Assembly: GCF_000019805.1 (NCBI RefSeq)
Contig: NC_010525.1
Coordinates: 1,352,618-1,416,617 of the forward strand
DNA: 64,000 nt
Direction: 5' to 3'
Origin: Pyrobaculum neutrophilum V24Sta
Lineage (GTDB): Archaea > Thermoproteota > Thermoprotei > Thermoproteales > Thermoproteaceae
Shown here: piece by piece, positions 1-64,000 of the stretch
Position numbering within the stretch: position 1 is the stretch's first letter
Layout of the letters: each line of letters begins with the position of its first letter
Position numbers and translations under genes: made by a program
The notes under the pieces: generated by a model
What the model saw: the letters and a program-made list of their open reading frames with translations, nothing else
What the model was told of the DNA's origin: nothing
Databases searched by the model: none

Positions 1-1016
1 AGAGGGCCGAGCTTCAGGAGGCCGTCTATCTGCTTCTTGAAGGTGAGGAGATCTAGCTTGCCGGATTCTATCTCCTGTATCACCTGTTCCTCCTCGAAAA
101 CCGCCTTTATCCTCTCGACAAGAGCGTCGAGGTCGCCCATCCCTAGGACCCTCGCCACGAACTTCCTCGGGATAAACATCTCTAGCTCGTCTACGTCTTC
201 GCCCACCCCTATGAACTTGACCTTTGCCCCGGTTTTTGCCACGGCGGCTAAGGCTCCTCCGCCTCTCGCCGTGCTGTCCATCTTAGTGATTATTACGGAG
301 TGTATAGGGAGGTACCTCATGAACGCCTCAGCTTGCGCCGCCGCCAGCTTACCCACGGTGGCGTCTATTACGAGCACGACCTCGTCGGGAGACACCGCCT
401 CATATATCGCCTTTACCTCCTGGAGTAGGGCCTCCTCGTTTCTATGGCGCCCCGCAGTATCGACGATCACCACGTCTAGGTTTTTCAAGTTCTGTACCCC
501 CCGCCGGGCTATCTCCACCGCGTCTTTACCATCCCTTTCTCCGTAGAAGGGGACGCCTATTTTCTCGGCTAGCTGCCTCAGTTGGTCAAAGGCGGCTGGT
601 CTCACGGTGTCTGTCTCCACGAGACCGACCTTGTACCCCCTCTTTACCAGCAACTTGGCAAGCTTGGCGGCCGTGGTTGTTTTTCCGCTTCCCTCCACGC
701 CGAGGAGCAGGACGACGTAGGGCTTCTTGGTTGGCTTAAACTCGGGGGGCTGCTCGCCGCCCAAAAGCTTAACCAGCTCCTCGTACAGAACGTAAAGGAG
801 GTACTCCCTAGGCGGTATACCGGCGGGGGGCTTCTCCTCTTTTATCCGCTTTACTGCCGCGTCGGTAAAAGCCTTTACCATGTCTAGGGGGACGTCTGCC
901 TTGAGGAGGGCCCTCTGGATCTCTCTCGAGAGGTCTTGTAGAGTTGCCTCGTCTATGTAGCTGACCCCCCTTATCTTTTCGACCAGTTTGCCAAATACCT
1001 CGCTAAGGGCTTTCAC
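1..1016 (-). CDS. srp54: Signal recognition particle 54 kDa protein, SRP54 (C-terminus beyond left edge)
   Basis: GTPase of the signal recognition particle, which binds signal peptides and 7S RNA and targets ribosomes to the membrane. About 338 N-terminal residues are present: an N-domain helical bundle (about 1-90), then the NG GTPase domain with P-loop GVEGSGKT (106-113), DTAGR (186-190) and TKMD (244-247). The methionine-rich M domain lies outside the window. The start is GTG at 1016, 23 bp downstream of a TATA-like tttaaatt centred at 1039, consistent with a leaderless transcript. FtsY shares the NG domain, but the N-terminal length and lack of an acidic extension favour SRP54. SRP19 is encoded at 35291. 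Confidence 0.93.
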   Translation of the reverse strand, partial: MKALSEVFGKLVEKIRGVSYIDEATLQDLSREIQRALLKADVPLDMVKAFTDAAVKRIKEEKPPAGIPPREYLLYVLYEELVKLLGGEQPPEFKPTKKPYVVLLLGVEGSGKTTTAAKLAKLLVKRGYKVGLVETDTVRPAAFDQLRQLAEKIGVPFYGERDGKDAVEIARRGVQNLKNLDVVIVDTAGRHRNEEALLQEVKAIYEAVSPDEVVLVIDATVGKLAAAQAEAFMRYLPIHSVIITKMDSTARGGGALAAVAKTGAKVKFIGVGEDVDELEMFIPRKFVARVLGMGDLDALVERIKAVFEEEQVIQEIESGKLDLLTFKKQIDGLLKLGP

Positions 1017-1045
1017 AGGTGAGCCGCCGCGATGGTTTAAATTCC

Positions 1046-1891
1046 TTATGTGGCAGGCGGCGCCTGGGCCTGCTGACCTAAGGTGGCGTACCAGACGTCT
1101 ATCTGCTTCATGAAGTTCTCTAGGCGGTCTAGGACGTATATACCGTAGTGTGGATAGATCTCGAAGACCAGCTTCTGGGGCCTGACGGCGGTCCACCGCA
1201 TCTTCCTGATGAACATGACTCTGAAGACGAAGCCTCTGTACTCCATCAGCTCCAGCTTTATCACGCCGCTTGCCAGATACTCCTCTACGCCGAAGCGGCT
1301 TATCTTGTTTTCGCCCGTCGGTATCTCAGACGTCATTAGGGTGGTTATGTCCTTTAGACGCCTCAGCTGGAACACCAACTCTCTCATGTATTCCCTTACC
1401 CACAGCACGTCCGTGTGCGAGGTTATGATTAGGGGGGCTATGGGGTCGATCACAAGTCTCTTTACGCCGAATTTCTTCACGTATTCCAGGATTATCTTCG
1501 CGATGTCGCGGGGATCCGCGGAGACCTTCTCCTCCTTTGCGTACGTCCTAAAGTGGGTCCTCAGATCTACGAAGATGAGCTTGCTCTGGCTCTCTAGGGC
1601 GTCTAGATCCCAGCCCAGGGATTCCCGCACGCCCCTTTTGACGTCCTCAGAGGGCTCGTCTATGGTGATGTATAGCCCCGGCTCGTCGTACATCTCGGCT
1701 CCCGTTTTTAGGAACTGGAGGCTGAAGATGGTTTTCCCCTGGCCCGCCTCGCCGGCCACGAGGTAGATCTCGCCCTTTCTGAAGCCGCCTTGTAGAAGCT
1801 GGTCGACGTACCAGATGCCCGTGGGGGCTCTGTTGTCGTAGACGGGATAATAGTCCTGGTAGTCATAGCTATACTGCTCCTGATAAGACAT
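1046..1891 (-). CDS. KaiC-like RecA-superfamily ATPase, single domain
   Basis: 281-residue protein with one RecA/KaiC fold: Walker A GEAGQGKT around residues 47-54 and a hydrophobic Walker B strand ending RLVIDPIAPL near 145-154. The Tyr/Asp-rich N-terminus (first 20 residues) and the Ala/Pro/Gln-rich tail are low complexity. Such single-domain KaiC-like proteins are numerous in Crenarchaeota; some act in signalling or motility regulation, but the role here cannot be read from sequence. ATG at 1891 follows a TATA (aaatatatt, about 1915) by 24 bp. A second, better conserved KaiC-like ATPase lies at 61293. Its stop lies 30 bp upstream of the srp54 start. Confidence 0.85.
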   Translation of the reverse strand: MSYQEQYSYDYQDYYPVYDNRAPTGIWYVDQLLQGGFRKGEIYLVAGEAGQGKTIFSLQFLKTGAEMYDEPGLYITIDEPSEDVKRGVRESLGWDLDALESQSKLIFVDLRTHFRTYAKEEKVSADPRDIAKIILEYVKKFGVKRLVIDPIAPLIITSHTDVLWVREYMRELVFQLRRLKDITTLMTSEIPTGENKISRFGVEEYLASGVIKLELMEYRGFVFRVMFIRKMRWTAVRPQKLVFEIYPHYGIYVLDRLENFMKQIDVWYATLGQQAQAPPAT

Positions 1892-1969
1892 ACGCCATCG
1901 GTGGGGGGCGTAAATATATTTGTTTTGTTTACATATCTATACACCTGGCGGCCACCTTAAATAACCTGT

Positions 1970-2383
1970 TTACGTTGGTAGAACAAGCCAGCTACCGCGA
2001 AATTCGAAGTACGCCCTAGCCGCAACGCGGCGCCACCTCTCGTAGAGCGCGCCGAAGTCTTTGGGGTCCGCGGAGGAGAGGAAGAGAGCCGAGTGGAAGG
2101 CCCCCTCTCTAAAAGGGGGCTTCCAGTAGTCTGCCTGAACCAGATCGCCTCTGCACGACGCCCTTTCCCTAGCCTTGGCCAACATATCTATCGAGATGTC
2201 TAGGCAGACGACGTAGCTCTGGAGAACCTCGTAGGCTATCCCCACGCCGCACCCCGCGTCTACCACCTTTTCCCCAACCTGCGAAGAGATCATCCAGTAC
2301 TTCCTCCTCTGCTCTACGCCGTAGACCTCCTCGTACAAAGGCGCCAGCTTTCTATAGAGCTCTAGGACGTGGTCTGTCTCCAT
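1970..2383 (-). CDS. Class I SAM-dependent methyltransferase, small
   Basis: 137-residue protein with the glycine-rich SAM-binding motif VVDAGCGVG (about residues 35-43) and an acidic residue ending the next strand (VVCLDIS), as in Rossmann-fold methyltransferases. The usual C-terminal substrate region is short, so the substrate is unknown. The ATG at 2383 lies inside the end of the MFS gene (22-bp overlap), so the two are probably co-transcribed and translationally coupled. An open frame continues upstream to 2641, but that part is Arg-rich and antisense in character, typical of shadow translation of the MFS gene. Confidence 0.75.
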   Translation of the reverse strand: METDHVLELYRKLAPLYEEVYGVEQRRKYWMISSQVGEKVVDAGCGVGIAYEVLQSYVVCLDISIDMLAKARERASCRGDLVQADYWKPPFREGAFHSALFLSSADPKDFGALYERWRRVAARAYFEFRGSWLVLPT

Positions 2384-3459
2384 AGCAACGCCAGCGAAAT
2401 TATGGCCGAGACGGCTGCTGTTACGAAGGCCAGGTGGAGCGCGCCGACGTCTTGGAGGTAGCCGTAGAGCGTGCCGCCGATGAGGAGCCCCAGCCCCCAC
2501 ATGGCGTTTACCACCCCTAGAGAGGCCGCCCCGCCTGCTCTCGCCGCCTGTGCCTTTGCAACGACGTCGGCGTACGAGGTCACGACCGAGTAGACGACAG
2601 CGCCTACGAAAAGCGCTGGTAGGGCCCCCGAGGCGTAGCACGCCGCAAGCAACACCGAGAATACAGGCGCGATCAAGATGGCTCTGGCGTCTCTATCGTA
2701 GAGGTGGCCTTGGAGTAGGGAGAGGGGCACCTCGGCGACCATGGCGGTTAGGTAGAGAAGCGAGGCGAGCCACGGGACGCCGGATAGTTTATACATGAGG
2801 AGCGAGATGTGTATCGTGGAGAGGCCGAGAAACAGCTGCGCGGCCCCGAACTTAAGTACTGAGGGGTCTGCCGACTGTCTAACCCCGCGCCTCTCCGGCT
2901 TGATGCCGCTGGTGGCGTAGGCGATATACAGCACGGCTAAGGCGGCGAGGCCGGGGGCCAACGAGGCGAGAAACACCTGGCGCGGTGTGTAGCTGTAGTA
3001 CAGCATCAAGGTGGCCATCAACGCCCCGGCTATGGCTCCGATCTGGTCCAAGGAGGCGTGTATCCCGAAGGCCCTCCCCCTGGCGCCTGGCCCCCCCGCC
3101 GCCGAGATTATAGCGTCGCGCGCCGGCGTGCGCAACGCCTTGCTGAACCTCTCCAGGAATATCAAAGCGGCGACTTGCCAGACGTCTCTAGCGAAGACTA
3201 GGCCGGCAACGGCGGCAACCTGTATGGCGTAGCCGAGAAAGGTCTCTAGCCAGTACCCCCCTCTCCTATCGGCGAGAGGGCCCGTTATAAACCTCGCCGC
3301 GTATCCCAGCGCATCGCCTAGGCCGAACACGAAGCCGACGAAGGCCGCCGAGGCGCCAAGCTCGACCAAATACTGCGGCGCTACGGAGCGCATGCCCTCG
3401 TAGAGCCAGTCCGCAAGAAGCGAGACTAAGCCAAGCAGGAGAATCAGCCTAAGGTTCAT
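2362..3459 (-). CDS. MFS transporter
   Basis: 365-residue integral membrane protein with about 11-12 hydrophobic segments, and an MFS-like loop GPLADRRGG between helices 2 and 3 (around residue 65). The substrate is unknown; related crenarchaeal proteins are annotated only as major facilitator permeases. ATG at 3459 is preferred over an upstream open frame because a TATA-like cttaattatg at about 3482 sits 23 bp before it. Downstream it overlaps a small methyltransferase gene. The gene is divergent from the small protein at 3569. Confidence 0.83.
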   Translation of the reverse strand: MNLRLILLLGLVSLLADWLYEGMRSVAPQYLVELGASAAFVGFVFGLGDALGYAARFITGPLADRRGGYWLETFLGYAIQVAAVAGLVFARDVWQVAALIFLERFSKALRTPARDAIISAAGGPGARGRAFGIHASLDQIGAIAGALMATLMLYYSYTPRQVFLASLAPGLAALAVLYIAYATSGIKPERRGVRQSADPSVLKFGAAQLFLGLSTIHISLLMYKLSGVPWLASLLYLTAMVAEVPLSLLQGHLYDRDARAILIAPVFSVLLAACYASGALPALFVGAVVYSVVTSYADVVAKAQAARAGGAASLGVVNAMWGLGLLIGGTLYGYLQDVGALHLAFVTAAVSAIISLALLWRQTTS

Positions 3460-3568
3460 GGCCTCGCCAATCACCACATAATTAAGTTTGCACCGGGGTC
3501 CAAATCTGGGGACTGATCTCTCCGGCACGTGGCGTGGGTACCTTAAAAACAGGGCTGTGTAATAGAGC

Positions 3569-3763
3569 ATGGATCTGCCGGAGGGAAGATACAAGGTGTA
3601 TAAAACGAAGAAGTACACGATATACTACGTGCTTGATGATGTAGAGATAAGGGGGAACTACGACAGAAAGCTGGAGAGGGGCGGCCACGAGTTCTACTTC
3701 GCAGGCGATGTCGTTGTCGTTAAACCGCTTAGAGAGACCTCTCAAGCTCAAGAAGCTCTTTGA
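3569..3763 (+). CDS. Small conserved-looking protein of unknown function
   Basis: 64 residues, basic and rich in Tyr and beta-prone sequence (alternating charged and aromatic residues around 8-30). I do not recognise the family. It is probably real: the ATG at 3569 is 23 bp after a TATA-like cttaaaaaca (about 3546), the expected spacing for a leaderless gene, and codon use matches the neighbours. The 3' end overlaps the convergent rpoK gene by 35 bp. Confidence 0.62.
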   Translation: MDLPEGRYKVYKTKKYTIYYVLDDVEIRGNYDRKLERGGHEFYFAGDVVVVKPLRETSQAQEAL

Positions 3764-4058
3764 GCCTAAGTCTCTCAGTTTTTCCGTCGGGTAGCTCTCT
3801 TACGATGATGAAGTCGAGGAGGCCCCGCTTGAGCTCCTCTGCGGCTATGAGCACAGGGTCTGTAGTGCCTAGCTCCCGTACGTCGACGAGCGGCTGTGCG
3901 CCCATCGCCAGTTGCATCGCCCGGGCGCCTAAGATCCGGGCGATCTCGTACTTTGTGAGGCGGGGCGGGTAGAAGTCCCGTCTCACCAGCGCTCTCTCCA
4001 GAAGGTCGACTAGTTTGTTTATACGGTCTAGGAGTTCGGCGGTTGTGAGAGCTTCCAC
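3729..4058 (-). CDS. rpoK: DNA-directed RNA polymerase subunit K (omega/Rpb6 homologue)
   Basis: About 109 residues. The core PPRLTKYEIARILGARAMQL followed by a Gly-Ala-Gln-Pro turn and an Asp-Pro-Val-x-Ile-Ala-x-Glu-Glu-Leu segment is the diagnostic RpoK/Rpb6/omega signature; the subunit stabilises the largest polymerase subunit. The N-terminal 40 residues are an extra helical region. GTG at 4058 is chosen: a TATA (tttaaatattt, about 4087) lies 29 bp upstream, just inside the end of the thermosome gene. An upstream open frame to 4187 is Arg-rich and antisense to the thermosome tail, so it is rejected. Confidence 0.88.
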   Translation of the reverse strand: MEALTTAELLDRINKLVDLLERALVRRDFYPPRLTKYEIARILGARAMQLAMGAQPLVDVRELGTTDPVLIAAEELKRGLLDFIIVRELPDGKTERLRLKELLELERSL

Positions 4059-4098
4059 GAAGGGGGGATACAACTCGGTATTTAAATATTTAAAAAAT

Positions 4099-5760
4099 CT
4101 AGTCGAATTTGGTCTCGCTCTTCTCCTCGCCTTCCTCCCCGCCCTTCTTGCCCTTCTTCTCCTCCTTCTTCGGAGCCCCGGCGGCAATTATGTCGTCTAT
4201 GCGGAGTATCATGATGGCGGCCTCCACCGCCGACTTTATCACCTGCTTCTTAACTATCAACGGGTCCCACACGTTGAGCGACGCCATATCTGCTATCTTG
4301 CCCCCATGTACGTCTACACCAGCGGAGAACTCGCCGTTGTCATGTCTACGCCTCAGCTCGGCGATGGCGTCTACGGGGTCAAGGCCCGCGGTCAACGCCA
4401 AGATCGTGGGTATGTGCTCCAGAGCGTCGGCGAATTTTAGGGCGGCCAGCTGCTCCTTCCCTGGAAGCTTTCTGGCGTACTCCCTCACCTTTCTACTAAC
4501 CTCTATTTCAAAGGCGCCGCCGCCGGGCACTATCTTAGGCTCTCTGAAGAGGTCGCGTGCGACGTGGAGGGCGTCCTGGAGCGACCTCTCGACCTCGTCA
4601 AGGATCCTGTCGCTACCGCCGCGGACCAGTATTGTTACGGCCCTCGGATTGGGTATGTTCTCCACAAACACCATCTTCTCCTCGCCCACCTTCCTCTCCT
4701 CCACAAGCCCGGCGGTGCCTAGGTCCTCAGGCTTGGCGTCCTTGATGGAGGTAATGATCTTGGCGCCAGTCGCTCTAGCGAGCTTCTCTATGTCGCTTCT
4801 CTTGACCCTTCTAATTGCCATTATGCCCTTCTTCGCTAGGAAGTGCTGAGCAACCTCGTCGATTCCCTTCTGCGTAATTACAACGTTGGCCCCTATGGAG
4901 GCCAGGTGGTCTACGTATGACTTCAGGATCTCGGCCTCCTGGTCTAGAAACGCCTTTATCTGGTCAGGGCTTGTGACGGAGATCTTCGTGGTCCACTCGG
5001 GCTTCTCGATCTCCAGGGGGGCGTCCAAGATGGCGATTTTGGCGTTTGTCACACGCTTAGGCATACCTGGGTGAACTACCTCCTTGTCTAGCACGATGCC
5101 TCTGACTAGCTGGGTCTCGTAGATGGATTTGCCCTTCTTCTTCTCGATTTTGATCCAGTCTAGGTCGAGATAGGGCTTCCCGTCTCTTGTCTCAACGGCC
5201 TGCAGAGCCGCCTCCACCACGAGGCCCGCCAGGTAGTCTCTGGTCTCCGCCACCACCTTGGAGGAGAGGGAGCTCGAGACGACTTTAAGCAGTTGCTCCT
5301 TTGTGAGGTCGATCGGCTTCGCGAACTCCTCGGCTACCTTAAGGGCGTAATCTGCGGCTTTCTTGTAACCGTCGATCACGATGGTTGGATGGATGCCCTC
5401 CTCCAACAGCTCCTCGCCTAGCTCCAGCAGTTTGCCGGCTAGAACAACCACAGTGGTTGTGCCGTCACCCACCTCTGCATCTTGCGCCTTCGCCACCTCG
5501 ATTAGGAGTTTGGCGGCTGGGTGCTGGACCTCCATCTCCTTGAGGATTGTGGCGCCGTCTCCGGTTATTGTGACGTCACCAAATGCGTCGATGAGCATCT
5601 TGTCCATCCCTCTAGGCCCTAGAGATGTGGCGAGTATCTCCGCAATTACCTTAGCCGCTTGGATGTTAGAACGGCGTGCATCTACGCCGGTTGTCCTCTG
5701 GCTCCCCTCTTTCAATATCATGACGGGCACGCCTGTCCTAGGGGCTTGCGCCTGCGCCAT
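4099..5760 (-). CDS. ths: Thermosome subunit (group II chaperonin)
   Basis: 553-residue ATP-dependent chaperonin subunit (TCP-1/CCT family) that forms double-ring complexes in the cytoplasm. Visible signatures are [25 protein letters not shown] near the N-terminus, the nucleotide motif GDGTTTVV (about 92-99), [12 protein letters not shown] in the intermediate domain, and a Lys/Glu-rich tail. Length is normal for the family. ATG at 5760 lies about 23 bp after a TATA (tttttatatg, around 5783); an ATG seven codons upstream would start inside the TATA-to-TSS spacer. Crenarchaea usually have two or three paralogues; which one this is cannot be decided from the window. Confidence 0.96.
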
Positions 5761-5811
5761 GGCTTGACATAAATTGTGCATATAAAAACTTTTCGCAGAG
5801 TGAAAAGCGGC

Positions 5812-6717
5812 TTAACGCTGGTTGAGGGCGCTAGAAAGCGCAAGTATGAGACGCCACCTTTCCTCGATCTCCTCCTCGAGGGCCTTTATATCGCTTTCGG
5901 ACAAATGGGCGAACCTCCCCTGTAGTTTTACATACTCTACAAGAGGCCTCCTCTTGGACTTATCGGCAAACCTATCGCTCGGCGGATTCACCTTCAACAC
6001 CCCTTTGTCGTACTCCCAGAGTATCCACGCGCCCGTCTCCACGGCGAGTCTAGCCACCTCCACGGTCTTCGCCGGATCGAACCTCCAGCCTGGAGGACAC
6101 GGCGTTTGCAGATGTATAAACCTGAAGCCCTCCACTTCCGCAGCTCTCTTCAGCTTCCTGTAGAAGTCGTGTGGATAGGCTATGCTGGCCGTTGCCACGT
6201 ACGGCACTCCGTGCATGGCCATGAGCAAGGCGACGTCTTTCCTCCTCTCGCGTTTGCCGCTCGGCGTAGTCGTTGTCCAAGCACTCCGCGGCGTGGAGCT
6301 ACTGCGCTGTATGCCGGTGTTCATGTAGGCCTCGTTGTCGTACATCACGTAGATCACGTTGCTATTTCTCTCCGCGGCGCCGCTTAAGGTGGCGAAGCCT
6401 ATATCCGCGGTCCCCCCATCGCCAGCCCACACCACCACGTGTCCTCTTACGCCGAGCGCCTTGTAGGCCTCGGCTATGCCTGTGGCTACGGCTGCCGAGG
6501 AGGCGAAGGGCACGTTTAAGATAGGGAATGCGAGGCCGGTCTTAGGCGCCAGGCCCTGCACAACGGAGGCGCAACTCGCCGGTATTACAAGCACCGATTC
6601 GTCGCCCAGTGCCATGCCCAGTATCTTTAGACCTATCATCATACCGCAACCGGCGCATGCGGCGTTGCCGGGTATGACGTAGCGCTTCTTGGGGAGTTGA
6701 TCCAATCGGAAGGTCAT
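5812..6717 (-). CDS. porB: 2-oxoacid (pyruvate):ferredoxin oxidoreductase, beta subunit
   Basis: 301-residue thiamine-diphosphate-binding subunit of the ferredoxin-dependent oxidoreductase that converts pyruvate (or another 2-oxoacid) to acyl-CoA and CO2 and reduces ferredoxin. It shows CAGCG near residue 21, a conserved Cys in PASCASVV, GDGGTADIG (ThDP/Mg site, about 99-107) and MYDNEAYMNTGIQ. These cysteines ligate a 4Fe-4S cluster in the family. It overlaps porA by 4 bp (ATGA), the last gene of a porD-porA-porB operon. Substrate (pyruvate versus other 2-oxoacids) is not certain. Confidence 0.93.
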   Translation of the reverse strand: MTFRLDQLPKKRYVIPGNAACAGCGMMIGLKILGMALGDESVLVIPASCASVVQGLAPKTGLAFPILNVPFASSAAVATGIAEAYKALGVRGHVVVWAGDGGTADIGFATLSGAAERNSNVIYVMYDNEAYMNTGIQRSSSTPRSAWTTTTPSGKRERRKDVALLMAMHGVPYVATASIAYPHDFYRKLKRAAEVEGFRFIHLQTPCPPGWRFDPAKTVEVARLAVETGAWILWEYDKGVLKVNPPSDRFADKSKRRPLVEYVKLQGRFAHLSESDIKALEEEIEERWRLILALSSALNQR

Positions 6718-7862
6718 ACCACAAACTCCACTCCCCTATACCTGCCCTCCACTGCGTTGCTTATAACGCGGTAGAACGCCTCCGCGTCGAAATCAACGCC
6801 GGCAATCCCCGCGACTATGTTGACCACCTCTGCGTCTGGCACAGCCGCCTTGAGCTCCACGCCGAGCACGCCGCCTAGGGGGGTTATATCGCGGTCAAAC
6901 ACCACCGCTCTTCGGTACTGGCTCAGCCTTTTCACCTCCTCGGTTGGAAAAGGCCTTATGAACCTCAGCCTCAGTAGCCCTACCGGGATGTCTCGGCTCC
7001 TAAGTGCGTCTACGGCGCGTTTCGCATCGCTACACCAAGCCCCCGCACAGACCACTACGTCTTCCGCATCCTCGGCCCTGTACCACTCCACGAGACCCCC
7101 GTAGCTTCTGCCCGTCAGTTTTCCGTATTCTCTATCTGCTTGTACAACGACGTCTTTTGCCTCCTGCTGCGCCCTATACACGGCCTCTATTTTGTACCTT
7201 GCATGTATCCTGTTGTCTGAAGGCAGATTTCCAAAGGTGATAGGCTCGCCGGGTCTCAACAGAAGAGGCACATCCGCCCTCCTGGGAGGCAGGAAGCTGT
7301 CTACCACCTCTTGAGGAGGCACCTCCACGGGCTCGGTGGAGTGGCTGAGCACAAACCCGTCTATGCCCACGGAAACCGGCAAAACGGCGCTTTCCGCGAT
7401 CTTAAACGCCTGTATCGTTAAATCAAACGCCTCCTGGGCGGTCTCCGCCATGGCTATCAGCCATCCGGAGTCCCTAAGAGTTAAGATGTCGTTATGCTCA
7501 ACGTGTATGTTCCAGATAGGCCCGATGGTCCGGGTAGCCACCGCCATCACAATTGGCGCTCTGCTCAACGCCGCCCACCACGTCATCTCGTACATGTACA
7601 ATAGGCCGTGGGACGACGTCGCGGTGAAGACCCTAGCGCCGGCCATCGCCGCGCCATATACTACCGACATAGCGCCGTATTCGGACTCGACATTGATAAA
7701 ACGCGCCTTGAGCTCCCCCCTTTCTACGAATTCGGCGAGTTTCTCCACTATGGTCGTCTGAGGCGTTATGGGGTACGCCGCTATGACGTGGGGCTTCGCC
7801 ATCTTGACGGCATAAGCCACGGCGTGGTTGCCGGTGAGGGCGGTTTTTAAAAGGGCCGTCAT
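6714..7862 (-). CDS. porA: 2-oxoacid (pyruvate):ferredoxin oxidoreductase, alpha subunit
   Basis: 382 residues with the hallmark AAYPITPQTTIVEKL near residue 30 and ESEYGAMSVVYGAAMAGAR (about 60-78), both contacting the thiamine cofactor and substrate in this family. It partners with PorB to make the catalytic core. It sits between porD and porB, with ATGA-type overlaps on both sides, so translation is probably coupled. The divergent porG encodes the fourth subunit. Confidence 0.94.
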   Translation of the reverse strand: MTALLKTALTGNHAVAYAVKMAKPHVIAAYPITPQTTIVEKLAEFVERGELKARFINVESEYGAMSVVYGAAMAGARVFTATSSHGLLYMYEMTWWAALSRAPIVMAVATRTIGPIWNIHVEHNDILTLRDSGWLIAMAETAQEAFDLTIQAFKIAESAVLPVSVGIDGFVLSHSTEPVEVPPQEVVDSFLPPRRADVPLLLRPGEPITFGNLPSDNRIHARYKIEAVYRAQQEAKDVVVQADREYGKLTGRSYGGLVEWYRAEDAEDVVVCAGAWCSDAKRAVDALRSRDIPVGLLRLRFIRPFPTEEVKRLSQYRRAVVFDRDITPLGGVLGVELKAAVPDAEVVNIVAGIAGVDFDAEAFYRVISNAVEGRYRGVEFVV

Positions 7863-8128
7863 GTCCCCTCAGGCTCCATAGAGATTGCTTTTACTGGGCA
7901 CACATCAGCGCATATTCCACAGCCTTTGCAGTACATATAATCGATCGCGATCTTGCGGCCTTTTTCCCACTCTATTACAGACTCGGGACAGTAAAGCCAA
8001 CAGATGCCGCAGTCAACGCATTTGGCCAAATCCACCACGGGCTTGTACGTGCGCCAAGTTCCAGTGGCGCCCGCCGAGGCGGGCGCGGGCTTCGAAATAG
8101 GTAACACACTAAGATCTTGGTTTCTCAT
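7859..8128 (-). CDS. porD: 2-oxoacid:ferredoxin oxidoreductase, delta (ferredoxin-like) subunit
   Basis: 89-residue protein with two 4Fe-4S motifs: CVDCGICWLYCP (about 37-48) and CKGCGICADVCP (about 68-79). It transfers electrons from the catalytic core to free ferredoxin. The proline- and alanine-rich N-terminus before residue 28 is variable. ATG at 8128 is 23 bp after a TATA-like tatatag centred near 8151. First gene of the porDAB operon. Confidence 0.93.
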   Translation of the reverse strand: MRNQDLSVLPISKPAPASAGATGTWRTYKPVVDLAKCVDCGICWLYCPESVIEWEKGRKIAIDYMYCKGCGICADVCPVKAISMEPEGT

Positions 8129-8253
8129 TTATATCTTTTATAGTCGTATATAGAATTAACGGGAAACGAGATAAAGATATCATGATATAATTTATAAAAA
8201 CCTCTAATATAATGAGCAGAAAATTTTATTAAGTGTTACTACGTAGTAAAACA
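8129..8253 (-). promoter_or_regulatory. Divergent por promoters (porD left, porG right)
   Basis: A 125-bp AT-rich spacer. The leftward porD promoter has tatatag near 8151, and the rightward porG promoter has attttatta near 8230, each about 23-25 bp from its start codon. Two further AT-rich stretches (8175-8200) could bind a regulator. Unlike the compact pairs elsewhere in this window, each gene here has its own TATA box. Confidence 0.6.
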
Positions 8254-8787
8254 ATGTATGAGGTTATCTTCATCGGAAGAGGAGGCCAGGGGGCGGTCAC
8301 CGCGGCGCAGCTCCTAGCCTACGTAGCTGCGCTAGAGGGCAAGCAAGCGCAGGCTCTGCCGGAGTTTGGCGCAGAGAGGAGAGGCGCGGTGGTGAAGGCC
8401 TATCTGAGGATAGGAGAACCTCCTCTACACTCCTCTATGAAGAAGGCCGACTACGTCGTTGTGTTAGACGGCCGTATTGTGGATCAGATAGATGTGAGAC
8501 AGTACGGGAAGCCCAATGCGGTGTATATAGTGAACACGAAGAGGGAGGCCTCTTGGTACATCGCTATAGACGCCACGTCTATAGCTATAAAACACGGCCT
8601 TGTCGTAGCTGGGTGGCCCGTGGTTAACCTAATCATGGCGGCGGCCTTCGCGGCTGTGAGCGGCGCGGTCTCTCTTGAAGGCATCTTGAGGGCGCTTCCA
8701 GAGTTCGTGCCCAGGAGGTACGTAGATGCCAATAGAAACGCGGTTGTGGAGGCCTTCAACCTAATGAAGCTGGCTAAGGCGCGCTAG
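8254..8787 (+). CDS. porG: 2-oxoacid:ferredoxin oxidoreductase, gamma subunit
   Basis: 177-residue gamma domain: N-terminal MYEVIFIGRGGQGAVTAAQLLA (nucleotide-binding-like fold) and LPEFGAERRGAVVKAYLRI, both typical of POR/KGOR gamma subunits that help bind CoA. ATG at 8254 is favoured over an in-frame upstream codon because the TATA lies about 24 bp before it. Transcribed away from porDAB, so the four-subunit complex depends on two divergent promoters. The 3' end overlaps the convergent nucleotide-sugar dehydrogenase by 4 bp. Confidence 0.93.
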   Translation: MYEVIFIGRGGQGAVTAAQLLAYVAALEGKQAQALPEFGAERRGAVVKAYLRIGEPPLHSSMKKADYVVVLDGRIVDQIDVRQYGKPNAVYIVNTKREASWYIAIDATSIAIKHGLVVAGWPVVNLIMAAAFAAVSGAVSLEGILRALPEFVPRRYVDANRNAVVEAFNLMKLAKAR

Positions 8788-10133
8788 GGCCACGCCCCGG
8801 AGTCTATTGCGTAGATGTCCACGTCTGGTATAAGCACTCCTCTGGCGTCAACTATAAGCGGCGTCTTCATGAGCTTCGCTATTTTGCTCGCCTCGATGCG
8901 GTAGGTGGAGTGGTCTGTCGCGACAAGCGCAAGATCCGCGCCTCGGAGAGCCGCCTCCAGCTCGTTGACAAGCGCCACGCCCCACTCGGCCAGTTTGCTG
9001 TCTTGTTTAACGTACGGGTCGTGTACCACTATCTGCTCAGGCCTTATCCCAAGCTTCAGGAGGGTGGCCACTACGCCGTAGGTGGGGCTCTCCCTGGTGT
9101 CGTCTATGTCGCCTCTGAAAGCCAGGCCGAGTATGGCTATTCTCGCCGACGCGGGGTTAACCCCCCGTTTTAACATAGCGCGGAGAGCCGCAAAGGCGAC
9201 CTCTTCGGGCTGCCTCTCATTGATCTGCCTAGCCAAACGCGTGAGAGGTAGCTCTATGCCGAGCCTAGCCGCGCTCCACATCAGGAAGTATGGATAGACA
9301 GGTATGCAGTTCCCCCCAACTCCCGTCCCCGGCTTGTGGACGTGGCTGTAGGGCTGGCTGTTGGCCGCCTCGCGGGCTCTCCTAAAGGAGATCCCCAGGG
9401 CGTTGGCCAACTTCGCCATTTCGTTGGCCAGCGCTATGTTGACATCTCTATAGACGCCCTCTAGGAGCTTCTCGAACTCGGCCTCCCTTGTGCTGTTTAA
9501 CACAACTACGCCCCTCTTGGCCACCTGCCTGTAGAGCTCGGCAGCCTCCTCGGCGCTTCTAGGCCCCACCCCCGCCACCACCTTCGGGTAGTTCTCCACA
9601 ATGTCTTTCAAGGCGTGGCCTACCATGATCCGCTCTGGGCTGTAGGCTAGGTAGAAGTCCTCCTCTGCCACTAGGCCCGAGACGCCCTCGAGGACGGGCC
9701 TCACGACGTCCTCAGTAGCGCCGGGCGGAACGCTCGACTCCACGATCACCAGATCGCCCTTCTTCAGCCCAGCGCCTATGGCCCTAGCCGCAGAGGTCAA
9801 GGCGGTGAAGTCCACCTCCACGGAGGTAGGCGATTTCTTCAGATAGACCGGCACAGCCACGATCTTGACTTGGCTTCTCAACGAGGCGACTACGCCGTCT
9901 GTAGTAGCGGTGAATCTACCGCCTCTCGTGGCCTCTGTGAGAACCTTCACGACGTCGTCCTCTGGGTACTCTACGCGCCCCGCGTTTATCTTCTCGACCT
10001 TCGCAGGGTTGACGTCAACGCCGATGACTTTGGCGCCGGCTTGAGCCCACGCGGCGGAGAGGGCAAGCCCGACGTAGCCGAGACCATATATCGACACCGT
10101 AAGCTCGCCTCGTCTGAGCAAATCGGCTAGCAT
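8784..10133 (-). CDS. Nucleotide-sugar (UDP-sugar) 6-dehydrogenase
   Basis: 449-residue UDP-glucose/UDP-N-acetylmannosamine dehydrogenase family member, NAD-dependent, oxidising C6 of a nucleotide sugar to a uronate for surface glycans or protein N-glycosylation. It shows the N-terminal dinucleotide fold YGLGYVGLALS (17-27), SSVPPGATE and the catalytic cysteine motif GVGGNCIPVYPYF (about 273-285). The sequence resembles the UDP-HexNAc branch more than UDP-glucose dehydrogenase, but the substrate is an inference. ATG at 10133 lies 24 bp from a symmetric TATA shared with the next gene. Confidence 0.88.
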   Translation of the reverse strand: MLADLLRRGELTVSIYGLGYVGLALSAAWAQAGAKVIGVDVNPAKVEKINAGRVEYPEDDVVKVLTEATRGGRFTATTDGVVASLRSQVKIVAVPVYLKKSPTSVEVDFTALTSAARAIGAGLKKGDLVIVESSVPPGATEDVVRPVLEGVSGLVAEEDFYLAYSPERIMVGHALKDIVENYPKVVAGVGPRSAEEAAELYRQVAKRGVVVLNSTREAEFEKLLEGVYRDVNIALANEMAKLANALGISFRRAREAANSQPYSHVHKPGTGVGGNCIPVYPYFLMWSAARLGIELPLTRLARQINERQPEEVAFAALRAMLKRGVNPASARIAILGLAFRGDIDDTRESPTYGVVATLLKLGIRPEQIVVHDPYVKQDSKLAEWGVALVNELEAALRGADLALVATDHSTYRIEASKIAKLMKTPLIVDARGVLIPDVDIYAIDSGAWP

Positions 10134-10150
10134 GGCCCCCTCTGAGGCAA

Positions 10151-10163
10151 CCTTTTTAAAAGG
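10151..10163. promoter_or_regulatory. Shared symmetric TATA box, divergent pair 10133/10180
   Basis: The palindrome-like cctttttaaaagg is centred at 10157, 24 bp from the leftward ATG (10133) and 23 bp from the rightward GTG (10180). Both spacings fit a leaderless archaeal start, so one TBP site probably serves both genes in opposite orientations. Confidence 0.65.
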
Positions 10164-10179
10164 TGTTCCTCCGGCTCAG

Positions 10180-10887
10180 GTGGAGATCTACGTCCTGGGC
10201 TACGGCGGGTGGACCTCCCCACCGCACATGGGCCACACCTCGATATATGTAAAAACGGATGTAGGTATCCTAGTCGACGCCGGGGAGTGCACCTACGCCA
10301 GGCTGACGCAGTGCGGTCTGCCTTGGCCGGACGCCATCGTGATAAGCCATAGACACGGGGACCACATACTGGGCCTTCCGACGTTTATGCTCCTGGCGAA
10401 GAGGCTGGGAAGGAGGTTAACCGTTGTGGCGAACAGGGAGGCCGCCGAGGCGGCAAGGACGCTTGCGGTAGCCACGGGGATAGAAAACGCCCTGGCGTAC
10501 ATAGACTTCGTTGAGGCATCCGGCGAGGTGGTCGTGGGCTCGACCAAGCTCAAGTTCGCAAAGACGGCACATACCGTGGAGACCACTGCCGTTAGGGTGG
10601 AGCACGGCGGCAGGTGTGTTGTATATAGCTCAGACACGGCCCCGACCGCCGGCGTGGTGGAGCTGGCGCGGGGTTGCGACTTGTTGATCCACGAGACCTC
10701 TGGAAACCCGGGGCAGGAGGAAGAGGCGCACAGGGTGGGCCACAGCACCACAGCCGACGCCGTCAATATAGCGAGAGAGGCAGGCGTTAGATATCTCATG
10801 CCTGTACACTACTACCTGGAGCCCCCGAGGATCCCGCCCGCCATCGACATCATTGTGCCCATTCCATGCGGCAAGGTGCAGATATGA
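10180..10887 (+). CDS. Metallo-beta-lactamase fold hydrolase (RNase Z-like)
   Basis: 235 residues with the metal-binding motif SHRHGDH (about 65-71), further ligands in TAHTVE, SSDTAP and the C-terminal MPVHYY. The overall layout is like small RNase Z/ElaC-type or related phosphodiesterases, though the exosite arm typical of tRNase Z is not obvious, so tRNA processing is only a possibility. GTG at 10180 is chosen over an ATG at 10132 because the TATA lies between them. It overlaps the dephospho-CoA kinase gene by 4 bp. Confidence 0.8.
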   Translation: MEIYVLGYGGWTSPPHMGHTSIYVKTDVGILVDAGECTYARLTQCGLPWPDAIVISHRHGDHILGLPTFMLLAKRLGRRLTVVANREAAEAARTLAVATGIENALAYIDFVEASGEVVVGSTKLKFAKTAHTVETTAVRVEHGGRCVVYSSDTAPTAGVVELARGCDLLIHETSGNPGQEEEAHRVGHSTTADAVNIAREAGVRYLMPVHYYLEPPRIPPAIDIIVPIPCGKVQI

Positions 10888-11390
10888 GATGTCTGAGGAT
10901 TAGAGAGCGCCGGGATCTCTTCGCCTTCCCCTATCCCATAGCGGTGTGGAGGGAGCCGCCTAGGTCTCTGGAGGTGGTGTCTGACCTAGCGTTGTCCTAC
11001 GGCGTTGAGCACATATATACCGTGGGGGACGTAGTCACGAAAAACTTCCTAGATTACGGCGTTACGCCCACGTCGGCCGCCGTAGACGAAAAAACGCGCA
11101 GGGGGCTACCCGTCGAGCAACACCGCAAGTTCCAGAGGGTGATCAAGGTGGTTAACCCGCCGGGCTACATAACCGAGGAGGCGTGGGCCGCCGTGGAGGA
11201 GGCCGTGGGGGGCGGCGTCCTCATTAAGGTAGAAGGCGAGGAGGACATGTTGGCTCTGGCGTTTATAAAAATGGCCCCTCCGCGCTCCTTGGTAGTCTAT
11301 GGGCACTACAAAGGCGCGCTCATCGCCGTGATGGTGGATTGGTACAGAGACGCAATAGACCGCCTCCTCCAATATCTAGAGAAATGTTAA
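10884..11390 (+). CDS. GTP-dependent dephospho-CoA kinase (DUF359 family)
   Basis: 168-residue member of the archaeal DUF359 family, shown in other archaea to phosphorylate dephospho-CoA with GTP in the last step of CoA synthesis. Visible family features include YTVGDVVTKNFLDYG (about 46-60), TRRGLP, and IKVEGEEDMLALAFI with the GEEDL-like motif (about 118-130). ATG at 10884 overlaps the stop of the preceding gene (ATGA). Function is assigned from family membership. Confidence 0.85.
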   Translation: MRCLRIRERRDLFAFPYPIAVWREPPRSLEVVSDLALSYGVEHIYTVGDVVTKNFLDYGVTPTSAAVDEKTRRGLPVEQHRKFQRVIKVVNPPGYITEEAWAAVEEAVGGGVLIKVEGEEDMLALAFIKMAPPRSLVVYGHYKGALIAVMVDWYRDAIDRLLQYLEKC

Positions 11391-11412
11391 TATACAACCC
11401 GCCTTTATCCCC

Positions 11413-12027
11413 ATGCGGATTGGAGCTCTTCTCCTCCTGGCGACGGCGGCGTTTGTCCTAATAGCGGCCCTCTACACATACAAGATCCTGGCGAGCCCGC
11501 CTCCGCCAAAGCCCGCCTCAGGCGCTATACCCATCCCCAGCTGGGCGATCTCGGTGGGGAGCCCGGAGGCGCCTGTGGTTTTGGTGGAGCTTTTTGATCT
11601 CCATTGTCCCTATTGTGCCGAGGCGCATGAGGTTCTTGACCCTCTCTACCGGCGGCTTCTGGCGGAGGGCAGGCTGAGGATAGTCTTCGTAGACTTCATA
11701 GTGCATCCAGACGCCGTATTGGCCCACAGATATCTACACTGCGCCTATCAACAGCTCGGCAACAAGACCTACGACCTAATAACCGACCTCTACAAAGCCT
11801 ACATAGACGGCGGCCCCGACAAACAGCTACAGCTACTAACACGCTACCAATGCCCCAACGCCCCCACACAAAAAGACTTCGATGCCGTAGCCAAGGCGAT
11901 GGCCAAGGCGCTGGCCCAGATGGGGATCACCCAGCTAGGGACACCCACCTTCATAGTAATTAGAAACGGGACCGTCAACGTCGTAGTTGGCAAATACCCC
12001 GACAAAGTCGCCGCCCTCATAAGCTAG
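11413..12027 (+). CDS. Membrane-anchored DsbA/thioredoxin-like disulfide oxidoreductase
   Basis: 204 residues: an N-terminal hydrophobic anchor or signal (about 4-24), a proline-rich linker (28-45), then a thioredoxin fold with active-site HCPYC (Cys65, Cys68) and the cis-proline segment LGTPTFIV near 183-190. It probably acts outside the membrane forming or exchanging disulfides, a function consistent with the disulfide-rich proteins of these hyperthermophiles. ATG at 11413 follows a TATA (ttaatatac, about 11391) by 22 bp. Confidence 0.87.
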   Translation: MRIGALLLLATAAFVLIAALYTYKILASPPPPKPASGAIPIPSWAISVGSPEAPVVLVELFDLHCPYCAEAHEVLDPLYRRLLAEGRLRIVFVDFIVHPDAVLAHRYLHCAYQQLGNKTYDLITDLYKAYIDGGPDKQLQLLTRYQCPNAPTQKDFDAVAKAMAKALAQMGITQLGTPTFIVIRNGTVNVVVGKYPDKVAALIS

Positions 12028-12081
12028 CTCAGCCAGCTGCCACCTCTTCACGAGTCGTAAATGGTCGGGCTCATCACTTAT
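12025..12081 (-). ncRNA. Box C/D guide sRNA candidate antisense to dsbA-like 3' end
   Basis: Read on the minus strand: C box GTGATGA (12077-12071), C' box GTGAAGA (12051-12045), a 12-nt D guide ggtggcagctgg (12044-12033) and D box CTGA (12032-12029). The C-to-D span is 49 nt, the size of archaeal C/D RNAs that guide 2'-O-methylation. The D' box is not clear. It overlaps the last bases of the upstream CDS and the pelota TATA region. The rRNA or tRNA target was not identified. Confidence 0.55.
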
Positions 12082-12101
12082 ATCATCCACATGGTAGAGG
12101 T

Positions 12102-13094
12102 GTGAAATATGAAATTGACGCCAAGCGCAGAACCGTAAGGGTTGTGCCCGAGAGGGAGGAGGACCTCTACTTCGTATATCTGCTCGTGGAGAGAGGCGAC
12201 GTAGTCCGGGGCTGGACAGTTAGGGAGTACAAGCCAGAGGGGGCCAAGGAGGGCGAGCGGGTGAAGATGTACCTCGCCGTCAGGGTGGAGTCGCTGGAGT
12301 ACCACAAGTTCCGTGGTAGCCTGAGGATTAGAGGACCAGTCGTGGAGGTTCAAGAGGGGGTGGAGGGCGTCAAGGGCAGGAGGCACACCTTCGACGTCGT
12401 CCCGGGGAGAGAGATAGAGATAGAGAAGGCGGCGGAGTTTCCGCTAGATGTAGTGGAGGAGATCCTCAAAATGGCGCAAGCGTTGATGCCCAAGGTGCTA
12501 CTGGTATCTATCGACGACGAAGAGGCCGCCTTCGCGTATATAACAGCCTTAGGCGTGGAGCTCATCCAAGTGGTACATAACGCTAGCAAGGGAGAAGAAA
12601 GCTTGTTCGATGGATATTTGGAATCTGTAAGAAAGCAGGTGGACGAGCTCTCCAGGAGGTTAAAGCCAGACAAGTTGGTAGTCGCCGGGCCCGCCATGTT
12701 GGTAGAACACATAGCTAGATACATACGCGGCGATAAGGCCCCACAGGGCTCCGGCGGCCTCGCTGGGGTATACGAGTTCATACGCAGCGGCCTATACGAC
12801 GAGTTGAAAACTCAGATGGGGGTCAAGGCGTATGAGAAACTAATCCACATGGCGGCCACAAGCCGCGAGTCGGTGGCTATCGGCCCGCAGGAGGTTGAAG
12901 AGGCCGCCTCTCTAGGCCGCGTGGATTTCGTACTGGTTCTAGACAGCTACATAAAGGAGAGCCCGGAGAAGGCTTGGGTCCTCTTGTCGCAGATATATAA
13001 AACGAAGGGGCGAATCTATATAGTAAGAGAGGATACGGAAGTGGGCGCCGGCATAAGGGCTATGGGAGGAATAGCGGCCGTATTGAGGTGGTAA
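12102..13094 (+). CDS. pelA: Pelota (Dom34/aPelota), ribosome rescue factor
   Basis: 330 residues, eRF1-like architecture: an N-terminal Sm-like domain (about 1-120; KYEIDAKRRTVRVVPEREEDLYFVYLLV), central domain with GPAMLVEHIARYI and a C-terminal L7Ae-like domain with VDFVLVLDSY. It lacks the GGQ motif of eRF1, as expected for Pelota, which with aABCE1 splits stalled ribosomes. GTG at 12102 follows a TATA-like cttatatca (about 12081) by 21 bp. An NFACT (Rqc2-like) quality-control protein is encoded at 53711. Confidence 0.93.
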   Translation: MKYEIDAKRRTVRVVPEREEDLYFVYLLVERGDVVRGWTVREYKPEGAKEGERVKMYLAVRVESLEYHKFRGSLRIRGPVVEVQEGVEGVKGRRHTFDVVPGREIEIEKAAEFPLDVVEEILKMAQALMPKVLLVSIDDEEAAFAYITALGVELIQVVHNASKGEESLFDGYLESVRKQVDELSRRLKPDKLVVAGPAMLVEHIARYIRGDKAPQGSGGLAGVYEFIRSGLYDELKTQMGVKAYEKLIHMAATSRESVAIGPQEVEEAASLGRVDFVLVLDSYIKESPEKAWVLLSQIYKTKGRIYIVREDTEVGAGIRAMGGIAAVLRW

Positions 13095-13108
13095 AAAAGG
13101 GGGGTTGT

Positions 13109-13282
13109 TTATTTCTTCTTGCCGATTAGTCTGTATACTTTTATGCCTGTGTAGGGGGATTTCGCTACGGCGAATATCATCGGCCCTCTGGCGGTCTGCT
13201 TCTCCACAGTCTCGTACTGGTCAGTCTCAAACGCCTGCTTCGCCTTTATGTCATAGAACTTCAACTTCTGCTTCCTCGACAT
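13109..13282 (-). CDS. CC1-type crenarchaeal chromatin protein
   Basis: 57 residues, very basic: MSRKQKLKFYDIKAKQAF and a Tyr/Lys-rich C-terminus ending GKKK. This closely resembles CC1, a small monomeric DNA-binding protein described from Thermoproteales. It binds single- and double-stranded DNA and is a candidate nucleoid protein. ATG at 13282 is 27 bp after a strong TATA (ctttataaacc, about 13309); an ATG five codons upstream is only 12 bp from that TATA and is rejected. The family match is from memory but the whole sequence aligns. Confidence 0.85.
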   Translation of the reverse strand: MSRKQKLKFYDIKAKQAFETDQYETVEKQTARGPMIFAVAKSPYTGIKVYRLIGKKK

Positions 13283-13297
13283 GAGCTTTTGGTACAT

Positions 13298-13496
13298 CTT
13301 GGTTTATAAAGCTTTTGTTTATTATAAATACTCGATTTTTTTCAATGAGATATTCAATAAATTAATTATTGAGCATGTTCTATTTCTTCTTTCTAATGTT
13401 TATATAGTTTTTCTCTTTCTTTATAATGTAGTTTCTTCTCTAACTTTTTAGATTATGCTCTGGGGGTATTGAAAAGGGCTCTATAGAGCTAAAAGG
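13298..13496. other. AT-rich intergenic block with an inverted repeat
   Basis: About 200 bp with far higher A+T than the rest of the window. It holds the CC1 promoter (13305-13313), poly-pyrimidine runs, and a perfect 7-bp inverted repeat TCAATAA/TTATTGA around a 5-nt centre near 13355-13374. No ORF is visible. A regulatory or nucleoid-protein binding role is possible but not shown. Confidence 0.5.
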
Positions 13497-14003
13497 ATGC
13501 AACAACATAAAGTTATGGCCTTTAGAAGAGTGGTCGCCTTGTTGGGCGTAGGCGGCGTCGGCAAAACCACGTTTGCGTATAGGCTCCTTGGCCTGTCGGA
13601 TGTTCCCGTCATAACTCTGAGACCTAGCTACTACAGGCTCTACATAGGGAACTACGAATACGATATACTAGACGTGCCAGGTCAACTTGTATACGAAGTG
13701 GCGCTGAAGTTCGCATCATTTAAAGTAAGTATAGTAAATAGATTAATATATATGTACGATGTAACTAACTATGAATCTTTACATGCTATTGCGGAGCTCC
13801 ACTCTATTTTTATAGAAAGGAAGTCGTCCATCTCGGAGGAGGTGGTGATAGTGGGGAATAAGAGGGACCTCGCGGAGGAGGTGGGGTTCTATATAGAAGC
13901 CGACGAAATAGCTTCTTCTATAGGAGCGGACGAGGTTTATTACATATCTGCCGTGAAAGACCCTCCAGAGGTTCTTATGAAGATACTGCGTGGGGTCAAC
14001 TAG
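13497..14003 (+). CDS. Ras-like small GTPase
   Basis: 168 residues with G1 GVGGVGKTT (about 17-25), G3 DVPGQ (about 61-65), G4 NKRD (about 121-124) and a G5-like SAV (about 151-153). This matches archaeal Ras/Arf-like small GTPases, whose roles are mostly unknown. The middle section has a lower GC content than its neighbours. ATG at 13515 is an alternative start with only eight residues before the first strand; it fits an upstream ctctatagag better. Convergent with, and overlapping by 4 bp, the THEP1 gene. Confidence 0.83.
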
Positions 14004-14527
14004 GCAAGGGGTAGCCCCAGCTTTCTCAACACCTCCTCCCGGACCGCTTCACGGTTTTCTCTGGATAGCCAAAGCACCTCTATGCCTAGCCTCTTCGCCA
14101 CATCTAAGTAGTTGCGGTGGACCACCGCCAAAACCCTGGGAGAGGATTTAACGGCCTTTTCTAGGCTTACGAGGAAATTCGGGCATTTTACCTCCATCGC
14201 CCCTATCTCGTCCACTACTAACAAGTCGCAACTGGCGGCGTCTAGGATCCTCTTGATTACGTCACACGCCGAAAGATCGACCACATACTTGCCGACGGTC
14301 ACGGCGCCGGCGCCCACTCTAGCCAGCGGGACTCGGGAACCTGTGGAGATGTCGTATACATCGAATCCAACGCGGCGGCCGGCCTCCCTCACCTCAAGAG
14401 TTATAAATCCGCAAACCGTCATACGTCGCCTAGCTAGGTTTGCCACCTCCATGGCAAGCGTTGTTTTCCCTACTCCTGGCATGCCGGTGATGCCAACCTT
14501 GGACTCAGCCCTTTCACGCGACGTCAT
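14000..14527 (-). CDS. THEP1-type nucleoside-triphosphatase
   Basis: 175 residues with P-loop GMPGVGKTT (about 15-23) and Walker [14 protein letters not shown] (about 100-112), the pattern of the THEP1/NTPase_1 (DUF265) family, which hydrolyses NTPs in vitro; the biological role is unknown. The ATG at 14527 is not at leaderless distance: the nearest TATA (about 14576) predicts a transcript start near 14552, where a C/D sRNA C box begins. The mRNA leader would then overlap that RNA candidate. Confidence 0.87.
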
Positions 14528-14558
14528 GAAGTCGGCTTAGTCTAGCCTCATCACATTT
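14501..14558 (-). ncRNA. Possible box C/D sRNA overlapping THEP1 start
   Basis: Minus strand: C box GTGATGA (14554-14548), C'-like ATGACGT (14527-14521, which is also the THEP1 start codon region), 12-nt guide cgcgtgaaaggg (14520-14509) and D box CTGA (14508-14505). The C-to-D span of 50 nt equals the other candidates, and the TATA at about 14576 predicts a transcript start at the C box. The C' match is only five of seven and D' is unclear, so this may be chance within coding sequence. Confidence 0.33.
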
Positions 14559-14570
14559 ACAGAGCAGGTC

Positions 14571-15362
14571 CTAGGTTATTAAGCTTCTTGCCACGGTCAA
14601 GTCGCCGCTGGCGGCCCTCTCCAGGAGCAATCTTATCAGGTTTTCAAATGGGGCAATAGCCTCCCCCATCGTTTCTCTAAGCCTCGAGAGGGCCCTCTTG
14701 ACTTCGTCGACTAGCTCTGTGGCTTCTCTTCTTTCGATCTTTTCATCGCTGTAGTCGTCCGCGTATTGGTATAAGACCCCGAGGAGCTGACCCAGCTTTT
14801 TGGCGCTGTCGAGGATCTCTCTTCTTCCTAGAAGCATCGCGGGCAGAACCAACGAAGCCTCTATCAAAGGCGCCGTCTTGAACTCGGCCGCCTCGTCGTA
14901 TCTGCCATCTAGGTCCAACGCTTGCCCAATGGAGAGCCTCTGCGCCACGTCTGCTAGGTATTTCACTATGTCGGGCCCGAGCTGTAGCGCCCTCTTTATG
15001 GACTCGGCTATAAGCCAATCGCTAGCTACGATTGATCTCCCGTCTCCATACAGCGCCCTGGGGGTCTTTGCCCCCCTCCTCTCGTCGTGTTTATCCATTA
15101 CGTCGTCTTGTAGAAGGGATACAACATGTAGAAGCTCTACTATAGCCGCGGCTTGTATTATCCTGAGGTCAAGGACGGACCTCCTGTCAAGTGTATAGGA
15201 AAAGGTGAGAAGCAGGAGAGGCCTGAGTAGCTTGCCAGGCCTCTCTATGTAGTAACGGACAGCCTCTCTTAGGGACTGAGGCCTTATATCACTACCGACG
15301 TTCTGCAGATGCGTTTTTACGCGCTCCAATGCGGCGAGAACCTCTCCCGGCAGTACAGACAC
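14571..15362 (-). CDS. Polyprenyl diphosphate synthase (geranylgeranyl-PP synthase type)
   Basis: 263 residues of the trans-isoprenyl diphosphate synthase family, making the C20 (or longer) prenyl chains of archaeal ether lipids. It has GKLLRPLLLL near residue 38, the first Asp-rich motif LLQDDVMDKHDERRG (about 83-97) and the second YADDYSDE (about 205-212). The small residues before the first Asp motif fit a C20/C25 product, but chain length is an inference. It is slightly shorter than the usual 290-330 residues. Confidence 0.88.
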   Translation of the reverse strand: MSVLPGEVLAALERVKTHLQNVGSDIRPQSLREAVRYYIERPGKLLRPLLLLTFSYTLDRRSVLDLRIIQAAAIVELLHVVSLLQDDVMDKHDERRGAKTPRALYGDGRSIVASDWLIAESIKRALQLGPDIVKYLADVAQRLSIGQALDLDGRYDEAAEFKTAPLIEASLVLPAMLLGRREILDSAKKLGQLLGVLYQYADDYSDEKIERREATELVDEVKRALSRLRETMGEAIAPFENLIRLLLERAASGDLTVARSLIT

Positions 15363-15415
15363 GACAGCAGGTGTAAATGGATTATTTATCTATTAGGGGG
15401 AAAAAGGTTATGTAA

Positions 15416-15607
15416 TTATGCTTTCACTTTGTAGCGGCCTTCGGCGGTTTTTTCGACTTTACCCTCTCTTATCAGTCTAGTCAGTTGGGCTTTTACGACT
15501 GCTACTTTCTCGACGCCTATTATCTTAGCGATCTCCTCAGCGGTGAGCTCTTTACCTTTATTCTGGGATAGGTATTCATATATCTTGTTTTTCACGCCTG
15601 ACGGCAT
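15416..15607 (-). CDS. Small winged-helix DNA-binding protein
   Basis: 63-residue basic protein: helix 1 (NKIYEYLSQ), a helix-turn-helix ELTAEEIAKIIGVEKVAVVKAQLTRLI (about 20-46), and a short wing with EKTAEGRYKV. This is a minimal winged helix of the kind abundant in Crenarchaeota as a regulator or nucleoid protein. The TATA (tatttaaa, 15630-15637) lies about 26 bp upstream of the ATG, so the gene has its own promoter. Confidence 0.8.
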   Translation of the reverse strand: MPSGVKNKIYEYLSQNKGKELTAEEIAKIIGVEKVAVVKAQLTRLIREGKVEKTAEGRYKVKA

Positions 15608-15689
15608 AAGTAAAAATAAAATCTCTACTATTTAAAATTTAAAAGCGTAGTGGACGCTAAGTTTAATAACGGTGGGTCTCCCCGTCTCC

Positions 15690-16142
15690 ATGGTAAGGCT
15701 GGCCTTGGTGGTGGCAGAGTTTAACTACGATATCACAAGCTTGATGTTGCAGAAGGCAATTGAGCACGCCAGATTCCTCGGCGCCGAGGTCACATATGTG
15801 GTTAAGGTGCCTGGGGTCTACGACATACCGATGGTGTTGAAAGACGTAGTGGCGAAAAGCGACGTGGACGCCGTAGCTACACTTGGCGCCGTTATACAAG
15901 GCGCTACGAAACACGACGAGCTGGTGGCGCAACAAGCGGCGAGAAAAATCCTAGACATCGCCGTAGAGGTGGACAAGCCAATTACACTAGGCATCATCGG
16001 CCACGGCGCCAACCGTATGCAGGCTCTAGAGAGGGTTGAAGAATACGCTAGGCGAGCCGTTGAGGCCGCGGTAAAGCTCGCAAGAAGAAAGAAGCTACTT
16101 AAGGATGCGAAATACAGCGGCGCGACGGTGTACGTTGAGTAG
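15690..16142 (+). CDS. ribH: 6,7-dimethyl-8-ribityllumazine synthase
   Basis: 150 residues; condenses 5-amino-6-ribitylaminouracil with 3,4-dihydroxybutanone phosphate in riboflavin synthesis. It has the family motifs [10 protein letters not shown] (substrate aromatic site, about 8-17), KVPGVYDIP (about 46-54), [14 protein letters not shown] (catalytic His, about 75-88) and a C-terminal [18 protein letters not shown] helix. ATG at 15690 follows the TATA gtttaataac (about 15665) by 25 bp. No other riboflavin gene is adjacent. Confidence 0.92.
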
Positions 16143-16145
16143 CCG

Positions 16146-17129
16146 CTAGCCAAAGAGCAACTTTCTCATCTCAGCGCCGACTTTCTCTATGGGGTGTTCT
16201 TTAACAGATTCCATAAGTCTCTTGAGGTTGGGGCTCCCCCTGGCGTATTCCTCAACCCACTCCTTTGCGAACTCCCCGCTTTTTACACGCAATGCGGCGG
16301 CCTTCATCTTGGACTTAACCTCCTCGTCGATTATCTTAGGCCCCACGGTGAGTCCTCCGTATTTCGCGGTGTCTGAGACGCCGTTTAACATGCCGTATAT
16401 CCCCCTCTGCCATATGAGGTCCATGATAAGCTTTGCCTCATTTAAAACCTCGAAGTACGCCACCTCCGGCTGGTAGCCCATCTCCACCAGCACCTCGAAA
16501 CCCCTCTTGATGAGCTCCATAAGGCCGCCTACTAATACCGTCTGTTCTCCGATTAGGTCTGTCTCTGTCTCCTCGGCGAAGGTCGTCTCTATAACTCCTG
16601 CTCTTGTCGCTCCTATGCCCTTGGCGATGGCTAGGGCGTACTTTAGCGCCGAGCCGCTGTAGTTCTGATGTACAGCCACTAGGGCGGGGACGCCTCTACC
16701 TGCGAGAAACTCCTCTCTTACCGCTCTGCCCGGCGCCTTGGGGGCGACCATTACGACATCTACGTTCTTAGGCGGTTTGATCAAGCCGTAGTGTATGTTA
16801 AAGCCGTGGGCGAAATCCACAACAGCGCCCTCCCTGAGATGAGGAGCTATCTGGCTCTGCCAGACCTTCGGCTGCTCCATGTCGGGTATAAGCACCATAA
16901 CTACGTCGGCCCTGGAAACAGCCTCGCCTACCTCGTAGACTTCGAATCCCTCGGACGCGGCAACGTTCCATGAGTTTCCGCCTTTCCTAAGCCCCACTAT
17001 AACCTTCAGCCCGCTGTCTCGGAGGTTAAGCGCTTGAGCCCTCCCCTGTATGCCGTATCCAATCACCGCTATTGTTTTACCCCTTAGCGGTTCTAGAGAG
17101 GCGTCTTTGTCAGTATATATCTTGGCCAT
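16146..17129 (-). CDS. ilvC: Ketol-acid reductoisomerase
   Basis: 327-residue class I KARI, which isomerises and reduces acetolactate or acetohydroxybutyrate in valine, leucine and isoleucine synthesis. The NAD(P) fold [17 protein letters not shown] (about 24-40), the loop GLRKGGNSW and the metal-binding helical domain with [11 protein letters not shown] and EVLNEAK are all present at normal length. It has a possible own promoter (gatttatatg, about 17152) inside the last codons of ilvN, in addition to read-through from ilvBN. Confidence 0.96.
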
Positions 17130-17141
17130 GGCTTTAAGATA

Positions 17142-17375
17142 TCAACGATTTATATGTATCTCCTCGATTTTTAACACCTCTGGAAGCTTGTCGAGCTTAG
17201 CCACAAGCCACTGCACCTCGTCTTGCGGCCCCTCCACCTCCATATGTATCCTGTAGACCGAGTCCTCCTGGACAACCTGCATATTCATCACCTGGACCTT
17301 AGCTCTGCGGGTAATCGCGATTACGCGGCCTAGAGAATCTAGAGACCTAGGCGTAACTATGTTAATACCCCTCAT
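17142..17375 (-). CDS. ilvN: Acetolactate synthase small (regulatory) subunit
   Basis: 77 residues forming a single ACT domain: INIVTPRSLDSLGRVIAITRRAKVQV at the N-terminus and VYRIHMEVEGPQDEVQWLVAKLDKL. The small subunit activates the catalytic subunit and usually confers feedback control by branched-chain amino acids. It is shorter than the two-domain bacterial IlvH but typical of minimal IlvN/M forms. Its ATG at 17375 overlaps the end of ilvB by 14 bp. Confidence 0.88.
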   Translation of the reverse strand: MRGINIVTPRSLDSLGRVIAITRRAKVQVMNMQVVQEDSVYRIHMEVEGPQDEVQWLVAKLDKLPEVLKIEEIHINR

Positions 17376-19008
17376 ATGTCAACTTGACGTCCATGCCCTG
17401 TGGTAGGACCGCTGATGTTAACCAATCTCCCGGCTTAACCCACGGCAACACTATATCGCTTTCGCTGTCAATGGTCATGTCAACTATCAACGGCTCGTTG
17501 TTTTTCAAAGCTCTGGCAACCGCGATCTCCAGATCCCTGTAGCTCTCCGGCTTGACGGCATCTATGTCATAAGCCTCCGCTATCTTCAAGAAGTCGGGTC
17601 TCTTGCTGAACTCAGTTGCTATAATTCTATTTTGATACAGGTATACCTGCCACTGTTTCACCAACTGGAGCGCCCTGTTGTCAAATATGACGACCACAAT
17701 CGGCAGGTTGTAGTCTCTAACTAGGGACAGGTTGTTCATGGTCATTTGGAAGGATCCATCGCCGTCTATACAGAGCACCGGCCTATTGGGCGCCGCCAGC
17801 TTGGCGCCCAGCGCCGCTGGGATGCAGAAGCCCATGGTCCCCAACCCCGCCGAGGTTATGAACGACCCCGGTTCGTACACCTCCCAAGCTATCTCGGCCC
17901 ACATCTGGTGGGAACCTACGCCGGTCACGGCGATGGTGTCCCTAGGCGCCGCCGCCCTCAACACCTTTAAGGCCTTCCATGGGTGGAATGCCGGCGTAGA
18001 ATCCGCGATCTTAGCCATCGCCTCCTCATATTTCCTTCTGATCTCCAAAAGCCATGACATAAACCGCTGATCTCTCGCACTTGAGTGTACATATCTCAGC
18101 AACATGTCTAGGGCCTCTTTTGCATCGGCGACGATGCCGACGGTCGGCTTGACGTTTTTACTGATCTCGCTCTTGTCCACGTCTATATGTATCAGCTTCA
18201 CTCTACCGCTGTTTACGGAGTCTATCAGCTCCTTGAAGCGTCCCCAGGTCCTATCGCTGAACCTGGTCCCAACGGCCAAGATAACGTCCGCGTTTGCCAA
18301 GGCGGCATCTGCCTCAGCTCTGCCGTGCATTCCGGCGGGCCCCATATACAGCGGGAAGTCGTGGGGCACCGCGGCCTTCCCCGGCAGGGTGGAGACGATG
18401 GGGGCATATATCAGCTTAGAGAGCTCCAGCACCTCCGGCGTAGCGCCGGACCACAAGACGCCGCCGCCTACCAATATCACAGGTCTCTTGGCCTCCGCTA
18501 GGTACTTCGCCGCAATTCTGATCTTGTCAGGATCTGGGGGAGGCGGTATGAACTTTTCCCTGTTTACAACAATTCTGTCTTCTCCCTCGGGCGCAGCTGC
18601 AATCTGGATATCTCTTGGTAGATCTATTAGGGTTGGACCCGGCCTCCCTAGAATCGATATCTCATACGCCGTTTTAAAGGCGGCTGTGGCTTCGCTGGGT
18701 TTTCTCACCTGATATACAAATTTTGTAATTGGCGTAACAACGCCAGGTATGTCTGTCTCCTGGAACCCATCTCTCCCAAATATGCTGGTGGCCACTTGTC
18801 CAGTGATCGCCACAAGCGGCGTTGAGTCCATATAGGCGTTGGTTAAACCAGTGACTATGTTCGTCGCGCCGGGGCCGCTTGTGACGGCGACCACCGCCGG
18901 CTTGCCTGAGACTCTGGCGTAGCCCTCAGCTGCATGCATAGCGCCTTGCTCGTGGCGGAATAGAATTGGCTCAACCTCTTGCCCATATAGAGCGTCGTAT
19001 AGCGTCAT
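17362..19008 (-). CDS. ilvB: Acetolactate synthase large subunit; N-terminus probably extends to 19127 through a frame disruption
   Basis: Thiamine-diphosphate enzyme that condenses two pyruvates (or pyruvate and 2-oxobutyrate). The 548-residue frame from ATG 19008 holds the catalytic Glu in FRHEQGAMHAAEGYARV (E20), GPGATN, and the C-terminal ThDP/Mg motif GDGSFQMTMNN. However, homology continues upstream in the same frame (GVRHVLGIPGGSIM, just before 19008) with no ATG, GTG or TTG. A leaderless ATG at 19127, 26 bp from the TATA tttaaac at 19153, is one base out of frame and reaches TAG at 19082-19080. A single missing base near 19082-19090 would restore a full-length 588-residue protein. Confidence 0.88.
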   Translation of the reverse strand: MTLYDALYGQEVEPILFRHEQGAMHAAEGYARVSGKPAVVAVTSGPGATNIVTGLTNAYMDSTPLVAITGQVATSIFGRDGFQETDIPGVVTPITKFVYQVRKPSEATAAFKTAYEISILGRPGPTLIDLPRDIQIAAAPEGEDRIVVNREKFIPPPPDPDKIRIAAKYLAEAKRPVILVGGGVLWSGATPEVLELSKLIYAPIVSTLPGKAAVPHDFPLYMGPAGMHGRAEADAALANADVILAVGTRFSDRTWGRFKELIDSVNSGRVKLIHIDVDKSEISKNVKPTVGIVADAKEALDMLLRYVHSSARDQRFMSWLLEIRRKYEEAMAKIADSTPAFHPWKALKVLRAAAPRDTIAVTGVGSHQMWAEIAWEVYEPGSFITSAGLGTMGFCIPAALGAKLAAPNRPVLCIDGDGSFQMTMNNLSLVRDYNLPIVVVIFDNRALQLVKQWQVYLYQNRIIATEFSKRPDFLKIAEAYDIDAVKPESYRDLEIAVARALKNNEPLIVDMTIDSESDIVLPWVKPGDWLTSAVLPQGMDVKLTYEGY

Positions 19009-19151
19009 TATAGAGCCCCCAGGAATACCCAGGACGTGCCTAACGCCGTATGTCTTGAAGACCTCAACTAGCTTGTCAACTACTCGTTTTGAGTCTTCCT
19101 TTCGAGCCCCGAAGTTACCCCCGACATTAGGAGGGCTGTAAACACGTCTAT

Positions 19152-19601
19152 TTAAACTTTTCCAGACCTATATAGATGCTGCATTGTCTCATAAGCCAGC
19201 TGAATCACCCTTCGCACGTTTGGATAAGTCGGCACCTCCTCGAGTTTCTCTACCTCTAGCCACGCGCCGTTTTTCAACGCTCCGCCTGCCTCCCTCACCA
19301 AGTATATGAGGTCAAAGTGTATATGTGTTTCCTCTGGGTAACTAACTACCTCCTCTAAAATGGCGAAAGGTAGCGGCCTCTCCACCACGCCGCTGTCTAC
19401 AATTCCATGCATCAAACCGAGAGGTTCCACTAGTAAGCCGGTTTCTTCCTCAAACTCGCGTATAAGGGCCTCGATAGGCGTCTCTCCAGGTTCCACATGT
19501 CCGCCGGGATAGAGGTATACGCCTAGGCGTTTGTGCTCAATCATAAGCACCCTCCCGTCTCTTATCAACACGCCGCTAGCGACAACGCATTTCTTGACCA
19601 C
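19152..19601 (-). CDS. Nudix hydrolase
   Basis: 149 residues with an intact Nudix box GGHVEPGETPIEALIREFEEETGLL (about 33-57), which binds Mg and cleaves nucleoside diphosphate-X compounds. Substrate unknown; candidates include ADP-ribose or oxidised nucleotides. GTG at 19601 lies 23 bp from a TATA at 19624 that is shared with the divergent gene at 19647. The stop at 19152 lies within the TATA region of ilvB. Confidence 0.88.
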   Translation of the reverse strand: MVKKCVVASGVLIRDGRVLMIEHKRLGVYLYPGGHVEPGETPIEALIREFEEETGLLVEPLGLMHGIVDSGVVERPLPFAILEEVVSYPEETHIHFDLIYLVREAGGALKNGAWLEVEKLEEVPTYPNVRRVIQLAYETMQHLYRSGKV

Positions 19602-19616
19602 ATCTCCAATTTAGAA

Positions 19617-19630
19617 GATTTTTAAATAAC
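19617..19630. promoter_or_regulatory. Shared TATA box, divergent pair 19601/19647
   Basis: gatttttaaataac is centred near 19624 and lies 23 bp from the GTG of the leftward Nudix gene and 23 bp from the GTG of the rightward His-rich gene. No other TATA-like sequence exists in the 45-bp spacer. Confidence 0.65.
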
Positions 19631-19646
19631 TGGCTACAGTGACGAG

Positions 19647-20138
19647 GTGTTTGGCAAGATAAAGCTTGGAATAGAGGAGTGGAAGAAGGTGGAAAACGAG
19701 CTTACTAGGATATCCTCTGGGGAGCCTCTGGAGATCGTCATCAACCTTACTCTTGTTTCAAGTCTCGAGGGGGAGGAGCTTGAGGAGGAGCACCACCATC
19801 ACCACTTCGAAGAGAACGAATTCACAAGAGAGGTGGCGAGGTTGATAGATCACATATCGCAAACCTACAACGGCCACGTACATCCGCATCTACACAGCAA
19901 CCACGGCAGTGTTATGTTCTCTGTGAAGGGCTCTCCGCAAGAGCTCATAAAGACGCTCAGGGACTCCGTGGAGTTTGTAAAGCTAAACTGTGAAAAGTGT
20001 ATCCTACATACGCTAGACGGGGAGTTCCACATCGGAGAGGACCTAGCCGGCATCTACTTCGGCGACGCCTACAAAATCACGGTAATCCTCCCCGCAGAAG
20101 ACGGGAGAAGGCTTAAGGTGCACGAGGTCCACCTCTAA
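19647..20138 (+). CDS. Histidine-rich protein of unknown function
   Basis: 163 residues, not recognised. It has an acidic stretch followed by five consecutive histidines (LEEEHHHHHFEE, about 48-59) and another His cluster GHVHPHLHSNHG (about 78-89), plus two cysteines in LNCEKCILHTLDG (about 117-129). These features suggest metal binding. No signal peptide or membrane segment is visible, so it is probably cytoplasmic. GTG at 19647 is supported by the TATA 23 bp upstream. Overlaps by 4 bp with the convergent ORF at 20135. Confidence 0.72.
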   Translation: MFGKIKLGIEEWKKVENELTRISSGEPLEIVINLTLVSSLEGEELEEEHHHHHFEENEFTREVARLIDHISQTYNGHVHPHLHSNHGSVMFSVKGSPQELIKTLRDSVEFVKLNCEKCILHTLDGEFHIGEDLAGIYFGDAYKITVILPAEDGRRLKVHEVHL

Positions 20139-20392
20139 AGTCTGGAAAGAAGACACTCGACTACATCACTCGGCCCCTTTATCTTGGCCATATCTTCGAG
20201 AGAAATGTGGGGGTACCCTCCCACCCAAATATGTCTATGGATGAAGGAGGGGTCTTCGATGGTCCAAACGCAGTCCCTAGATCCAACTCTCTCCAGATCG
20301 TCCCTGTGTATAACAACATCGCATTCGCATCTGGTAGGGCAACCCAAGGCCTTTGCCAAAAGGGCGGGGCCTAAGACCACTGGAATACCCAT
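20135..20392 (-). CDS. Unknown protein, possibly the distal part of a split gene
   Basis: 85 residues beginning MGIPVVLGPALLAKALG, with three cysteines, a DVVIHRDDLERVG segment and IWVGGYPHISLEDMAKIKG. I do not recognise it. Its ATG (20392) lies 2 bp after the stop of the 56-residue ORF at 20564-20394, and the upstream ORF reads naturally into it after one skipped base (CTA-T-GAA). It may be the second gene of a coupled pair or the C-terminal part of one frameshifted gene of about 147 residues. Confidence 0.55.
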   Translation of the reverse strand: MGIPVVLGPALLAKALGCPTRCECDVVIHRDDLERVGSRDCVWTIEDPSFIHRHIWVGGYPHISLEDMAKIKGPSDVVECLLSRL

Positions 20393-20393
20393 T

Positions 20394-20564
20394 TCATAGA
20401 TCTCCCAATAGATGTCGCACATCCTCCGCTTTCTCGAGCAGATTAAAGTCTTCCTCCAGTATGATGTATAGGTCAGACAGCCGCACCTTGGAAAGCTTAT
20501 TAGGCTTAACCTCCACGAATTCGGGCACAAGCGTATCGTCGATTTTTCTTACGTAGATTTTCAC
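20394..20564 (-). CDS. Unknown short protein, possibly the proximal part of a split gene
   Basis: 56 residues: VKIYVRKIDDTLVPEFVEVKPNKL..., ending EDVRHLLGDL before TGA at 20396-20394. The first 30 residues look like a beta-rich domain and the last 25 an amphipathic helix. GTG at 20564 is the first plausible start; a TATA-like cttaaacac lies only 17 bp upstream, closer than usual. See the adjacent ORF at 20392-20135. Confidence 0.5.
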   Translation of the reverse strand: MKIYVRKIDDTLVPEFVEVKPNKLSKVRLSDLYIILEEDFNLLEKAEDVRHLLGDL

Positions 20565-20589
20565 GTATAACTGCGTGTTTAAGTGCTAC

Positions 20590-20757
20590 TACAGAGGTGG
20601 AATAGCTGAACCTTAGCTTTCCGTATGCCGCCCGTCCCTGGGCGATGCCTAGGGATTCCCCTCGTCTGCCGCTTCGCTGGCCCAGCTACCTCGGGGACGG
20701 CGCTTTTCTGGCAACCCCGCTCGGGACAGACCCCTAATGAGAGGCCGCACCTCATAA
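20590..20757. ncRNA. Structured RNA candidate A (strand uncertain)
   Basis: GC-rich, ORF-free segment with nested complementarity: GAGGTG (20594-20599) with CACCTC (20748-20753) closing the ends; CCGTCCC with GGGACGG inside; then TGGGC-type and AGGG/CCCT helices. TATA-like sequences fit either strand (about 20567 for plus, about 20776 for minus). Size about 165 nt. No RNase P P4 consensus or SRP S-domain signature was recognised. Confidence 0.38.
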
Positions 20758-20945
20758 CTATTTGCACATGCGTTATTCAAGCCTTTCCCTTACGCCGAAC
20801 ATGCAGAACTTTCTCGACGATCACGAAGAAGAAAGATGTCCCTCAGTGTTTTGGTCCTCCGTCGACGTCTGTTTGCCCCCTACACGCGGCTTCTGTCTAC
20901 AAGCCCGCGTTCGCCATAATATAAATAGCGTTGCAAACCAGGGAC

Positions 20946-21030
20946 GCTCAGAGGCAATAGGCCTTGGAGGAGGGCTCTTGAGGTGTAAGTTGCTCAGCCC
21001 CTTGGCCGTCTCTTGAAGGGCACAGTAGCA
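20946..21030 (+). ncRNA. Structured RNA candidate F (possible H/ACA-like)
   Basis: A strong TATA (ataatataaata, 20916-20927) predicts a rightward transcript from about 20946 where there is no ORF. The sequence can form nested helices AGAG/CTCT, GGCC/GGCC and GGGCT/AGCCC, and ends near GGGCACAGTAGC, which contains an ACA triplet. This is compatible with an H/ACA-like guide RNA but no target was found. It ends before the 3' end of the convergent aCPSF2 gene. Confidence 0.35.
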
Positions 21031-21054
21031 AGTTTCGGCGGCCGCAGATCGCGG

Positions 21055-22332
21055 TTATTGTAGCACCGCCTCTTCGCCTGGCTCCGTTGGCACGTATATG
21101 TTATCGAAGCCCTCTCCCGCAAGTCTCCTCACGAGGGGGGCGGCCGCCTTGGGCTCCGTGTGTACCAAGATGATCCTTGTGTCCGCTGAAAACCTCTTGA
21201 TGAAGTGAACAATCTCTCTTCTACCCGCGTGCGCGCTGAAGTCGAACCATTCGAGCCTCGCCTCTACTTTCACAAGGGTGCCGTCTACGACGGCGTGGCC
21301 TTTGCTCAGGATTTCGAAGCCCGGCGTGTTGGGGGCTTGGAAGGAGGGCAGGAAGATGCCGTTCTTCCTGTTTTGCGCCAATCTCTTGAAGTAGTACAGG
21401 GCCGCGCCCCCCTTCAACATCCCGGCAGGCGTTATAATCACAGAGGCCTCCTCTATAGCGCCTTTTCTCACGTACGTATTTGGCACCTCTATCGCGGCCT
21501 CAAGTGCTTTTCTATAGAGCGTGGGGTCTCTCAGCAGGTAGGGGTACCTCCCGACGATCTGATTTATCTGGCGGGCCAAACCGTCTATGTAAATCGGAGC
21601 ATTGACCCCGTGTTTTACGAGAGTCAACATAATCTCCTGCGCTCTACCGAGGGCAAAAGACGGTATTAGCACAGTTCCGCCTTGGTCCAAAACCTCCTTC
21701 ACAGCTTGTACAAACTCTTTCTCGAGCTTTTCGCGGGGCGGATGATCGGCGGAGGCGTAGGTGGCCTCCATGATTACGACATCGGGCGCCTTCGGCAGGT
21801 TGTACAAGTCGGCCCCCCTTAGCAGATTTGTGTCAACTGTGTTGAAATCCCCGGTAAAGACGACCACACGCCCCTCGATCTCTAGCACGCCTATGGCGCT
21901 ACCGGGGATGTGCCCGGCGTTATAGGCGGTCAACACCGCGTCTCTGCCTATTTCCACGGGCTCGCCATAGGTGAGCGGCACGGCGCTCGCCATAGTTTCG
22001 CGAACCTCCTCCTGGGTGTAGGGCAGGTAGTAGCCCGAGAGCTTTATGGCGTCTGTGTACATCAAGTCGCTTAGCTCCATCGTCAGCGGTGTGGAATACA
22101 GAGGTGTTCTAGTTGAGACGTAGAGAGATGGGAGTCCGCCGCTGTGATCTAGATGGGCGTGGCTCAGAAAAGTCGCCGTTAGATCCTTAGGCCGCACGTG
22201 AAGGGGAAACACGGGCTTATCCTCCGCGTCAAACGAAACGCCGTAGTCGAGCAGAACTCCGTTGGCCGCCGTCTTTATAAATACGGCAAGTCTCCCAACC
22301 TCCCCCGCGCCGCCGAGGAACTTGATTCTCAC
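21055..22332 (-). CDS. aCPSF2-type beta-CASP ribonuclease
   Basis: 425 residues: metallo-beta-lactamase domain with LSHAHLDHSGGLP (about 57-69) and further ligands TGDFN and EATYA, and a beta-CASP insertion ending in VHTEP. There are no N-terminal KH domains, so it is aCPSF2-like rather than aCPSF1. These enzymes act in RNA 3'-end processing and 5'-3' decay. GTG at 22332 is chosen because an AT-rich TATA (22351-22367) lies about 25 bp upstream; the frame remains open to 22371. Confidence 0.88.
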   Translation of the reverse strand: MRIKFLGGAGEVGRLAVFIKTAANGVLLDYGVSFDAEDKPVFPLHVRPKDLTATFLSHAHLDHSGGLPSLYVSTRTPLYSTPLTMELSDLMYTDAIKLSGYYLPYTQEEVRETMASAVPLTYGEPVEIGRDAVLTAYNAGHIPGSAIGVLEIEGRVVVFTGDFNTVDTNLLRGADLYNLPKAPDVVIMEATYASADHPPREKLEKEFVQAVKEVLDQGGTVLIPSFALGRAQEIMLTLVKHGVNAPIYIDGLARQINQIVGRYPYLLRDPTLYRKALEAAIEVPNTYVRKGAIEEASVIITPAGMLKGGAALYYFKRLAQNRKNGIFLPSFQAPNTPGFEILSKGHAVVDGTLVKVEARLEWFDFSAHAGRREIVHFIKRFSADTRIILVHTEPKAAAPLVRRLAGEGFDNIYVPTEPGEEAVLQ

Positions 22333-22350
22333 ATTGTGCCTAATCGAGGG

Positions 22351-22367
22351 GTAAAATATTTTTAACC
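22351..22367. promoter_or_regulatory. AT-rich TATA tract between aCPSF2 and a 36-residue ORF
   Basis: gtaaaatatttttaacc is near-symmetric, about 25 bp from the leftward GTG at 22332 and about 26 bp from the rightward GTG at 22386. Slightly wider than the other shared TATA boxes, so it may contain two overlapping sites. Confidence 0.5.
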
Positions 22368-22385
22368 GCAACGCCGGCCCAATAG

Positions 22386-22496
22386 GTGGACCAGGTGGAG
22401 AAAGCCCTTGAACGGCTGATCCAGCTAAACAAGCGAATACTTGCCGAGCTGGAGGATATAAACAGGGCCTTATCGCGGGGGAAGAGCCGGGCGTAG
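22386..22496 (+). CDS. Predicted 36-residue coiled-coil microprotein
   Basis: Short ORF starting GTG and ending TAG: VDQVEKALERLIQLNKRIL followed by AELEDINRALSRGKSRA. Hydrophobic residues recur every three to four positions, giving one amphipathic helix. The start codon is at leaderless distance from the AT tract at 22359, and the reading frame ends 40 bp before rpl24. No family is recognised; the evidence is promoter spacing and sequence character only. Confidence 0.5.
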   Translation: MDQVEKALERLIQLNKRILAELEDINRALSRGKSRA

Positions 22497-22535
22497 TTGG
22501 AGAAAAATTTTATAAATGTTTAATAAGGCGGGGGC

Positions 22536-22904
22536 ATGCCGTTTACCACCTCTGCACAGCCGAGGAAACAGAGGTTGAGCCTATACAAGGCGCCGCTACA
22601 CCTCCGGCACAAGCTCCTCAACGCGAAGCTTTCGCCGGAGCTGAGCAAGAAGCTCGGCGTTAAGAGGTTGCCCGTGAGGCGTGGCGATACCGTTTTGATA
22701 CTAAGAGGCGACTTCAAAGGCGTAACGGGGAAGGTCGTCAGAGTAGACCTAAAGAGGGTGAGGATATACGTAGAGGGCGCCACTAGGACAAACAGCAAGG
22801 GCCAGACCGTTTACTACCCAATACACCCGTCGAAGGTTATGATAGTCGAGGCCGATACCTCAGATAAGGTAAGACAGAAGTTGTTGGAAAGAAGGAAGAG
22901 GTAG
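22536..22904 (+). CDS. rpl24: 50S ribosomal protein L24 (uL24)
   Basis: 122 residues with the KOW motif [25 protein letters not shown] (about 47-71), the rRNA-binding feature of uL24, preceded by the archaeal N-terminal basic extension. ATG at 22536 follows the TATA tttataaatg (about 22512) by 24 bp. Co-transcribed with rps4e (3-bp gap). The usual partner rpl14 is separate here, at 58725, so the ribosomal cluster is broken up. Confidence 0.96.
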
Positions 22905-22907
22905 GCC

Positions 22908-23624
22908 ATGGTGCATCTACGTCGTACAACCTCGCCCTATTGGTGGCCTATTCCGCGAAAAGCCGGAGGCGTATGGGCTGTAAGACCCTCCCCTGGCCCG
23001 CACTCTCTTGCCTATTCTATCCCCTTGGCGCTGGTTATAAGAGACGTCCTTAGGTACGCCAAGACGTTAAGAGAGGCGAGGATGATAATCTCCAGGGGGT
23101 ACATAAAGGTAGACGGCGTTGTGAGAAGAAACTACAAATTCCCAGTGGGTCTCATGGACGTAGTAGAGATAGTGCCCACGGGGGAGATCTACCGCGTGGT
23201 ACCCGACGAGAGGAGCTACTACGCGTTGGTCCCCATAACCTCGGAGGAGGCTGACCTCAAGCTACTACGCGTCGAAGGCAAAACGGCTGTGAAGGGAGGC
23301 CGGCTACAGGTACACTTCCACGACGGCAGAAACCTAATAATGCCTGCCGAAACAGCCCGCCAGATAAAAACCTTCGACTCGGTGCTCTACGACCTAAAGG
23401 CCAGGACAGTGAGAAGCCACATACCGATGCGGCTAGGCGTCTACGCGGTTGTGACACACGGCGGTAACGTGGGGTTCCACGGCCAACTCAGCGAGATAGT
23501 GTGGACCTTGAAGAGGAGACAGTCGGTCGTCTTGTTGAAAAGGGGCGAAGAGGCGAAGAGGACTATCCTCGACTACATAATGGCAGTTGGGGCAGAGGCC
23601 CCTGTTATAAAGATATCTCCCTAG
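22908..23624 (+). CDS. rps4e: 30S ribosomal protein S4e
   Basis: 238 residues: N-terminal MVHLRRTTSPYWWPIPRKAG, an S4-like RNA-binding domain (about 44-100) and a central KOW-like region. Length and order match archaeal eS4. It follows rpl24 with a 3-bp gap, as in the archaeal ribosomal super-operon. Overlaps the convergent unknown gene by 4 bp. Confidence 0.96.
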   Translation: MVHLRRTTSPYWWPIPRKAGGVWAVRPSPGPHSLAYSIPLALVIRDVLRYAKTLREARMIISRGYIKVDGVVRRNYKFPVGLMDVVEIVPTGEIYRVVPDERSYYALVPITSEEADLKLLRVEGKTAVKGGRLQVHFHDGRNLIMPAETARQIKTFDSVLYDLKARTVRSHIPMRLGVYAVVTHGGNVGFHGQLSEIVWTLKRRQSVVLLKRGEEAKRTILDYIMAVGAEAPVIKISP

Positions 23625-24052
23625 TCGGTCTGAGGCCTTTCTTCTTCGGAATATACGTCGGCCATCTTCTTAGCGAGGAGTTTTTCCTCAGCTCTCCAGA
23701 ACATCTCTCCGTAGTACTCAAGCGTTTTTCCAATATCTGAGAGACTTATCGCAATCGGCTCATAGATCTTCACTACATCGCCTTCCACCAGCCAGCCCTC
23801 CACAACGCCGCCGACAGCCCAGTCGTATCTCGCAATCACTACATAGCGTTTTTCAAACGCCACAGTCCTCAACCTGATATACACCGTTGCTATGCCGAAC
23901 TCCGTGAAAAACCTAGACACCACATCTCTGTACTTCTCGCCGGCGCGGGGGGAGGGCACCCTCTCCAGGTGGACTATATCGTCTCTCTTTAGATCGTCCT
24001 CCAACAGCTTCAACAGGGCGCTCACGGGCTGACCTGTTCTCTCAATTCGCAT
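23621..24052 (-). CDS. Unknown protein, Thermoproteales-type
   Basis: 143 residues, mixed alpha/beta, with no recognised motif. The N-terminal helix (SALLKLLEDDLKRDDIVHLERV) is followed by a beta-rich centre (VYIRLRTVAFEKRYVVIARYDWAVGG, VVEGWLVEGDVVKIYEPI) and a charged helical tail. Its ATG is 21 bp from an AT-rich TATA at about 24073 that may also drive the RNA candidate at 24093. Confidence 0.65.
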   Translation of the reverse strand: MRIERTGQPVSALLKLLEDDLKRDDIVHLERVPSPRAGEKYRDVVSRFFTEFGIATVYIRLRTVAFEKRYVVIARYDWAVGGVVEGWLVEGDVVKIYEPIAISLSDIGKTLEYYGEMFWRAEEKLLAKKMADVYSEEERPQTD

Positions 24053-24092
24053 AGGTCATCGAACTTTACATATTTTTATCTTTGACACGCCA

Positions 24093-24220
24093 CCTCCCTT
24101 CGCGGATCCCGGTCCCCGGGGCCCGTCCGGGGAGTCCGCCGCGGGCGAGGGGTTCGAGGGCCGGCGGCGCCCCCGCTTTTCCACCGGGCCCCAGAACTCG
24201 ACGAAACATAAGGGGGATGC
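24093..24220 (+). ncRNA. GC-rich structured RNA candidate C
   Basis: No ORF, and much higher GC than the surroundings. Predicted helices: CCTCCCTT (24093-24100) with AAGGGGG (24210-24216) closing the ends; CCCGGT (24108-24113) with ACCGGG (24183-24188); hairpin CCCCGG/CCGGGG (24114-24119/24127-24132); hairpin CCGCCG/CGGCGG (24136-24141/24162-24167). The TATA acatatttttatc, centred at 24073, predicts a start near 24095, exactly at the first helix. A T-rich run follows at 24221-24226. Identity unknown. Confidence 0.5.
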
Positions 24221-24263
24221 TCTTTTGTGGAAACGTCTAAGCGTGCGGGCACCTGAGCAGATG

Positions 24264-25238
24264 CTAGGAGGAGCCGGTGTACCAACACGAGACGTAGTGG
24301 CCCTTCTTCACTTGGGACATGGGAGGCTCCTCTGCGTCGCACTTCCCCTTTATCGCATATGGACACCGGGGATGGAAGCGACAGCCCGACGGCGGATTCA
24401 GCAGACTTGGAGGCTCTCCCGGCGGCACCTCCCTCATCTTAAAACGGTTGTTGGGGTCAGGGTCTGGGAGCGCGTTTATGAGGGCTTGCGTGTAGGGGTG
24501 GCTTGGGTTTTTTACCACCTCTCTAAACGGGCCGTATTCAACCATCTTCCCGGCGTACATAACCAGGACCTTGTCTGCGATATATTTGGCGGTGGCAATG
24601 TCGTGGGTTATGTACATCATGGCTATGCCGTGTTTCTCCTGCAACGACCTCATTAGAGATAGGATCTCCGCCCTGATGGAGACGTCAAGCATGGAAACTG
24701 GTTCGTCGGCGACGATAAACCTTGGCTTTGTGATCAAAGCTCTCGCAATGCCCACGCGCTGTCTTTGTCCGCCGCTTAGCATATGTGGATACTTCCTCAG
24801 GAAGTCTTCGGGAGGGGTTAGCTTAACCTCCTCTAGGGCTTTAACCACCAGCTCGTACCTCTCCCCTGGGGGCACCCCTCTGAGTATAAGCGGCTCCTCT
24901 AGTATGTACTGAACAGTGTGGTAGGGGTTCAGCGAGCCGAAGGGGTCCTGGAACACCATGGCTGTAGAAAACCTATACCACCTCAGCTCCGACTCCGGGA
25001 CGTCGGTGATGTCCCTCCCATCAAACACTATCCTCCCCGCCGTCGGCTTCACAAGCCTTAACACAGTTCTGCCAAGGGTGGTTTTTCCAGAGCCCGACTC
25101 TCCGATCACGGCCAAAACCTCCCCGCTTTCAAGCGTAAAACTCACGCCGTCTACCGCCTTGATAAACCTCCTCACTCCAAAAAGCCCCCTCCTCACGGGG
25201 AACCAAGTTCTCAGGTCCTGAACCTCCAGCAACGGCAT
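24264..25238 (-). CDS. Oligopeptide/dipeptide ABC transporter ATP-binding protein (OppF/DppF-like)
   Basis: 324-residue ABC ATPase: Walker A GESGSGKTT, ABC signature LSGGQRQRVGIARAL, Walker B FIVADEPVSMLD, and the C-terminal extension with GCRFHPRCPYAIKGKCD whose four cysteines bind an iron-sulfur cluster in the Opp/Dpp family. ATG at 25238 is 1 bp after the stop of the OppD-like gene. No permease or substrate-binding gene is adjacent. A 71-bp stretch encoding the Cys region is identical in both ATPases. Confidence 0.92.
   Translation of the reverse strand: MPLLEVQDLRTWFPVRRGLFGVRRFIKAVDGVSFTLESGEVLAVIGESGSGKTTLGRTVLRLVKPTAGRIVFDGRDITDVPESELRWYRFSTAMVFQDPFGSLNPYHTVQYILEEPLILRGVPPGERYELVVKALEEVKLTPPEDFLRKYPHMLSGGQRQRVGIARALITKPRFIVADEPVSMLDVSIRAEILSLMRSLQEKHGIAMMYITHDIATAKYIADKVLVMYAGKMVEYGPFREVVKNPSHPYTQALINALPDPDPNNRFKMREVPPGEPPSLLNPPSGCRFHPRCPYAIKGKCDAEEPPMSQVKKGHYVSCWYTGSS
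24325..24395. repeat. 71-bp exact direct repeat, copy 1 (oppF-like gene)
   Basis: Identical to 25289-25359, base for base, including silent positions. It encodes the C-terminal cysteine-rich RCPYAIKGKCDAEEPP region in each ATPase gene. Confidence 0.9.
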
Positions 25239-25239
25239 G

Positions 25240-26208
25240 TTAATACAGCCAGCAGTACACCTCCCCCTCCTCAATCTGCTTCCTAGGCGGCTCCTCTGCG
25301 TCGCACTTCCCCTTTATCGCATATGGACACCGGGGATGGAAGCGACAGCCCGACGGCGGGTTTATTAGGCTAGGCACATCGCCGGGTATGTGCTCTATTG
25401 TCTTCTCCTCGCGAAGCGAGGGCACTGCAGCTATAAGCTTCTGCGAGTACGGGTGCCTCGGCTTACTGTAGAACACGTCGGCCGGCGCCACCTCGACGAG
25501 CTTCCCGGCGTACATAACGCCCACTTTATCGGCGATCTCAGAGGCAAGCGCTATGTCGTGGGTTATCAATATATACGATAGGCCGAGCTTCCTCTTTAGA
25601 TCCTTCAGTAGGTTCATGATATTCGCCTGGGTTATCACATCTAGAGCCGACGTCGGCTCATCTAGTATGACGAGCTTTGGCCGCATCATTATGGCCATGG
25701 CGATTACGACCCTTTGCTTCATGCCCCCAGACAGCTCAAATGGGTACCGGGCCATTACGTCTTTAGAAAGCCCAACGGAATATAACGCCTCTTGAGCCAC
25801 CTTCACCGCCTCGTCCCTCGACATTCCGAGGTGCAACATTAGAGGCTCCACCATCTGATCCTCCACGCGCATTATGGGGTTCAACGCGTTCATAGACGCT
25901 TGAAACACCATCGAGATCTTCTTCCACCTGATCTTCTGCCTTATTTCGTCATCTTTCATCTTCATAAGGTCGACGACGCCCAGCTCCTCGTCGTGAAAGA
26001 AGATTTCCCCGCCTAGTTTCGCCACGTTGCGCGGCAGAAGCTTAATGATCGTGAAGGCTAGGGAGCTCTTGCCGCTACCGCTCTCTCCCACCAACGCCAA
26101 CGCTTCACCTCTATTTAATCTCAGCGAAATCCCGTCCACGGCTTTGACGACGCCCTTAGAGGTGCCGTAGTACATCACAACGTTGCGCAGCTCCAACAGT
26201 AAAGTCAC
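25240..26208 (-). CDS. Oligopeptide/dipeptide ABC transporter ATP-binding protein (OppD/DppD-like)
   Basis: 322-residue ABC ATPase: Walker A GESGSGKSS, signature LSGGMKQRVVIAMAI, Walker B LVILDEPTSALD, and the same Cys-containing tail GCRFHPRCPYAIKGKCDAEEPP. First gene of a two-gene ATPase operon with the OppF-like gene. GTG at 26208 lies 25 bp from a TATA (ctatatatac) shared with the divergent PfkB gene. Confidence 0.92.
   Translation of the reverse strand: MTLLLELRNVVMYYGTSKGVVKAVDGISLRLNRGEALALVGESGSGKSSLAFTIIKLLPRNVAKLGGEIFFHDEELGVVDLMKMKDDEIRQKIRWKKISMVFQASMNALNPIMRVEDQMVEPLMLHLGMSRDEAVKVAQEALYSVGLSKDVMARYPFELSGGMKQRVVIAMAIMMRPKLVILDEPTSALDVITQANIMNLLKDLKRKLGLSYILITHDIALASEIADKVGVMYAGKLVEVAPADVFYSKPRHPYSQKLIAAVPSLREEKTIEHIPGDVPSLINPPSGCRFHPRCPYAIKGKCDAEEPPRKQIEEGEVYCWLY
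25289..25359. repeat. 71-bp exact direct repeat, copy 2 (oppD-like gene)
   Basis: Second copy of 24325-24395, in the same orientation 964 bp away. The genes diverge on both sides, which suggests gene conversion. Confidence 0.9.
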
Positions 26209-26227
26209 GTCGAGGTGCTGAACAAGG

Positions 26228-26239
26228 CTATATATACTT
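26228..26239. promoter_or_regulatory. Shared TATA box, divergent pair 26208/26256
   Basis: ctatatatactt is centred at about 26233, 25 bp from the leftward GTG (26208) and 23 bp from the rightward ATG (26256). It is nearly palindromic. Confidence 0.65.
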
Positions 26240-26255
26240 AGCCCTTCCCCGTCTC

Positions 26256-27026
26256 ATGGAAATAGTCGTGGCAAGTAATCCCACGGTCGACATAGTATAC
26301 ACGTCGTCTGGGGTCTCCCGGAGGCTCGGAGGCCCCATCTATTATGCGTCGCAGGCGCTGAGCGCTCTACACGCCAACGCTAGAGCTGTTGGAGTCGCGT
26401 CGCTTGACGTAGCCGCCGAGTTGGAGAGAGTTCTCGCAGCTTTAGGAATAGTAGCCGAGGTAATTATCGCCGATGCCACAACCACCTTTGAGCTCGACTA
26501 CCGAACTAAACCAAGGACCGTTAAACTAGTGCGAAAGCCCAGCATAGGCATAGGGAAGGTCAGAGGAGACGTGGTGATCCTCTCGCCTGTATACGACGAG
26601 CTGAGAAACGCCAGAGTTGAAGCTAAGGCCGTGGTGGCCGACCTACAGGGATACCTAAGATCCAGCACGGAGCCTCCCCAGGCAGATCTGGTACACTTTT
26701 CGCAGGACGACCTAGTGCTGAGTTTGAAGGAGCTCGTCGAGTTCGCCGGCCGTTGGCCCACCGCCGTATACACGCTCGGCGAAGATGGGGCATATGTAGT
26801 GCAGAGGGGCTCTATACACTACGTCAACAGCGCTAGGATACCTGTCGAAGATGTAACAGGTAGCGGCGACGTGTTCCTGGCGAGCTTGACCTACCTCCGC
26901 TACGTGAAAGGGCTAGACCTCCTACAGGCGGTCTGCGAAGCCAGCAAATACGTCGCGGGTTTCTTAAAACACCGCAGAGTCGTGAGACACGACTTCGACT
27001 GTACTATACAAGCTGTTCAAGGGTAG
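26256..27026 (+). CDS. PfkB-family carbohydrate kinase
   Basis: 256-residue ribokinase-like protein. The C-terminal PfkB signature VEDVTGSGDVFLASLTYL (about 205-222) contains the catalytic Asp of GSGD, and an N-terminal GGPIYYASQAL (about 25-35) matches the substrate-site glycines. It is shorter than most PfkB kinases (about 300), lacking part of the lid. Substrate unknown: sugar, nucleoside or cofactor. Overlaps the convergent CBS gene by 23 bp. Confidence 0.83.
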   Translation: MEIVVASNPTVDIVYTSSGVSRRLGGPIYYASQALSALHANARAVGVASLDVAAELERVLAALGIVAEVIIADATTTFELDYRTKPRTVKLVRKPSIGIGKVRGDVVILSPVYDELRNARVEAKAVVADLQGYLRSSTEPPQADLVHFSQDDLVLSLKELVEFAGRWPTAVYTLGEDGAYVVQRGSIHYVNSARIPVEDVTGSGDVFLASLTYLRYVKGLDLLQAVCEASKYVAGFLKHRRVVRHDFDCTIQAVQG

Positions 27027-27864
27027 CGATCCTCCGCAAGATGTCGGTCCTGGTCACGATCCCCACCAACTTGTCCTCGGAGTTGACCACCAGCAATCTG
27101 CCTATCCCCCCAGACACCATTATCCTGATAGCCTCGTGGATGTCCTCCTCCTCGTGTATGACGGGGGGCTCGCCTACCATCAAGTCCTTAACCTTCACGT
27201 CTTTTCTACAGCCGTATAGAGCCTCCATCAGCTTTGAAGCCATCAGCAACCCAATCGGTTTCCTCTCCTCGTTAACGACAGGTATCCCCCTGTACCTCTT
27301 CTCGATGAAGAGCTTAACGTAAGGCTCTATCGAGTCGTCTGGTTTCGCCGCAACGGGGTTCGGCGTCATGATGTTTTTCACCGAGGTTCTCGGTATGGAG
27401 ATTATAGAGGAGATCTCCATGAGGGATTCTATGTCCGCCTTTATCACACGGCCGATAAGCACCAAGCCGCTAGGGAGGGGGCCCACCCTAACCTCACGGT
27501 CTACATACCCCGCTAGATCGCCTACGACTCTCATGGAGGCAAACGGCTTGTCTGACAGTAGGCCTATCAGCGTTATATCGAGCGCATACCCCACAACGTT
27601 GCCGAGGGATGCTATCGGCACAGAAAACGTCTGGCGCGAGAGAACGTCTGTCGCCTTTGACGTCGGTATGTACCCCCCGTGCGGACCCGCCTTGCTTATC
27701 ACCAAGCCCATGGACTTGAGTATAGACAACATGTTACGCACATAGCCCTCGTGTATACCCAGGGCATTTGCGATATCTCTAGACTTGACGGGGCTGTTCT
27801 CCTTGTTATAAAGTTCCACAAGAGCCTTTAGTACGTTGTATACAGAATCTGATAGACTAGCCAT
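27004..27864 (-). CDS. HTH-CBS transcriptional regulator
   Basis: 286 residues: an N-terminal winged helix (about 1-65; SRDIANALGIHEGYVRNMLSILKSMGLV), a middle domain of unknown type and a C-terminal CBS pair (about 165-286; IMTPNPVAAKPDDSI and LMVGEPPVIHEEEDI). CBS pairs usually sense adenosine ligands such as AMP, ATP or SAM. ATG at 27864 is about 21 bp after a TATA (tatataaaaatatg). The regulated genes are not known; the PfkB gene is convergent. Confidence 0.86.
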   Translation of the reverse strand: MASLSDSVYNVLKALVELYNKENSPVKSRDIANALGIHEGYVRNMLSILKSMGLVISKAGPHGGYIPTSKATDVLSRQTFSVPIASLGNVVGYALDITLIGLLSDKPFASMRVVGDLAGYVDREVRVGPLPSGLVLIGRVIKADIESLMEISSIISIPRTSVKNIMTPNPVAAKPDDSIEPYVKLFIEKRYRGIPVVNEERKPIGLLMASKLMEALYGCRKDVKVKDLMVGEPPVIHEEEDIHEAIRIMVSGGIGRLLVVNSEDKLVGIVTRTDILRRIATLEQLV

Positions 27865-27916
27865 CGTCCAACTAAAGGTTGTATATAAAAATATGTTCAC
27901 CGCCTATCCGCCGCTG

Positions 27917-27974
27917 TGCTTCAGCGATCGGTCTCTCGTTCACAGTTCGCCAGACCGTACATCTCATCACGACA
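27917..27974 (-). ncRNA. Box C/D guide sRNA
   Basis: The clearest C/D RNA in the window. Minus strand: C GTGATGA (27970-27964), D' guide gatgtacggt (27963-27954), D' CTGG (27953-27950), 6-nt spacer, C' GTGAACG (27943-27937), D guide agagaccgatcg (27936-27925), D CTGA (27924-27921). The TATA at 27990-28000 lies 25 bp upstream of the C box. It lies in the non-coding gap between the CBS gene and serA. Targets (rRNA or tRNA) not identified. Confidence 0.75.
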
Positions 27975-27989
27975 TGGACAAGTGTAAAC

Positions 27990-28000
27990 ATTTATAAGAC
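27990..28000. promoter_or_regulatory. TATA box shared by the C/D sRNA (left) and serA (right)
   Basis: catttataaga, centred near 27995, is 25 bp from the predicted sRNA start (about 27970) and 24 bp from the serA ATG (28019). Confidence 0.6.
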
Positions 28001-28018
28001 AATCTAATGGGCGCCCTA

Positions 28019-28942
28019 ATGTCGGCCCTTGTGGCAGACAGCGTAGACCCGTTAATTAGGGAGCGGCTCGAGAGACGCGGAATAAGGGTGGATATGCGGC
28101 CGGGCATCAGCAGAGAAGAGCTCCTATCTATCATAAAGAACTACAATATCTTGATTTTCAGAGGCAGGCTGAAGATAGACAGAGAGGTGATAGACGCAGG
28201 TACAAACCTGAAGATCCTCGCGAGATACGGCGTAGGGCTTGACAACGTGGACGTGGAGTACGCGGTTAAGAGAGGTCTCGTCGTAGTCTCAGCGCCGAAT
28301 GCGCCAACCCAAAGCGTCGCCGAGCTCACAATAGGTCTCATGTTGGCGGTTGCCCGGAGGATCCCGCTACTCAGCGGAAAGGTGAAAGGCGGAGAGTGGC
28401 CCAAGGGGAGGTACGTGGGGGTTGAGCTGGGAGGCAAAACCCTCGGCGTTGTGGGATTCGGCAGAATCGGCAGAGCGGTGGCGCATATAGCGCGAGGCCT
28501 CGGCATGAGGATAGTGGCAAGCGACGTGATAGACGTAAGCTCTGAGGTGGAAAAACTCGGGGGCCGACAGCTTCCTCTTGAGGAGCTCCTCAAGACCAGC
28601 GACGTGGTTACCGTCCACGTCCCCCTAACCCCCAACACCTATAAGCTGATAAACGCCGACAGGATCGCGTTGTTGAAAGACGGCGCGATCTTCGTGAACA
28701 CGAGCAGAGGCGAGGTTGTTGACTACGAGGCCCTATACCGCCACATCGACAGGCTATGGGGTGTGGGGTTGGACGTTCTCCCAGAGGAACCCCCCAAAAG
28801 CCCCTACCTAAGGGAGCTGGTGGCGCATGAAAAGGTGGTGGTGACTCCACACGTGGGCTCTGAGACGTATGAGGCCATGAGGAGACTCGCCGAGGAGCTA
28901 GCCCTCAACATAGAAGAGGTAATCTCGAGGATCAAGCTATGA
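28019..28942 (+). CDS. serA: D-3-phosphoglycerate dehydrogenase
   Basis: 307-residue short-form (no ACT domain) D-isomer-specific 2-hydroxyacid dehydrogenase: NAD fold GVVGFGRIG (143-151), catalytic Arg in NTSRGEVVD, Glu in LPEEPP and His in VTPHVGS. The operon with a class V aminotransferase supports serine synthesis from 3-phosphoglycerate, although glyoxylate or hydroxypyruvate reductase cannot be excluded. ATG at 28019 (not 28007) fits the TATA spacing. Overlaps the next gene by 4 bp. Confidence 0.88.
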   Translation: MSALVADSVDPLIRERLERRGIRVDMRPGISREELLSIIKNYNILIFRGRLKIDREVIDAGTNLKILARYGVGLDNVDVEYAVKRGLVVVSAPNAPTQSVAELTIGLMLAVARRIPLLSGKVKGGEWPKGRYVGVELGGKTLGVVGFGRIGRAVAHIARGLGMRIVASDVIDVSSEVEKLGGRQLPLEELLKTSDVVTVHVPLTPNTYKLINADRIALLKDGAIFVNTSRGEVVDYEALYRHIDRLWGVGLDVLPEEPPKSPYLRELVAHEKVVVTPHVGSETYEAMRRLAEELALNIEEVISRIKL

Positions 28943-29949
28943 AGTACCTCACGCCGGGGCCCGTACAGCTACCGAAGTTCGTAATAGAGGCCACGGCGCG
29001 CCAGCCGCCGTTTCACAGGGGCGAGGAGTTCAAGAAGCTCTTCAAGTCGGTACTCGACAAATTAAACGCGCTGTATCCGGCCAAGCCAATAGTTATGCCG
29101 GGCACCGGCACGCTTGCCGTTGACACGATGATATACAACTACGTCAACCCCGGCGAGAAGGTCCTCGCGCTGGTCTACGGGGAGTTTGGAAAACGCGCTG
29201 TAGATAGCGCAAAATCCCGGGGAGCCAACGTGTTGGAGTTGGAACGAGATTCGCCTCCGCCGCCAGATGAGGTAGAGGACATCTTGAGGAAAGACCGCGA
29301 GATAAAGACGCTCTTGGTTATCCACAACGAGACGAGCACAGCCATAGCCTATAAAGACATGAAGAAGCTCGCCGATGTGGCTAAGTCCTACGGCGTGTTG
29401 CTGTTGGTAGACAGCGTTTCTGGCTTCCCTGCCGAGCCTCTACCGCCGGGCGTAGACGTGTTGGCCACGGCCTCGCACAAGGCCTTGCTCGCGCCGCCGG
29501 GGGCCTCGGTTTTGTACATAGCGGTGGAGCCGAGATACACCGCGGGGGTTCCCCCCTCCATGGATCTAAAGAAGTTCATCAAGATGGCGGAACATCTGGA
29601 GACGCCCTATACTCCCCCCATCCCTGTGCTATACGCCCTCGACGCCTCGCTGAGCTACATCCTGGAGCTCGGGCAGAGGTATACGGAGATACACAGGGAG
29701 AGGGTCGACTACCTCTACTCGGCCGTAAAGCTAAACCCCATACCGCCGAGAGACTACAGGAGCTTCACGGTAGCCGCCTTCTTGTGCGAAAAGCCTAAGG
29801 AGGTTCTGGCGAAGCTTAGGGAGGCCGGCTACGTGGCGGCGGGCGGCATGTATAAATACAGAGAGCGGTCTATCAGAGTTGGGGTTATGGGCGATGTAAC
29901 AATAGACGATTTAAAGACAGTAGCCGAGGTTATTAATCGTGTGGCTTGA
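28939..29949 (+). CDS. Class V aminotransferase (serine/alanine-glyoxylate type)
   Basis: 336 residues, PLP-dependent. N-terminal YLTPGPVQLP, substrate-loop GTGTLAVDTMI (about 55-65), and the PLP lysine in ATASHKALLAPPG (K181). It probably supplies the amino-transfer step after SerA, forming phosphoserine or serine, but many archaeal members act on alanine, glyoxylate or pyruvate. ATGA overlap with serA and an 11-bp overlap with the DUF89 gene indicate one operon. Confidence 0.87.
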   Translation: MKYLTPGPVQLPKFVIEATARQPPFHRGEEFKKLFKSVLDKLNALYPAKPIVMPGTGTLAVDTMIYNYVNPGEKVLALVYGEFGKRAVDSAKSRGANVLELERDSPPPPDEVEDILRKDREIKTLLVIHNETSTAIAYKDMKKLADVAKSYGVLLLVDSVSGFPAEPLPPGVDVLATASHKALLAPPGASVLYIAVEPRYTAGVPPSMDLKKFIKMAEHLETPYTPPIPVLYALDASLSYILELGQRYTEIHRERVDYLYSAVKLNPIPPRDYRSFTVAAFLCEKPKEVLAKLREAGYVAAGGMYKYRERSIRVGVMGDVTIDDLKTVAEVINRVA

Positions 29950-30733
29950 CGAGGTGAGTTGCAAACTCTGTATAATAACATCGAGGACCGGAGACCTCAT
30001 AAGGCTACAGAAGCCGGATAAGCTACCCCAGATCTTGAGCGAGCTCTCCCAGCTTATCCAGAGGAGTAGCAGAAGCGAGGCCTTCGCCATGAGCTTCCAG
30101 ACCGTGGCTAAGCTCGCGGGCTCCGAGGACCCCTACAGAGACTACAAGGAGAAGCTCGCCGCTATTGGGAAAAGAGTGGCAGAGGCTGTGAGGCAGAGGC
30201 TCCAGGAAACGTCGTGGGACCTCAAAACCGCCCTGAGAATCGCCGCAGCCGCAAACATCGTCGACACAAGCGTTCTGGGCTACAGGCCTAAGAAGTTGGA
30301 GGAGGCCGTGTGGGATCTACCCGCGATAGAGGAGTACGTCGATCTCCCCCAGAACGTCTACTACGTACTAGACAACTCGGGGGAGGCGCAGATAGACCTC
30401 GTCATCGCGGAAGCTCTGGAGAGAAACGGGATAAGGCCCACCTTCGTCGTTAGATCCGAGCCCTACGAGATAGACGTCTTAGAGCGCGACCTATCTGGAT
30501 ATAGGGTTCTGGCCACGCCGGGGAACATATCGCCGGTGAGGTGGATACGCGATGGTTTCATCGTAGCTAAGGGCATAGCGAACTTCGAGGCCTACATGGA
30601 ATGGGGCGAGACCCCTGCGCTTCTGCTGTTTCGCGCCAAATGCGACGTTCTATCACGGGTGTTCTCGGTGCCGAGGAACTCGCCGATTATTATCAGCGGG
30701 GAGAAGGCAAAGGCAATCAGCCTGTCACAATAA
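29939..30733 (+). CDS. DUF89 (ARMT1-like) metal-dependent phosphatase
   Basis: 264 residues with the DUF89 motifs: N-terminal CKLC, AAAANIVDTS (about 100-109), YVLDNSGEAQIDL (about 141-153) and AKGIANFEAYMEW (about 211-223) followed by FRAKCD. The family comprises metal-dependent phosphatases proposed to remove harmful phosphometabolites. Its place after serA and the aminotransferase hints at phosphoserine or a side-product as substrate; this is inference. Start GTG at 29939. Confidence 0.83.
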   Translation: MWLDEVSCKLCIITSRTGDLIRLQKPDKLPQILSELSQLIQRSSRSEAFAMSFQTVAKLAGSEDPYRDYKEKLAAIGKRVAEAVRQRLQETSWDLKTALRIAAAANIVDTSVLGYRPKKLEEAVWDLPAIEEYVDLPQNVYYVLDNSGEAQIDLVIAEALERNGIRPTFVVRSEPYEIDVLERDLSGYRVLATPGNISPVRWIRDGFIVAKGIANFEAYMEWGETPALLLFRAKCDVLSRVFSVPRNSPIIISGEKAKAISLSQ

Positions 30734-31136
30734 GCTTCACGGGGACGCCGTTTTTAAACTGAACAGTAATCCTCAAAGACTCCAAGCCGCCCTCTCTAAT
30801 GACAGACTGGGCTACCTCCCTCACCTTCTTTAGAACGCTTAGGAGGTCCGCCATGTGTCTATAGGACTCCTCTAGGATCTCATGACGCGAGATCGGGCTC
30901 GGGTCTATGTACAGTTGCAAGCCGGTTATTTCAATGGGGGCGCTCCTCTCGGAGCCGCCGCCGCTGAATTTTTTGAGCAGATCCTGCAACCTTCTATACC
31001 TCTCCAGAGAGGGCTTAAGGCTCTCCAACTCCGCAGACACCGCCCTCACGGCCTCCTCCAACTCCCTTATCTGTCTGTCTAGATCCGCCAAGAACTGGCC
31101 GGCGTCTGGGTAGCTCTTTACAGAGTATACGTCCAT
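30717..31136 (-). CDS. Coiled-coil protein of unknown function
   Basis: 139 residues. A long heptad-rich helix (about 15-55; LADLDRQIRELEEAVRAVSAELESLKPSLERYRRL) is followed by a beta segment (IEITGLQLYIDPSP) and a second helical region. Not recognised. ATG at 31136 lies 24 bp from a TATA (tttataag, about 31160), which may also start the RNA candidate at 31181. Overlaps the convergent DUF89 gene by 17 bp. Confidence 0.66.
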   Translation of the reverse strand: MDVYSVKSYPDAGQFLADLDRQIRELEEAVRAVSAELESLKPSLERYRRLQDLLKKFSGGGSERSAPIEITGLQLYIDPSPISRHEILEESYRHMADLLSVLKKVREVAQSVIREGGLESLRITVQFKNGVPVKLIVTG

Positions 31137-31180
31137 ATATATCTCGTCCGACGGAGTTTATAAGCACATCGCTTAACTAA

Positions 31181-31350
31181 ACCCCGACCACCGAGAAACT
31201 ATACGCCAGGGAACTCGTGCGGGGCTCCTTGGCGTCGCCCCCTCGGAAGGCGCTACCAAGCCGTTACGGGAACAGAAGAGGCGAGGACTTCCGGCTCCGT
31301 GTATGTCACTTCTTTGGGAGTCCCTTGGAGACCTAGGTGAGCCATGGGGT
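31181..31350 (+). ncRNA. Structured RNA candidate B
   Basis: ORF-free up to 31332. The TATA at 31160 predicts a rightward start at about 31184. Pairings: AAACCCC (31179-31185) with GGGGTTT (31345-31351) at the ends; CCGAG with CTCGG enclosing an ACGCCAGGG/CCTTGGCGT hairpin; AACAGAA occurs near 31270. The 3' strand of the closing helix would overlap the last codons of the convergent CCA-enzyme gene. About 170 nt; type unknown. Confidence 0.4.
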
Positions 31351-32580
31351 TTTTCGTACTAAACCTCCGCCGTATTGGTTTATCCTTATGGCGTAGCCGC
31401 CGCCTAATTTAGCCCTTATGCAATCACCTATGTTGGTGTAACGCCTCCTCTTGATCACGTAGGCTCTTGTGCCTAGGACAAAGGGCCCCACCACCTCCTC
31501 CCGGAGATACTTCTCCACAAACGCGTCGATGGCGTTGTCATACACCGGAGGCCCTCTGTGGAGGACATAAGGCGGTAGCTCCACATCCTCAACCACGTAT
31601 ATGATGGACACGTAGGTTTTCTCGTCGCTTTCGACGCCCCAGCGGTAGATCTTGAAGCCGCACTCCCTCAGGTGCTTATACAGCGATTTTCCAAGCCGCT
31701 TATAGCGGCCCCAAACCACATCCGGCGATTCGCCGGGGTAGGGAAACACGACCTCTACGGCGTTTACCCCTAACGCGGGGGCTTCAGGCGGCGAGAAGTA
31801 CGAGAGCGATGGCTTCTTTAGGAAACGTCTTGAGGCGAGCACAAAGGTGGACATCGACGTCAACGACACCGCCGCCGCCACGTTCCTGTTTGGGTCAACC
31901 GGGTCGACGACGACTAGGGGGGCCTTGAACTTCGTCTTAGACTCGGTAAAGGATATGTACGTCCTGTACGGCCTCCAGCCCGACGCCGCCTTTAACACGT
32001 CGACGAAGGAGCCGTAGTAGGCCACCAGAAGCTCCGTCAAGTAGCCGGAGAAACCCTCGACCTTGATCTCGGCCCCGTATACCCCAATCGATTTGAGGAA
32101 AAGCTTTAGCAGCCTCACGTCGCGTCTCTGATCCTCCGACAGCCTCTCCGACAGGAACTTGTGGTGTAGCGGCGATCTATCCGCCGCAGTGATGGGCCGC
32201 TCCCCCGGCGCGATCTTGTAGCACGGCACAACGTCCACTTCGTACCCCTCCACATACAGCGACAGGTAGGGATGTTGGGCGTACCTCAAGCTCCACGGTA
32301 CACCAACGCCGTCGAAATACCTAGAAAGCGTCTGGACCACATCCTCGGGCTTGATGGATCTGTCACGTAGAACAACGAAGATATCTATGTCGCGTTGGCC
32401 AGGTAGCCACGTCGACCTAGCGCTTGAGCCGTACATGTCCACCTCGGCTGCGACTCCGGCGAGGGCCTCCGACACCCACTGCCTAACTCTCGACCCGACC
32501 TCGGCGACCTTCCTCTCTTCCTCCGGAGTTGGCGTGACCAACTTGTAGGCCTCCTTGAGCACCTCCTCGACCTCGCTCAC
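31333..32580 (-). CDS. cca: CCA-adding enzyme (archaeal class I tRNA nucleotidyltransferase)
   Basis: 415 residues that build or repair the 3' CCA of tRNA without a template. The nucleotidyltransferase site is YGSSARSTWLPGQRDIDIFVVL (about 46-67, with the two Asp metal ligands), then YEVDVVPCYKI supplies the third carboxylate; the body and tail domains follow. This enzyme is needed here because the tRNA-Gly and tRNA-Leu genes in the window do not encode CCA. GTG start overlapping the ThpR gene by 4 bp. Confidence 0.93.
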   Translation of the reverse strand: MSEVEEVLKEAYKLVTPTPEEERKVAEVGSRVRQWVSEALAGVAAEVDMYGSSARSTWLPGQRDIDIFVVLRDRSIKPEDVVQTLSRYFDGVGVPWSLRYAQHPYLSLYVEGYEVDVVPCYKIAPGERPITAADRSPLHHKFLSERLSEDQRRDVRLLKLFLKSIGVYGAEIKVEGFSGYLTELLVAYYGSFVDVLKAASGWRPYRTYISFTESKTKFKAPLVVVDPVDPNRNVAAAVSLTSMSTFVLASRRFLKKPSLSYFSPPEAPALGVNAVEVVFPYPGESPDVVWGRYKRLGKSLYKHLRECGFKIYRWGVESDEKTYVSIIYVVEDVELPPYVLHRGPPVYDNAIDAFVEKYLREEVVGPFVLGTRAYVIKRRRYTNIGDCIRAKLGGGYAIRINQYGGGLVRKTPWLT

Positions 32581-33137
32581 GTGAGCACCTGTACGAAGAG
32601 GTCGCTATATATAGGCCCCCTCGGCGTAAGCACAGACCTCTTCAGCTTAACTTTATCCACAACAGCGGCTCCAAACTCGGTGTTTTTGTGACGCTCGACG
32701 AGCTCTCTCAACTTGTCCACGTTTCGCCCTGATTTAACCCTGCCGATGGTTAAATGTGGAGTGAAGTCCCTCTCCTCCCTGTGTTCTGCGTATTTATCCA
32801 CGGCCGCCCTCACGGCGTTAGCCAACCTCGTAAGCTCCTCCGCCCCCTGTGCAACCCCTACCCAGAGGACCCGGGGGCTGGCCATGTGTGGAAACACGCC
32901 GAGTCCCACAAGCCTAATCTCGAACCTCTGGTGTTTCAACGCGGCCAGCGCCCTAGCTATATCGTTTATCCTGCCCTGGGGAACCTCGCCGAGGAAGCGG
33001 AGGGTGATGTGCAGGTTCTCCCTCTCAACAAGCTTGACGTCTACGCCAAGGCCGAGAACCTCCCGTTGTATCTGCTCAACCCGCCTAACCACCTCAGGGC
33101 TGTCTATATCAACGGCGATGAAGGCCCTCACGCTCAT
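32577..33137 (-). CDS. thpR: RNA 2',3'-cyclic phosphodiesterase / 2'-5' RNA ligase-like (ThpR)
   Basis: 186 residues of the 2H phosphoesterase family with both HxTx motifs: HITLRFLGEV (His about 45) and HLTIGRVKSG (His about 126). Acts on RNA with 2',3'-cyclic ends, probably in tRNA splicing or repair. ATG at 33137 overlaps the TFE-beta stop (ATGA). Operon TFE-beta, thpR, cca; the association with the CCA enzyme suggests RNA 3'-end metabolism. Confidence 0.9.
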   Translation of the reverse strand: MSVRAFIAVDIDSPEVVRRVEQIQREVLGLGVDVKLVERENLHITLRFLGEVPQGRINDIARALAALKHQRFEIRLVGLGVFPHMASPRVLWVGVAQGAEELTRLANAVRAAVDKYAEHREERDFTPHLTIGRVKSGRNVDKLRELVERHKNTEFGAAVVDKVKLKRSVLTPRGPIYSDLFVQVLT

Positions 33138-33574
33138 GGCGTAAACCTCGACACCCACTTGGTCAATAGGTCGCATGTGTGGGGCGCTATGAAGCCTATG
33201 CCGCAACGGTCGGAGTATGGACAGTAGACGCACGGGATCGATAGAAGGGTCCTAATCTCCCTCGGCATAGACTCCACGTTGATGGTAAAGCTCTCCACAG
33301 ACTCTTCGCGGATTTTGCCCAACAGCCTATACGCCTTTTCCGTCAACTTAATGACGTAAACCCCCCTCTTGTTTCCGCCCACCCTCTCCCGGGCTATCAA
33401 ACCCCTTTTTTCGAGCCTAGCCAATATGGGGAGGCCAGTCTTGCTGTCTATACCTATGTACTTCCAGAGGTTCCTCTGCTGGTAGCTCCCTCCGAGCCTC
33501 TCAAGGCCCTGCAAAATCTGGATCTCAACCTCGGTCAAAACATCTGAGTCCTCGGTGAATTCCTGCGCAGCCAC
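33134..33574 (-). CDS. Transcription initiation factor TFE beta subunit (RPC39-like)
   Basis: 146 residues: an N-terminal winged helix (about 14-82; VEIQILQGLERLGGSYQQRNLWKYIGIDSKTGLPILARLEKRGLI) and a C-terminal cluster site CVYCPYSDRC...C with Cys115, Cys118, Cys124 and Cys134. That Cys spacing after a winged helix is the signature of archaeal TFE-beta, which with TFE-alpha promotes promoter opening. It lies next to tfb. GTG at 33574, about 28 bp from a TATA cttataaag. Confidence 0.82.
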   Translation of the reverse strand: MAAQEFTEDSDVLTEVEIQILQGLERLGGSYQQRNLWKYIGIDSKTGLPILARLEKRGLIARERVGGNKRGVYVIKLTEKAYRLLGKIREESVESFTINVESMPREIRTLLSIPCVYCPYSDRCGIGFIAPHTCDLLTKWVSRFTP

Positions 33575-33608
33575 GACAGAAGGATTTTCCCGCCGCCTTA
33601 TAAAGTTT

Positions 33609-34505
33609 CTAAAGCGTTATCTCGATGTAGAGCCTCTCGGAGAGCTCCTTCAGGAGCTCTCTGACAGGGCCCTCGGTGGAGTCCGCCGCCTTTGCGAGCT
33701 CCTTCTGGGTAACCTCCACCCCCGCTAGATAGCAGGCGTAGTACACCGCGGCCGCTGCGAGGACCTGAGGCTTCCTCCCGTTTCTAATACGCGGAGACGA
33801 CATTATGTAGCGGAGAATATCCACGGCGATGCGGAGAACCTCCGCGGTTTTCTCATCCCCAATCCCGAGCGCCGCCACGATCTTGGGTATGTAGATCTTA
33901 GGATCTGTACGCGGTGGCCTTAAGCCAAGGCTGTTCGCTACCTTCAGCAACTCCATGTACGCCGACTGGAAGGCGGACCGGTCTACGCCCAGCTGTTCGT
34001 AGAGCGTCTTAGGCGTGACGGCGGCGACGCCTCTGCTCTTCAGCGTAAAGAGCAAAGCAGCGGCGTAGCCCTCCAGCCGGGGGGCACGGTACCCCGCCTC
34101 ATACAGCCTCTTGTAGAGTTGCACGGTCTCCTCGACGATGCTGGGGTGTAGGTTTAGCTTTTCCCTGGCGGAGTCCAGAAACTCCCTGATGTCTATCTCC
34201 ACGCGCTCGAGGGGCGTCGTGAGAGGCCTGGCGAACTTCTTTAGGCTTATCGCCTTCAGCTTGTCCATGATCTTTATATTGCCGTACTCTATATCCCCCA
34301 GCGAGGACCCCACCGGCCCCGCGTGGGCTCTAGAGGACTCGGGCCTCCTCCACTCTGGCCCAAGATCTGCGATGCTCTCTCTCAGGACGGTGCCACAACT
34401 TCTACACACCACCTGGCCGCGCTCGTAGTCGACGGCGACGTCGTTTACCGCGCCGCACGTTGGGCAACGGTACTCCTCCAGCTCAAAAATCAGCCTCCGC
34501 GTCAT
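33609..34505 (-). CDS. tfb: Transcription initiation factor B
   Basis: 298 residues. N-terminal zinc ribbon CPTCGAVNDVAVDYERGQVVCRSCG (about 14-38), the B-reader/linker segment, and two cyclin-like repeats (about 105-298) that bind TBP and BRE. This is the general archaeal TFIIB homologue. It overlaps gar1 by 4 bp and is followed by TFE-beta after 34 bp. Multiple TFBs are common; which paralogue this is cannot be told. Confidence 0.95.
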   Translation of the reverse strand: MTRRLIFELEEYRCPTCGAVNDVAVDYERGQVVCRSCGTVLRESIADLGPEWRRPESSRAHAGPVGSSLGDIEYGNIKIMDKLKAISLKKFARPLTTPLERVEIDIREFLDSAREKLNLHPSIVEETVQLYKRLYEAGYRAPRLEGYAAALLFTLKSRGVAAVTPKTLYEQLGVDRSAFQSAYMELLKVANSLGLRPPRTDPKIYIPKIVAALGIGDEKTAEVLRIAVDILRYIMSSPRIRNGRKPQVLAAAAVYYACYLAGVEVTQKELAKAADSTEGPVRELLKELSERLYIEITL

Positions 34506-34747
34506 CTCCCCCTCTTCCTAAGGTCTTGCGGTTTTACATACAGCGGCTGGCCCAGTATAGACTCGTCCCTAGCCGCCGGCTTTATAAGGCCGTAGGGGTT
34601 TTTCACATTGCCTATCACGTCGTAGAGAACCCCGACCTTTTTCATCGTGTAGGTATAGACGTTGACGTAGAGGGGGGGAACCTCGGCCAACCTTACGACG
34701 AGGTTCCCCATATGTGAGTAATGAAGAGCAGTGCCAATGCGCTTCAT
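34502..34747 (-). CDS. gar1: H/ACA RNP component Gar1
   Basis: 81 residues: MKRIGTALHYSHMGNLVVRLAEVPPLYVNVYTYTMKKVGVLYDVIGNVKNPYGLIKP, the conserved six-stranded barrel of Gar1, which binds Cbf5 in the pseudouridylation RNP. It precedes tfb with an ATGA overlap, an arrangement I recall from other crenarchaea. The TATA (attattaatc) lies about 28 bp upstream of ATG 34747. Confidence 0.9.
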   Translation of the reverse strand: MKRIGTALHYSHMGNLVVRLAEVPPLYVNVYTYTMKKVGVLYDVIGNVKNPYGLIKPAARDESILGQPLYVKPQDLRKRGR

Positions 34748-34898
34748 TAAAGCAACTATAGGCCCCGATTAATAATAGTTTGCCCCTCCATACCCGGATA
34801 ATACCTCGCCGGCGAGCGGTGCCGCCCTGCTGAACGCCGATTTATGACGTCGGCAGGCAAGACGGAGGTGTTTATATACCCCATATTTTTCCTCTGTC
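34748..34898. other. gar1/rps8e intergenic region with a 12-bp palindrome
   Basis: The 151-bp spacer holds the gar1 TATA (about 34775, leftward) and the rps8e TATA gtttatata (about 34875, rightward). Between them lie the perfect palindrome CTCGCCGGCGAG (34805-34816) and a GCCGA/TCGGC hairpin (about 34837-34856). No ORF. The palindrome may be a protein-binding site. Confidence 0.45.
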
Positions 34899-35294
34899 GT
34901 GAAGCTAGGCGCCTTTTACAAGGGTGGGGATTTAAAGAAGCCAAGCGGCGGGAAGAAGAGGAGAGTAAGGAGGACGAAAAAGAAGGCATTGGGAGGTGGA
35001 CCTCCCCAGATTCCGAAACTAGGCGAGAACGACGTTAGGGTCGTGGAGAGGGTGAGGGGAGGCAACATAAAGGTGCGGATGAGGGAGGCAAGGTTCGCAA
35101 ATGTATATGTGCCGAAGGAGAAACGATATGTGAAAGCTAGAATCGTCTCCATAGTATCTACCCCGGCCAATCCCGACTACGCGAGGCGTAACTTCATAGT
35201 AAAGGGCGCGGTTATACAGACCGAGGTCGGCAAGGCGGTGGTTACGTCGAGGCCGGGGCAAGACGGCGTTATCAACGCGGTACTTATAGAATGA
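34899..35294 (+). CDS. rps8e: 30S ribosomal protein S8e
   Basis: 131 residues: [35 protein letters not shown] is the basic N-terminus of archaeal eS8, followed by the conserved [15 protein letters not shown] and [12 protein letters not shown]-like segments. GTG at 34899 follows the TATA by 24 bp. First of an operon with srp19 (4-bp overlap) and a GPN GTPase. Confidence 0.95.
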
Positions 35295-35578
35295 AGAAGA
35301 GGGGCGGGAGGATCCTCTGGCTAGTCAACATCGACGCCTCGGTTCCGCGCTCCAGGGGGAGGATCCTACCCAGGGGGCAAGCCTTGAACAAGCCGACGAT
35401 ACAAGAGGTCGCAAAAGCGCTGGAGAGGCTGGGCTATAGGTACCAAGTCTACCCCGAGAAGAGACATCCGGCTATCTGGTTCGAGGAAAGACTCGCCGGG
35501 TACTTCGTGGTCGAGACAGAGGAGGATGTCAGGAGCTTGGCTTCTAAGGTGGCGGAGGAGGTCAGAAAATCCAGGTGA
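35291..35578 (+). CDS. srp19: Signal recognition particle 19 kDa protein
   Basis: 95 residues with the SRP19 core: [41 protein letters not shown]. It binds helices 6 and 8 of the 7S RNA and prepares it for SRP54, which is encoded at the left edge. Overlaps rps8e and the GPN gene by a few bases each. Confidence 0.93.
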
Positions 35579-36327
35579 TGTATACGGTGTTTTTCATAGG
35601 CACAGCCGGCTCTGGCAAATCCACTCTGGTGTCCGCGCTGTCGAACTGGCTGGAGGATCAAGGCTTTGACGTTGGCGTAGTCAACCTAGACCCCGCCGCC
35701 GAGTATCTGCCGTATGTCCCAGACATAGACGTAAGAGATAGAATAAGCGCGAGGAGGATAATGAAGCAGTTTAAGCTAGGCCCAAACGCGTCGATTGTAG
35801 CAGCAGTGGACATGATGGTCACCGAGGCGGAGAGGATCAAGGAGGAGATGGAGGTGGTGGGCGCCCCCATCTTCCTCATAGACACCCCCGGCCAGATGGA
35901 GCTGTTCGCCTTTAGGCAGAGCGGCGCCTACCTAATACAGAGGCTGTCAGACGTCCACAGCCTCGTGGTATATGTAGCAGACGCCGTCTATATGCAGACG
36001 GTAGACGGCTTCGCCACCACCATGTTGCTGGCCCTCTCCAGCAGAATTAGGTTCAAGAAGCCCCAGATCGTCGCGGTAAACAAGGCCGACCTCCTATCGG
36101 AGGAGGCGACCGTCACTATAAACAACTGGGTGGAAGACCCCGAGGCCCTGCTGGAGTCGCTAGATATGCCGCAGTACGAGAAGGAAGTGTTGCGGTCTGT
36201 GGCCAACATGGGGGGCTTCGTCGAGCCCGTCTTCGTGTCGGCCAAGACGGGGGAGGGCCTAGATAGGCTGTACCACAAGCTCCAGATGCACTACACTGGA
36301 GGCGAGGACGCTCAGCTCCCGCCTTGA
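35578..36327 (+). CDS. GPN-loop GTPase
   Basis: 249 residues. P-loop GTAGSGKSTLV (about 7-17), the GPN loop appears as KLGPNASIVAA (about 66-76), DTPGQMELF (about 101-109) and NKADL (about 161-165). GPN GTPases are homodimers; eukaryotic ones assist RNA polymerase assembly, and the archaeal role is less defined. ATG at 35578 is preferred to the GTG at 35575; it overlaps the srp19 stop. Confidence 0.92.
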   Translation: MYTVFFIGTAGSGKSTLVSALSNWLEDQGFDVGVVNLDPAAEYLPYVPDIDVRDRISARRIMKQFKLGPNASIVAAVDMMVTEAERIKEEMEVVGAPIFLIDTPGQMELFAFRQSGAYLIQRLSDVHSLVVYVADAVYMQTVDGFATTMLLALSSRIRFKKPQIVAVNKADLLSEEATVTINNWVEDPEALLESLDMPQYEKEVLRSVANMGGFVEPVFVSAKTGEGLDRLYHKLQMHYTGGEDAQLPP

Positions 36328-36614
36328 TACGGAACTAGGTGGTCAGCCGTGGTTATGACGATCTTCTTCTTATCGCCGAGGTACGTCTCTATGACGTACG
36401 CCCGCCCCCTCGTGCCCACCACCACGCCGACCTTCCCCTGGTACCGCCGGTGCGGCGCCGTCGTGATATAGGTGGGGTCTATGTCTATGACTACCTTATC
36501 CCCAGGCTTGTACTCATATAGAAGTCTGGAGAGGCCGGACATCCCCCTCTCCCTTGGCTTCTTCCTCAGCAGCTTCCTGCTCTTGTAGCGGTAGCCATGG
36601 GTTCTTTTTACCAT
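36312..36614 (-). CDS. rpl21e: 50S ribosomal protein L21e
   Basis: 100 residues: MVKRTHGYRYKSRKLLRKKPRERG, then EYKPGDKVVIDIDPTY and HRRYQGKVGVVVGTRGRAYVIE, all diagnostic of eL21. ATG at 36614 is about 20 bp after a TATA-like gattttaaaag. Faces the rpoF operon but with separate TATA boxes. Overlaps the convergent GPN gene by 16 bp. Confidence 0.95.
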   Translation of the reverse strand: MVKRTHGYRYKSRKLLRKKPRERGMSGLSRLLYEYKPGDKVVIDIDPTYITTAPHRRYQGKVGVVVGTRGRAYVIETYLGDKKKIVITTADHLVPYQGGS

Positions 36615-36699
36615 AGCCGCCGGAAGCTTAGAGATTTTAAAAGTTTTAGGTCGGCTCTCGGCGGCGTATAAGTTATAAACTATAGAGAGATGTGGACAA

Positions 36700-37038
36700 G
36701 TGAGCGTGAAGAGGATACGTAGGTCTGAAGAGGTGACAAACGCAAAGGCCCTGGAGATTCTCAGGAGTATCTCCAACACGGCGCAACAGCTGACCGAGGA
36801 CCAGAGGAAAACCCTGGACTACCTGGAGAAGGTGACGAAGAGGACCCCGGAGGAGGCCGAATCCCTCGTGAGACAGCTAGTCGAGAAGTTCGGATTTACC
36901 AGAGTAACCGCGATACAGCTTGTCAACCTCTCCATAGAGTCCATAGACGAGCTGAGGACAGCCCTGTCTTACCTAGAGAGGAGGGACTACTCAGAAAGCG
37001 AGCTGAAGGAGATATTCAAAACGCTCACGGGGCAATGA
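36700..37038 (+). CDS. rpoF: DNA-directed RNA polymerase subunit F (Rpb4 homologue)
   Basis: 112 residues, all helical, with the Rpb4/RpoF-like C-terminal HRDC-type region SIESIDELRTALSYLERRDYSESELKEIFKTL. It pairs with RpoE (Rpb7) to form the polymerase stalk. The L21e-RpoF-DUF655 neighbourhood is conserved in archaea, which supports the call. GTG at 36700 follows the TATA gttataaac by about 25 bp. Confidence 0.88.
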   Translation: MSVKRIRRSEEVTNAKALEILRSISNTAQQLTEDQRKTLDYLEKVTKRTPEEAESLVRQLVEKFGFTRVTAIQLVNLSIESIDELRTALSYLERRDYSESELKEIFKTLTGQ

Positions 37039-37616
37039 GGGGCAGGAAGGAGGAGTACGCATACGTAATAGACATACTACCGCCGGAGGTCGCTCTCTAC
37101 AAGCTACCGCCAAAGATGAGGCGGGACTTCCCCCACGATGTAACATATGCGCATCTGGTGGGGGAGGACCACTTCGCCCTACTGGAGGTTACGCTGAAGA
37201 AGGGCGTCTCGGTCGAGATCGGGGAGCGGCTTTACGTGGGGCTAGGCACCAGGGAGAAGGTGGACAAAATCGTGAGACGCATCAGATATGAAGATCTGCA
37301 ACCGCAGGGGAGAGACAACCTGAAGATTGTGGTGAGGAAGATTGTGGAGCAACAGGAGTCCAGGTTTGTGAAGTGGATAAACGAGACCGGCCCCGTGACG
37401 CTCAAGTTGCACAGCCTGGAGCTCCTAAGGGGGGTGGGTAAGAAGAAGGTGCACGAGGTGTTGGAGGAGAGGAAGAAGAAGCCCTTCTCGTCGTACGAAG
37501 AGGTGAAACAGAGGGTGGGTCTCGACTTGGTCGAGTTGATAACAGACAGGATACTCAGGGAGATAGCGGGAGAAGACCCGTACTACCTCTTCGCCTCGCC
37601 GCCGCCTAGCCAGTAG
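37035..37616 (+). CDS. DUF655 RNA-binding protein
   Basis: 193 residues: an N-terminal OB-like region (EEYAYVIDILP...) and a C-terminal helix-hairpin-helix section LELLRGVGKKKVHEVLEERKKKPFSSYEEVKQRV (about 134-167). This is the archaeal DUF655 family, usually next to rpoF and ksgA, and thought to bind RNA or DNA. ATGA overlap with rpoF. No ksgA follows here. Confidence 0.87.
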   Translation: MRGRKEEYAYVIDILPPEVALYKLPPKMRRDFPHDVTYAHLVGEDHFALLEVTLKKGVSVEIGERLYVGLGTREKVDKIVRRIRYEDLQPQGRDNLKIVVRKIVEQQESRFVKWINETGPVTLKLHSLELLRGVGKKKVHEVLEERKKKPFSSYEEVKQRVGLDLVELITDRILREIAGEDPYYLFASPPPSQ

Positions 37617-38015
37617 CTACTTAACGCGCACTATCTTGAACCTATCCAGTATCTGCCAGACCTCCACCTCAGCCCCAGGGGCAAGCCTGCCCTTAGCCTC
37701 CTCCTCGACGTACGACATAGGCACCTCAATCGTCTTGTAATCCCTCATATCCATAAGTTGGATGATGTCTCCAGAGATGGAAAGCACCTGAGCCGTGAAT
37801 TTCTCGATAATCGGCACCTCAACCTGGGCATCCACCGGCAGACTCAACGTCCTCTTCCCCCCGTCGAACACCCCCACCGCCACTATCCTAGCCTTTGCGC
37901 TTCCGTGTTTACCAGTTTTGGACTTCTCGATCTCGACTACTCTGCAAGGCTCCCCGTCTATAACCACGTAGGACCCCTCCTTGAGCTCCCCGGCCTCCAC
38001 GTACTTCGTCGACAT
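37617..38015 (-). CDS. eif5a: Translation initiation factor 5A
   Basis: 132 residues: an SH3-like N-terminal domain with the hypusination loop [21 protein letters not shown] (modified Lys in GKHG) and a C-terminal OB fold. Promotes translation of proline stretches and peptide release. ATG at 38015 is preceded by a TATA (gtatataaa, about 38036). Its stop abuts the convergent DUF655 gene. Confidence 0.95.
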
Positions 38016-38044
38016 GGCCCCCTCAGGTCACTGGTATATAAATT

Positions 38045-38887
38045 TTAGACGCATGCATACTTCAGGACGTCGCCACACTTGGGCAACTCGGCGGGTATTC
38101 TGGGGATCGCCTCCGCGATCACCCTCTTGATTATGCCCATCTTCTCTATCATCATCTTCTCAACGGCCTCCGCGGTTACCGGCTGGTGCGGCACCCACAC
38201 GTCGTAGTCTGTGACCAGCGCTATCAAGCCGTAGCACATGCCCAGCTCCCTGGCCAAGTTTATCTCCGGGACGAGGGTCATGCCTATTATGTCGCATCCA
38301 TACACCTCCCGCCATATTCTCGACTCCGCCTTCGTGCTGAACCGGGGCCCCTCTATGCACACGTAGCACCCCCCGTCGTGCGTCTTGTTGTACCTGCCGG
38401 CCACCTCCACCAACACCTTTCTAATCTCTTGGGTGAAGGGCTCTAGGCCTATGGAGATGTGGCAGGTGCGGGGGCCGTCGTAAAACGTGTACTCCCTCGT
38501 CTTTGTCATATCCACAAACTGGTCGGGGACCACGAAGTCGCCTGGAGCATAGTCGGGTCTCAGCGAGCCTACCGCGCTTACGGCGACGATAGATCTGACA
38601 CCCAGGGCGTGGAGGGCGTAGATGTTGGCGCGGTACGGGATCCTATGCGGCGGATACTTATGCCCTCTGCCGTGTCTAGGCAGAAAGGCCACCACTCTGC
38701 CCGAGACCCGCCCCACAATCACGTTGTCGGAGGGTAGGCCGTAGGGCGTATGCATCTGAACCTCTACAGCGTTTTCGAAAATCCCAGGGTCGTACAACCC
38801 GCTTCCCCCAATTATGCCTATCTTTGGGAACTCCTCAAATCCTATCTCCCTCGGGTCCCTTGGGGGCTGCGTGAGTTTCACCGCCAT
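38045..38887 (-). CDS. mtnP: S-methyl-5'-thioadenosine phosphorylase
   Basis: 280-residue purine-nucleoside phosphorylase family 2 enzyme: [15 protein letters not shown] (about 23-37), phosphate-site [20 protein letters not shown] (about 69-88), and [17 protein letters not shown]. Cleaves the methylthioadenosine left from polyamine synthesis. SAH hydrolase at 59934 serves the parallel SAM by-product route. ATG at 38887; its likely TATA (gttttaac, about 38911) lies within the leader of the divergent gene. Confidence 0.93.
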
Positions 38888-38918
38888 AAAGGTAATATGG
38901 CCCCGTGTTTTAACAGTT

Positions 38919-39410
38919 GTGGAGACGTTTGCTCCATCGCCGGCTGAGCTGGTGAAGAGATACGGGGCAAGGAAGCTACAGTCCGAGAAGTACGAAGTCT
39001 CTGCCTCAAACCTTCCATGGGTGATAAAACGAGACGTGGCGCTGGAAATACTACCGGGTAGGAGGTACTTAGTCGAGGGGGTGCAATTAGAGGGGCTCCC
39101 GCAACCTTGGGAAGCCTACGTGGCTCTCCTCGACGAGAGGGGGGAGTTCGGGGTTGGGTACATAGTGGCCAAGAGACGCAGGATGTTTAAGTGTATATAC
39201 AAGACATACACGAGACCACCCGGCCTGCAGGTTGCCCCCTACATCACGATAAAGCCCGTAGAGCTACACCTAACAGATAAGGAGGGGCTCGTGGACTGCG
39301 TCGAGAGACCTCTCTACGCGAAAACCATAGCCGTCTTCATAAACGCCCCGCCCGACGTGATCAACGGCGTGAAGGTCGCAATGGCGGAGCCCCGCATACT
39401 TCTGACTTGA
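38919..39410 (+). CDS. Unknown protein
   Basis: 163 residues from GTG 38919, mixed alpha/beta, not recognised. It has basic stretches ([27 protein letters not shown]), a conserved-looking [19 protein letters not shown] and a hydrophobic C-terminus. The start is supported by gtaatatgg (about 38893, 26 bp upstream); GTG 38952 is an alternative. Codon use matches neighbours. Only 31 bp separate its start from the divergent mtnP start. Confidence 0.66.
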
Positions 39411-39434
39411 GCCGCAAAGCAAATTGCCGCGAGA

Positions 39435-39625
39435 GCCATCTGCGTCTAGGAGAGCATTGTATCCAAGTCTCCGCCCCCTTTCTACATCGCTGAAAAGCGA
39501 GGCGATGGGGCACTCACTACTGGTCAAAACAGAGGGGCGGAGGTCTTCCAAACACCTCCTCTTTTTGTCAACGACAGCGGAATTTCCCTGCGGAGAAGTC
39601 CTCGGGGGGCCTAAGCGCTCTTCCC
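39435..39625. ncRNA. Large structured RNA candidate E (strand uncertain)
   Basis: In a 375-bp gap without a gene. Pairings: GCGTCTAGG (39443-39451) with CCTAAGCGC (39610-39618), eight of nine positions; CTCCGCCCC (39469-39477) with GGGGCGGAG (39534-39542), perfect; inside this, hairpin TCGCT-GAAA-AGCGA (39487-39500) with a GNRA loop; and GAGGT/ACCTC (39539-39557). About 190 nt, similar in size to the minimal RNase P RNA of Pyrobaculum, but the universal P4 pairing was not found. Confidence 0.45.
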
Positions 39626-39785
39626 ATTGCCGCAACGATAAACCACAAATGCAAAATGCTCCTTCCGGCTCCAGTTTAACCCCACGTCTGTGGTATCGCG
39701 GTATCCATGACGGCGGGATCGGCGGCGCCGTATTGCCTATTGTTGAAGGAAATCTTTAAATATGAGCATCTCTACAGTGGCTAGA

Positions 39786-40148
39786 ATGGAGATAAAACTC
39801 CCAGGTCAAGACGCCGAAGATATCATTGACCAACTGTTAGGCGGCGGTGAAGACCAGTCGCTTATGCAGACGCTGACGAAGGAAAAGGCCCTGGTGAGGA
39901 TCAGGCTTGAAAACAGAAGGGGACACTATGTGACAATAGTGGATTTTGGAAACTCGGAAGATGCGAAGCAACTAGGGATAAAGGACATGGCTAGGGAACT
40001 TAAGAAGAGGTTGGCTGCGGGGGGGACCATTAGAGACAGTTGGATCGAGATACAGGGGGACCACCGCCAGAAGGTGAAAAAACTGCTTATCGAAATGGGG
40101 TTCAAGGAGGAGAACATACTCATAGATGAGGGAGTTACTGAGACATAA
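39786..40148 (+). CDS. Translation initiation factor aIF1 (SUI1 family)
   Basis: 120 residues. The C-terminal half [35 protein letters not shown] (about 82-116) is the SUI1/eIF1 signature; aIF1 guards start-codon selection on the small subunit. The N-terminal 45 residues are a longer extension than in most homologues. ATG 39786 is 29 bp from the TATA tttaaatat; GTG 39777 is also possible. Overlaps the next gene by 23 bp. Confidence 0.87.
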
Positions 40149-40467
40149 GATCAGAGAGGCGCTAGAGAAAAGCGACTACAGAGCGCTTGCGAGGCTCTGC
40201 CTTGAGGTACTCAACGCAGAGGGGTGGCTCGACTGTTGGAGAAAGATGGAGGGGGTTGTCCAGCGAAGTGGGGAGTACGTACTTGCTAAGTTTCTAGCCT
40301 CGGCCTACGCACTGGCGCAAGACGAGATATATACAATCCTGTCGCCGGCCACGAGGGAGTTCCTCGCGAGAGACGTCGTGGTGTGTCTCGAGAAAACTAC
40401 GCAGGTCCTAGAGCTTCTATCTTCACAAGAGGCGTCTGGAGATATACGCGGACGAGGAGGTGTCTAA
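40126..40467 (+). CDS. Alpha-helical protein of unknown function
   Basis: 113 residues, mainly helical ([26 protein letters not shown]..., [23 protein letters not shown]). Not recognised. It overlaps aIF1 upstream by 23 bp and the convergent nuclease gene by 71 bp, a large overlap for this genome, so the true C-terminus may be shorter in function. Likely co-transcribed with aIF1. Confidence 0.55.
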
Positions 40468-40954
40468 TGCCGCGTAAAACGGCGGCTTTTTCCCTCTGAG
40501 TCTCGGAGACGCGGCCCCCGTTTGTCTTCACCTCAACGGCGTAGAACACCCCGTCTTTGAAGGCGAAGAGGTCCACAGTCTCCATGGCTCTTCTCTCGGC
40601 GAGGAGCTCGACGAGGGGGGTAGCGGCTTCGAGGATCGCCCCGAGCTCCCCCTCTATGCATCTCTTGACGCAGGGGACGTAAACGCTGTATTCCAGCGGC
40701 TCCGCCCGCCGGCCTTCTATGGGGAGGCAACGGCCCCTCCAGTACGTCAGCTTGACGTAACCCACGGCAGTTGGTATAGAGAAGGTGATGGGCTCCTTGG
40801 GCTCGCCTCCGCATTCACCCTCTATAGCTCTGTAGGCTGCCGCCATCTCCAGTAGCCGTATAAACTCCTGGGGTCGCCAGGTCTTGTAGCCGTGTCGTTT
40901 GAGAAAAACCTCCGCTATATATTCGCCGAGTTGGCCGAGGTCGGGCGGATTCAC
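40397..40954 (-). CDS. PD-(D/E)xK nuclease-like protein
   Basis: 185 residues. The C-terminal METVDLFAFKDGVFYAVEVKTNGG (about 124-147) has Asp128, Glu141 and Lys143, matching the D...ExK core of restriction-endonuclease-fold nucleases, and the N-terminal LGQLGEYIAEVFLKRHGY (about 7-24) is the usual first helix. A middle region with three Cys is unique. GTG start overlaps the argS stop by 4 bp, so it is expressed with ArgRS. Function (DNA repair or RNA) unknown. Confidence 0.7.
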   Translation of the reverse strand: MNPPDLGQLGEYIAEVFLKRHGYKTWRPQEFIRLLEMAAAYRAIEGECGGEPKEPITFSIPTAVGYVKLTYWRGRCLPIEGRRAEPLEYSVYVPCVKRCIEGELGAILEAATPLVELLAERRAMETVDLFAFKDGVFYAVEVKTNGGRVSETQREKAAVLRGIRHLLVRVYLQTPLVKIEALGPA

Positions 40955-42849
40955 ATCTTGGTGAGCGTTGGGATGCCCAGGATGTAGAATCCAGCCGCCA
41001 GCACGTTCTTAACGGCGTTGACCAACGCGAGTCTGAAGCTCCTCAGCGGCTCCTCCGCCTTCAGCACAGGCGCCTTCTCGTAGTAGCTGTTGAAAACCAG
41101 GGCTAAGCCGTCTAGGAACTCGGCCACGTAGTCGGGCCTGAGCGCGTGGACCGCCGTCTTCACGACGCCGGGCCACTCCGCGACTTTCAAGATAAGCTCC
41201 CGCTCCTCCGGCAGAATCTCGCCGGGGATAACAACGCCGGCGAGGTTTGCGCCGGTTGCCTTCTCTAGTATGGAGTAGGCTCTCACATATGTGTACTGGA
41301 GGAAGGACCCGGAGTTCTGCCTCATGTTGAGCACCGTCTCCCATTTGAACTCTATGGGCTTTCTAGGGCCGGTGGACAAGAAGGCGTATCTCACGGAGCC
41401 GACGCCGACTCTCTCGGCTATTACGCCGGCTACCTCCGGGTTCTTCTCCTTAACCAATGCCGCCGAGCGCTCAGCCGCCTCGTCTAAGATCTCGTCGAGG
41501 GCTATGTATTGGCCTCTCCGGGCGGACATCTTGGCGCCCGGCAGGTTGACCATCTCGTAGGCGTAGTGCATAAGCCTTTTGGCCTCCTCCTGGAAGCCGA
41601 GGGCGTACAGTATTATGCGTACATGCGCTTGCTCATGCGTCTGCTCGGTCGATATGACCCTAATCACTCTGTCGAACTCCTGCCTAGTCTGCCACAGGGC
41701 GTACGCCACGTCCCTCGTCACATAGAGCGTAGTCCCGTCGGACCTAGTAAGAGTCACAGGCGGGATAAACTTGGGGAGGTCTAGTACATCCCACAGCTTG
41801 AAGTCCTCCACGAACTTATCCGCGCGGAAGACCACTGCGCCGCCCCGGCTCTCGACGTACTGGGGCCACCTCCTCTGTAGCTCCGCCACAATCCGCGCCG
41901 CCTCTCCAGACCAGACGGAGATCTCGCTCTCGTAATCCCAGCGATCTATCTCGATGCCGAGCCGCGAGAGGGTTTCCCTCTGCCCCTTTAGCACTAGGTC
42001 TACCACCTCTCTGACCGCCCGCCTGGCCTCGGGATCCCCCGCCTCATACCTCCTGTTTAGCTCCGCCGCCTCCGCAACGAGGTCTCTCCCCCCAAGGGAC
42101 TCCGCCAGCCTATTTACTATATCCCCCTCGGCGTCCATTATACGCTTCAGAACCCCAACCCACTCGTCTATCTCTGAAATTATCTCCCGCCTCCGCTCCT
42201 CGTCTTGGACTGCGGCTAGCTCCCTCTTAAGTCTCCCGATCTCTGCCACCGCGTTTGTAGCCGAGTATATAGCGCCGACGACCACGTCGGGTTTAACGCG
42301 CCTTATCCTCTCCCCCGCGAGATCCCTAACCGCGTTGTAGCCTATCGCGGCGTACATCACCTGCACGCCGCAGTCGTCGACGTAGAAGTGCGTCTCGACG
42401 GAATTTCCGCAGAACCTCAGCAACCGCGCCAGCGAGTCCCCCAATATGGCGTTTCTGCCATGGCCGATGTGGAGCGGGTGTATCGGGTTAGCAGAGGTGT
42501 GCTCAACCAGAAATCTCCCCAGCCTACACTCGTCTGTGTAGCCGTATCTCTCGCCCATCTCGGAGACGGCCTTGAAGACGAGCTCTGCGATTTTATCAAC
42601 GGCGAGGTCGGCGTTTAGGTATAGCCCCTCCGCGGAGACGGAAGCGAGATACTCAAGCCGGCGCCCTCTCAGCCCGTCGGTGAACTCCCTCAGACGCTGG
42701 GGGTCAACCCGGTATTTGTGGAACTTGGCCGAGTAGTAGCCGTAGCGCCTCGACCTCTCCACCTCAGGCACCTCCCCTATGCCCAACGCCTCCGCCGCCT
42801 CCTTCACCAACCTCTCGAACTCCAGACGCGAGGGCTTTAGAGGATCCAC
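40951..42849 (-). CDS. argS: Arginyl-tRNA synthetase
   Basis: 632-residue class I synthetase: HIGH motif in NPIHPLHIGHGRN (about 121-133), KMSAR in NLPGAKMSARRGQ and a C-terminal DALR anticodon-binding domain with NMRQNSGSFLQYTYVRAYSI. GTG 42849 is preferred to GTG 42858 because the TATA catataaat (about 42873) is 24 bp upstream of the former. Followed by the nuclease-like gene. Confidence 0.93.
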   Translation of the reverse strand: MDPLKPSRLEFERLVKEAAEALGIGEVPEVERSRRYGYYSAKFHKYRVDPQRLREFTDGLRGRRLEYLASVSAEGLYLNADLAVDKIAELVFKAVSEMGERYGYTDECRLGRFLVEHTSANPIHPLHIGHGRNAILGDSLARLLRFCGNSVETHFYVDDCGVQVMYAAIGYNAVRDLAGERIRRVKPDVVVGAIYSATNAVAEIGRLKRELAAVQDEERRREIISEIDEWVGVLKRIMDAEGDIVNRLAESLGGRDLVAEAAELNRRYEAGDPEARRAVREVVDLVLKGQRETLSRLGIEIDRWDYESEISVWSGEAARIVAELQRRWPQYVESRGGAVVFRADKFVEDFKLWDVLDLPKFIPPVTLTRSDGTTLYVTRDVAYALWQTRQEFDRVIRVISTEQTHEQAHVRIILYALGFQEEAKRLMHYAYEMVNLPGAKMSARRGQYIALDEILDEAAERSAALVKEKNPEVAGVIAERVGVGSVRYAFLSTGPRKPIEFKWETVLNMRQNSGSFLQYTYVRAYSILEKATGANLAGVVIPGEILPEERELILKVAEWPGVVKTAVHALRPDYVAEFLDGLALVFNSYYEKAPVLKAEEPLRSFRLALVNAVKNVLAAGFYILGIPTLTKM

Positions 42850-42925
42850 GGAGCCCACAAAACCAACATATAAATAGATCCCCGGCGTCAGAAAAATTTA
42901 TAATACTGTCAGACATCGAGCGGCC

Positions 42926-43159
42926 ATGGCGGAGGAGGTAAAGTTCTCGCCTTATGAAGACGCCGTGGCGGGGCTCGTGGTCCAGATACTCGGGAGGACG
43001 GGAGTAGCGGGGGAGGTAACACAGGTAAAAATCAAGGTGCTTGAGGGGAGAGACAAAGGCCGCGTGTTGACGAGAAACGTAAAAGGCCCAGTGAGACTCG
43101 GCGACATAGTAATGCTCAGGGAGACAGAAAGAGAAGCCAGGAGGATCACGGCAAGATGA
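42926..43159 (+). CDS. rps28e: 30S ribosomal protein S28e
   Basis: 77 residues: [63 protein letters not shown] is eS28 throughout. ATG at 42926 follows the TATA aatttataat by about 26 bp. Operon with rpl24e (ATGA overlap). Confidence 0.95.
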
Positions 43160-43332
43160 AGATCCACAAGTGCTCCTTCTGCGGGGCCGAGATACCGCCG
43201 GGCTACGGGATTATGTACGTAAGAAACGACGGCACCATACAGAGGTACTGCAGCAGAAAGTGCTTCGTAAGCGCCACGAAATACGGAAGAAACCCAAGGA
43301 AGCTTGCCTGGGTTAGAAAACGCCAAAAATAG
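43156..43332 (+). CDS. rpl24e: 50S ribosomal protein L24e
   Basis: 58 residues: [19 protein letters not shown] at the N-terminus and [29 protein letters not shown] at the C-terminus, with the four zinc-binding cysteines C6, C9, C32 and C36. Starts at the ATG overlapping the rps28e stop and ends 1 bp before the convergent rpl7ae stop. The S28e-L24e pairing near L7Ae is common in archaea. Confidence 0.95.
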
Positions 43333-43333
43333 A

Positions 43334-43789
43334 CTACTTTCTACCAGGTAGCGGAATCGCGTTAAGCCCGTTCTTCGCCCTAATCTCGTTTACCTTAGAC
43401 ACCAAAGCCTCGAGCTCCCCAGCGGCCTGCCCAGGCTCGATAACCACAGCTGCGGCTGCGGAGACGTTTATACCGGCGGCCTTACCCAACTTCTCCTTTG
43501 AAGGCACATAGACGTAGGGAACCTTTTTCTCCTCGCACAGAAGCGGGAGGTGCGCCACAACCTCAGGCGGATCCACGTCCTCAGCTATAAGCACGAGCTT
43601 CGCCAAACCGCGCTCAACCGCCTTAGTAGCCTCGTTTGTCCCCTTCTTGATCTTGCCAGTCTGCTTCGCCACAGAAAGCACCTCCAGAGCTTTCTCGGCC
43701 ACGTCGGCCGGCACCTCGAACCTCACATAGAATGGCTTACCCGGCGGCGGATTTGCGTAGAACGTCTTTGGGTCAATCGTCACTGCCAT
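43334..43789 (-). CDS. rpl7ae: Ribosomal protein L7Ae (kink-turn binding)
   Basis: 151 residues with the L7Ae core [50 protein letters not shown] (about 46-96). In archaea it also binds box C/D and H/ACA guide RNAs and RNase P, relevant to the sRNA candidates in this window. ATG at 43789 with a TATA (ctatataaa) about 25 bp upstream. Confidence 0.96.
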
Positions 43790-43819
43790 GGCCTCGAAAA
43801 AGACCCAACTATATAAATT

Positions 43820-44911
43820 TTAGGCCTCCCCCCTAACCCTCTCCAAAACCCGACGGCTCAACGTCTTAGACGGCCTCTCTCCCACGAGACCCTGAGGCCT
43901 AAACATGACCATTACGATAATCACGATACCAAATATGATGTACTGAAGAAATGTCGGATCGGCGTTTATTACGGCTCTTAGGCTATCCTTGTATATCTCA
44001 AGCGACCTGCTCACGATGTAATAAACAGCAACGCCGACCAACGCCCCCACGTTGTTGCCCATACCCCCAACCATTAACATAGCCCATGCGACAAAGGTGT
44101 AGTAAGGTACGAATTGACCCATATTCACAAATGTGTTGTAGAAGACGAATAACGCGCCAGCCACCCCTCCCAGCGCCGATGCTACGCCCAGAACCCTTGC
44201 CCTGAACTTTACGATATCCTTTCCAAATACCCTCGCCGCGGTCTCAGCGTCGCGTATAGCCCTTAATGCGCGGCCAAACGGCGAGTTGACAAGCCTATCC
44301 AGCATGAAAAACGTGAAAACGAGGAAAAGCAGAGTAACAGCGAGGTAGCCCCAAGGCCTGTAGTCGCCCATCCAAGCAAAGGGGTCAGGCACAACGGCGC
44401 CAAACACGCCGCAAGCAACCTGCGGCGTGTATGTGGAGACGACTCTCACCAGCTCGGCGCTGACCAGAAAGAGAATGCCCAGGTAGTCCTCTCTCAGCCT
44501 CAGAGCTGGTCCAGCCATGACGACGCCCAACACCCCAGCCAACAAAGCAGACAGGGCTACTGCGACAAGGAAGAAGAGGATCCCCTCCAGCGGGGATGAC
44601 TTGAAAATGTCATTTACCACGGCAATAGATTGGTATTGATATGCGGCGCAGTACGTATTTAAATCTTTCAGCGGGCTTATTCCCGCTTTTGCGGATATGG
44701 CGCCGCCGTATATCCAAAGGGCCAACTTAGTGGCGATGCCCCCCACAGCAACGCCGCCCATCGCCAAGTACATCACCTTTCCGAACTGAGGCAAGCCTAG
44801 GTAGCCTGCCTCCAGATTTAGGCTAAGCACATATACGCCATATATAGCAAACATGATGAGCGTCTCGCGCAGAAGCACGAGAAGGGCCCCGGGATCGATC
44901 TGCGGTATCAT
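43820..44911 (-). CDS. Branched-chain amino acid-type ABC transporter permease (LivM-like)
   Basis: 363 residues, about ten hydrophobic segments, with the LivM/LivH cytoplasmic coupling region FGRALRAIRDAETAARVFGKDIVKFRARVLGVASALGGVAGAL (about 212-255) and the C-terminal RPQGLVG motif. Longer N-terminal half than bacterial LivM. Overlaps the livH-like gene by 4 bp. The transported solute is inferred only from family membership. Confidence 0.88.
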   Translation of the reverse strand: MIPQIDPGALLVLLRETLIMFAIYGVYVLSLNLEAGYLGLPQFGKVMYLAMGGVAVGGIATKLALWIYGGAISAKAGISPLKDLNTYCAAYQYQSIAVVNDIFKSSPLEGILFFLVAVALSALLAGVLGVVMAGPALRLREDYLGILFLVSAELVRVVSTYTPQVACGVFGAVVPDPFAWMGDYRPWGYLAVTLLFLVFTFFMLDRLVNSPFGRALRAIRDAETAARVFGKDIVKFRARVLGVASALGGVAGALFVFYNTFVNMGQFVPYYTFVAWAMLMVGGMGNNVGALVGVAVYYIVSRSLEIYKDSLRAVINADPTFLQYIIFGIVIIVMVMFRPQGLVGERPSKTLSRRVLERVRGEA

Positions 44912-45876
44912 CCCCTTGCCCTCTGCAACGCCTGGGATATCACTCCCACGAGACCCTGCGGCGCAAACAGCAGAATAGCTATCACAAACGCGAAAGGTAT
45001 AGCCAGCTGGAACTCGGTCGGAATGTTAAGCGGTGTCAGTATGTAGGCGGCTCCAAGCACCATGCTTAGCCCGACCACATAGCCGCCCAACACAGCGCCG
45101 TAGATGTTTGACAGGCCCCCCACCACCGAGGCCACAAACACAAGCGCAAGCCTCAGCCACCCCAACTCCTCCGACATTGGGTAGTACATCGCCATGTAGA
45201 CGCCTGCGATGCCGGTGACGGCGCCGATGAGAAGCCAAGCAACGGCGAACACCCTCTCAACGTTTATACCCACCGCCCTAGCCAGATACAGGTTATCAAT
45301 GCTAGCCCGCATGATAACGCCGTATCTGGTTCTATACAGCAGGACATACAGCAACGCCGTAGTGACGACAACAGACAAAGTCGTGTTAATTAGGGACGAC
45401 GTGAGGAAGTCGGTGCCCGGCCAGATGAGCTCCCACCTAGAGAGTAGAACGTTTCTCGTGAGAACGCCGTATCTGCTCTGGACATAGTCCGCCGCGAGGG
45501 CCACCGAGGCAAATATGACGAAGTGAAGTCCAAAAGACGCGATCATAAGCGGCGTGATGCCGGCACCCCTCTTGATCATAGGCCTAAACACCAGGAGATA
45601 GCTTAATACCGCCACGGCACCTCCCGCCAAGGCAACCAGCGGGAAAGTCAGATACACATTTACTGGGATACCCAACTGCGAGAGGTATGGCATGAGCAGA
45701 AAGTAAATAGCGAAGTAGCTTATATATGCGCCGACCGTCGCCAAATCGCCGTGGGCAAAAGAGGGTATCTTCGTGGTGATATATGTTAAATTAAGGCCCA
45801 GGCTCAACAATACATAGATATTTGAGAAAATAATCGCGCTCGCCAAGGTATTGTAATCCACGCCGAAAAGCCCCAT
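44908..45876 (-). CDS. Branched-chain amino acid-type ABC transporter permease (LivH-like)
   Basis: 322 residues, 8-9 hydrophobic segments, with LGLNLTYITTKIPSFAHGDLATVGAYISY (about 25-53) and the coupling loop RTRYGVIMRASIDNLYLARAVGINVERVFAVAW typical of LivH. ATG at 45876 lies 25 bp from the TATA atttaatgt; an upstream TTG is rejected. First gene of the permease pair, divergent from the substrate-binding protein gene at 45969. Confidence 0.88.
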   Translation of the reverse strand: MGLFGVDYNTLASAIIFSNIYVLLSLGLNLTYITTKIPSFAHGDLATVGAYISYFAIYFLLMPYLSQLGIPVNVYLTFPLVALAGGAVAVLSYLLVFRPMIKRGAGITPLMIASFGLHFVIFASVALAADYVQSRYGVLTRNVLLSRWELIWPGTDFLTSSLINTTLSVVVTTALLYVLLYRTRYGVIMRASIDNLYLARAVGINVERVFAVAWLLIGAVTGIAGVYMAMYYPMSEELGWLRLALVFVASVVGGLSNIYGAVLGGYVVGLSMVLGAAYILTPLNIPTEFQLAIPFAFVIAILLFAPQGLVGVISQALQRARG

Positions 45877-45968
45877 GGTCCCCAAGATCTATCTACATTA
45901 AATACTTTAGGATATACAGTGCTATATAGAGTCTCAAACTATTTATATTTCGAGAATCATACGGCCGC

Positions 45969-47354
45969 ATGGCTTCAAAAGCCCTATATATAGGGGCCGC
46001 GGTGCTAGCGATAATAATAATCGCGGCCATTGCACTCCTCGGTGGCGGCGGAAAACAAGCGCCAACTACAACGCCAACAACCGGTACACCTATAGGAGCC
46101 GCCGGAGGAGCGGCGCCAACGACCGGCACCGCATCCCCTACCACCCAGACGCCAACAACGACGACACAGACAACAACTACACAACCATCAACGCCAACAA
46201 AGAAAGTGGTCTACATCGGCGCCGCGTTGCCTTTGACTGGTGGTCTGCAGTCGTACGGCGTTGGTGTTAAGAATGCTGTGGAGCTGGCTGTGGAGGATGC
46301 CAATAGGATGTGTCCCAGCTATAGGTTTGAGCTTCTTGTGGAGGATACTGGGACTAATCCGCAGCAGGCTCTTCAGAAGGTGCAGGCTCTATACGCCAAG
46401 GGCGCTAGGTTTATCGTCGGCCCCATGGCCAGTGGAGAGGTCAGCGCTGTTAAGCCCTTCGCAGACCAGAACAAGATCATAATCTTCAGCCCCTCCTCCA
46501 CCTCGCCCCTCCTGGCGATACCCAACGACTGGATCTACAGGATAGTGCCTACGGACTTCGCCCAGGCGGCGGCGATAGCCGACCTCCTAAAGCAACTGGG
46601 CGTTAAGAAGGCCGTCATCCTCTATAGAAACGACGCCTGGGGCGTCGGCCTTAAAGACGCCATAACAAAGGAGGCTGAGAAACTCGGCATACAGATCGCC
46701 TCAGCCCAAGGCTACGACCCAGACCCTAAGGCCTTCGCCACCGCGATTCCAGAAGTTGTTAGAAAGCTCTCAGCCGCCCTCGGCCAGCCGAGTAACGACT
46801 CCGCCGTGATATTCCTCGTGTTTGAAGACGACGGCGTGGTGGCTATCCAGTCCGCGGCGCAGGACCCCGTCCTCGGCAAGATCAAGTGGATCGGCACAGA
46901 CGGCATTGCCTACAGCGACGCCTTGATTAAGCAGGTGGGGAGAGAGATGGCGGATCACAAGATGCTCGGCACCATCGCCGCCCCCGACCCCAACGACCCC
47001 AAGTATCTGGAGTTTAAGAAGGAGTATAGGGCTAAATACGGCAAAGACCCAGTTGCCTACGACGCATACGGCTACGACGCCGCCATGATGCTGATGCAGA
47101 TAATCTGCAAGACGGGGACAGACGACCCGGAGAAGGTGCGCGCCGCTCTAGAGCAGTGGGGCAGAGATGGCACATACCAAGGCGCCACAGGCAAGGTATA
47201 TCTAGACCAGGCGGGAGACCGCGCCTACCCCAACTACGTGATATGGGGCGTCGCCGTCGTCAACGGCACAGCTAAATACGTAGACGCCGCCTACTACTAC
47301 GGCACCGAGAGGAAGATCACGATCTTTGATCAGGGCAAGTCTCTCTTCCGGTAA
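45969..47354 (+). CDS. ABC transporter substrate-binding protein, branched-chain amino acid type (copy 1)
   Basis: 461 residues: N-terminal membrane anchor (about 5-25), a Thr/Pro-rich linker (about 30-75, probably glycosylated and extracellular), then the type I periplasmic-binding fold from VYIGAALPLTGGLQSYGVGVKNAVELAVEDAN. The domain is 60 percent or so similar by eye to the second copy at 49780. Captures solute outside the membrane for the LivHM permease. Confidence 0.9.
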   Translation: MASKALYIGAAVLAIIIIAAIALLGGGGKQAPTTTPTTGTPIGAAGGAAPTTGTASPTTQTPTTTTQTTTTQPSTPTKKVVYIGAALPLTGGLQSYGVGVKNAVELAVEDANRMCPSYRFELLVEDTGTNPQQALQKVQALYAKGARFIVGPMASGEVSAVKPFADQNKIIIFSPSSTSPLLAIPNDWIYRIVPTDFAQAAAIADLLKQLGVKKAVILYRNDAWGVGLKDAITKEAEKLGIQIASAQGYDPDPKAFATAIPEVVRKLSAALGQPSNDSAVIFLVFEDDGVVAIQSAAQDPVLGKIKWIGTDGIAYSDALIKQVGREMADHKMLGTIAAPDPNDPKYLEFKKEYRAKYGKDPVAYDAYGYDAAMMLMQIICKTGTDDPEKVRAALEQWGRDGTYQGATGKVYLDQAGDRAYPNYVIWGVAVVNGTAKYVDAAYYYGTERKITIFDQGKSLFR

Positions 47355-47384
47355 AACCTAATAAATACCTGTTTTTTCTCTTCA

Positions 47385-48152
47385 ATGCTTATTTTGTCGG
47401 CGCAGGGTGTAGTTAAGAAATTTGGCTCATTTAGGGCGCTGGACGGCGTCGACGTTGAGGTAGAGAGGGGGAAGGTGACGCTGATTATCGGACCTAACGG
47501 CTCTGGGAAGACAACGTTTGTGAATGTGGTGACAGGTGTGTATAAGCCTGATGGCGGAAAGCTACTCTACTACACAAAGGAGGGCAAGGCGGTGGATATC
47601 ACAGGGCTCCCCTCTCATAAGATCTTCGAGACTGGCATCGTAAGGACTTTCCAGATCCCCCAGGTGTTTCAGAGGCTGACGGTGTTGGAGAATCTCCTTG
47701 TTGTTGCCAGGGGACAGCGCGGCGAGGGGTTGTTGCCGGCGTTGGCAAGAAACTGGGTGAGGGAGGAGGAGGAGCTGGCCCGTAGGGCGTTTAGGATACT
47801 CAAAGCTGTGAGGCTCGCGGATAAGTGGGATAGGCCCGCCTATCTGCTCTCGGCCGGCGAGATGAAGTTGCTGGAGCTCGCGAGGGCGTTGATGGCCGGG
47901 GCCGACCTGATAATTCTTGACGAGCCGATCGCCGGCGTCCCAGTCGATCAAGCTCACGAGGTTTTTAAAACGGTGAGAGATATCAACCAGAGCCAGTCTG
48001 TCACCTTCCTCGTGATTGAACACAGAATCGACATAGCCTTTAGATATGTAGACTATGTATACGCCATGGCCAGCGGCAGGGTTATAGCTAGGGGGCTCCC
48101 CGACGAGGTCGCCAGTGATCCAAAAGTAAAAGAGGTGTACATCGGGAGATGA
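47385..48152 (+). CDS. ABC transporter ATP-binding protein (LivG-like)
   Basis: 255 residues: Walker A GPNGSGKTT (about 36-44), a Q-loop QIPQVFQRLTVLENL, a signature-like LSAGEMKLLELARALMAG (signature LSAGE instead of LSGGQ) and Walker B LIILDEPIAGVP. The C-terminal helix typical of LivG is present. Follows the substrate-binding gene by 30 bp on the same strand. Confidence 0.9.
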   Translation: MLILSAQGVVKKFGSFRALDGVDVEVERGKVTLIIGPNGSGKTTFVNVVTGVYKPDGGKLLYYTKEGKAVDITGLPSHKIFETGIVRTFQIPQVFQRLTVLENLLVVARGQRGEGLLPALARNWVREEEELARRAFRILKAVRLADKWDRPAYLLSAGEMKLLELARALMAGADLIILDEPIAGVPVDQAHEVFKTVRDINQSQSVTFLVIEHRIDIAFRYVDYVYAMASGRVIARGLPDEVASDPKVKEVYIGR

Positions 48153-48159
48153 CCGCGCT

Positions 48160-48178
48160 CCCCGCCCTAAAGGCGGGG
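48160..48178 (+). terminator. Hairpin after the livG-like gene
   Basis: Perfect 7-bp stem CCCCGCC/GGCGGGG with loop CTAAA, 8 bp past the stop codon and followed by cttt. Resembles an intrinsic terminator, though archaeal termination usually relies on U-tracts; it may instead stabilise the mRNA 3' end. Confidence 0.45.
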
Positions 48179-48221
48179 CTTTCGGTTGTAAAGCTTAAAA
48201 ATACCCCGCCGGGGGGAGTCG

Positions 48222-48306
48222 GCCGGGGTGGCCGAGCGGCCCAAGGCGCGGGACTGGAGATCCCGTCCCCGTCTAGGGGGCCCGGGTTCAAATCCCGGCC
48301 CCGGCG
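48222..48306 (+). tRNA. tRNA-Ser (GGA anticodon)
   Basis: Cloverleaf with acceptor GCCGGGG/CCCCGGC, anticodon arm CGGGA-CTGGAGA-UCCCG (anticodon GGA), a long variable arm typical of serine tRNA, and T arm CCGGG-TTCAAAT-CCCGG. CCA is encoded at 48307-48309. The TATA aagcttaaaaa lies about 25-30 bp upstream. No intron. Confidence 0.96.
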
Positions 48307-48347
48307 CCAGCGGCTCAAAATCTCTATATTCACCTGCTTGCCCTAGT

Positions 48348-48406
48348 GTAGGTGATGAGTCTGACAGTCATGGAGAGGGGTGTCCTAAGTGGCCAGGTCT
48401 GAGCTC
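48348..48406 (+). ncRNA. Possible box C/D sRNA between the tRNA-Ser genes
   Basis: C box GTGATGA (48352-48358) and D box CTGA (48399-48402), 51 nt overall. The TATA ctatatt (48324-48330) predicts a transcript start at the C box, and the terminal bases can pair. The internal C' and D' boxes are weak, so the assignment is tentative. The 12 nt before D are aagtggccaggt. Confidence 0.42.
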
Positions 48407-48438
48407 AACTTTATAAAGTGGGCGAAAAAATGGACGGA

Positions 48439-48523
48439 GCCGGGGTGGCCGAGTTGGTCCAAGGCGCGGGCCTGCTAAGCCCGTCCCCGTTCGGGGGCGT
48501 GGGTTCAAATCCCACCCCCGGCG
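48439..48523 (+). tRNA. tRNA-Ser (GCT anticodon)
   Basis: Acceptor GCCGGGG/CCCCGGC, anticodon arm CGGGC-CTGCTAA-GCCCG (anticodon GCT), long variable arm, T arm GTGGG-TTCAAAT-CCCAC, and encoded CCA (48524-48526). Nearly the same acceptor as the first tRNA-Ser, so tandem duplication followed by anticodon change is likely. The TATA actttataaag is at about 48412. Confidence 0.96.
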
Positions 48524-48565
48524 CCACTATAGAAACGTTTATAGAGATGTTGTACTGTAGCGCTT

Positions 48566-48989
48566 ATGAAATCGATCTATCGGTTAATTACGGCGTTGGC
48601 GCTGGCCTTTCTCCTCAAGGCTTAGTTCCTAAACGTTGCCGTCTCGTACACACCGCCCTATGTCTACCCCGGCTCAACCCTTCAGCTCTACACCACTCTT
48701 ACCGCGGCGTAGCCCATCGCCGATCTGCACGTGGCGGTGGAGTCGCCCTTTAAGGCCGCCCCCTCCACGGATCCGGCAACTGGCTCCAACAGCGCCGTAT
48801 GTTTTAACCACAACTGTACAGATTCCTTTAAACGCCACCCCCGTCACAGTGCCTGCGAAAGAGGCCTATGTGATAAACATCGACATAGCCACCGCGATGT
48901 TTCTCACCTCGCTGTTGTTGATCATGGCGACGCGTGAGGTTTTCGAGAGAGCTAACGTAGTCGGCCGCCGCGAGGGAGGCAGTTCCTAA
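48566..48989 (+). pseudogene. Decayed gene for a secreted/membrane-anchored protein
   Basis: ATG 48566 lies 26 bp after an intact TATA (cgtttatag) and begins a signal-peptide-like sequence (SIYRLITALALAFLLKA). The frame is broken by TAG at 48623-48625 and TAG at 48710-48712, then a +1 shift near 48795 moves into a frame ending at TAA 48989. The tail has a single transmembrane helix (ATAMFLTSLLLIMA) and basic end. The remains look like an extracellular beta-rich domain with a C-terminal anchor. Not recognised further. Confidence 0.72.
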
Positions 48990-48992
48990 CCG

Positions 48993-49721
48993 TCAGCCCC
49001 CCAGAAACAGCGCCGCGAGTTTTTCCTCGTCTAGAGATTTGGCGCTACCGCTGTACTTAATTCTTCCAGTTACCAACACGTACGCCCTATCTCCGATCTC
49101 CAGAGCTTTTTTGGCGTTTTGCTCAACCAACAGGATGGATATGCCGAACTTATCCCTTATATCTCTGATCGTGTGGAAGAAGTCGGAGACGAGCTTAGGC
49201 GCTAGGCCCGCAGTCGGCTCGTCCAGCATCAACAGCCTTGGGCTTTTCATAAGCCCCATCCCTATTGCCAGCATCTGCCTCTCGCCGCCGGAGAGAAACT
49301 TGGCCTTCCTATCCCTAAGCTCCCTCAGCTTTGGAAACACGGCATAGACGTCCTCCATCCTCTTGAAGACCTCAGCCTTGGGAACGCCTGTGGAGGCGGC
49401 CACTAGATTTTCATATACGGTCAGCTCGCCGAATATATTCGGTGTGCCGAAGTTATTAGGCGACTGCATGACGTAGGCAACCCCCATCTTCATGATCTCA
49501 TGCGGGGGCTTCCCCACTACGTTGGTGCCCATCAACGTTATACGGCCCGAATAGACGTCCGCCATCCCGACAACGCTATTTAACAGAGTGGATTTCCCAG
49601 CGCCGTTAGGCCCAAGCAACACCACGATCTCCCCAGAGTTCACCACCAAGTCAACTCCAAAGAGAACGCGAAACTTCCCGTAACCAGCCTCAAGGCCCTC
49701 AACCCTCAAGACCTCCGACAT
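48993..49721 (-). CDS. ABC transporter ATP-binding protein (LivF-like)
   Basis: 242 residues: Walker A GPNGAGKST (about 36-44), signature LSGGERQMLAIGMGLM, Walker B LLMLDEPTAGLA and the LivF-type sequence VYENLVAASTGVPKAEV. It is the second ATPase of the Liv-type importer but is on the opposite strand to livG, beyond the tRNA genes and pseudogene. ATG at 49721; TATA gattaataac at about 49746. Confidence 0.9.
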   Translation of the reverse strand: MSEVLRVEGLEAGYGKFRVLFGVDLVVNSGEIVVLLGPNGAGKSTLLNSVVGMADVYSGRITLMGTNVVGKPPHEIMKMGVAYVMQSPNNFGTPNIFGELTVYENLVAASTGVPKAEVFKRMEDVYAVFPKLRELRDRKAKFLSGGERQMLAIGMGLMKSPRLLMLDEPTAGLAPKLVSDFFHTIRDIRDKFGISILLVEQNAKKALEIGDRAYVLVTGRIKYSGSAKSLDEEKLAALFLGG

Positions 49722-49779
49722 CGGCCACTCCCAAAACGCCGATTAATAACATTTTTTAGGAAGACTTTCGCGGATACAC

Positions 49780-51060
49780 ATGTCTAGGGTATACATAGTT
49801 GCGTTGGCAGTAGTGTTGTTGATCGCGGTGGGAGTCCTCCTATCAATGCAGAAGCCGGCCACGGCGCCGACGTCTACGACGACGCAGAACGCCACAAAGG
49901 TGTTTAAACTTGGCGCTTTGCTCCCGTTGACGGGAGGCTTCAGTAGCTATGCAAAACTGGCGCAGTGCGCCGCGGAGTTGGCGGTAGATGATCTAAACGC
50001 AGAATATGCAAGCCGGGGCTACAGATTCGAGCTATATGTTGAAGACACGCAGCTAGACCCCAACGTGGCTCTTCAGAAGCTTCAAGCCCTATACGCCAAG
50101 GGCGTTCACGCGGTGCACGCGGGGCTTACGAGTAGGGAGGCCTCCGGCGAGAAGCCCTTTGCGGACAAGAACAAGATCGTGCTCTTCAGCGCGTGGTCCA
50201 CCTCCTCCCTACTGGCGATACCTAACGACTGGCTGTACAGAATCGTGGGCACCGACGCCAAACAGATAAGAGCCATAGGAGCCATCATAAAGGAGCTGGG
50301 CGTAAAGAAGGTGGCCATCGTATATAGGAAGGACCCCTATGGGGAGGGCCTTTACCAGGAGCTCCAGAAGGAGGCGGCGAGGCGGGGCTTCCAGGTGGTA
50401 GCCGCCGAGTCCTACGACCCAGACCCCAAGGCGTTTACTGAAGCGGCGCCGCAGGCTGTAAGAGCTATATCGGCTAAGGTTAGGGATCTCGTGGGCCCAG
50501 ACTTCGCCCTCGTCGTTGTCTCGTTTGAAGACGACGGCCAGGTGGTGCTCAGAGCTATAGGACAAGACCCAGTGCTTTCAAAGGCGAGGCTCATAGGGAC
50601 AGAAGGCATGGCCTTCTCCCCAGTTCTACTACAGAGCGGTGGCGACGTAATGGCGGCCGGCAGGATCATAGGAACCGCCAACTGGGCGCTTCCCACGACC
50701 CCTGAGTACAAGGAGTTCTACAGAAAGTTCAAGGCTAAATGTGGCGCGGAGCCCATAACCCCAGCTCCACAGTCATATGACGTAATCAAGATGTTGGGCG
50801 AAATAATGGCCACGATAGGCACAGACGACCCTGACAAGGTACGCGCTACGTTGGAGCAGTGGGGCAGAGAGGGGCGCTATAGAGGCGCCACTGGGGTCGT
50901 CCTCCTCGACGAAAATGGGGATAGGGCGAACCCCAACTTCCTCCTCTGGGGCGTAGCTCTGAAAAACGGGACCGCCGCCTATATAGAGGTCGGCTACTAC
51001 AACTTCGACAACGACTCGATAGTGTTCACCACAGAGGGGAGACAGTACTTCCGCGGGTAA
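49780..51060 (+). CDS. ABC transporter substrate-binding protein, branched-chain amino acid type (copy 2)
   Basis: 426 residues: N-terminal anchor (about 3-22), a short Thr/Ala-rich linker (about 26-40), then the binding fold from FKLGALLPLTGGFSSYAKLAQCAAELAVDDLNAEY. Paralogue of the protein at 45969, with conserved blocks ASGEKPFADKNKIVLFSA and ESYDPDPKAF. It has a shorter linker. ATG at 49780 is 24 bp from a TATA-like attttttagg. Probably an alternative receptor for the same permease. Confidence 0.9.
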   Translation: MSRVYIVALAVVLLIAVGVLLSMQKPATAPTSTTTQNATKVFKLGALLPLTGGFSSYAKLAQCAAELAVDDLNAEYASRGYRFELYVEDTQLDPNVALQKLQALYAKGVHAVHAGLTSREASGEKPFADKNKIVLFSAWSTSSLLAIPNDWLYRIVGTDAKQIRAIGAIIKELGVKKVAIVYRKDPYGEGLYQELQKEAARRGFQVVAAESYDPDPKAFTEAAPQAVRAISAKVRDLVGPDFALVVVSFEDDGQVVLRAIGQDPVLSKARLIGTEGMAFSPVLLQSGGDVMAAGRIIGTANWALPTTPEYKEFYRKFKAKCGAEPITPAPQSYDVIKMLGEIMATIGTDDPDKVRATLEQWGREGRYRGATGVVLLDENGDRANPNFLLWGVALKNGTAAYIEVGYYNFDNDSIVFTTEGRQYFRG

Positions 51061-51093
51061 AGATTAAAAACCTCTTTTTCATGGGTTTTTCTA

Positions 51094-51185
51094 GCGGCGG
51101 TAGTCTAGCCTGGTTTAGGATGGCGGCCTCCCACGCTACGGGCGAAGAAAGCCGTTGATCCCGGGTTCGAATCCCGGCCGCCGCA
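51094..51185 (+). tRNA. tRNA-Gly (CCC anticodon) with a 16-nt intron
   Basis: Acceptor GCGGCGG/CCGCCGC, D arm TAGTC...GAT, anticodon stem GCGGC with loop CTCCCA..., T arm CCGGG-TTCGAAT-CCCGG, discriminator A. A 16-nt insertion within 51133-51152 must be removed to form the GCCGT strand; it could sit at 37/38 (canonical) or 1-3 nt further 3'. CCA is not encoded. Confidence 0.92.
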
Positions 51186-51224
51186 TGGGTAAAGTTTTTA
51201 AAATTGGGAGTGGTCCCTCAGAGG

Positions 51225-51309
51225 GCGGGGGTGCCCGAGCCAGGTCAAAGGGGCAGGGCTTAAGACCCTGTGGCGTAGGCCTGCGTGGGTTCAAATCCCA
51301 CCCCCCGCA
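51225..51309 (+). tRNA. tRNA-Leu (TAA anticodon)
   Basis: Acceptor GCGGGGG/CCCCCGC, anticodon arm CAGGG-CTTAAGA-CCCTG (anticodon TAA), long variable arm, T arm GTGGG-TTCAAAT-CCCAC, discriminator A. No intron and no encoded CCA. TATA-like tttttaaaatt lies about 25 bp upstream (51195-51205). Confidence 0.96.
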
Positions 51310-51342
51310 CTGTCTTTATTAACTGGGGCGGTGCAGTAGGTG

Positions 51343-51798
51343 ATGTCTAAGGAGCTTATGGTTAGCAAGATCGAGCGCGGAACCGTTATCGACCACATCC
51401 CAGCTGGTAGAGCCTTGGCGGTTTTGCGGGTTTTGGGGATCACCGGTAGGGAGGGCGTGCGTGTCGCACTCGTCATGAACGTGGAGTCTAAGAAGCTCGG
51501 TAGGAAGGACATCGTGAAGATAGAGGGGCGGGAGCTGACCCCCGAGGAGGTGAACATCATATCCGCCGTCGCCCCCACCGCGACGATAAACATCGTCAGG
51601 GACTACACGGTAGTTAGAAAATTCAAGGTATCGCCGCCGGAGGTGGTCAAGGGGAGGTTTAGGTGTAAGAACCCGACGTGTATTACAAACGCGCCGCGGG
51701 AGCCGGTGGAGCCGACCTTCCTGCTGGTGAGGAGGGAGCCGCCTCTCTTCGTCTGTACCTACTGCGGCCGGTACCACGAGCTGGGGGATCTGCTATGA
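51343..51798 (+). CDS. pyrI: Aspartate carbamoyltransferase regulatory chain
   Basis: 151 residues: N-terminal allosteric domain ([25 protein letters not shown]) and C-terminal zinc domain with CKNPTC and CTYC (four Cys). It binds CTP/ATP and regulates PyrB. pyrB is not in the window. ATG 51343 is 26 bp from the TATA ctttattaac. ATGA overlap with pyrE; pyrI-pyrE-pyrD operon. Confidence 0.94.
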
Positions 51799-52376
51799 TC
51801 GCCAGACTGGTGGAGCTGGGCGTTGTTAAGTTCGGGCTGTTTAAGCTGTCCAGTGGACTAGAGAGCCCGTATTACGTGGATCTGCGGCTTGTCTTGGGGG
51901 ACCCCCAGCTACTTAAGTGGGCTGTGGAGCGCTACAGAGCCGTGGTAGAGCGGTTGGATTTCGACATAGTTGCGGGGGTCGCAACTGGGGGAATTCCGTA
52001 CGCCTCTATACTGGGGTTCCTGTTGGGCAAGCCGGTCAGCTATGTGAGGCCGGAGGCTAAGGGCCATGGGCTGGGGCGTCAGATAGAGGGGGCGGAGGTG
52101 CGGGGCAGAAGGGTGGTTGTAGTCGACGACGTTTTAACCACCGGCAAGAGCGTGGTGGGCGCCGTCAACGCGTTGAAAAACGCGGGGGCCTCCGTGGCTG
52201 GGGTGGTGGTTTTCCTCGATCGAGAGCAGTGCGGAGCTGGTCATGTCAGCGCGGCGACGGGGGTCCCTGTATACAGCGTGTACAAGATGGGGGAGTTGCT
52301 TGAGGCTCTCAAGCCCTACATAGGCGAGGGGCACTACCGAGCTGTCTTGGAATACCTCTCCTCATGGCGTTGTTGA
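51795..52376 (+). CDS. pyrE: Orotate phosphoribosyltransferase
   Basis: 193 residues: [15 protein letters not shown] near the N-terminus and the PRPP-binding motif [16 protein letters not shown] (about 103-118). It converts orotate and PRPP to OMP. A longer open frame exists upstream to 51678 but it is antisense to sense in pyrI and lacks homology; the ATGA overlap start is preferred. Overlaps pyrD by 13 bp. Confidence 0.94.
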
Positions 52377-53251
52377 CGTTTTTCGGGAGGCTGGTGCACT
52401 ACGTCCACCCGGAGATTAGCCACAGGCTCGGCTCGCTTCTGTTTTCTCTGCCTCTCCCGCCCTGCCGCTGTAGAGACAGTTGGGAGGTGGGCGGGGTGAA
52501 GACGTGCGGCCCGGTGGGGGTGGCGGCTGGGTTAGACAAGACGGGGGCCTACTCCAGGTTCCTCTCCTTCTTCTGCCCTGGCTTTATAGTGGTTGGGTCT
52601 ACTCTGCCGCGCCGGCGTCTTGGAAATAAGCCGCCGAGGGTGGCAAGGGTACGGCCGTACTCCCTCGTCAACGCGATGGGCCTCAACAGCCCCGGCATAG
52701 CCTCTGTGGTATCTAGGCTGGCGGGGCTTAACTACCCCATATTTATCAGTTTGGCGGGCTTCAGCGTGGAGGACTTCCTAGTTCAGCTGGCCTACCTGCG
52801 GAGGTATTACAAGCCGGCTGCCGTCGAGGTCAACATATCAAGCCCCACGTACAAGGGATTTTGGCGTAATGTGCCGCAACTCGCCGATGTGGATCTGCCC
52901 GTTTTCGTCAAGGTAGGTCCTTCAACCGACGTAGCATCCGTCGTCAGAAACGTGAGGAGGCTCGGATGGGGGCTTGTGGTGACCAACACCTTCCCTGTGG
53001 AGGATGGGCGCATCAGCGTCGGCAGGGGGGGACTCAGCGGGCTTCTGCTCTACCGACACGGCTATAGGCTCCTGGAGCGGCTTAGAGAGGCCGCGGGCGG
53101 AGATGTCCCGATTATATACAGCGGCGGCGTCTTCACCTGCCGCCAGCTTGGGGAGGTTCTGAGGTTGGCCGACGCGGCGGAGGTGTTGACCTCAGTCCTC
53201 TACTTCACGCCGTATATCTTAAAGGCACTCAACCGGTGTGTAGACAGGTGA
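52364..53251 (+). CDS. pyrD: Dihydroorotate dehydrogenase
   Basis: 295 residues, FMN TIM barrel. N-terminal [17 protein letters not shown] resembles the membrane-linked helix of class 2 enzymes; [13 protein letters not shown] (FMN site), [21 protein letters not shown] (about 150-161) and a C-terminal IIYSGGVFT. The catalytic base residue is not certain. It likely uses a quinone acceptor. Overlaps the convergent Mut7-C gene by 23 bp. Confidence 0.87.
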
Positions 53252-53717
53252 CCTGGGCCTCGGCCGCCTCATCTAGGAGCTGCCTCAGGCGGCGCCAGTG
53301 TGAGCCGACCCAGTAGTAGCGGCCACACGACGTACACCTCCAACACGCCGCGCTCGCTATTGGATGCCCCACGGCTTTCTCCGCCTCCGTGCAGTCTACC
53401 TCCACCAGCTCGCCGCCGCAGTGGGGGCAGACGGATTTCTCCAGAGGCCTCAAGCCGAGCTTCAGGAATATGGACACCCATTTGACGTGGTCGTCGGTCT
53501 TTATGAGGAGGGTGGGGCCCCTCCTCGTCTTGAAGAGCTCCTCGTCTCTTGTCACCACCAGGCAATCGGCCTCCGCCAGCTCAGAGTCGTCAAGGTCGGG
53601 GCTGTATATTGCCCTGGCGCCGAACAATATCCTCAACATCCGGGCAAGCCACCCCAACATGGAATCCACGTATATACACCCGACGTCTGGCCTGCCCTTT
53701 ATTACGCAGTCTACCAC
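53229..53717 (-). CDS. Mut7-C RNase domain protein
   Basis: 162 residues: VDSMLGWLARMLRILFGARAIYSPDLDDSELAEADCLVVTRDEELF, a PIN-like Mut7-C fold with conserved Asp residues, and a zinc ribbon CPHCG...CWRCTSCGRYYW (about 114-148). Family members are predicted RNases. GTG at 53717 overlaps the NFACT stop by 7 bp, so the two are coupled. The pairing suggests a role in ribosome-associated quality control or mRNA decay (inference). Confidence 0.82.
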   Translation of the reverse strand: MVDCVIKGRPDVGCIYVDSMLGWLARMLRILFGARAIYSPDLDDSELAEADCLVVTRDEELFKTRRGPTLLIKTDDHVKWVSIFLKLGLRPLEKSVCPHCGGELVEVDCTEAEKAVGHPIASAACWRCTSCGRYYWVGSHWRRLRQLLDEAAEAQVTCLHTG

Positions 53718-55552
53718 GTTGAAAAAATCTGCTCCACCTCCTCCCAGGGGATGGGCGATCCGCGGCCCTCCTCCGACACCCTGGAGGCGCCGGGGAGAGC
53801 CGCCGCCAGCTCCTCCGGGTGGCAACCGCCCCACCTCCCCGCGAGCTCTCTAGCCAGCTTCCCCCGTTCCACGTTCCCCGGGGTCACCACGACGTATCTC
53901 TCGGCCAACAGGTGGATCGACCTAGGGGGGCCCGCCACCGCCCTGTAGCCGTCGTGGTCTTTTCTACAGCCGACCGCCAGCTCCAGTCTGACGTTTCTCA
54001 CGTACTCCCTCTTGCCATATATCATGAAGGAGCCGCGGGCTAGGTACTGGCCCGCCGGCGCTTGCTTTGTGACCTGCTCGCCGCGGACGTAGTAGACGTC
54101 CACCGCGTGTATGCCTATCTTCCACGCCTTGCTGTACGCCGCGGCGAACTGCGCCGCTTGAAGTAGCTCTAGGGGATCCTCCGCCGGCGGCATCGCCACA
54201 GCCGAGGCTCCAGGGATATCGGCGTGGAAAAAGAGGTAGCTGTCCTTCAGGTACTTTCTAACCACCGTCTCGTTCTGCGAGGCGTCTCTACCGCCTATCA
54301 CGGGCCTCCTCCCCGTCGTGATCGTCCAGTGGAATTTCTCAAACCAGCTCCTCCTGGCTACAGGTCTCACCGACGTCTTCACCCTCTCCTCCGCACGCCG
54401 CCTCTCTTCCTCCAATTTGGCAAGCTCCCCCCTAAGCTTCTCCAACACCCGTTGCGCCTTTGACGCCTTCTCCTCCAGCTCCTTCGCCTTGTCGAAGAGC
54501 TTGGTGATCTGCCGGCCCACAGGGACGCCGGTCTCTATATCGAAAGCCGTTCCATCTGGGAGCTCAACTCTAGCTCTGCTGTTTACGTATACTATACGTA
54601 TACTTGTTTCGCTACCCCTCAACGCCTCCTCTATCTCGTGTTTATACATGAGAAGTTTGTGGGCTAGAGTCTTCAGAGCGGAGGCCTCGCTCTTGTACTC
54701 AGGTATCTTCTTTTCCAACTCGGAGATCGTCGCCTCAAGCCTCTTCCGCCTTTGGGCAAGCTCCTGAGTCTCCTGCGCCGCGGTTGTCTCCAGCTCCAGC
54801 GGGGAGAAGTAGTAGTCTAGAGCTTCCCAGAAGTGTGGGAAGTTTTTAACTTCGTCGCATTGGATAGAGACAGGCCTTATGGGTAAGACGGTCACCGGCG
54901 CGCCGCCTCTAAGACATACGGAGGGCTCGGCGCCTCCCGCCTGTATCTTCTCCACAAGTCTCTTGAACTCCTCGGCTAGGGCCCTCGGCGAGGGGCCCGC
55001 CCTGGCTAACAGCTCCTCGGCCAGCTCCGGGCCTGTCCCCAACCGTTTGATCAAGCTCCTTTTGACGTCGTTTGGGTCTATCGCCTTTTCTACGGCGTCT
55101 ACGTCGGAGGTTAACACGTCCACAAAGGCGGCTGGGGGGTAGACATATGGCAGACCTGGCCTCAGCTCGCGGTCTTTACCTCTATAGCCGTGTAGCAACC
55201 AGACGACCTTCCCCCCTCTAACGGCTACGACGTTGAAGGGCTCGAGGAGCTCCACGACCAGCTTGCCGGACGTGAACTCGAACTCCACTATTCTGTCAAA
55301 GCGGGGCATGGCGACGGCCTTTAGCCTGTCGTCCCGGAAAAGCCCCCTGAGCGTTTCAGCTCCTTCGTGGGTCTTCTCGGGCACCACCCCCGTGAGCGAG
55401 GCTCTGAACTTGGTAACTGCGACGAAGCCCTGTGGAAACTTGAGGAGGTAGCCTGCCCCGGTCTTGTATATGTTCTCCACCTTCGACCCGGCCAACTTGG
55501 CCATTTCGACGGTGGAGGCCAAGAGGTCAATCGCCGTGATTACCCTCTTCAC
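53711..55552 (-). CDS. NFACT family protein (RqcH/Rqc2/Tae2 homologue)
   Basis: 613 residues: NFACT-N domain (about 1-190), helix-hairpin-helix LIKRLGTGPELAEELLARAG, a long coiled coil (about 255-400) with KLDKAKELEEKASKAQRVLEKLRGELAKLEEERR, and an NFACT-R (DUF814) domain with SYLFFHADIPGASAV. Homologues bind stalled 50S subunits with peptidyl-tRNA and add C-terminal tails. Pelota at 12102 acts in the same pathway. Confidence 0.9.
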   Translation of the reverse strand: MKRVITAIDLLASTVEMAKLAGSKVENIYKTGAGYLLKFPQGFVAVTKFRASLTGVVPEKTHEGAETLRGLFRDDRLKAVAMPRFDRIVEFEFTSGKLVVELLEPFNVVAVRGGKVVWLLHGYRGKDRELRPGLPYVYPPAAFVDVLTSDVDAVEKAIDPNDVKRSLIKRLGTGPELAEELLARAGPSPRALAEEFKRLVEKIQAGGAEPSVCLRGGAPVTVLPIRPVSIQCDEVKNFPHFWEALDYYFSPLELETTAAQETQELAQRRKRLEATISELEKKIPEYKSEASALKTLAHKLLMYKHEIEEALRGSETSIRIVYVNSRARVELPDGTAFDIETGVPVGRQITKLFDKAKELEEKASKAQRVLEKLRGELAKLEEERRRAEERVKTSVRPVARRSWFEKFHWTITTGRRPVIGGRDASQNETVVRKYLKDSYLFFHADIPGASAVAMPPAEDPLELLQAAQFAAAYSKAWKIGIHAVDVYYVRGEQVTKQAPAGQYLARGSFMIYGKREYVRNVRLELAVGCRKDHDGYRAVAGPPRSIHLLAERYVVVTPGNVERGKLARELAGRWGGCHPEELAAALPGASRVSEEGRGSPIPWEEVEQIFSTW

Positions 55553-55587
55553 GGGCTTCTGTGTCCAGAGAGTTATATGTATTAGCG

Positions 55588-56418
55588 TTATGTGGCAAGG
55601 CTAACGCCGTGTTTTTCGAGGATCTCCTTCATCAGGAGCGCATCTTTTTCCAAAAGCGGCGATTCGCAGATTAGGGTTATCGCGAGATCCCTCCTCTTGA
55701 GCTCCTCAGCCAGCGGCTCAAACGGCGGCATGTTTCGCTCTATGGGCTCGTGTTCGTCCACGTACTTCCCGTTTCGGTAGCGGACGGAGGTGAAGTGTGT
55801 GTGCATATGTCTATCTCCGAACTCCCTCGCCCAGAGGTCTAGGACTTCTCCGTAGTTTATAACTCCGTTGTTTCTGGCGTAGAGGTGGCCCCAGTCCACC
55901 ACCGGCGTTACGTAATGTAGCTCCTTTGCGAGCTTAAACGCCTCCTCTACGCTTCCGAACTGGTTTGTCCTGGCTGTGATCTCCACGCCTATATACACGC
56001 CGGATCCGATCCCGGACTCCCTATACGCCTTCTCCAACTCCTCCTTGACTTTCTCGAAGCACCTCTGGGGACCCAACTTCCCGTAGTACGCGGCGTGGAC
56101 GACCACAACCCAAGCGCCCATGTGATATGCTCTGTCTAGCGAATCCACCAGCCTCTGCCGAGATTTCTCCACCTTATCCGCCTCTTCGGAACACAGGTTG
56201 ATGAAGTAGGGGGCGTGCACGGAGAGCTTGACGTCGTAGTCCTGAGCCGCCTTCCCCACCTGCTTCGCCAACTCCCTCGACATCCTCACCCCCTGTACGA
56301 ACTCCACCTCCATGGCGTTGAGGCCCAGCTCCCTCACTGCTTTTACCGCGTCTAGCGTGGACTTCGCCTTTACGACGTATTGAGGAATGCCGGCTGGGCC
56401 CAGGTAGACCTTTGCCAT
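55588..56418 (-). CDS. Endonuclease IV-like TIM-barrel protein (AP endonuclease family 2)
   Basis: 276 residues. Putative metal ligands are arranged as in endonuclease IV: VHAPYFIN (His about 68), VVHAAYY (His about 107), EITAR (Glu), VDWGHLYA (Asp, His), HTHFT (His), DEHEPI (Asp, His) and CESP (Glu). It probably incises DNA at abasic sites. ATG at 56418 is 24 bp from a TATA shared with truD. The longer open frame to 56532 is antisense to truD. Confidence 0.87.
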   Translation of the reverse strand: MAKVYLGPAGIPQYVVKAKSTLDAVKAVRELGLNAMEVEFVQGVRMSRELAKQVGKAAQDYDVKLSVHAPYFINLCSEEADKVEKSRQRLVDSLDRAYHMGAWVVVVHAAYYGKLGPQRCFEKVKEELEKAYRESGIGSGVYIGVEITARTNQFGSVEEAFKLAKELHYVTPVVDWGHLYARNNGVINYGEVLDLWAREFGDRHMHTHFTSVRYRNGKYVDEHEPIERNMPPFEPLAEELKRRDLAITLICESPLLEKDALLMKEILEKHGVSLAT

Positions 56419-56433
56419 CGGCCTTAATGCTAT

Positions 56434-56449
56434 TCTGTATTTAAAGAGG
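56434..56449. promoter_or_regulatory. Shared TATA box, divergent pair 56418/56466
   Basis: tctgtatttaaagagg has its AT core centred at 56442, 24 bp from the leftward ATG and 24 bp from the rightward GTG. Confidence 0.65.
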
Positions 56450-56465
56450 TGGCGCCCCGGCACCC

Positions 56466-57704
56466 GTGATCGAGGCCCCTCCCTTCGACAGAAGCCTAGG
56501 GATGCTATACTACGCCACAGACACCTACCCATCGGGGGGCGTGATAAAGGCGAAGCCGGAGGACTTCCTGGTCGAGGAGGTGTTGTACGACGGGACGGTG
56601 GTCGCGCTAGAGGGGGTATCTATAGAGCCGAGGGTGGGGGGCTGGACGTGGATCCACGTGGTTAAGAGAAACGTAGACACAGTGAAGTTGGTGTTGCGCC
56701 TAGCCAAGGCGCTGGGGCTGAGGAGTAGAGATATATCCATCGGAGGCATAAAGGACACAAGGGCTGTCACATCCCAGATAGTCTCGGTCAGAGGGAACGT
56801 TGCAGATCTTCCCAAGATTCCAAATGTCCAGTTCCTAGGCCTCTGGCCCATGGACAAACCCATCGCGCCCTCTCTGATATATGGCAACAGATTCACCATC
56901 GTGTTGCGCAACGTCGAGAGGCGGGAGTGCGCGGAGGCCGCCTTAGCGGCCTTGGGGAAGGCGGCGTTGCCCAACTACTACGGGTACCAACGCTTCGGCA
57001 CAATACGTCCAGTCAGCCACCTCTTAGGCAAGGCGCTCCTGAGGAAAGACGCCGAGGGCTTCTTCCACGTCATGTTCTGCAAGATCTTCCCCTACGAGTC
57101 CGAGGCGGCGAAGAAGGCGCGGGAGCTGGCGTGTAGGGGGGAGTACCAAAAGGCCCTGGAGGCCTTCCCAAGGGGGTTCGTTGAGGAAAGGGCGCTCCTT
57201 AGGAGGCTCGTGCGGGGTTCCGACCTGTGGAACGCCGCTATGGCGATACCCCTACAGATACTCAGGATATACATAGAGGCGGCGCAGTCCCACCTCTTCA
57301 ACCTACTCCTCTCAAAACGCATGGAGCTCGGCCCACTAGATCGGCCAGTTGAGGGGGACCTGGTGGAGGTCAACGGACAGGTGACGTACTACGTGGAAGA
57401 CCTAGGCGGCGAGGTCGTGGTGCCTGTGGTGGGGGCTGGGGTGAGGATGCCCCGCGGGAGGGTCCTCGAGGCTTTCGTGAAGGTGTTGAAGGAGGAGGGC
57501 TTGGAGCCCTCCGCCTTTTTACAGATGCCGAGGGGCCTCAGGGCCTACGGTAGCTACAGACGGGCTAGGCTACAGGCGAGGGACCTAGCCTACTCCCTAG
57601 GGGACGACTTAGTGCTACGGTTTGTGCTACCGCGGGGGGGCTACGCCACGGTTCTCCTTAGGGAGGTGGTGAAGCCGACGGAGCCCTACAGACACGGCTT
57701 CTAG
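56466..57704 (+). CDS. truD: tRNA pseudouridine(13) synthase TruD
   Basis: 412 residues; family motif IGGIKDTRAVTSQ with catalytic Asp97 and the conserved YGNRFTI and NYYGYQRFG segments. In archaea it modifies tRNA U13 and possibly U35. GTG at 56466 is at leaderless distance from the TATA at 56442. C-terminal TRUD insertion domain is complete. Confidence 0.93.
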   Translation: MIEAPPFDRSLGMLYYATDTYPSGGVIKAKPEDFLVEEVLYDGTVVALEGVSIEPRVGGWTWIHVVKRNVDTVKLVLRLAKALGLRSRDISIGGIKDTRAVTSQIVSVRGNVADLPKIPNVQFLGLWPMDKPIAPSLIYGNRFTIVLRNVERRECAEAALAALGKAALPNYYGYQRFGTIRPVSHLLGKALLRKDAEGFFHVMFCKIFPYESEAAKKARELACRGEYQKALEAFPRGFVEERALLRRLVRGSDLWNAAMAIPLQILRIYIEAAQSHLFNLLLSKRMELGPLDRPVEGDLVEVNGQVTYYVEDLGGEVVVPVVGAGVRMPRGRVLEAFVKVLKEEGLEPSAFLQMPRGLRAYGSYRRARLQARDLAYSLGDDLVLRFVLPRGGYATVLLREVVKPTEPYRHGF

Positions 57705-57711
57705 GCGGGCC

Positions 57712-57817
57712 GTACCATTGCGCCGAGCCCCTCGTCTGGGATTGCCCAAAGGCGGCCCCAGAGTCCCTCTCGGGGAGGCCGAAAGCCGCAAAGGGGGGCT
57801 CTAGGCGGGAAACATTT
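57712..57817 (+). ncRNA. Structured RNA candidate D, possible H/ACA type
   Basis: ORF-free spacer after truD. Nested helices: CGCC with GGCG, GAGCCCC with GGGGCTC (outer), hairpins CTGGG/CCCAG and CCTC-TCGG-GGAG. The lower helix is followed 4 nt later by ACA (in GGCGGGAAACA), as in H/ACA guides. No clear upstream promoter; it may be processed from the truD transcript. The ACA end merges with the TATA acatttatt of the next gene. Confidence 0.42.
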
Positions 57818-57839
57818 ATTTCTACCCGGTGTTAGGGAC

Positions 57840-58637
57840 GTGGTTGAGGCATATCCGGCAGACGCCGATTTGCCTATCCCAAAAAGAGATGCGTTGGTTG
57901 TCCTGGCCGTGCACAGCTACATACCATCTCAGTCTAACCCCAGGGCGGAGCTCGTGGAGATGTTGCTGAGGAGCCTCCAGGGGAGAGACGTCTCCATCAC
58001 CTTCTCCATGCCTAAGTCGTACTTCGAGAAGGCGGTCAAGATCATGGGCCTTGAGAAGCTCGCCGCGAGCTACGGCGCCAAGATAATACAGCCCCAGCAA
58101 CACGCGACATATAGGCTTGAGCTGGAGACCCCCAGAGGGGGTAAGATCGCCGTGAAGGCCATCGGCGCCGCGTTCGACGAATCTCTGCTTAAGATCGTGG
58201 TTTCGATACCGGTGAGCCACCCCCAGACGATCCTCTACCTCACAATGCCCGCAGCCGCCCTCCAGATACTGGACCCAAAGGACGCGCAAGGCCTCTACGA
58301 GGGCTTTAGAGCGCTGTATAAATACATAGCTGAGATCTATAGGTTGGAGAAAAACACCTTCTGCATCGCCGACGGCAAATTCGTCATCGAAGGCGATGGG
58401 CCCATAAAGGGGTTCCAGCGCTACTGGGGAATCGCCGTAGTAGGCGAAAACTGCGCCGAGGTGGACTACGCCACGGCGCAAGCCCTTGGCGTAAGCCCAG
58501 AGGACCTGGGCTACCTTTACTTCTACTACGGCGGCGTTTGGCCCAAGCTTAAGCTGCCGCAGTTGTTGGAGAAGAACAAAATCCAGGTAAAACTCACGAG
58601 CAACGTGGGGATTCTCTTAAGTTGGAAGAGGGGGTGA
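57840..58637 (+). CDS. DUF362-like protein
   Basis: 265 residues. The C-terminal half FCIADGKFVIEGDGPIKGFQRYWGIAVVGENCAEVDYATAQALGVSPEDLGYL (about 178-230) follows the DUF362 pattern (DG..EG.GP.G ... VD.. ...G). Many DUF362 proteins have ferredoxin motifs; none is seen here. Function unknown. GTG at 57840 is 24 bp after the TATA. Its last codons overlap a C/D sRNA candidate. Confidence 0.7.
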   Translation: MVEAYPADADLPIPKRDALVVLAVHSYIPSQSNPRAELVEMLLRSLQGRDVSITFSMPKSYFEKAVKIMGLEKLAASYGAKIIQPQQHATYRLELETPRGGKIAVKAIGAAFDESLLKIVVSIPVSHPQTILYLTMPAAALQILDPKDAQGLYEGFRALYKYIAEIYRLEKNTFCIADGKFVIEGDGPIKGFQRYWGIAVVGENCAEVDYATAQALGVSPEDLGYLYFYYGGVWPKLKLPQLLEKNKIQVKLTSNVGILLSWKRG

Positions 58638-58686
58638 TGAGTGCGTTGGTGAACGAGAGGTGAGTGGCGACGGACGGGCTGAAAAG
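58630..58686 (+). ncRNA. Box C/D guide sRNA candidate overlapping the DUF362-like 3' end
   Basis: C GTGATGA (58634-58640; includes the upstream gene stop codon), guide gtgcgttggtga (58641-58652), D'-like ACGA, C' GTGAGTG (58660-58666), 12-nt guide gcgacggacggg (58667-58678), D CTGA (58679-58682). The 49-nt span fits. D' deviates from CTGA. Probably excised from the mRNA 3' end or the rpl14 leader. Confidence 0.55.
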
Positions 58687-58724
58687 GCGGTGGAAAATAT
58701 ATAAACTAAGGGAGTAAGGGGGCT

Positions 58725-59159
58725 ATGGCAAAACGCGGCGGCAAGAGGACGGTGGGCGTGCCCTATAGGTTCCACGTTACGCCAGGCATATTCATGAACA
58801 GCCTCGTCCCCGTGGCCGACAACTCTGGGGCGAAGCTCGTACGCGTAATAGGCGTAGTTGGGCACTACTCCAAGACGGTGCACAGGAGGATTCCCGGCGC
58901 CGGCGTCGGCGATATGGTCGTAGTGGTCGTGAGGGAGGGGAAGCCTGAGCTGAGGAAACAAGTGTTTAGAGCCATCGTCGTGAGGCAGAGGAAGCCATTT
59001 AGGAGGCCGGACGGAACGTGGGTTGCCTTTGAGGACAACGCTGTGGTTATAGTGACGCCCGAGGGCGACCCCAAGGGCTCTGAGATACACGGCCCCGTGG
59101 CCATGGAGGCAACCCTTCGCTGGCCGACCATAGCAAACCTAGCCTCAATCGTTGTTTAA
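58725..59159 (+). CDS. rpl14: 50S ribosomal protein L14 (uL14)
   Basis: 144 residues: [87 protein letters not shown] is uL14 throughout. The ATG lies 24 bp from the TATA atatataaac. It stands alone rather than beside rpl24. Confidence 0.96.
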
Positions 59160-59224
59160 TTTCGGCCAACCCCCCACAGGCAGTTGTATCTACTGGACTT
59201 TTATTGCGGTAGAGAGACCTCTAC

Positions 59225-59545
59225 GTGGCCACGGCAGAGCTCGACCTCCTTCTGCTGAGACTAGGCAAGCTCTCACCTGCTAAAAAAGCGGCGGTGCTCT
59301 ACAGCCTGAAAGATACGCTAGATGAGGAGAGCTTTAGACACCTTGCCGCGTTGCTTGCCATAGATCTCAGCAGGGGCGAGAGCCCGAGAAGGTGGACGCC
59401 TGCGGAGGGCGATGACGTAGTCGAAGAGCTCTTCGACACGGTGGAGGAGCCCGCGGAGACGTACGACGACCCCGAAGAGGTTGTGGAAGACGACGAGTAC
59501 ATAGGCAAGAGGGTTGTGGAGAGGATATGGAGGTCGAGTATCTAA
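59225..59545 (+). CDS. Acidic protein of unknown function
   Basis: 106 residues: a helical N-terminal half (DLLLLRLGKLSPAKKAAVLYSLKDTLDEESFRHLAALLAIDL) and an acidic Asp/Glu-rich C-terminal half. Not recognised. GTG at 59225 is 22 bp after a TATA-like cttttattgc. Overlaps the next gene by 19 bp; they are probably one operon. Confidence 0.65.
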   Translation: MATAELDLLLLRLGKLSPAKKAAVLYSLKDTLDEESFRHLAALLAIDLSRGESPRRWTPAEGDDVVEELFDTVEEPAETYDDPEEVVEDDEYIGKRVVERIWRSSI

Positions 59546-59898
59546 TCGAGAAGCTGGGGCGGCACCTCGGGGGGATAGACGTGGAGAAGGTGAAAAGCGC
59601 GTTGAGGAGCCGGGCGGAGGGCGCGGAGAGGATCCTCGGCATTAGGCTGGAGGAGACCGAGGCGGAGGTAGAAGCCGAGTGCCGGAGGATCAGAGGTCTC
59701 CTGGGCCGCTACAAGGAAGAGGAGAGGAGGTTGACCGACCTCTACAGGGAGCTCAAGCTCCTGGGGGTTGCGCCCAGCGATTTGGAGGCCCTTAAGAAGA
59801 GGATGAGGGAGGTAAGAAGGAGGATACGGCTCTACAGAGAAATCGAGAAGAGGTGTCAGGGCAGGTCAGTGTCGTCACAGGTCGGACCCCAGAGTTGA
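59527..59898 (+). CDS. Coiled-coil protein of unknown function
   Basis: 123 residues, highly charged helical: heptad-like EVEAECRRIRGLLGRYKEEERRLTDLYRELKLLGVAPSDLEALKKRMREVRRRIRLYREIEKRC. Not recognised; coiled coils of this type often serve as scaffolds. Translated after the acidic protein gene with a 19-bp overlap. Confidence 0.65.
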   Translation: MEVEYLIEKLGRHLGGIDVEKVKSALRSRAEGAERILGIRLEETEAEVEAECRRIRGLLGRYKEEERRLTDLYRELKLLGVAPSDLEALKKRMREVRRRIRLYREIEKRCQGRSVSSQVGPQS

Positions 59899-59933
59899 CA
59901 TCACGGGAAAAACGCGGCAGGGGAATTTAAGCT

Positions 59934-61244
59934 CTACGTGCCCAGCTCCCAGGAGGTGAGGTACTGCCTCTGCTCTTCTGTGAGCTCCTCGATCTCTATG
60001 CCCATGGTCTTGAGCTTCAGCCGTGCCACCTCGCGGTCTAGCTCGTCGGGGAGCTTGTAGACGTCTATGGCGAGTTTGTTCTTCACGACGTATTCCGCCG
60101 CCAGGGCTTGGTTCGCAAAGGAGAGGTCCATCACTTCGGAGGGGTGGCCCTCCGCCGCCACCAGGTTCACGAGCCTGCCCTCCCCGATGAGGTAGACCCG
60201 TCTGCCGTTCGGCAGAGTGTACTCCTCAAGGTACTGCCTTATCTGCCTTTTGGCGACGGCTACGCGCTCCAGCCCCGCCACGTCGATCTCCACGTTGAAG
60301 TGGCCGGCGTTTGCGAGAACAGCCCCGTCCTTCATCTTGAAGATGTGGCCCAGGTTTATCGCCCTTATGTTGCCAGTGGCGGTTATGAATATGTCCCCCA
60401 CCTTGGCCGCCTCGTCCATGGGCATGACTTCGAACCCGTCGAAGACGGCCTCTAGAGCTCTCACGGGATCCACCTCCACCACAATCACCCTCCTCGCGCC
60501 TAGGCCTCTAGCCCTCATCGCGATGCCTCTGCCCACCCAGCCGTATCCCGCCACAACGACGTTTTTACCAGCTATGAGGAGGTTCGTCGCCCTTAACACG
60601 CCGTCCCAGGTGGACTGGCCCGTCCCATATCTGTTGTCGAAGAGGTACTTCGTGTAGGACTCGTTGACGGCTATGATTGGGTAAAGTAGCTTTCCGGCGC
60701 TTTTCAGCGCGCGGAGCCTCAGCACGCCTGTGGTGGTCTCCTCGGTGCCTCCGCGGAGGCCAGCCACGAGCTTCTCGGCGTCTACTGACCCTGCGGTCTC
60801 CATTACGTAGTCCAGCGTCTTGTCCCGAATCCCATGTCTAAGCTTGTGAATGGTGGAGGTCAAGTCGGCTCCGTCGTCGAGAGTGACCGTTGGCTGGAAG
60901 GAGAGGGCGAAGCCTATGGCGTTGTAGTAATCCCGCTCAGACATGCCGCGCCACGCATAGACGTGTATCCCCTCCTGCGCCAGCGCCGCCGCCACCTCGT
61001 CTTGGGTAGAGAGTGGGTTAGACGGTATAACCACCACCCGAGCCCCGCCGGCCGCCAAGGTACGCACAAGGACCCCTGTTTCCTTTGTCACATGTAGACA
61101 GGCAGCCACAGTCTGGCCTGCGAGAGGCTTCTCCCGCTCGAAACGCCTTCTGATCTCCAGCAGAACCGGCATATTTCTCTCGGCCCAGTACAGTTGCTCC
61201 CTCCCCTTCTCCGCAAGAGAGAGGTCCTTAACCCGGGACTCCAT
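59934..61244 (-). CDS. ahcY: Adenosylhomocysteinase
   Basis: 436 residues: substrate domain with [20 protein letters not shown] and DDGADLT, and NAD domain [34 protein letters not shown]. Contains the [13 protein letters not shown] motif (about 205-217). Removes S-adenosylhomocysteine after methyl transfer. ATG 61244 lies 25 bp from a TATA shared with the KaiC-like gene; a longer open frame to 61322 is rejected. Confidence 0.95.
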
Positions 61245-61263
61245 CGGCGTAGTGAGGTGGCAA

Positions 61264-61276
61264 GTATTAAAATATG
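61264..61276. promoter_or_regulatory. Shared TATA box, divergent pair 61244/61293
   Basis: gtattaaaatatg is centred at 61269-61270, about 25 bp from the leftward ATG and 24 bp from the rightward GTG. Confidence 0.62.
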
Positions 61277-61292
61277 CGGGCTTTACACAACT

Positions 61293-62138
61293 GTGATCCC
61301 CAGGGTTCGGACTTATGTGCAAGGGCTTGACGAGATCTTATATGGCGGCGTGCCCGAAAGGAGCGTCGTGCTCCTCAGCGGAGGGCCTGGGACAGGCAAA
61401 TCAATACTGGGGAGGCAGTTCCTTTACAATGGTCTAAGGAGAGGGGAAACGGGCGTTTTCGTGGCGCTTGAGGAACACCCGGTGGCGGTCCGCCGAAGCT
61501 TCCGCCACTTCGGATGGGACATATCCCAGTACGAGCGGGAGGGGAAATTCGCCATTGTGGACGCCTTCACCGGAGGTGTCGGAAGCGCAGCCCAGAGGGA
61601 GAGATATCTCGTGAAACAGGTAGACGATGTCTACGAGCTAAGCGATGTGTTGAGACAGGCAATTAGGGATATAGGCGCCCGCCGTGTGGTAGTTGACTCA
61701 GTGTCTACCCTTTATCTGACGAAGCCGGCAGTCGCCAGAGCCACCATCATGACGCTGAAGAGGGTCATAGCGGGGCTGGGATGTACGGCCTTCTTCGTAT
61801 CTCAAGTGTCGGTGGGGGAGCGGGGCTTCGGGGGCCCTGGCGTAGAACATGCGGTAGACGGCATAATCCGCCTCGACTTAGACGAAATAGACGGCAAGCT
61901 ACATAGGTCCATCATCGTGTGGAAAATGCGAGATACAAAACACTCGATGCTACGCCACCCCATGGAGATAAAAGACAGCGGAATAGAGGTGATGTGGGAT
62001 AGATATCTAAAGATCGTAGGAAGTACCGTTAAAATAGAGCCGATCTCTAAGGAGGAGGTAGAGGCTATGCGAAAGGCTGTGGAAGAGGTCGAAAAACAGC
62101 CGGCTCAGAGAAAAGTTGAGATAGAGGTGGAGGACTAG
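61293..62138 (+). CDS. KaiC-like RecA-superfamily ATPase
   Basis: 281 residues: Walker A GGPGTGKS (about 29-36), the [11 protein letters not shown] segment with a candidate catalytic Glu, and Walker [15 protein letters not shown]-terminal helical, Lys/Glu-rich. GTG 61293 is selected because the shared TATA is 24 bp upstream. Followed after 4 bp by an HTH protein, so the pair may act together in regulation. Confidence 0.87.
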
Positions 62139-62142
62139 GGCC

Positions 62143-62568
62143 ATGGCTGAGATCCCGCTAAAGCCGACGGGACGTGAGGAAATTAGAAAGCTGGAGTCTG
62201 CGCTATTGGTAATGTCTTTGTTTGACAAAGAAACTCTTGAAGCGATTAAAGACCCAGCCACTAGAGTGACTTGGGTAGACTCGCTTTATACCGCCGCTGC
62301 TGCCTTAGCTAGAGAGAGAGCTGGCATTTCTACATCTAAAATAGCTGAAGAGCTTGGAGTCACTGAGGCTACTATAAGACGTCATTTAAAAGGCGAAACC
62401 AAGGCCGGCCAATTAGTGAAGAAAGTATACGATAAGTTGTCTAAGGAAGGTTTTAAAGTAGAGTTGCCGACGGAACTGGCTGAGGAGTGTACAAAACAGA
62501 TAACTGAACTGAAAGATAAAATAGAAAAAGTAAAGAAGATGTTAACGGAGATTCAAAGTTGGCTTTAA
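62143..62568 (+). CDS. HTH transcriptional regulator
   Basis: 141 residues: N-terminal helices, an HTH ISTSKIAEELGVTEATIRRHLKGETKAGQLV (about 61-91) and a C-terminal helix predicted coiled coil. The AT content is higher than its neighbours. Encoded 4 bp after the KaiC-like ATPase, so probably its partner. Regulated genes unknown. Confidence 0.82.
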   Translation: MAEIPLKPTGREEIRKLESALLVMSLFDKETLEAIKDPATRVTWVDSLYTAAAALARERAGISTSKIAEELGVTEATIRRHLKGETKAGQLVKKVYDKLSKEGFKVELPTELAEECTKQITELKDKIEKVKKMLTEIQSWL

Positions 62569-63233
62569 TGATTACTATCCTAAATGATGTAAAAAGCTTA
62601 GGAGTTTTCGTAGCTTACGACGTAGTATATGGGGTGGATAATATGAAATATACACCGCAACTTGAGGAGGCGATAAACGCGGCGGTGGAGGAAACGAGAA
62701 AGACTCTGTCTTTGGAGACGCTAAGGGAGCACCCCGTAATTAGGGCCTACCGCGACTTCTACTGGAAAACCCTGAAGATAGACCCTACGAAGCAACGGCC
62801 TGCGCAAGAGGCCCTCCTCAGGAGGGTGTTGCGGGGGGAGCCTCTGCCGAGGATTAACCCGGTGGTAGACGCGGGGAACGCCGTTTCGATAAAATACGTC
62901 GTGCCCATAGGCATCTACGACATAGCGAAGATCCGCGGCGAGACCCTCCGCCTAAGGCGTTCGAGGAGGGGTGAGGTCTTCCGCCCAATTGGGGGCCAGC
63001 CGTACGAGCTGGATAACCAAATCGTCCTAGCCTCCGACGGCCAGATACTCCACGTATATCCCTACAGAGATAGCGTGGAGACCAAGGTGGATGAAACAAC
63101 TAGGGACGTGCTTGTGGTAATCGCTGGGGTCCCCGGCGTCGAGGAGGAGCGGTTGTTGGAAGCCGCGCGCCACCTCCGCGCCCTCCTAACGCTTCTGGGA
63201 GGCGCCGCCGCGGGCGACATAAGGCTAGCGTAG
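62568..63233 (+). CDS. B3/4 domain (PheRS beta-like) protein
   Basis: 221 residues; central region PTKQRPAQEALLRRVLRGEPLPRINPVVDAGNAVSIKYVVPIGIYDIAKIRGE (about 70-122) matches the B3/4 domain found in phenylalanyl-tRNA synthetase beta and stand-alone proteins, possibly RNA-binding or editing related. ATG 62568 overlaps the HTH gene stop (TAATG). Overlaps the convergent gene at 63225 by 9 bp. Confidence 0.8.
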   Translation: MITILNDVKSLGVFVAYDVVYGVDNMKYTPQLEEAINAAVEETRKTLSLETLREHPVIRAYRDFYWKTLKIDPTKQRPAQEALLRRVLRGEPLPRINPVVDAGNAVSIKYVVPIGIYDIAKIRGETLRLRRSRRGEVFRPIGGQPYELDNQIVLASDGQILHVYPYRDSVETKVDETTRDVLVVIAGVPGVEEERLLEAARHLRALLTLLGGAAAGDIRLA

Positions 63234-64000
63234 CCTCTCGAGGAACGCCTCTACGAGCTCACCCACGGTGGGCCCCTCCAACACCCTCAGCCTCCAGCTC
63301 GCCCGCACGACGGGCTTGTCTATCTTAATCGCCTTCTCGATCCTGGCGGGCGTCGCCACAATTACCACGTCGGCGTCGGCCCTCTCGATGGTGGCCTCGA
63401 GGTCCCTCCTCTGCTCAGGGGTGTAGCCTAGGCTGGGCAAGACGGGCCCTATCTTGTAGTCCTCGTACACCTTCTTTATCACCCCCACGGCATAGGGCCT
63501 GGGGTCGACGACGGTTGCGCCGTATTTCAGCGCCGCGATGTAGCCGGCCCCGTATGGCAAACCGCCGTGTGTAACAGTGGGCGCGTCCTCTATGACCAAC
63601 GCCCGTTTCCCTGCCACATCGCCGCTGAGGTACACCTCCAGATCCGCCTTCGTGATAGAGGCCCGCGGGTTCACCCGCGTCACGTTGGAGACAACTCTTC
63701 TGACCGCCTCCTCGCCGGCTTCGCCGACCTTGGTAATTACGACAGCATCTGCGAGGCGCAGATTCACCTCGCCCGGGAAAGATCCCACCTCGTGCCCAGC
63801 CCTACGCGCGTCTGTAACCACGACCATGTAGTTGGGCCTAAAGAAGGGGAAGTCGTTGTTGCCGCCGTCCCAAACGATGACGTCACCCACCTTCTCGGCT
63901 TCCCTAAGCACCACGCCGTAGTCGACGCCGGCCAGCACCGTCACGCCCATCTCCACATACTGCTCGTACTCCTCCCTCTCCTCAAAGGTCAGCCGCTCCA
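63225..64000 (-). CDS. Predicted GTPase, cyclic 2,3-diphosphoglycerate synthetase-like (N-terminus beyond right edge)
   Basis: The C-terminal ~258 residues are in the window. Segments GVDYGVVLREAEKVGDVIVWDGGNNDFPFFRPNYMVVVTDARRAGHEVGSFPGEVNLRLADAVVITKV and IEDAPTVTHGGLPYGAGY match the archaeal GTPase/cDPG synthetase family (COG2403-like). The frame continues to the window end, so the start lies outside. Substrate not determined; cDPG is not a known solute of Pyrobaculum, so other functions are likely. Confidence 0.8.
   Translation of the reverse strand, partial: ERLTFEEREEYEQYVEMGVTVLAGVDYGVVLREAEKVGDVIVWDGGNNDFPFFRPNYMVVVTDARRAGHEVGSFPGEVNLRLADAVVITKVGEAGEEAVRRVVSNVTRVNPRASITKADLEVYLSGDVAGKRALVIEDAPTVTHGGLPYGAGYIAALKYGATVVDPRPYAVGVIKKVYEDYKIGPVLPSLGYTPEQRRDLEATIERADADVVIVATPARIEKAIKIDKPVVRASWRLRVLEGPTVGELVEAFLERLR

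Follow-up and report, generated by a model that had tools for sequence, protein, structure and literature searches.

In the window (the whole 64,000-nt stretch of DNA that was analysed, lying in a genome composed of a single contig of 1,769,823 bp) we found a C/D box guide sRNA of the sR30 family which, in our judgement, is most likely transcribed from the only TATA octamer of the gap separating it from a serA-like gene, the same octamer being also part of the serA promoter. Judging from its boxes and their conservation, the sRNA at 27921-27970 of the minus strand is real and is divergently oriented with respect to serA; it belongs to a known guide-RNA family, already known from a close relative, and occupies a conserved place. 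The anatomy, conservation, target pairing and promoter-element positions of its locus were obtained by computation, and the relevant features are the following:

27921..27970, minus strand: C/D box guide sRNA, C-to-D core of 50 nt, orthologue of P. calidifontis sR30 (from 16-genome conservation, model search and rRNA targets)
27964..27970, minus strand: C box GTGATGA, with TGATGA invariant in 16/16 genomes
27951..27963, minus strand: D′ guide GATGTACGGTCTG, 13 nt
27947..27950, minus strand: D′ box GCGA, reassigned
27937..27943, minus strand: C′ box GTGAACG, with TGA invariant in the 16-genome alignment
27925..27936, minus strand: D guide AGAGACCGATCG, 12 nt
27921..27924, minus strand: D box CTGA, invariant in 16/16 genomes
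27991..27998, no strand assigned: TATA octamer, candidate shared TATA, TTTATAAG on the plus and CTTATAAA on the minus strand
27985..28000, plus strand: serA BRE-TATA core promoter TAAACATTTATAAGAC, score 11.7, ending 18 nt before the ATG
27988..28003, minus strand: octamer site read for the sRNA, ATTGTCTTATAAATGT, score -0.5, ending 17 nt before the C box
28019..28942, plus strand: serA-like D-2-hydroxyacid dehydrogenase (Pfam PF00389/PF02826), predicted to be leaderless from its promoter-to-ATG spacing

Boxes and size of the sRNA are those of archaeal C/D sRNAs (C box RTGATGA, D box CTGA, degenerate C′ and D′ boxes, about 50-70 nt). A preliminary description of this DNA had already placed a C/D sRNA on the minus strand with its C box at 27970, together with a C′ box GTGAACG and a D box CTGA with a 12-nt guide, and all these elements were confirmed, the boxes being conserved in 16/16 genomes. 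Its D′ box, CTGG with a 10-nt guide, had to be abandoned: in the alignment of the 16 orthologues the corresponding columns read CTGG, CTAG, CAGC, CGTG, CTTC, CTAC or CTGC, and the motif NNGA, 3 nt past them, is retained in 14/16. A D′ box requires GA, which makes the sheared G-A pairs of the kink-turn. Since the CTGG columns vary freely and NNGA is retained, we considered GCGA (27950-27947) as the D′ box, with a guide of 13 nt upstream and a spacer ACT between it and the C′ box on the minus strand; with this reassignment the guides are mostly 12-13 nt on both sides. The sRNA of genome G011, which is outside the 16-orthologue alignment, again has NNGA, in the form ACGA. A search of Rfam returned nothing at the gathering score for the sRNA, and sR28 was rejected as its identity, its E-value of 0.37 being at chance level; a plasmid search gave no match.

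The D guide forms 11 pairs (one of them G-U) with L091 4815-4826, the 23S rRNA segment AGGTCGGTCTCT. As expected of an archaeal C/D guide complementary to rRNA, its fifth position from the D box is paired; the predicted site is L091 C4819, which by alignment is E. coli C2606. The scan of the rRNAs that the preliminary description had proposed for the guides thus gave a 23S target for the D guide, and a match as good was reached by 0/200 shuffles. As for the D′ guide, when drawn with CTGG its best rRNA pairing was reached by 190/200 shuffles. With the reassigned box, its core ACGGTCTG pairs with the 23S segment CAGACCGT (L091 4799-4806), and the predicted site is L091 C4803, corresponding to E. 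coli position 2590. By itself, over all rRNA, this pairing was equalled by 79/200 shuffles, i.e. it is not above chance, and the putative D′ target would rest on its adjacency to the D target, on the conserved core and on the published sR30.

Dennis et al. 2015 (PMC4644070) report as targets of P. calidifontis sR30 C2880, equivalent to E. coli C2606, and, 16 nt upstream of it, C2864. The sRNA of the window, from the same genus, has the same D and D′ targets (C2606 and 2590 in E. coli numbering) and was assigned to the sR30 family on this ground, the likeness being judged by the published target positions. P. calidifontis is another species, and the D′ guide of the window is 13 nt long, where most others have 12, and differs in its 5′ half. 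In that paper, methylation at C2606 is predicted in all six thermophilic archaea studied, and Thermoproteus tenax sR152 has a D guide aimed at the same conserved 23S position; no rRNA complementarity is reported there for the D′ guide of sR152, whereas the g3 genomes of our set still carry the ACGGTCT core. The guide anatomy is in this way corrected and the RNA placed in a known family whose target is the 23S position equivalent to C2606.

With rRNA targets identified, the reading of the minus-strand element as a guide RNA is supported, and from its complementarities the sRNA probably guides methylation of the large ribosomal RNA. Precisely, binding of the sRNA to L7Ae, Nop5 and fibrillarin is predicted; its D guide would direct 2′-O-methylation of 23S rRNA to the position equivalent to E. 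coli C2606 and its D′ guide to that equivalent to 2590, the two sites being on different strands of helix 93 and close to the peptidyl-transferase centre. We also observed that the D and D′ guides are mutually complementary (CGGTCT/AGACCG, within 27925-27963 of the window), as would follow from each guide targeting one of the two strands of a single rRNA helix. A guide-to-guide helix as a structural element of the sRNA was rejected, the stability of the fold being no better than that of shuffles (z -0.64).

To score promoters, we used a matrix produced from 30 tRNA promoters of the same genome (consensus AAAAG CTTATAAA CCC), which end 16-20 nt before the tRNA; sites with a score > = 10 occur about 0.5 times per kb per strand. 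The preliminary description had set 49 bp between the C box and a serA ATG at 28019, with a TATA at 27995 in the middle serving both genes. The ATG was confirmed: it coincides with the aligned start in the relatives, the product matches 2-hydroxyacid dehydrogenase families and the closest named matches are from Pyrobaculum. Between C box and ATG lie 48 nt, and a TATA-like TTTATAAG is indeed present in the middle, at 27991-27998; it is the only TATA octamer of the gap and is midway between the predicted starts at about 27970 and 28019. Read in the direction of the sRNA, the octamer CTTATAAA has the maximal tRNA-type TATA score, reached at 3e-5 of the window positions; AT-palindromic TATA octamers are common, with 56 window positions at the threshold used. 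The end of the sRNA-side site, 17 nt from the C box, is inside the range of the tRNA promoters. No BRE was recognisable on the sRNA side, where the BRE positions read ATTGT and are not A-rich. Hence, of the claim that one TATA serves both genes, the geometry stood (18 nt to the ATG, 17 nt to the C box), and the sRNA side was found to be without BRE; a shared TATA is the best reading of this geometry, plausible though unproven.

The transcription of the sRNA, the rRNA methylation and the shared use of the TATA are inferred. The sRNA would be transcribed leftward from the only TATA octamer of the 48-bp gap, and the same octamer would, together with a BRE, make up the core promoter of serA, whose mRNA is predicted to be leaderless. 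On a pseudo-symmetric octamer TBP could seat in either direction, and initiations of the sRNA and of serA would therefore be mutually exclusive on each DNA molecule. A same-strand neighbour cannot supply the sRNA transcript because upstream there is only serA, which is antisense.

A TATA-like motif at < = 50 nt upstream is present in about 20% of the genes for archaeal C/D sRNAs (reviewed in PMC7994747). In Pyrococcus furiosus, sense and antisense transcription from a single TATA, with starts 49 bp apart, was obtained in vitro (PMC6640164). Common to those promoters and to the gap of the window is a single TATA halfway between divergent starts that are separated by about 49-50 bp. They differ in that the reverse product in P. 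furiosus is mostly presumed to be a non-functional antisense RNA, while here it is a guide RNA; in that BREs are on both sides at most of the P. furiosus promoters, while here the sRNA side has none that is recognisable; and in that transcription in both directions was obtained there in vitro, while for the gap of the window it is predicted from the sequence. The gap may act as a bidirectional promoter, yet we did not class it as one because it lacks the BRE-TATA-BRE arrangement (sRNA-side score -0.5).

A close serA homologue was found by protein search in 16/19 genomes of the family Thermoproteaceae, and the sRNA, by a sequence-model search with strong E-values, in 17/19. Wherever the close serA homologue is present (16/16 genomes), the sRNA directly precedes it in divergent orientation, which is far above chance, and this linkage spans two genera. 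The spacing between serA promoter and ATG is almost constant (17-20 nt in 16 genomes). The gap from the C box to the conserved ATG is 45-56 nt in 9/16 genomes, host included; it is 38 nt in G001, which cannot share a TATA with such spacing, 79 nt in G006 and 86-88 nt in five g3 genomes. In the six long-gap genomes the sRNA has an AT-rich element of its own at the appropriate distance, in most cases with a low matrix score, and the claim of one TATA for both genes does not extend to these relatives. The serA tree, weakly supported, is compatible with the long gap of G006 being either kept or regained. Both the absence of a BRE on the sRNA side and the differences between the relatives weigh against considering the gap as a dedicated bidirectional promoter. 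The genomes form a small natural series, with gaps of 38-88 nt and either one TATA element or two, suited to direct tests of promoter sharing in vitro.

The separate sRNA element of G006 and of the five g3 genomes is also what would be expected if, in the AT-rich block of the window, the serA BRE-TATA were overlapped by a distinct and weaker core promoter for the sRNA, each having its own TBP register, a reading that we consider rather unlikely. It is favoured as well by some short-gap relatives with an sRNA site in another register, e.g. ATAAGTATTTTAGTTT at 17 nt in G008, and by the second sRNA family of G008, with two overlapping opposed full core promoters (scores 17.2 and 16.7). In the window, however, there is just one other site in the sRNA direction (27995-27980, score 5.3), and its end is 9 nt from the C box; this is too close, since transcription would start inside the C box.

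Most C/D sRNAs of archaea lack a dedicated promoter and are released by processing of longer transcripts (PMC7994747). The sRNA could in this case be excised from a longer antisense transcript starting inside or beyond serA, the TATA serving serA only. A similar condition is seen in G011, where the 3′ end of a different ORF (nucleoside-phosphorylase-like, identified by eye) contains the sRNA, the TGA stop codon of this ORF being in the D box (L155 1501-1550). We consider excision improbable for the window, since over the approximately 400 bp upstream (27996-28400) no other sRNA-strand site > 4 bits was found at a workable distance, and since the position divergent to serA is kept in 16/16 genomes. 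Very unlikely, in spite of a linkage conserved in two genera, is a co-regulation of sRNA and serA through the shared element, tying translation capacity to serine synthesis: G011 has the sRNA and no serA match, so that the sRNA is independent of serA, other sRNAs of the genome adjoin unrelated genes in a like arrangement, and common use of a TATA needs by itself no regulation.

The reading that we prefer, a single octamer used by both genes, may apply to other loci. A strict C/D pattern gave 16 other C/D candidates in the genome, and the reversed control pattern gave 0. For two of the candidates, L180 and L171, a single TATA lies halfway to the start of a divergent gene; they are given here with a weaker case, L178:

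G000:C1:974043-974090: L180, divergent from a solute-binding-protein gene, ATG 46 nt away, one TATA block midway
G000:C1:11580: L171, divergent from a nuclease-like gene, GTG 51 nt away
G000:C1:644014: L178, divergent from a cobalamin adenosyltransferase gene

The L180 pairing is present in eight genomes of the genus (relatives L187-L193), with start distances of 43-63 nt, the starts being judged by reading frame. Tentatively, there may be in the compact Pyrobaculum genomes a recurrent class in which a divergent guide-RNA gene and a leaderless protein gene compete for the TBP site of one TATA, left by the shortening of a two-promoter spacer; if so, rRNA-modification RNAs and metabolic mRNAs would be rivals for the same TBP site. 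For L171 and L178, we observed that the divergent start is 45-51 nt away, with a single AT element between.

The gene following serA encodes a class-V aminotransferase. Downstream of the sRNA are:

27861-27004, minus strand: HTH-CBS gene (Pfam)
27879..27896, minus strand: distinct promoter-like sites scoring 6.3 and 9.8, located 17-19 nt upstream of the HTH-CBS ATG

A second strong match of the sRNA was observed in G008 (G008:C5:22219-22267, L162), which may stem from duplication or contamination. Finally, the window contains three more matches of the C/D pattern:

12029-12076, minus strand: L182
14505-14553, minus strand: L183
58635-58682, plus strand: L184
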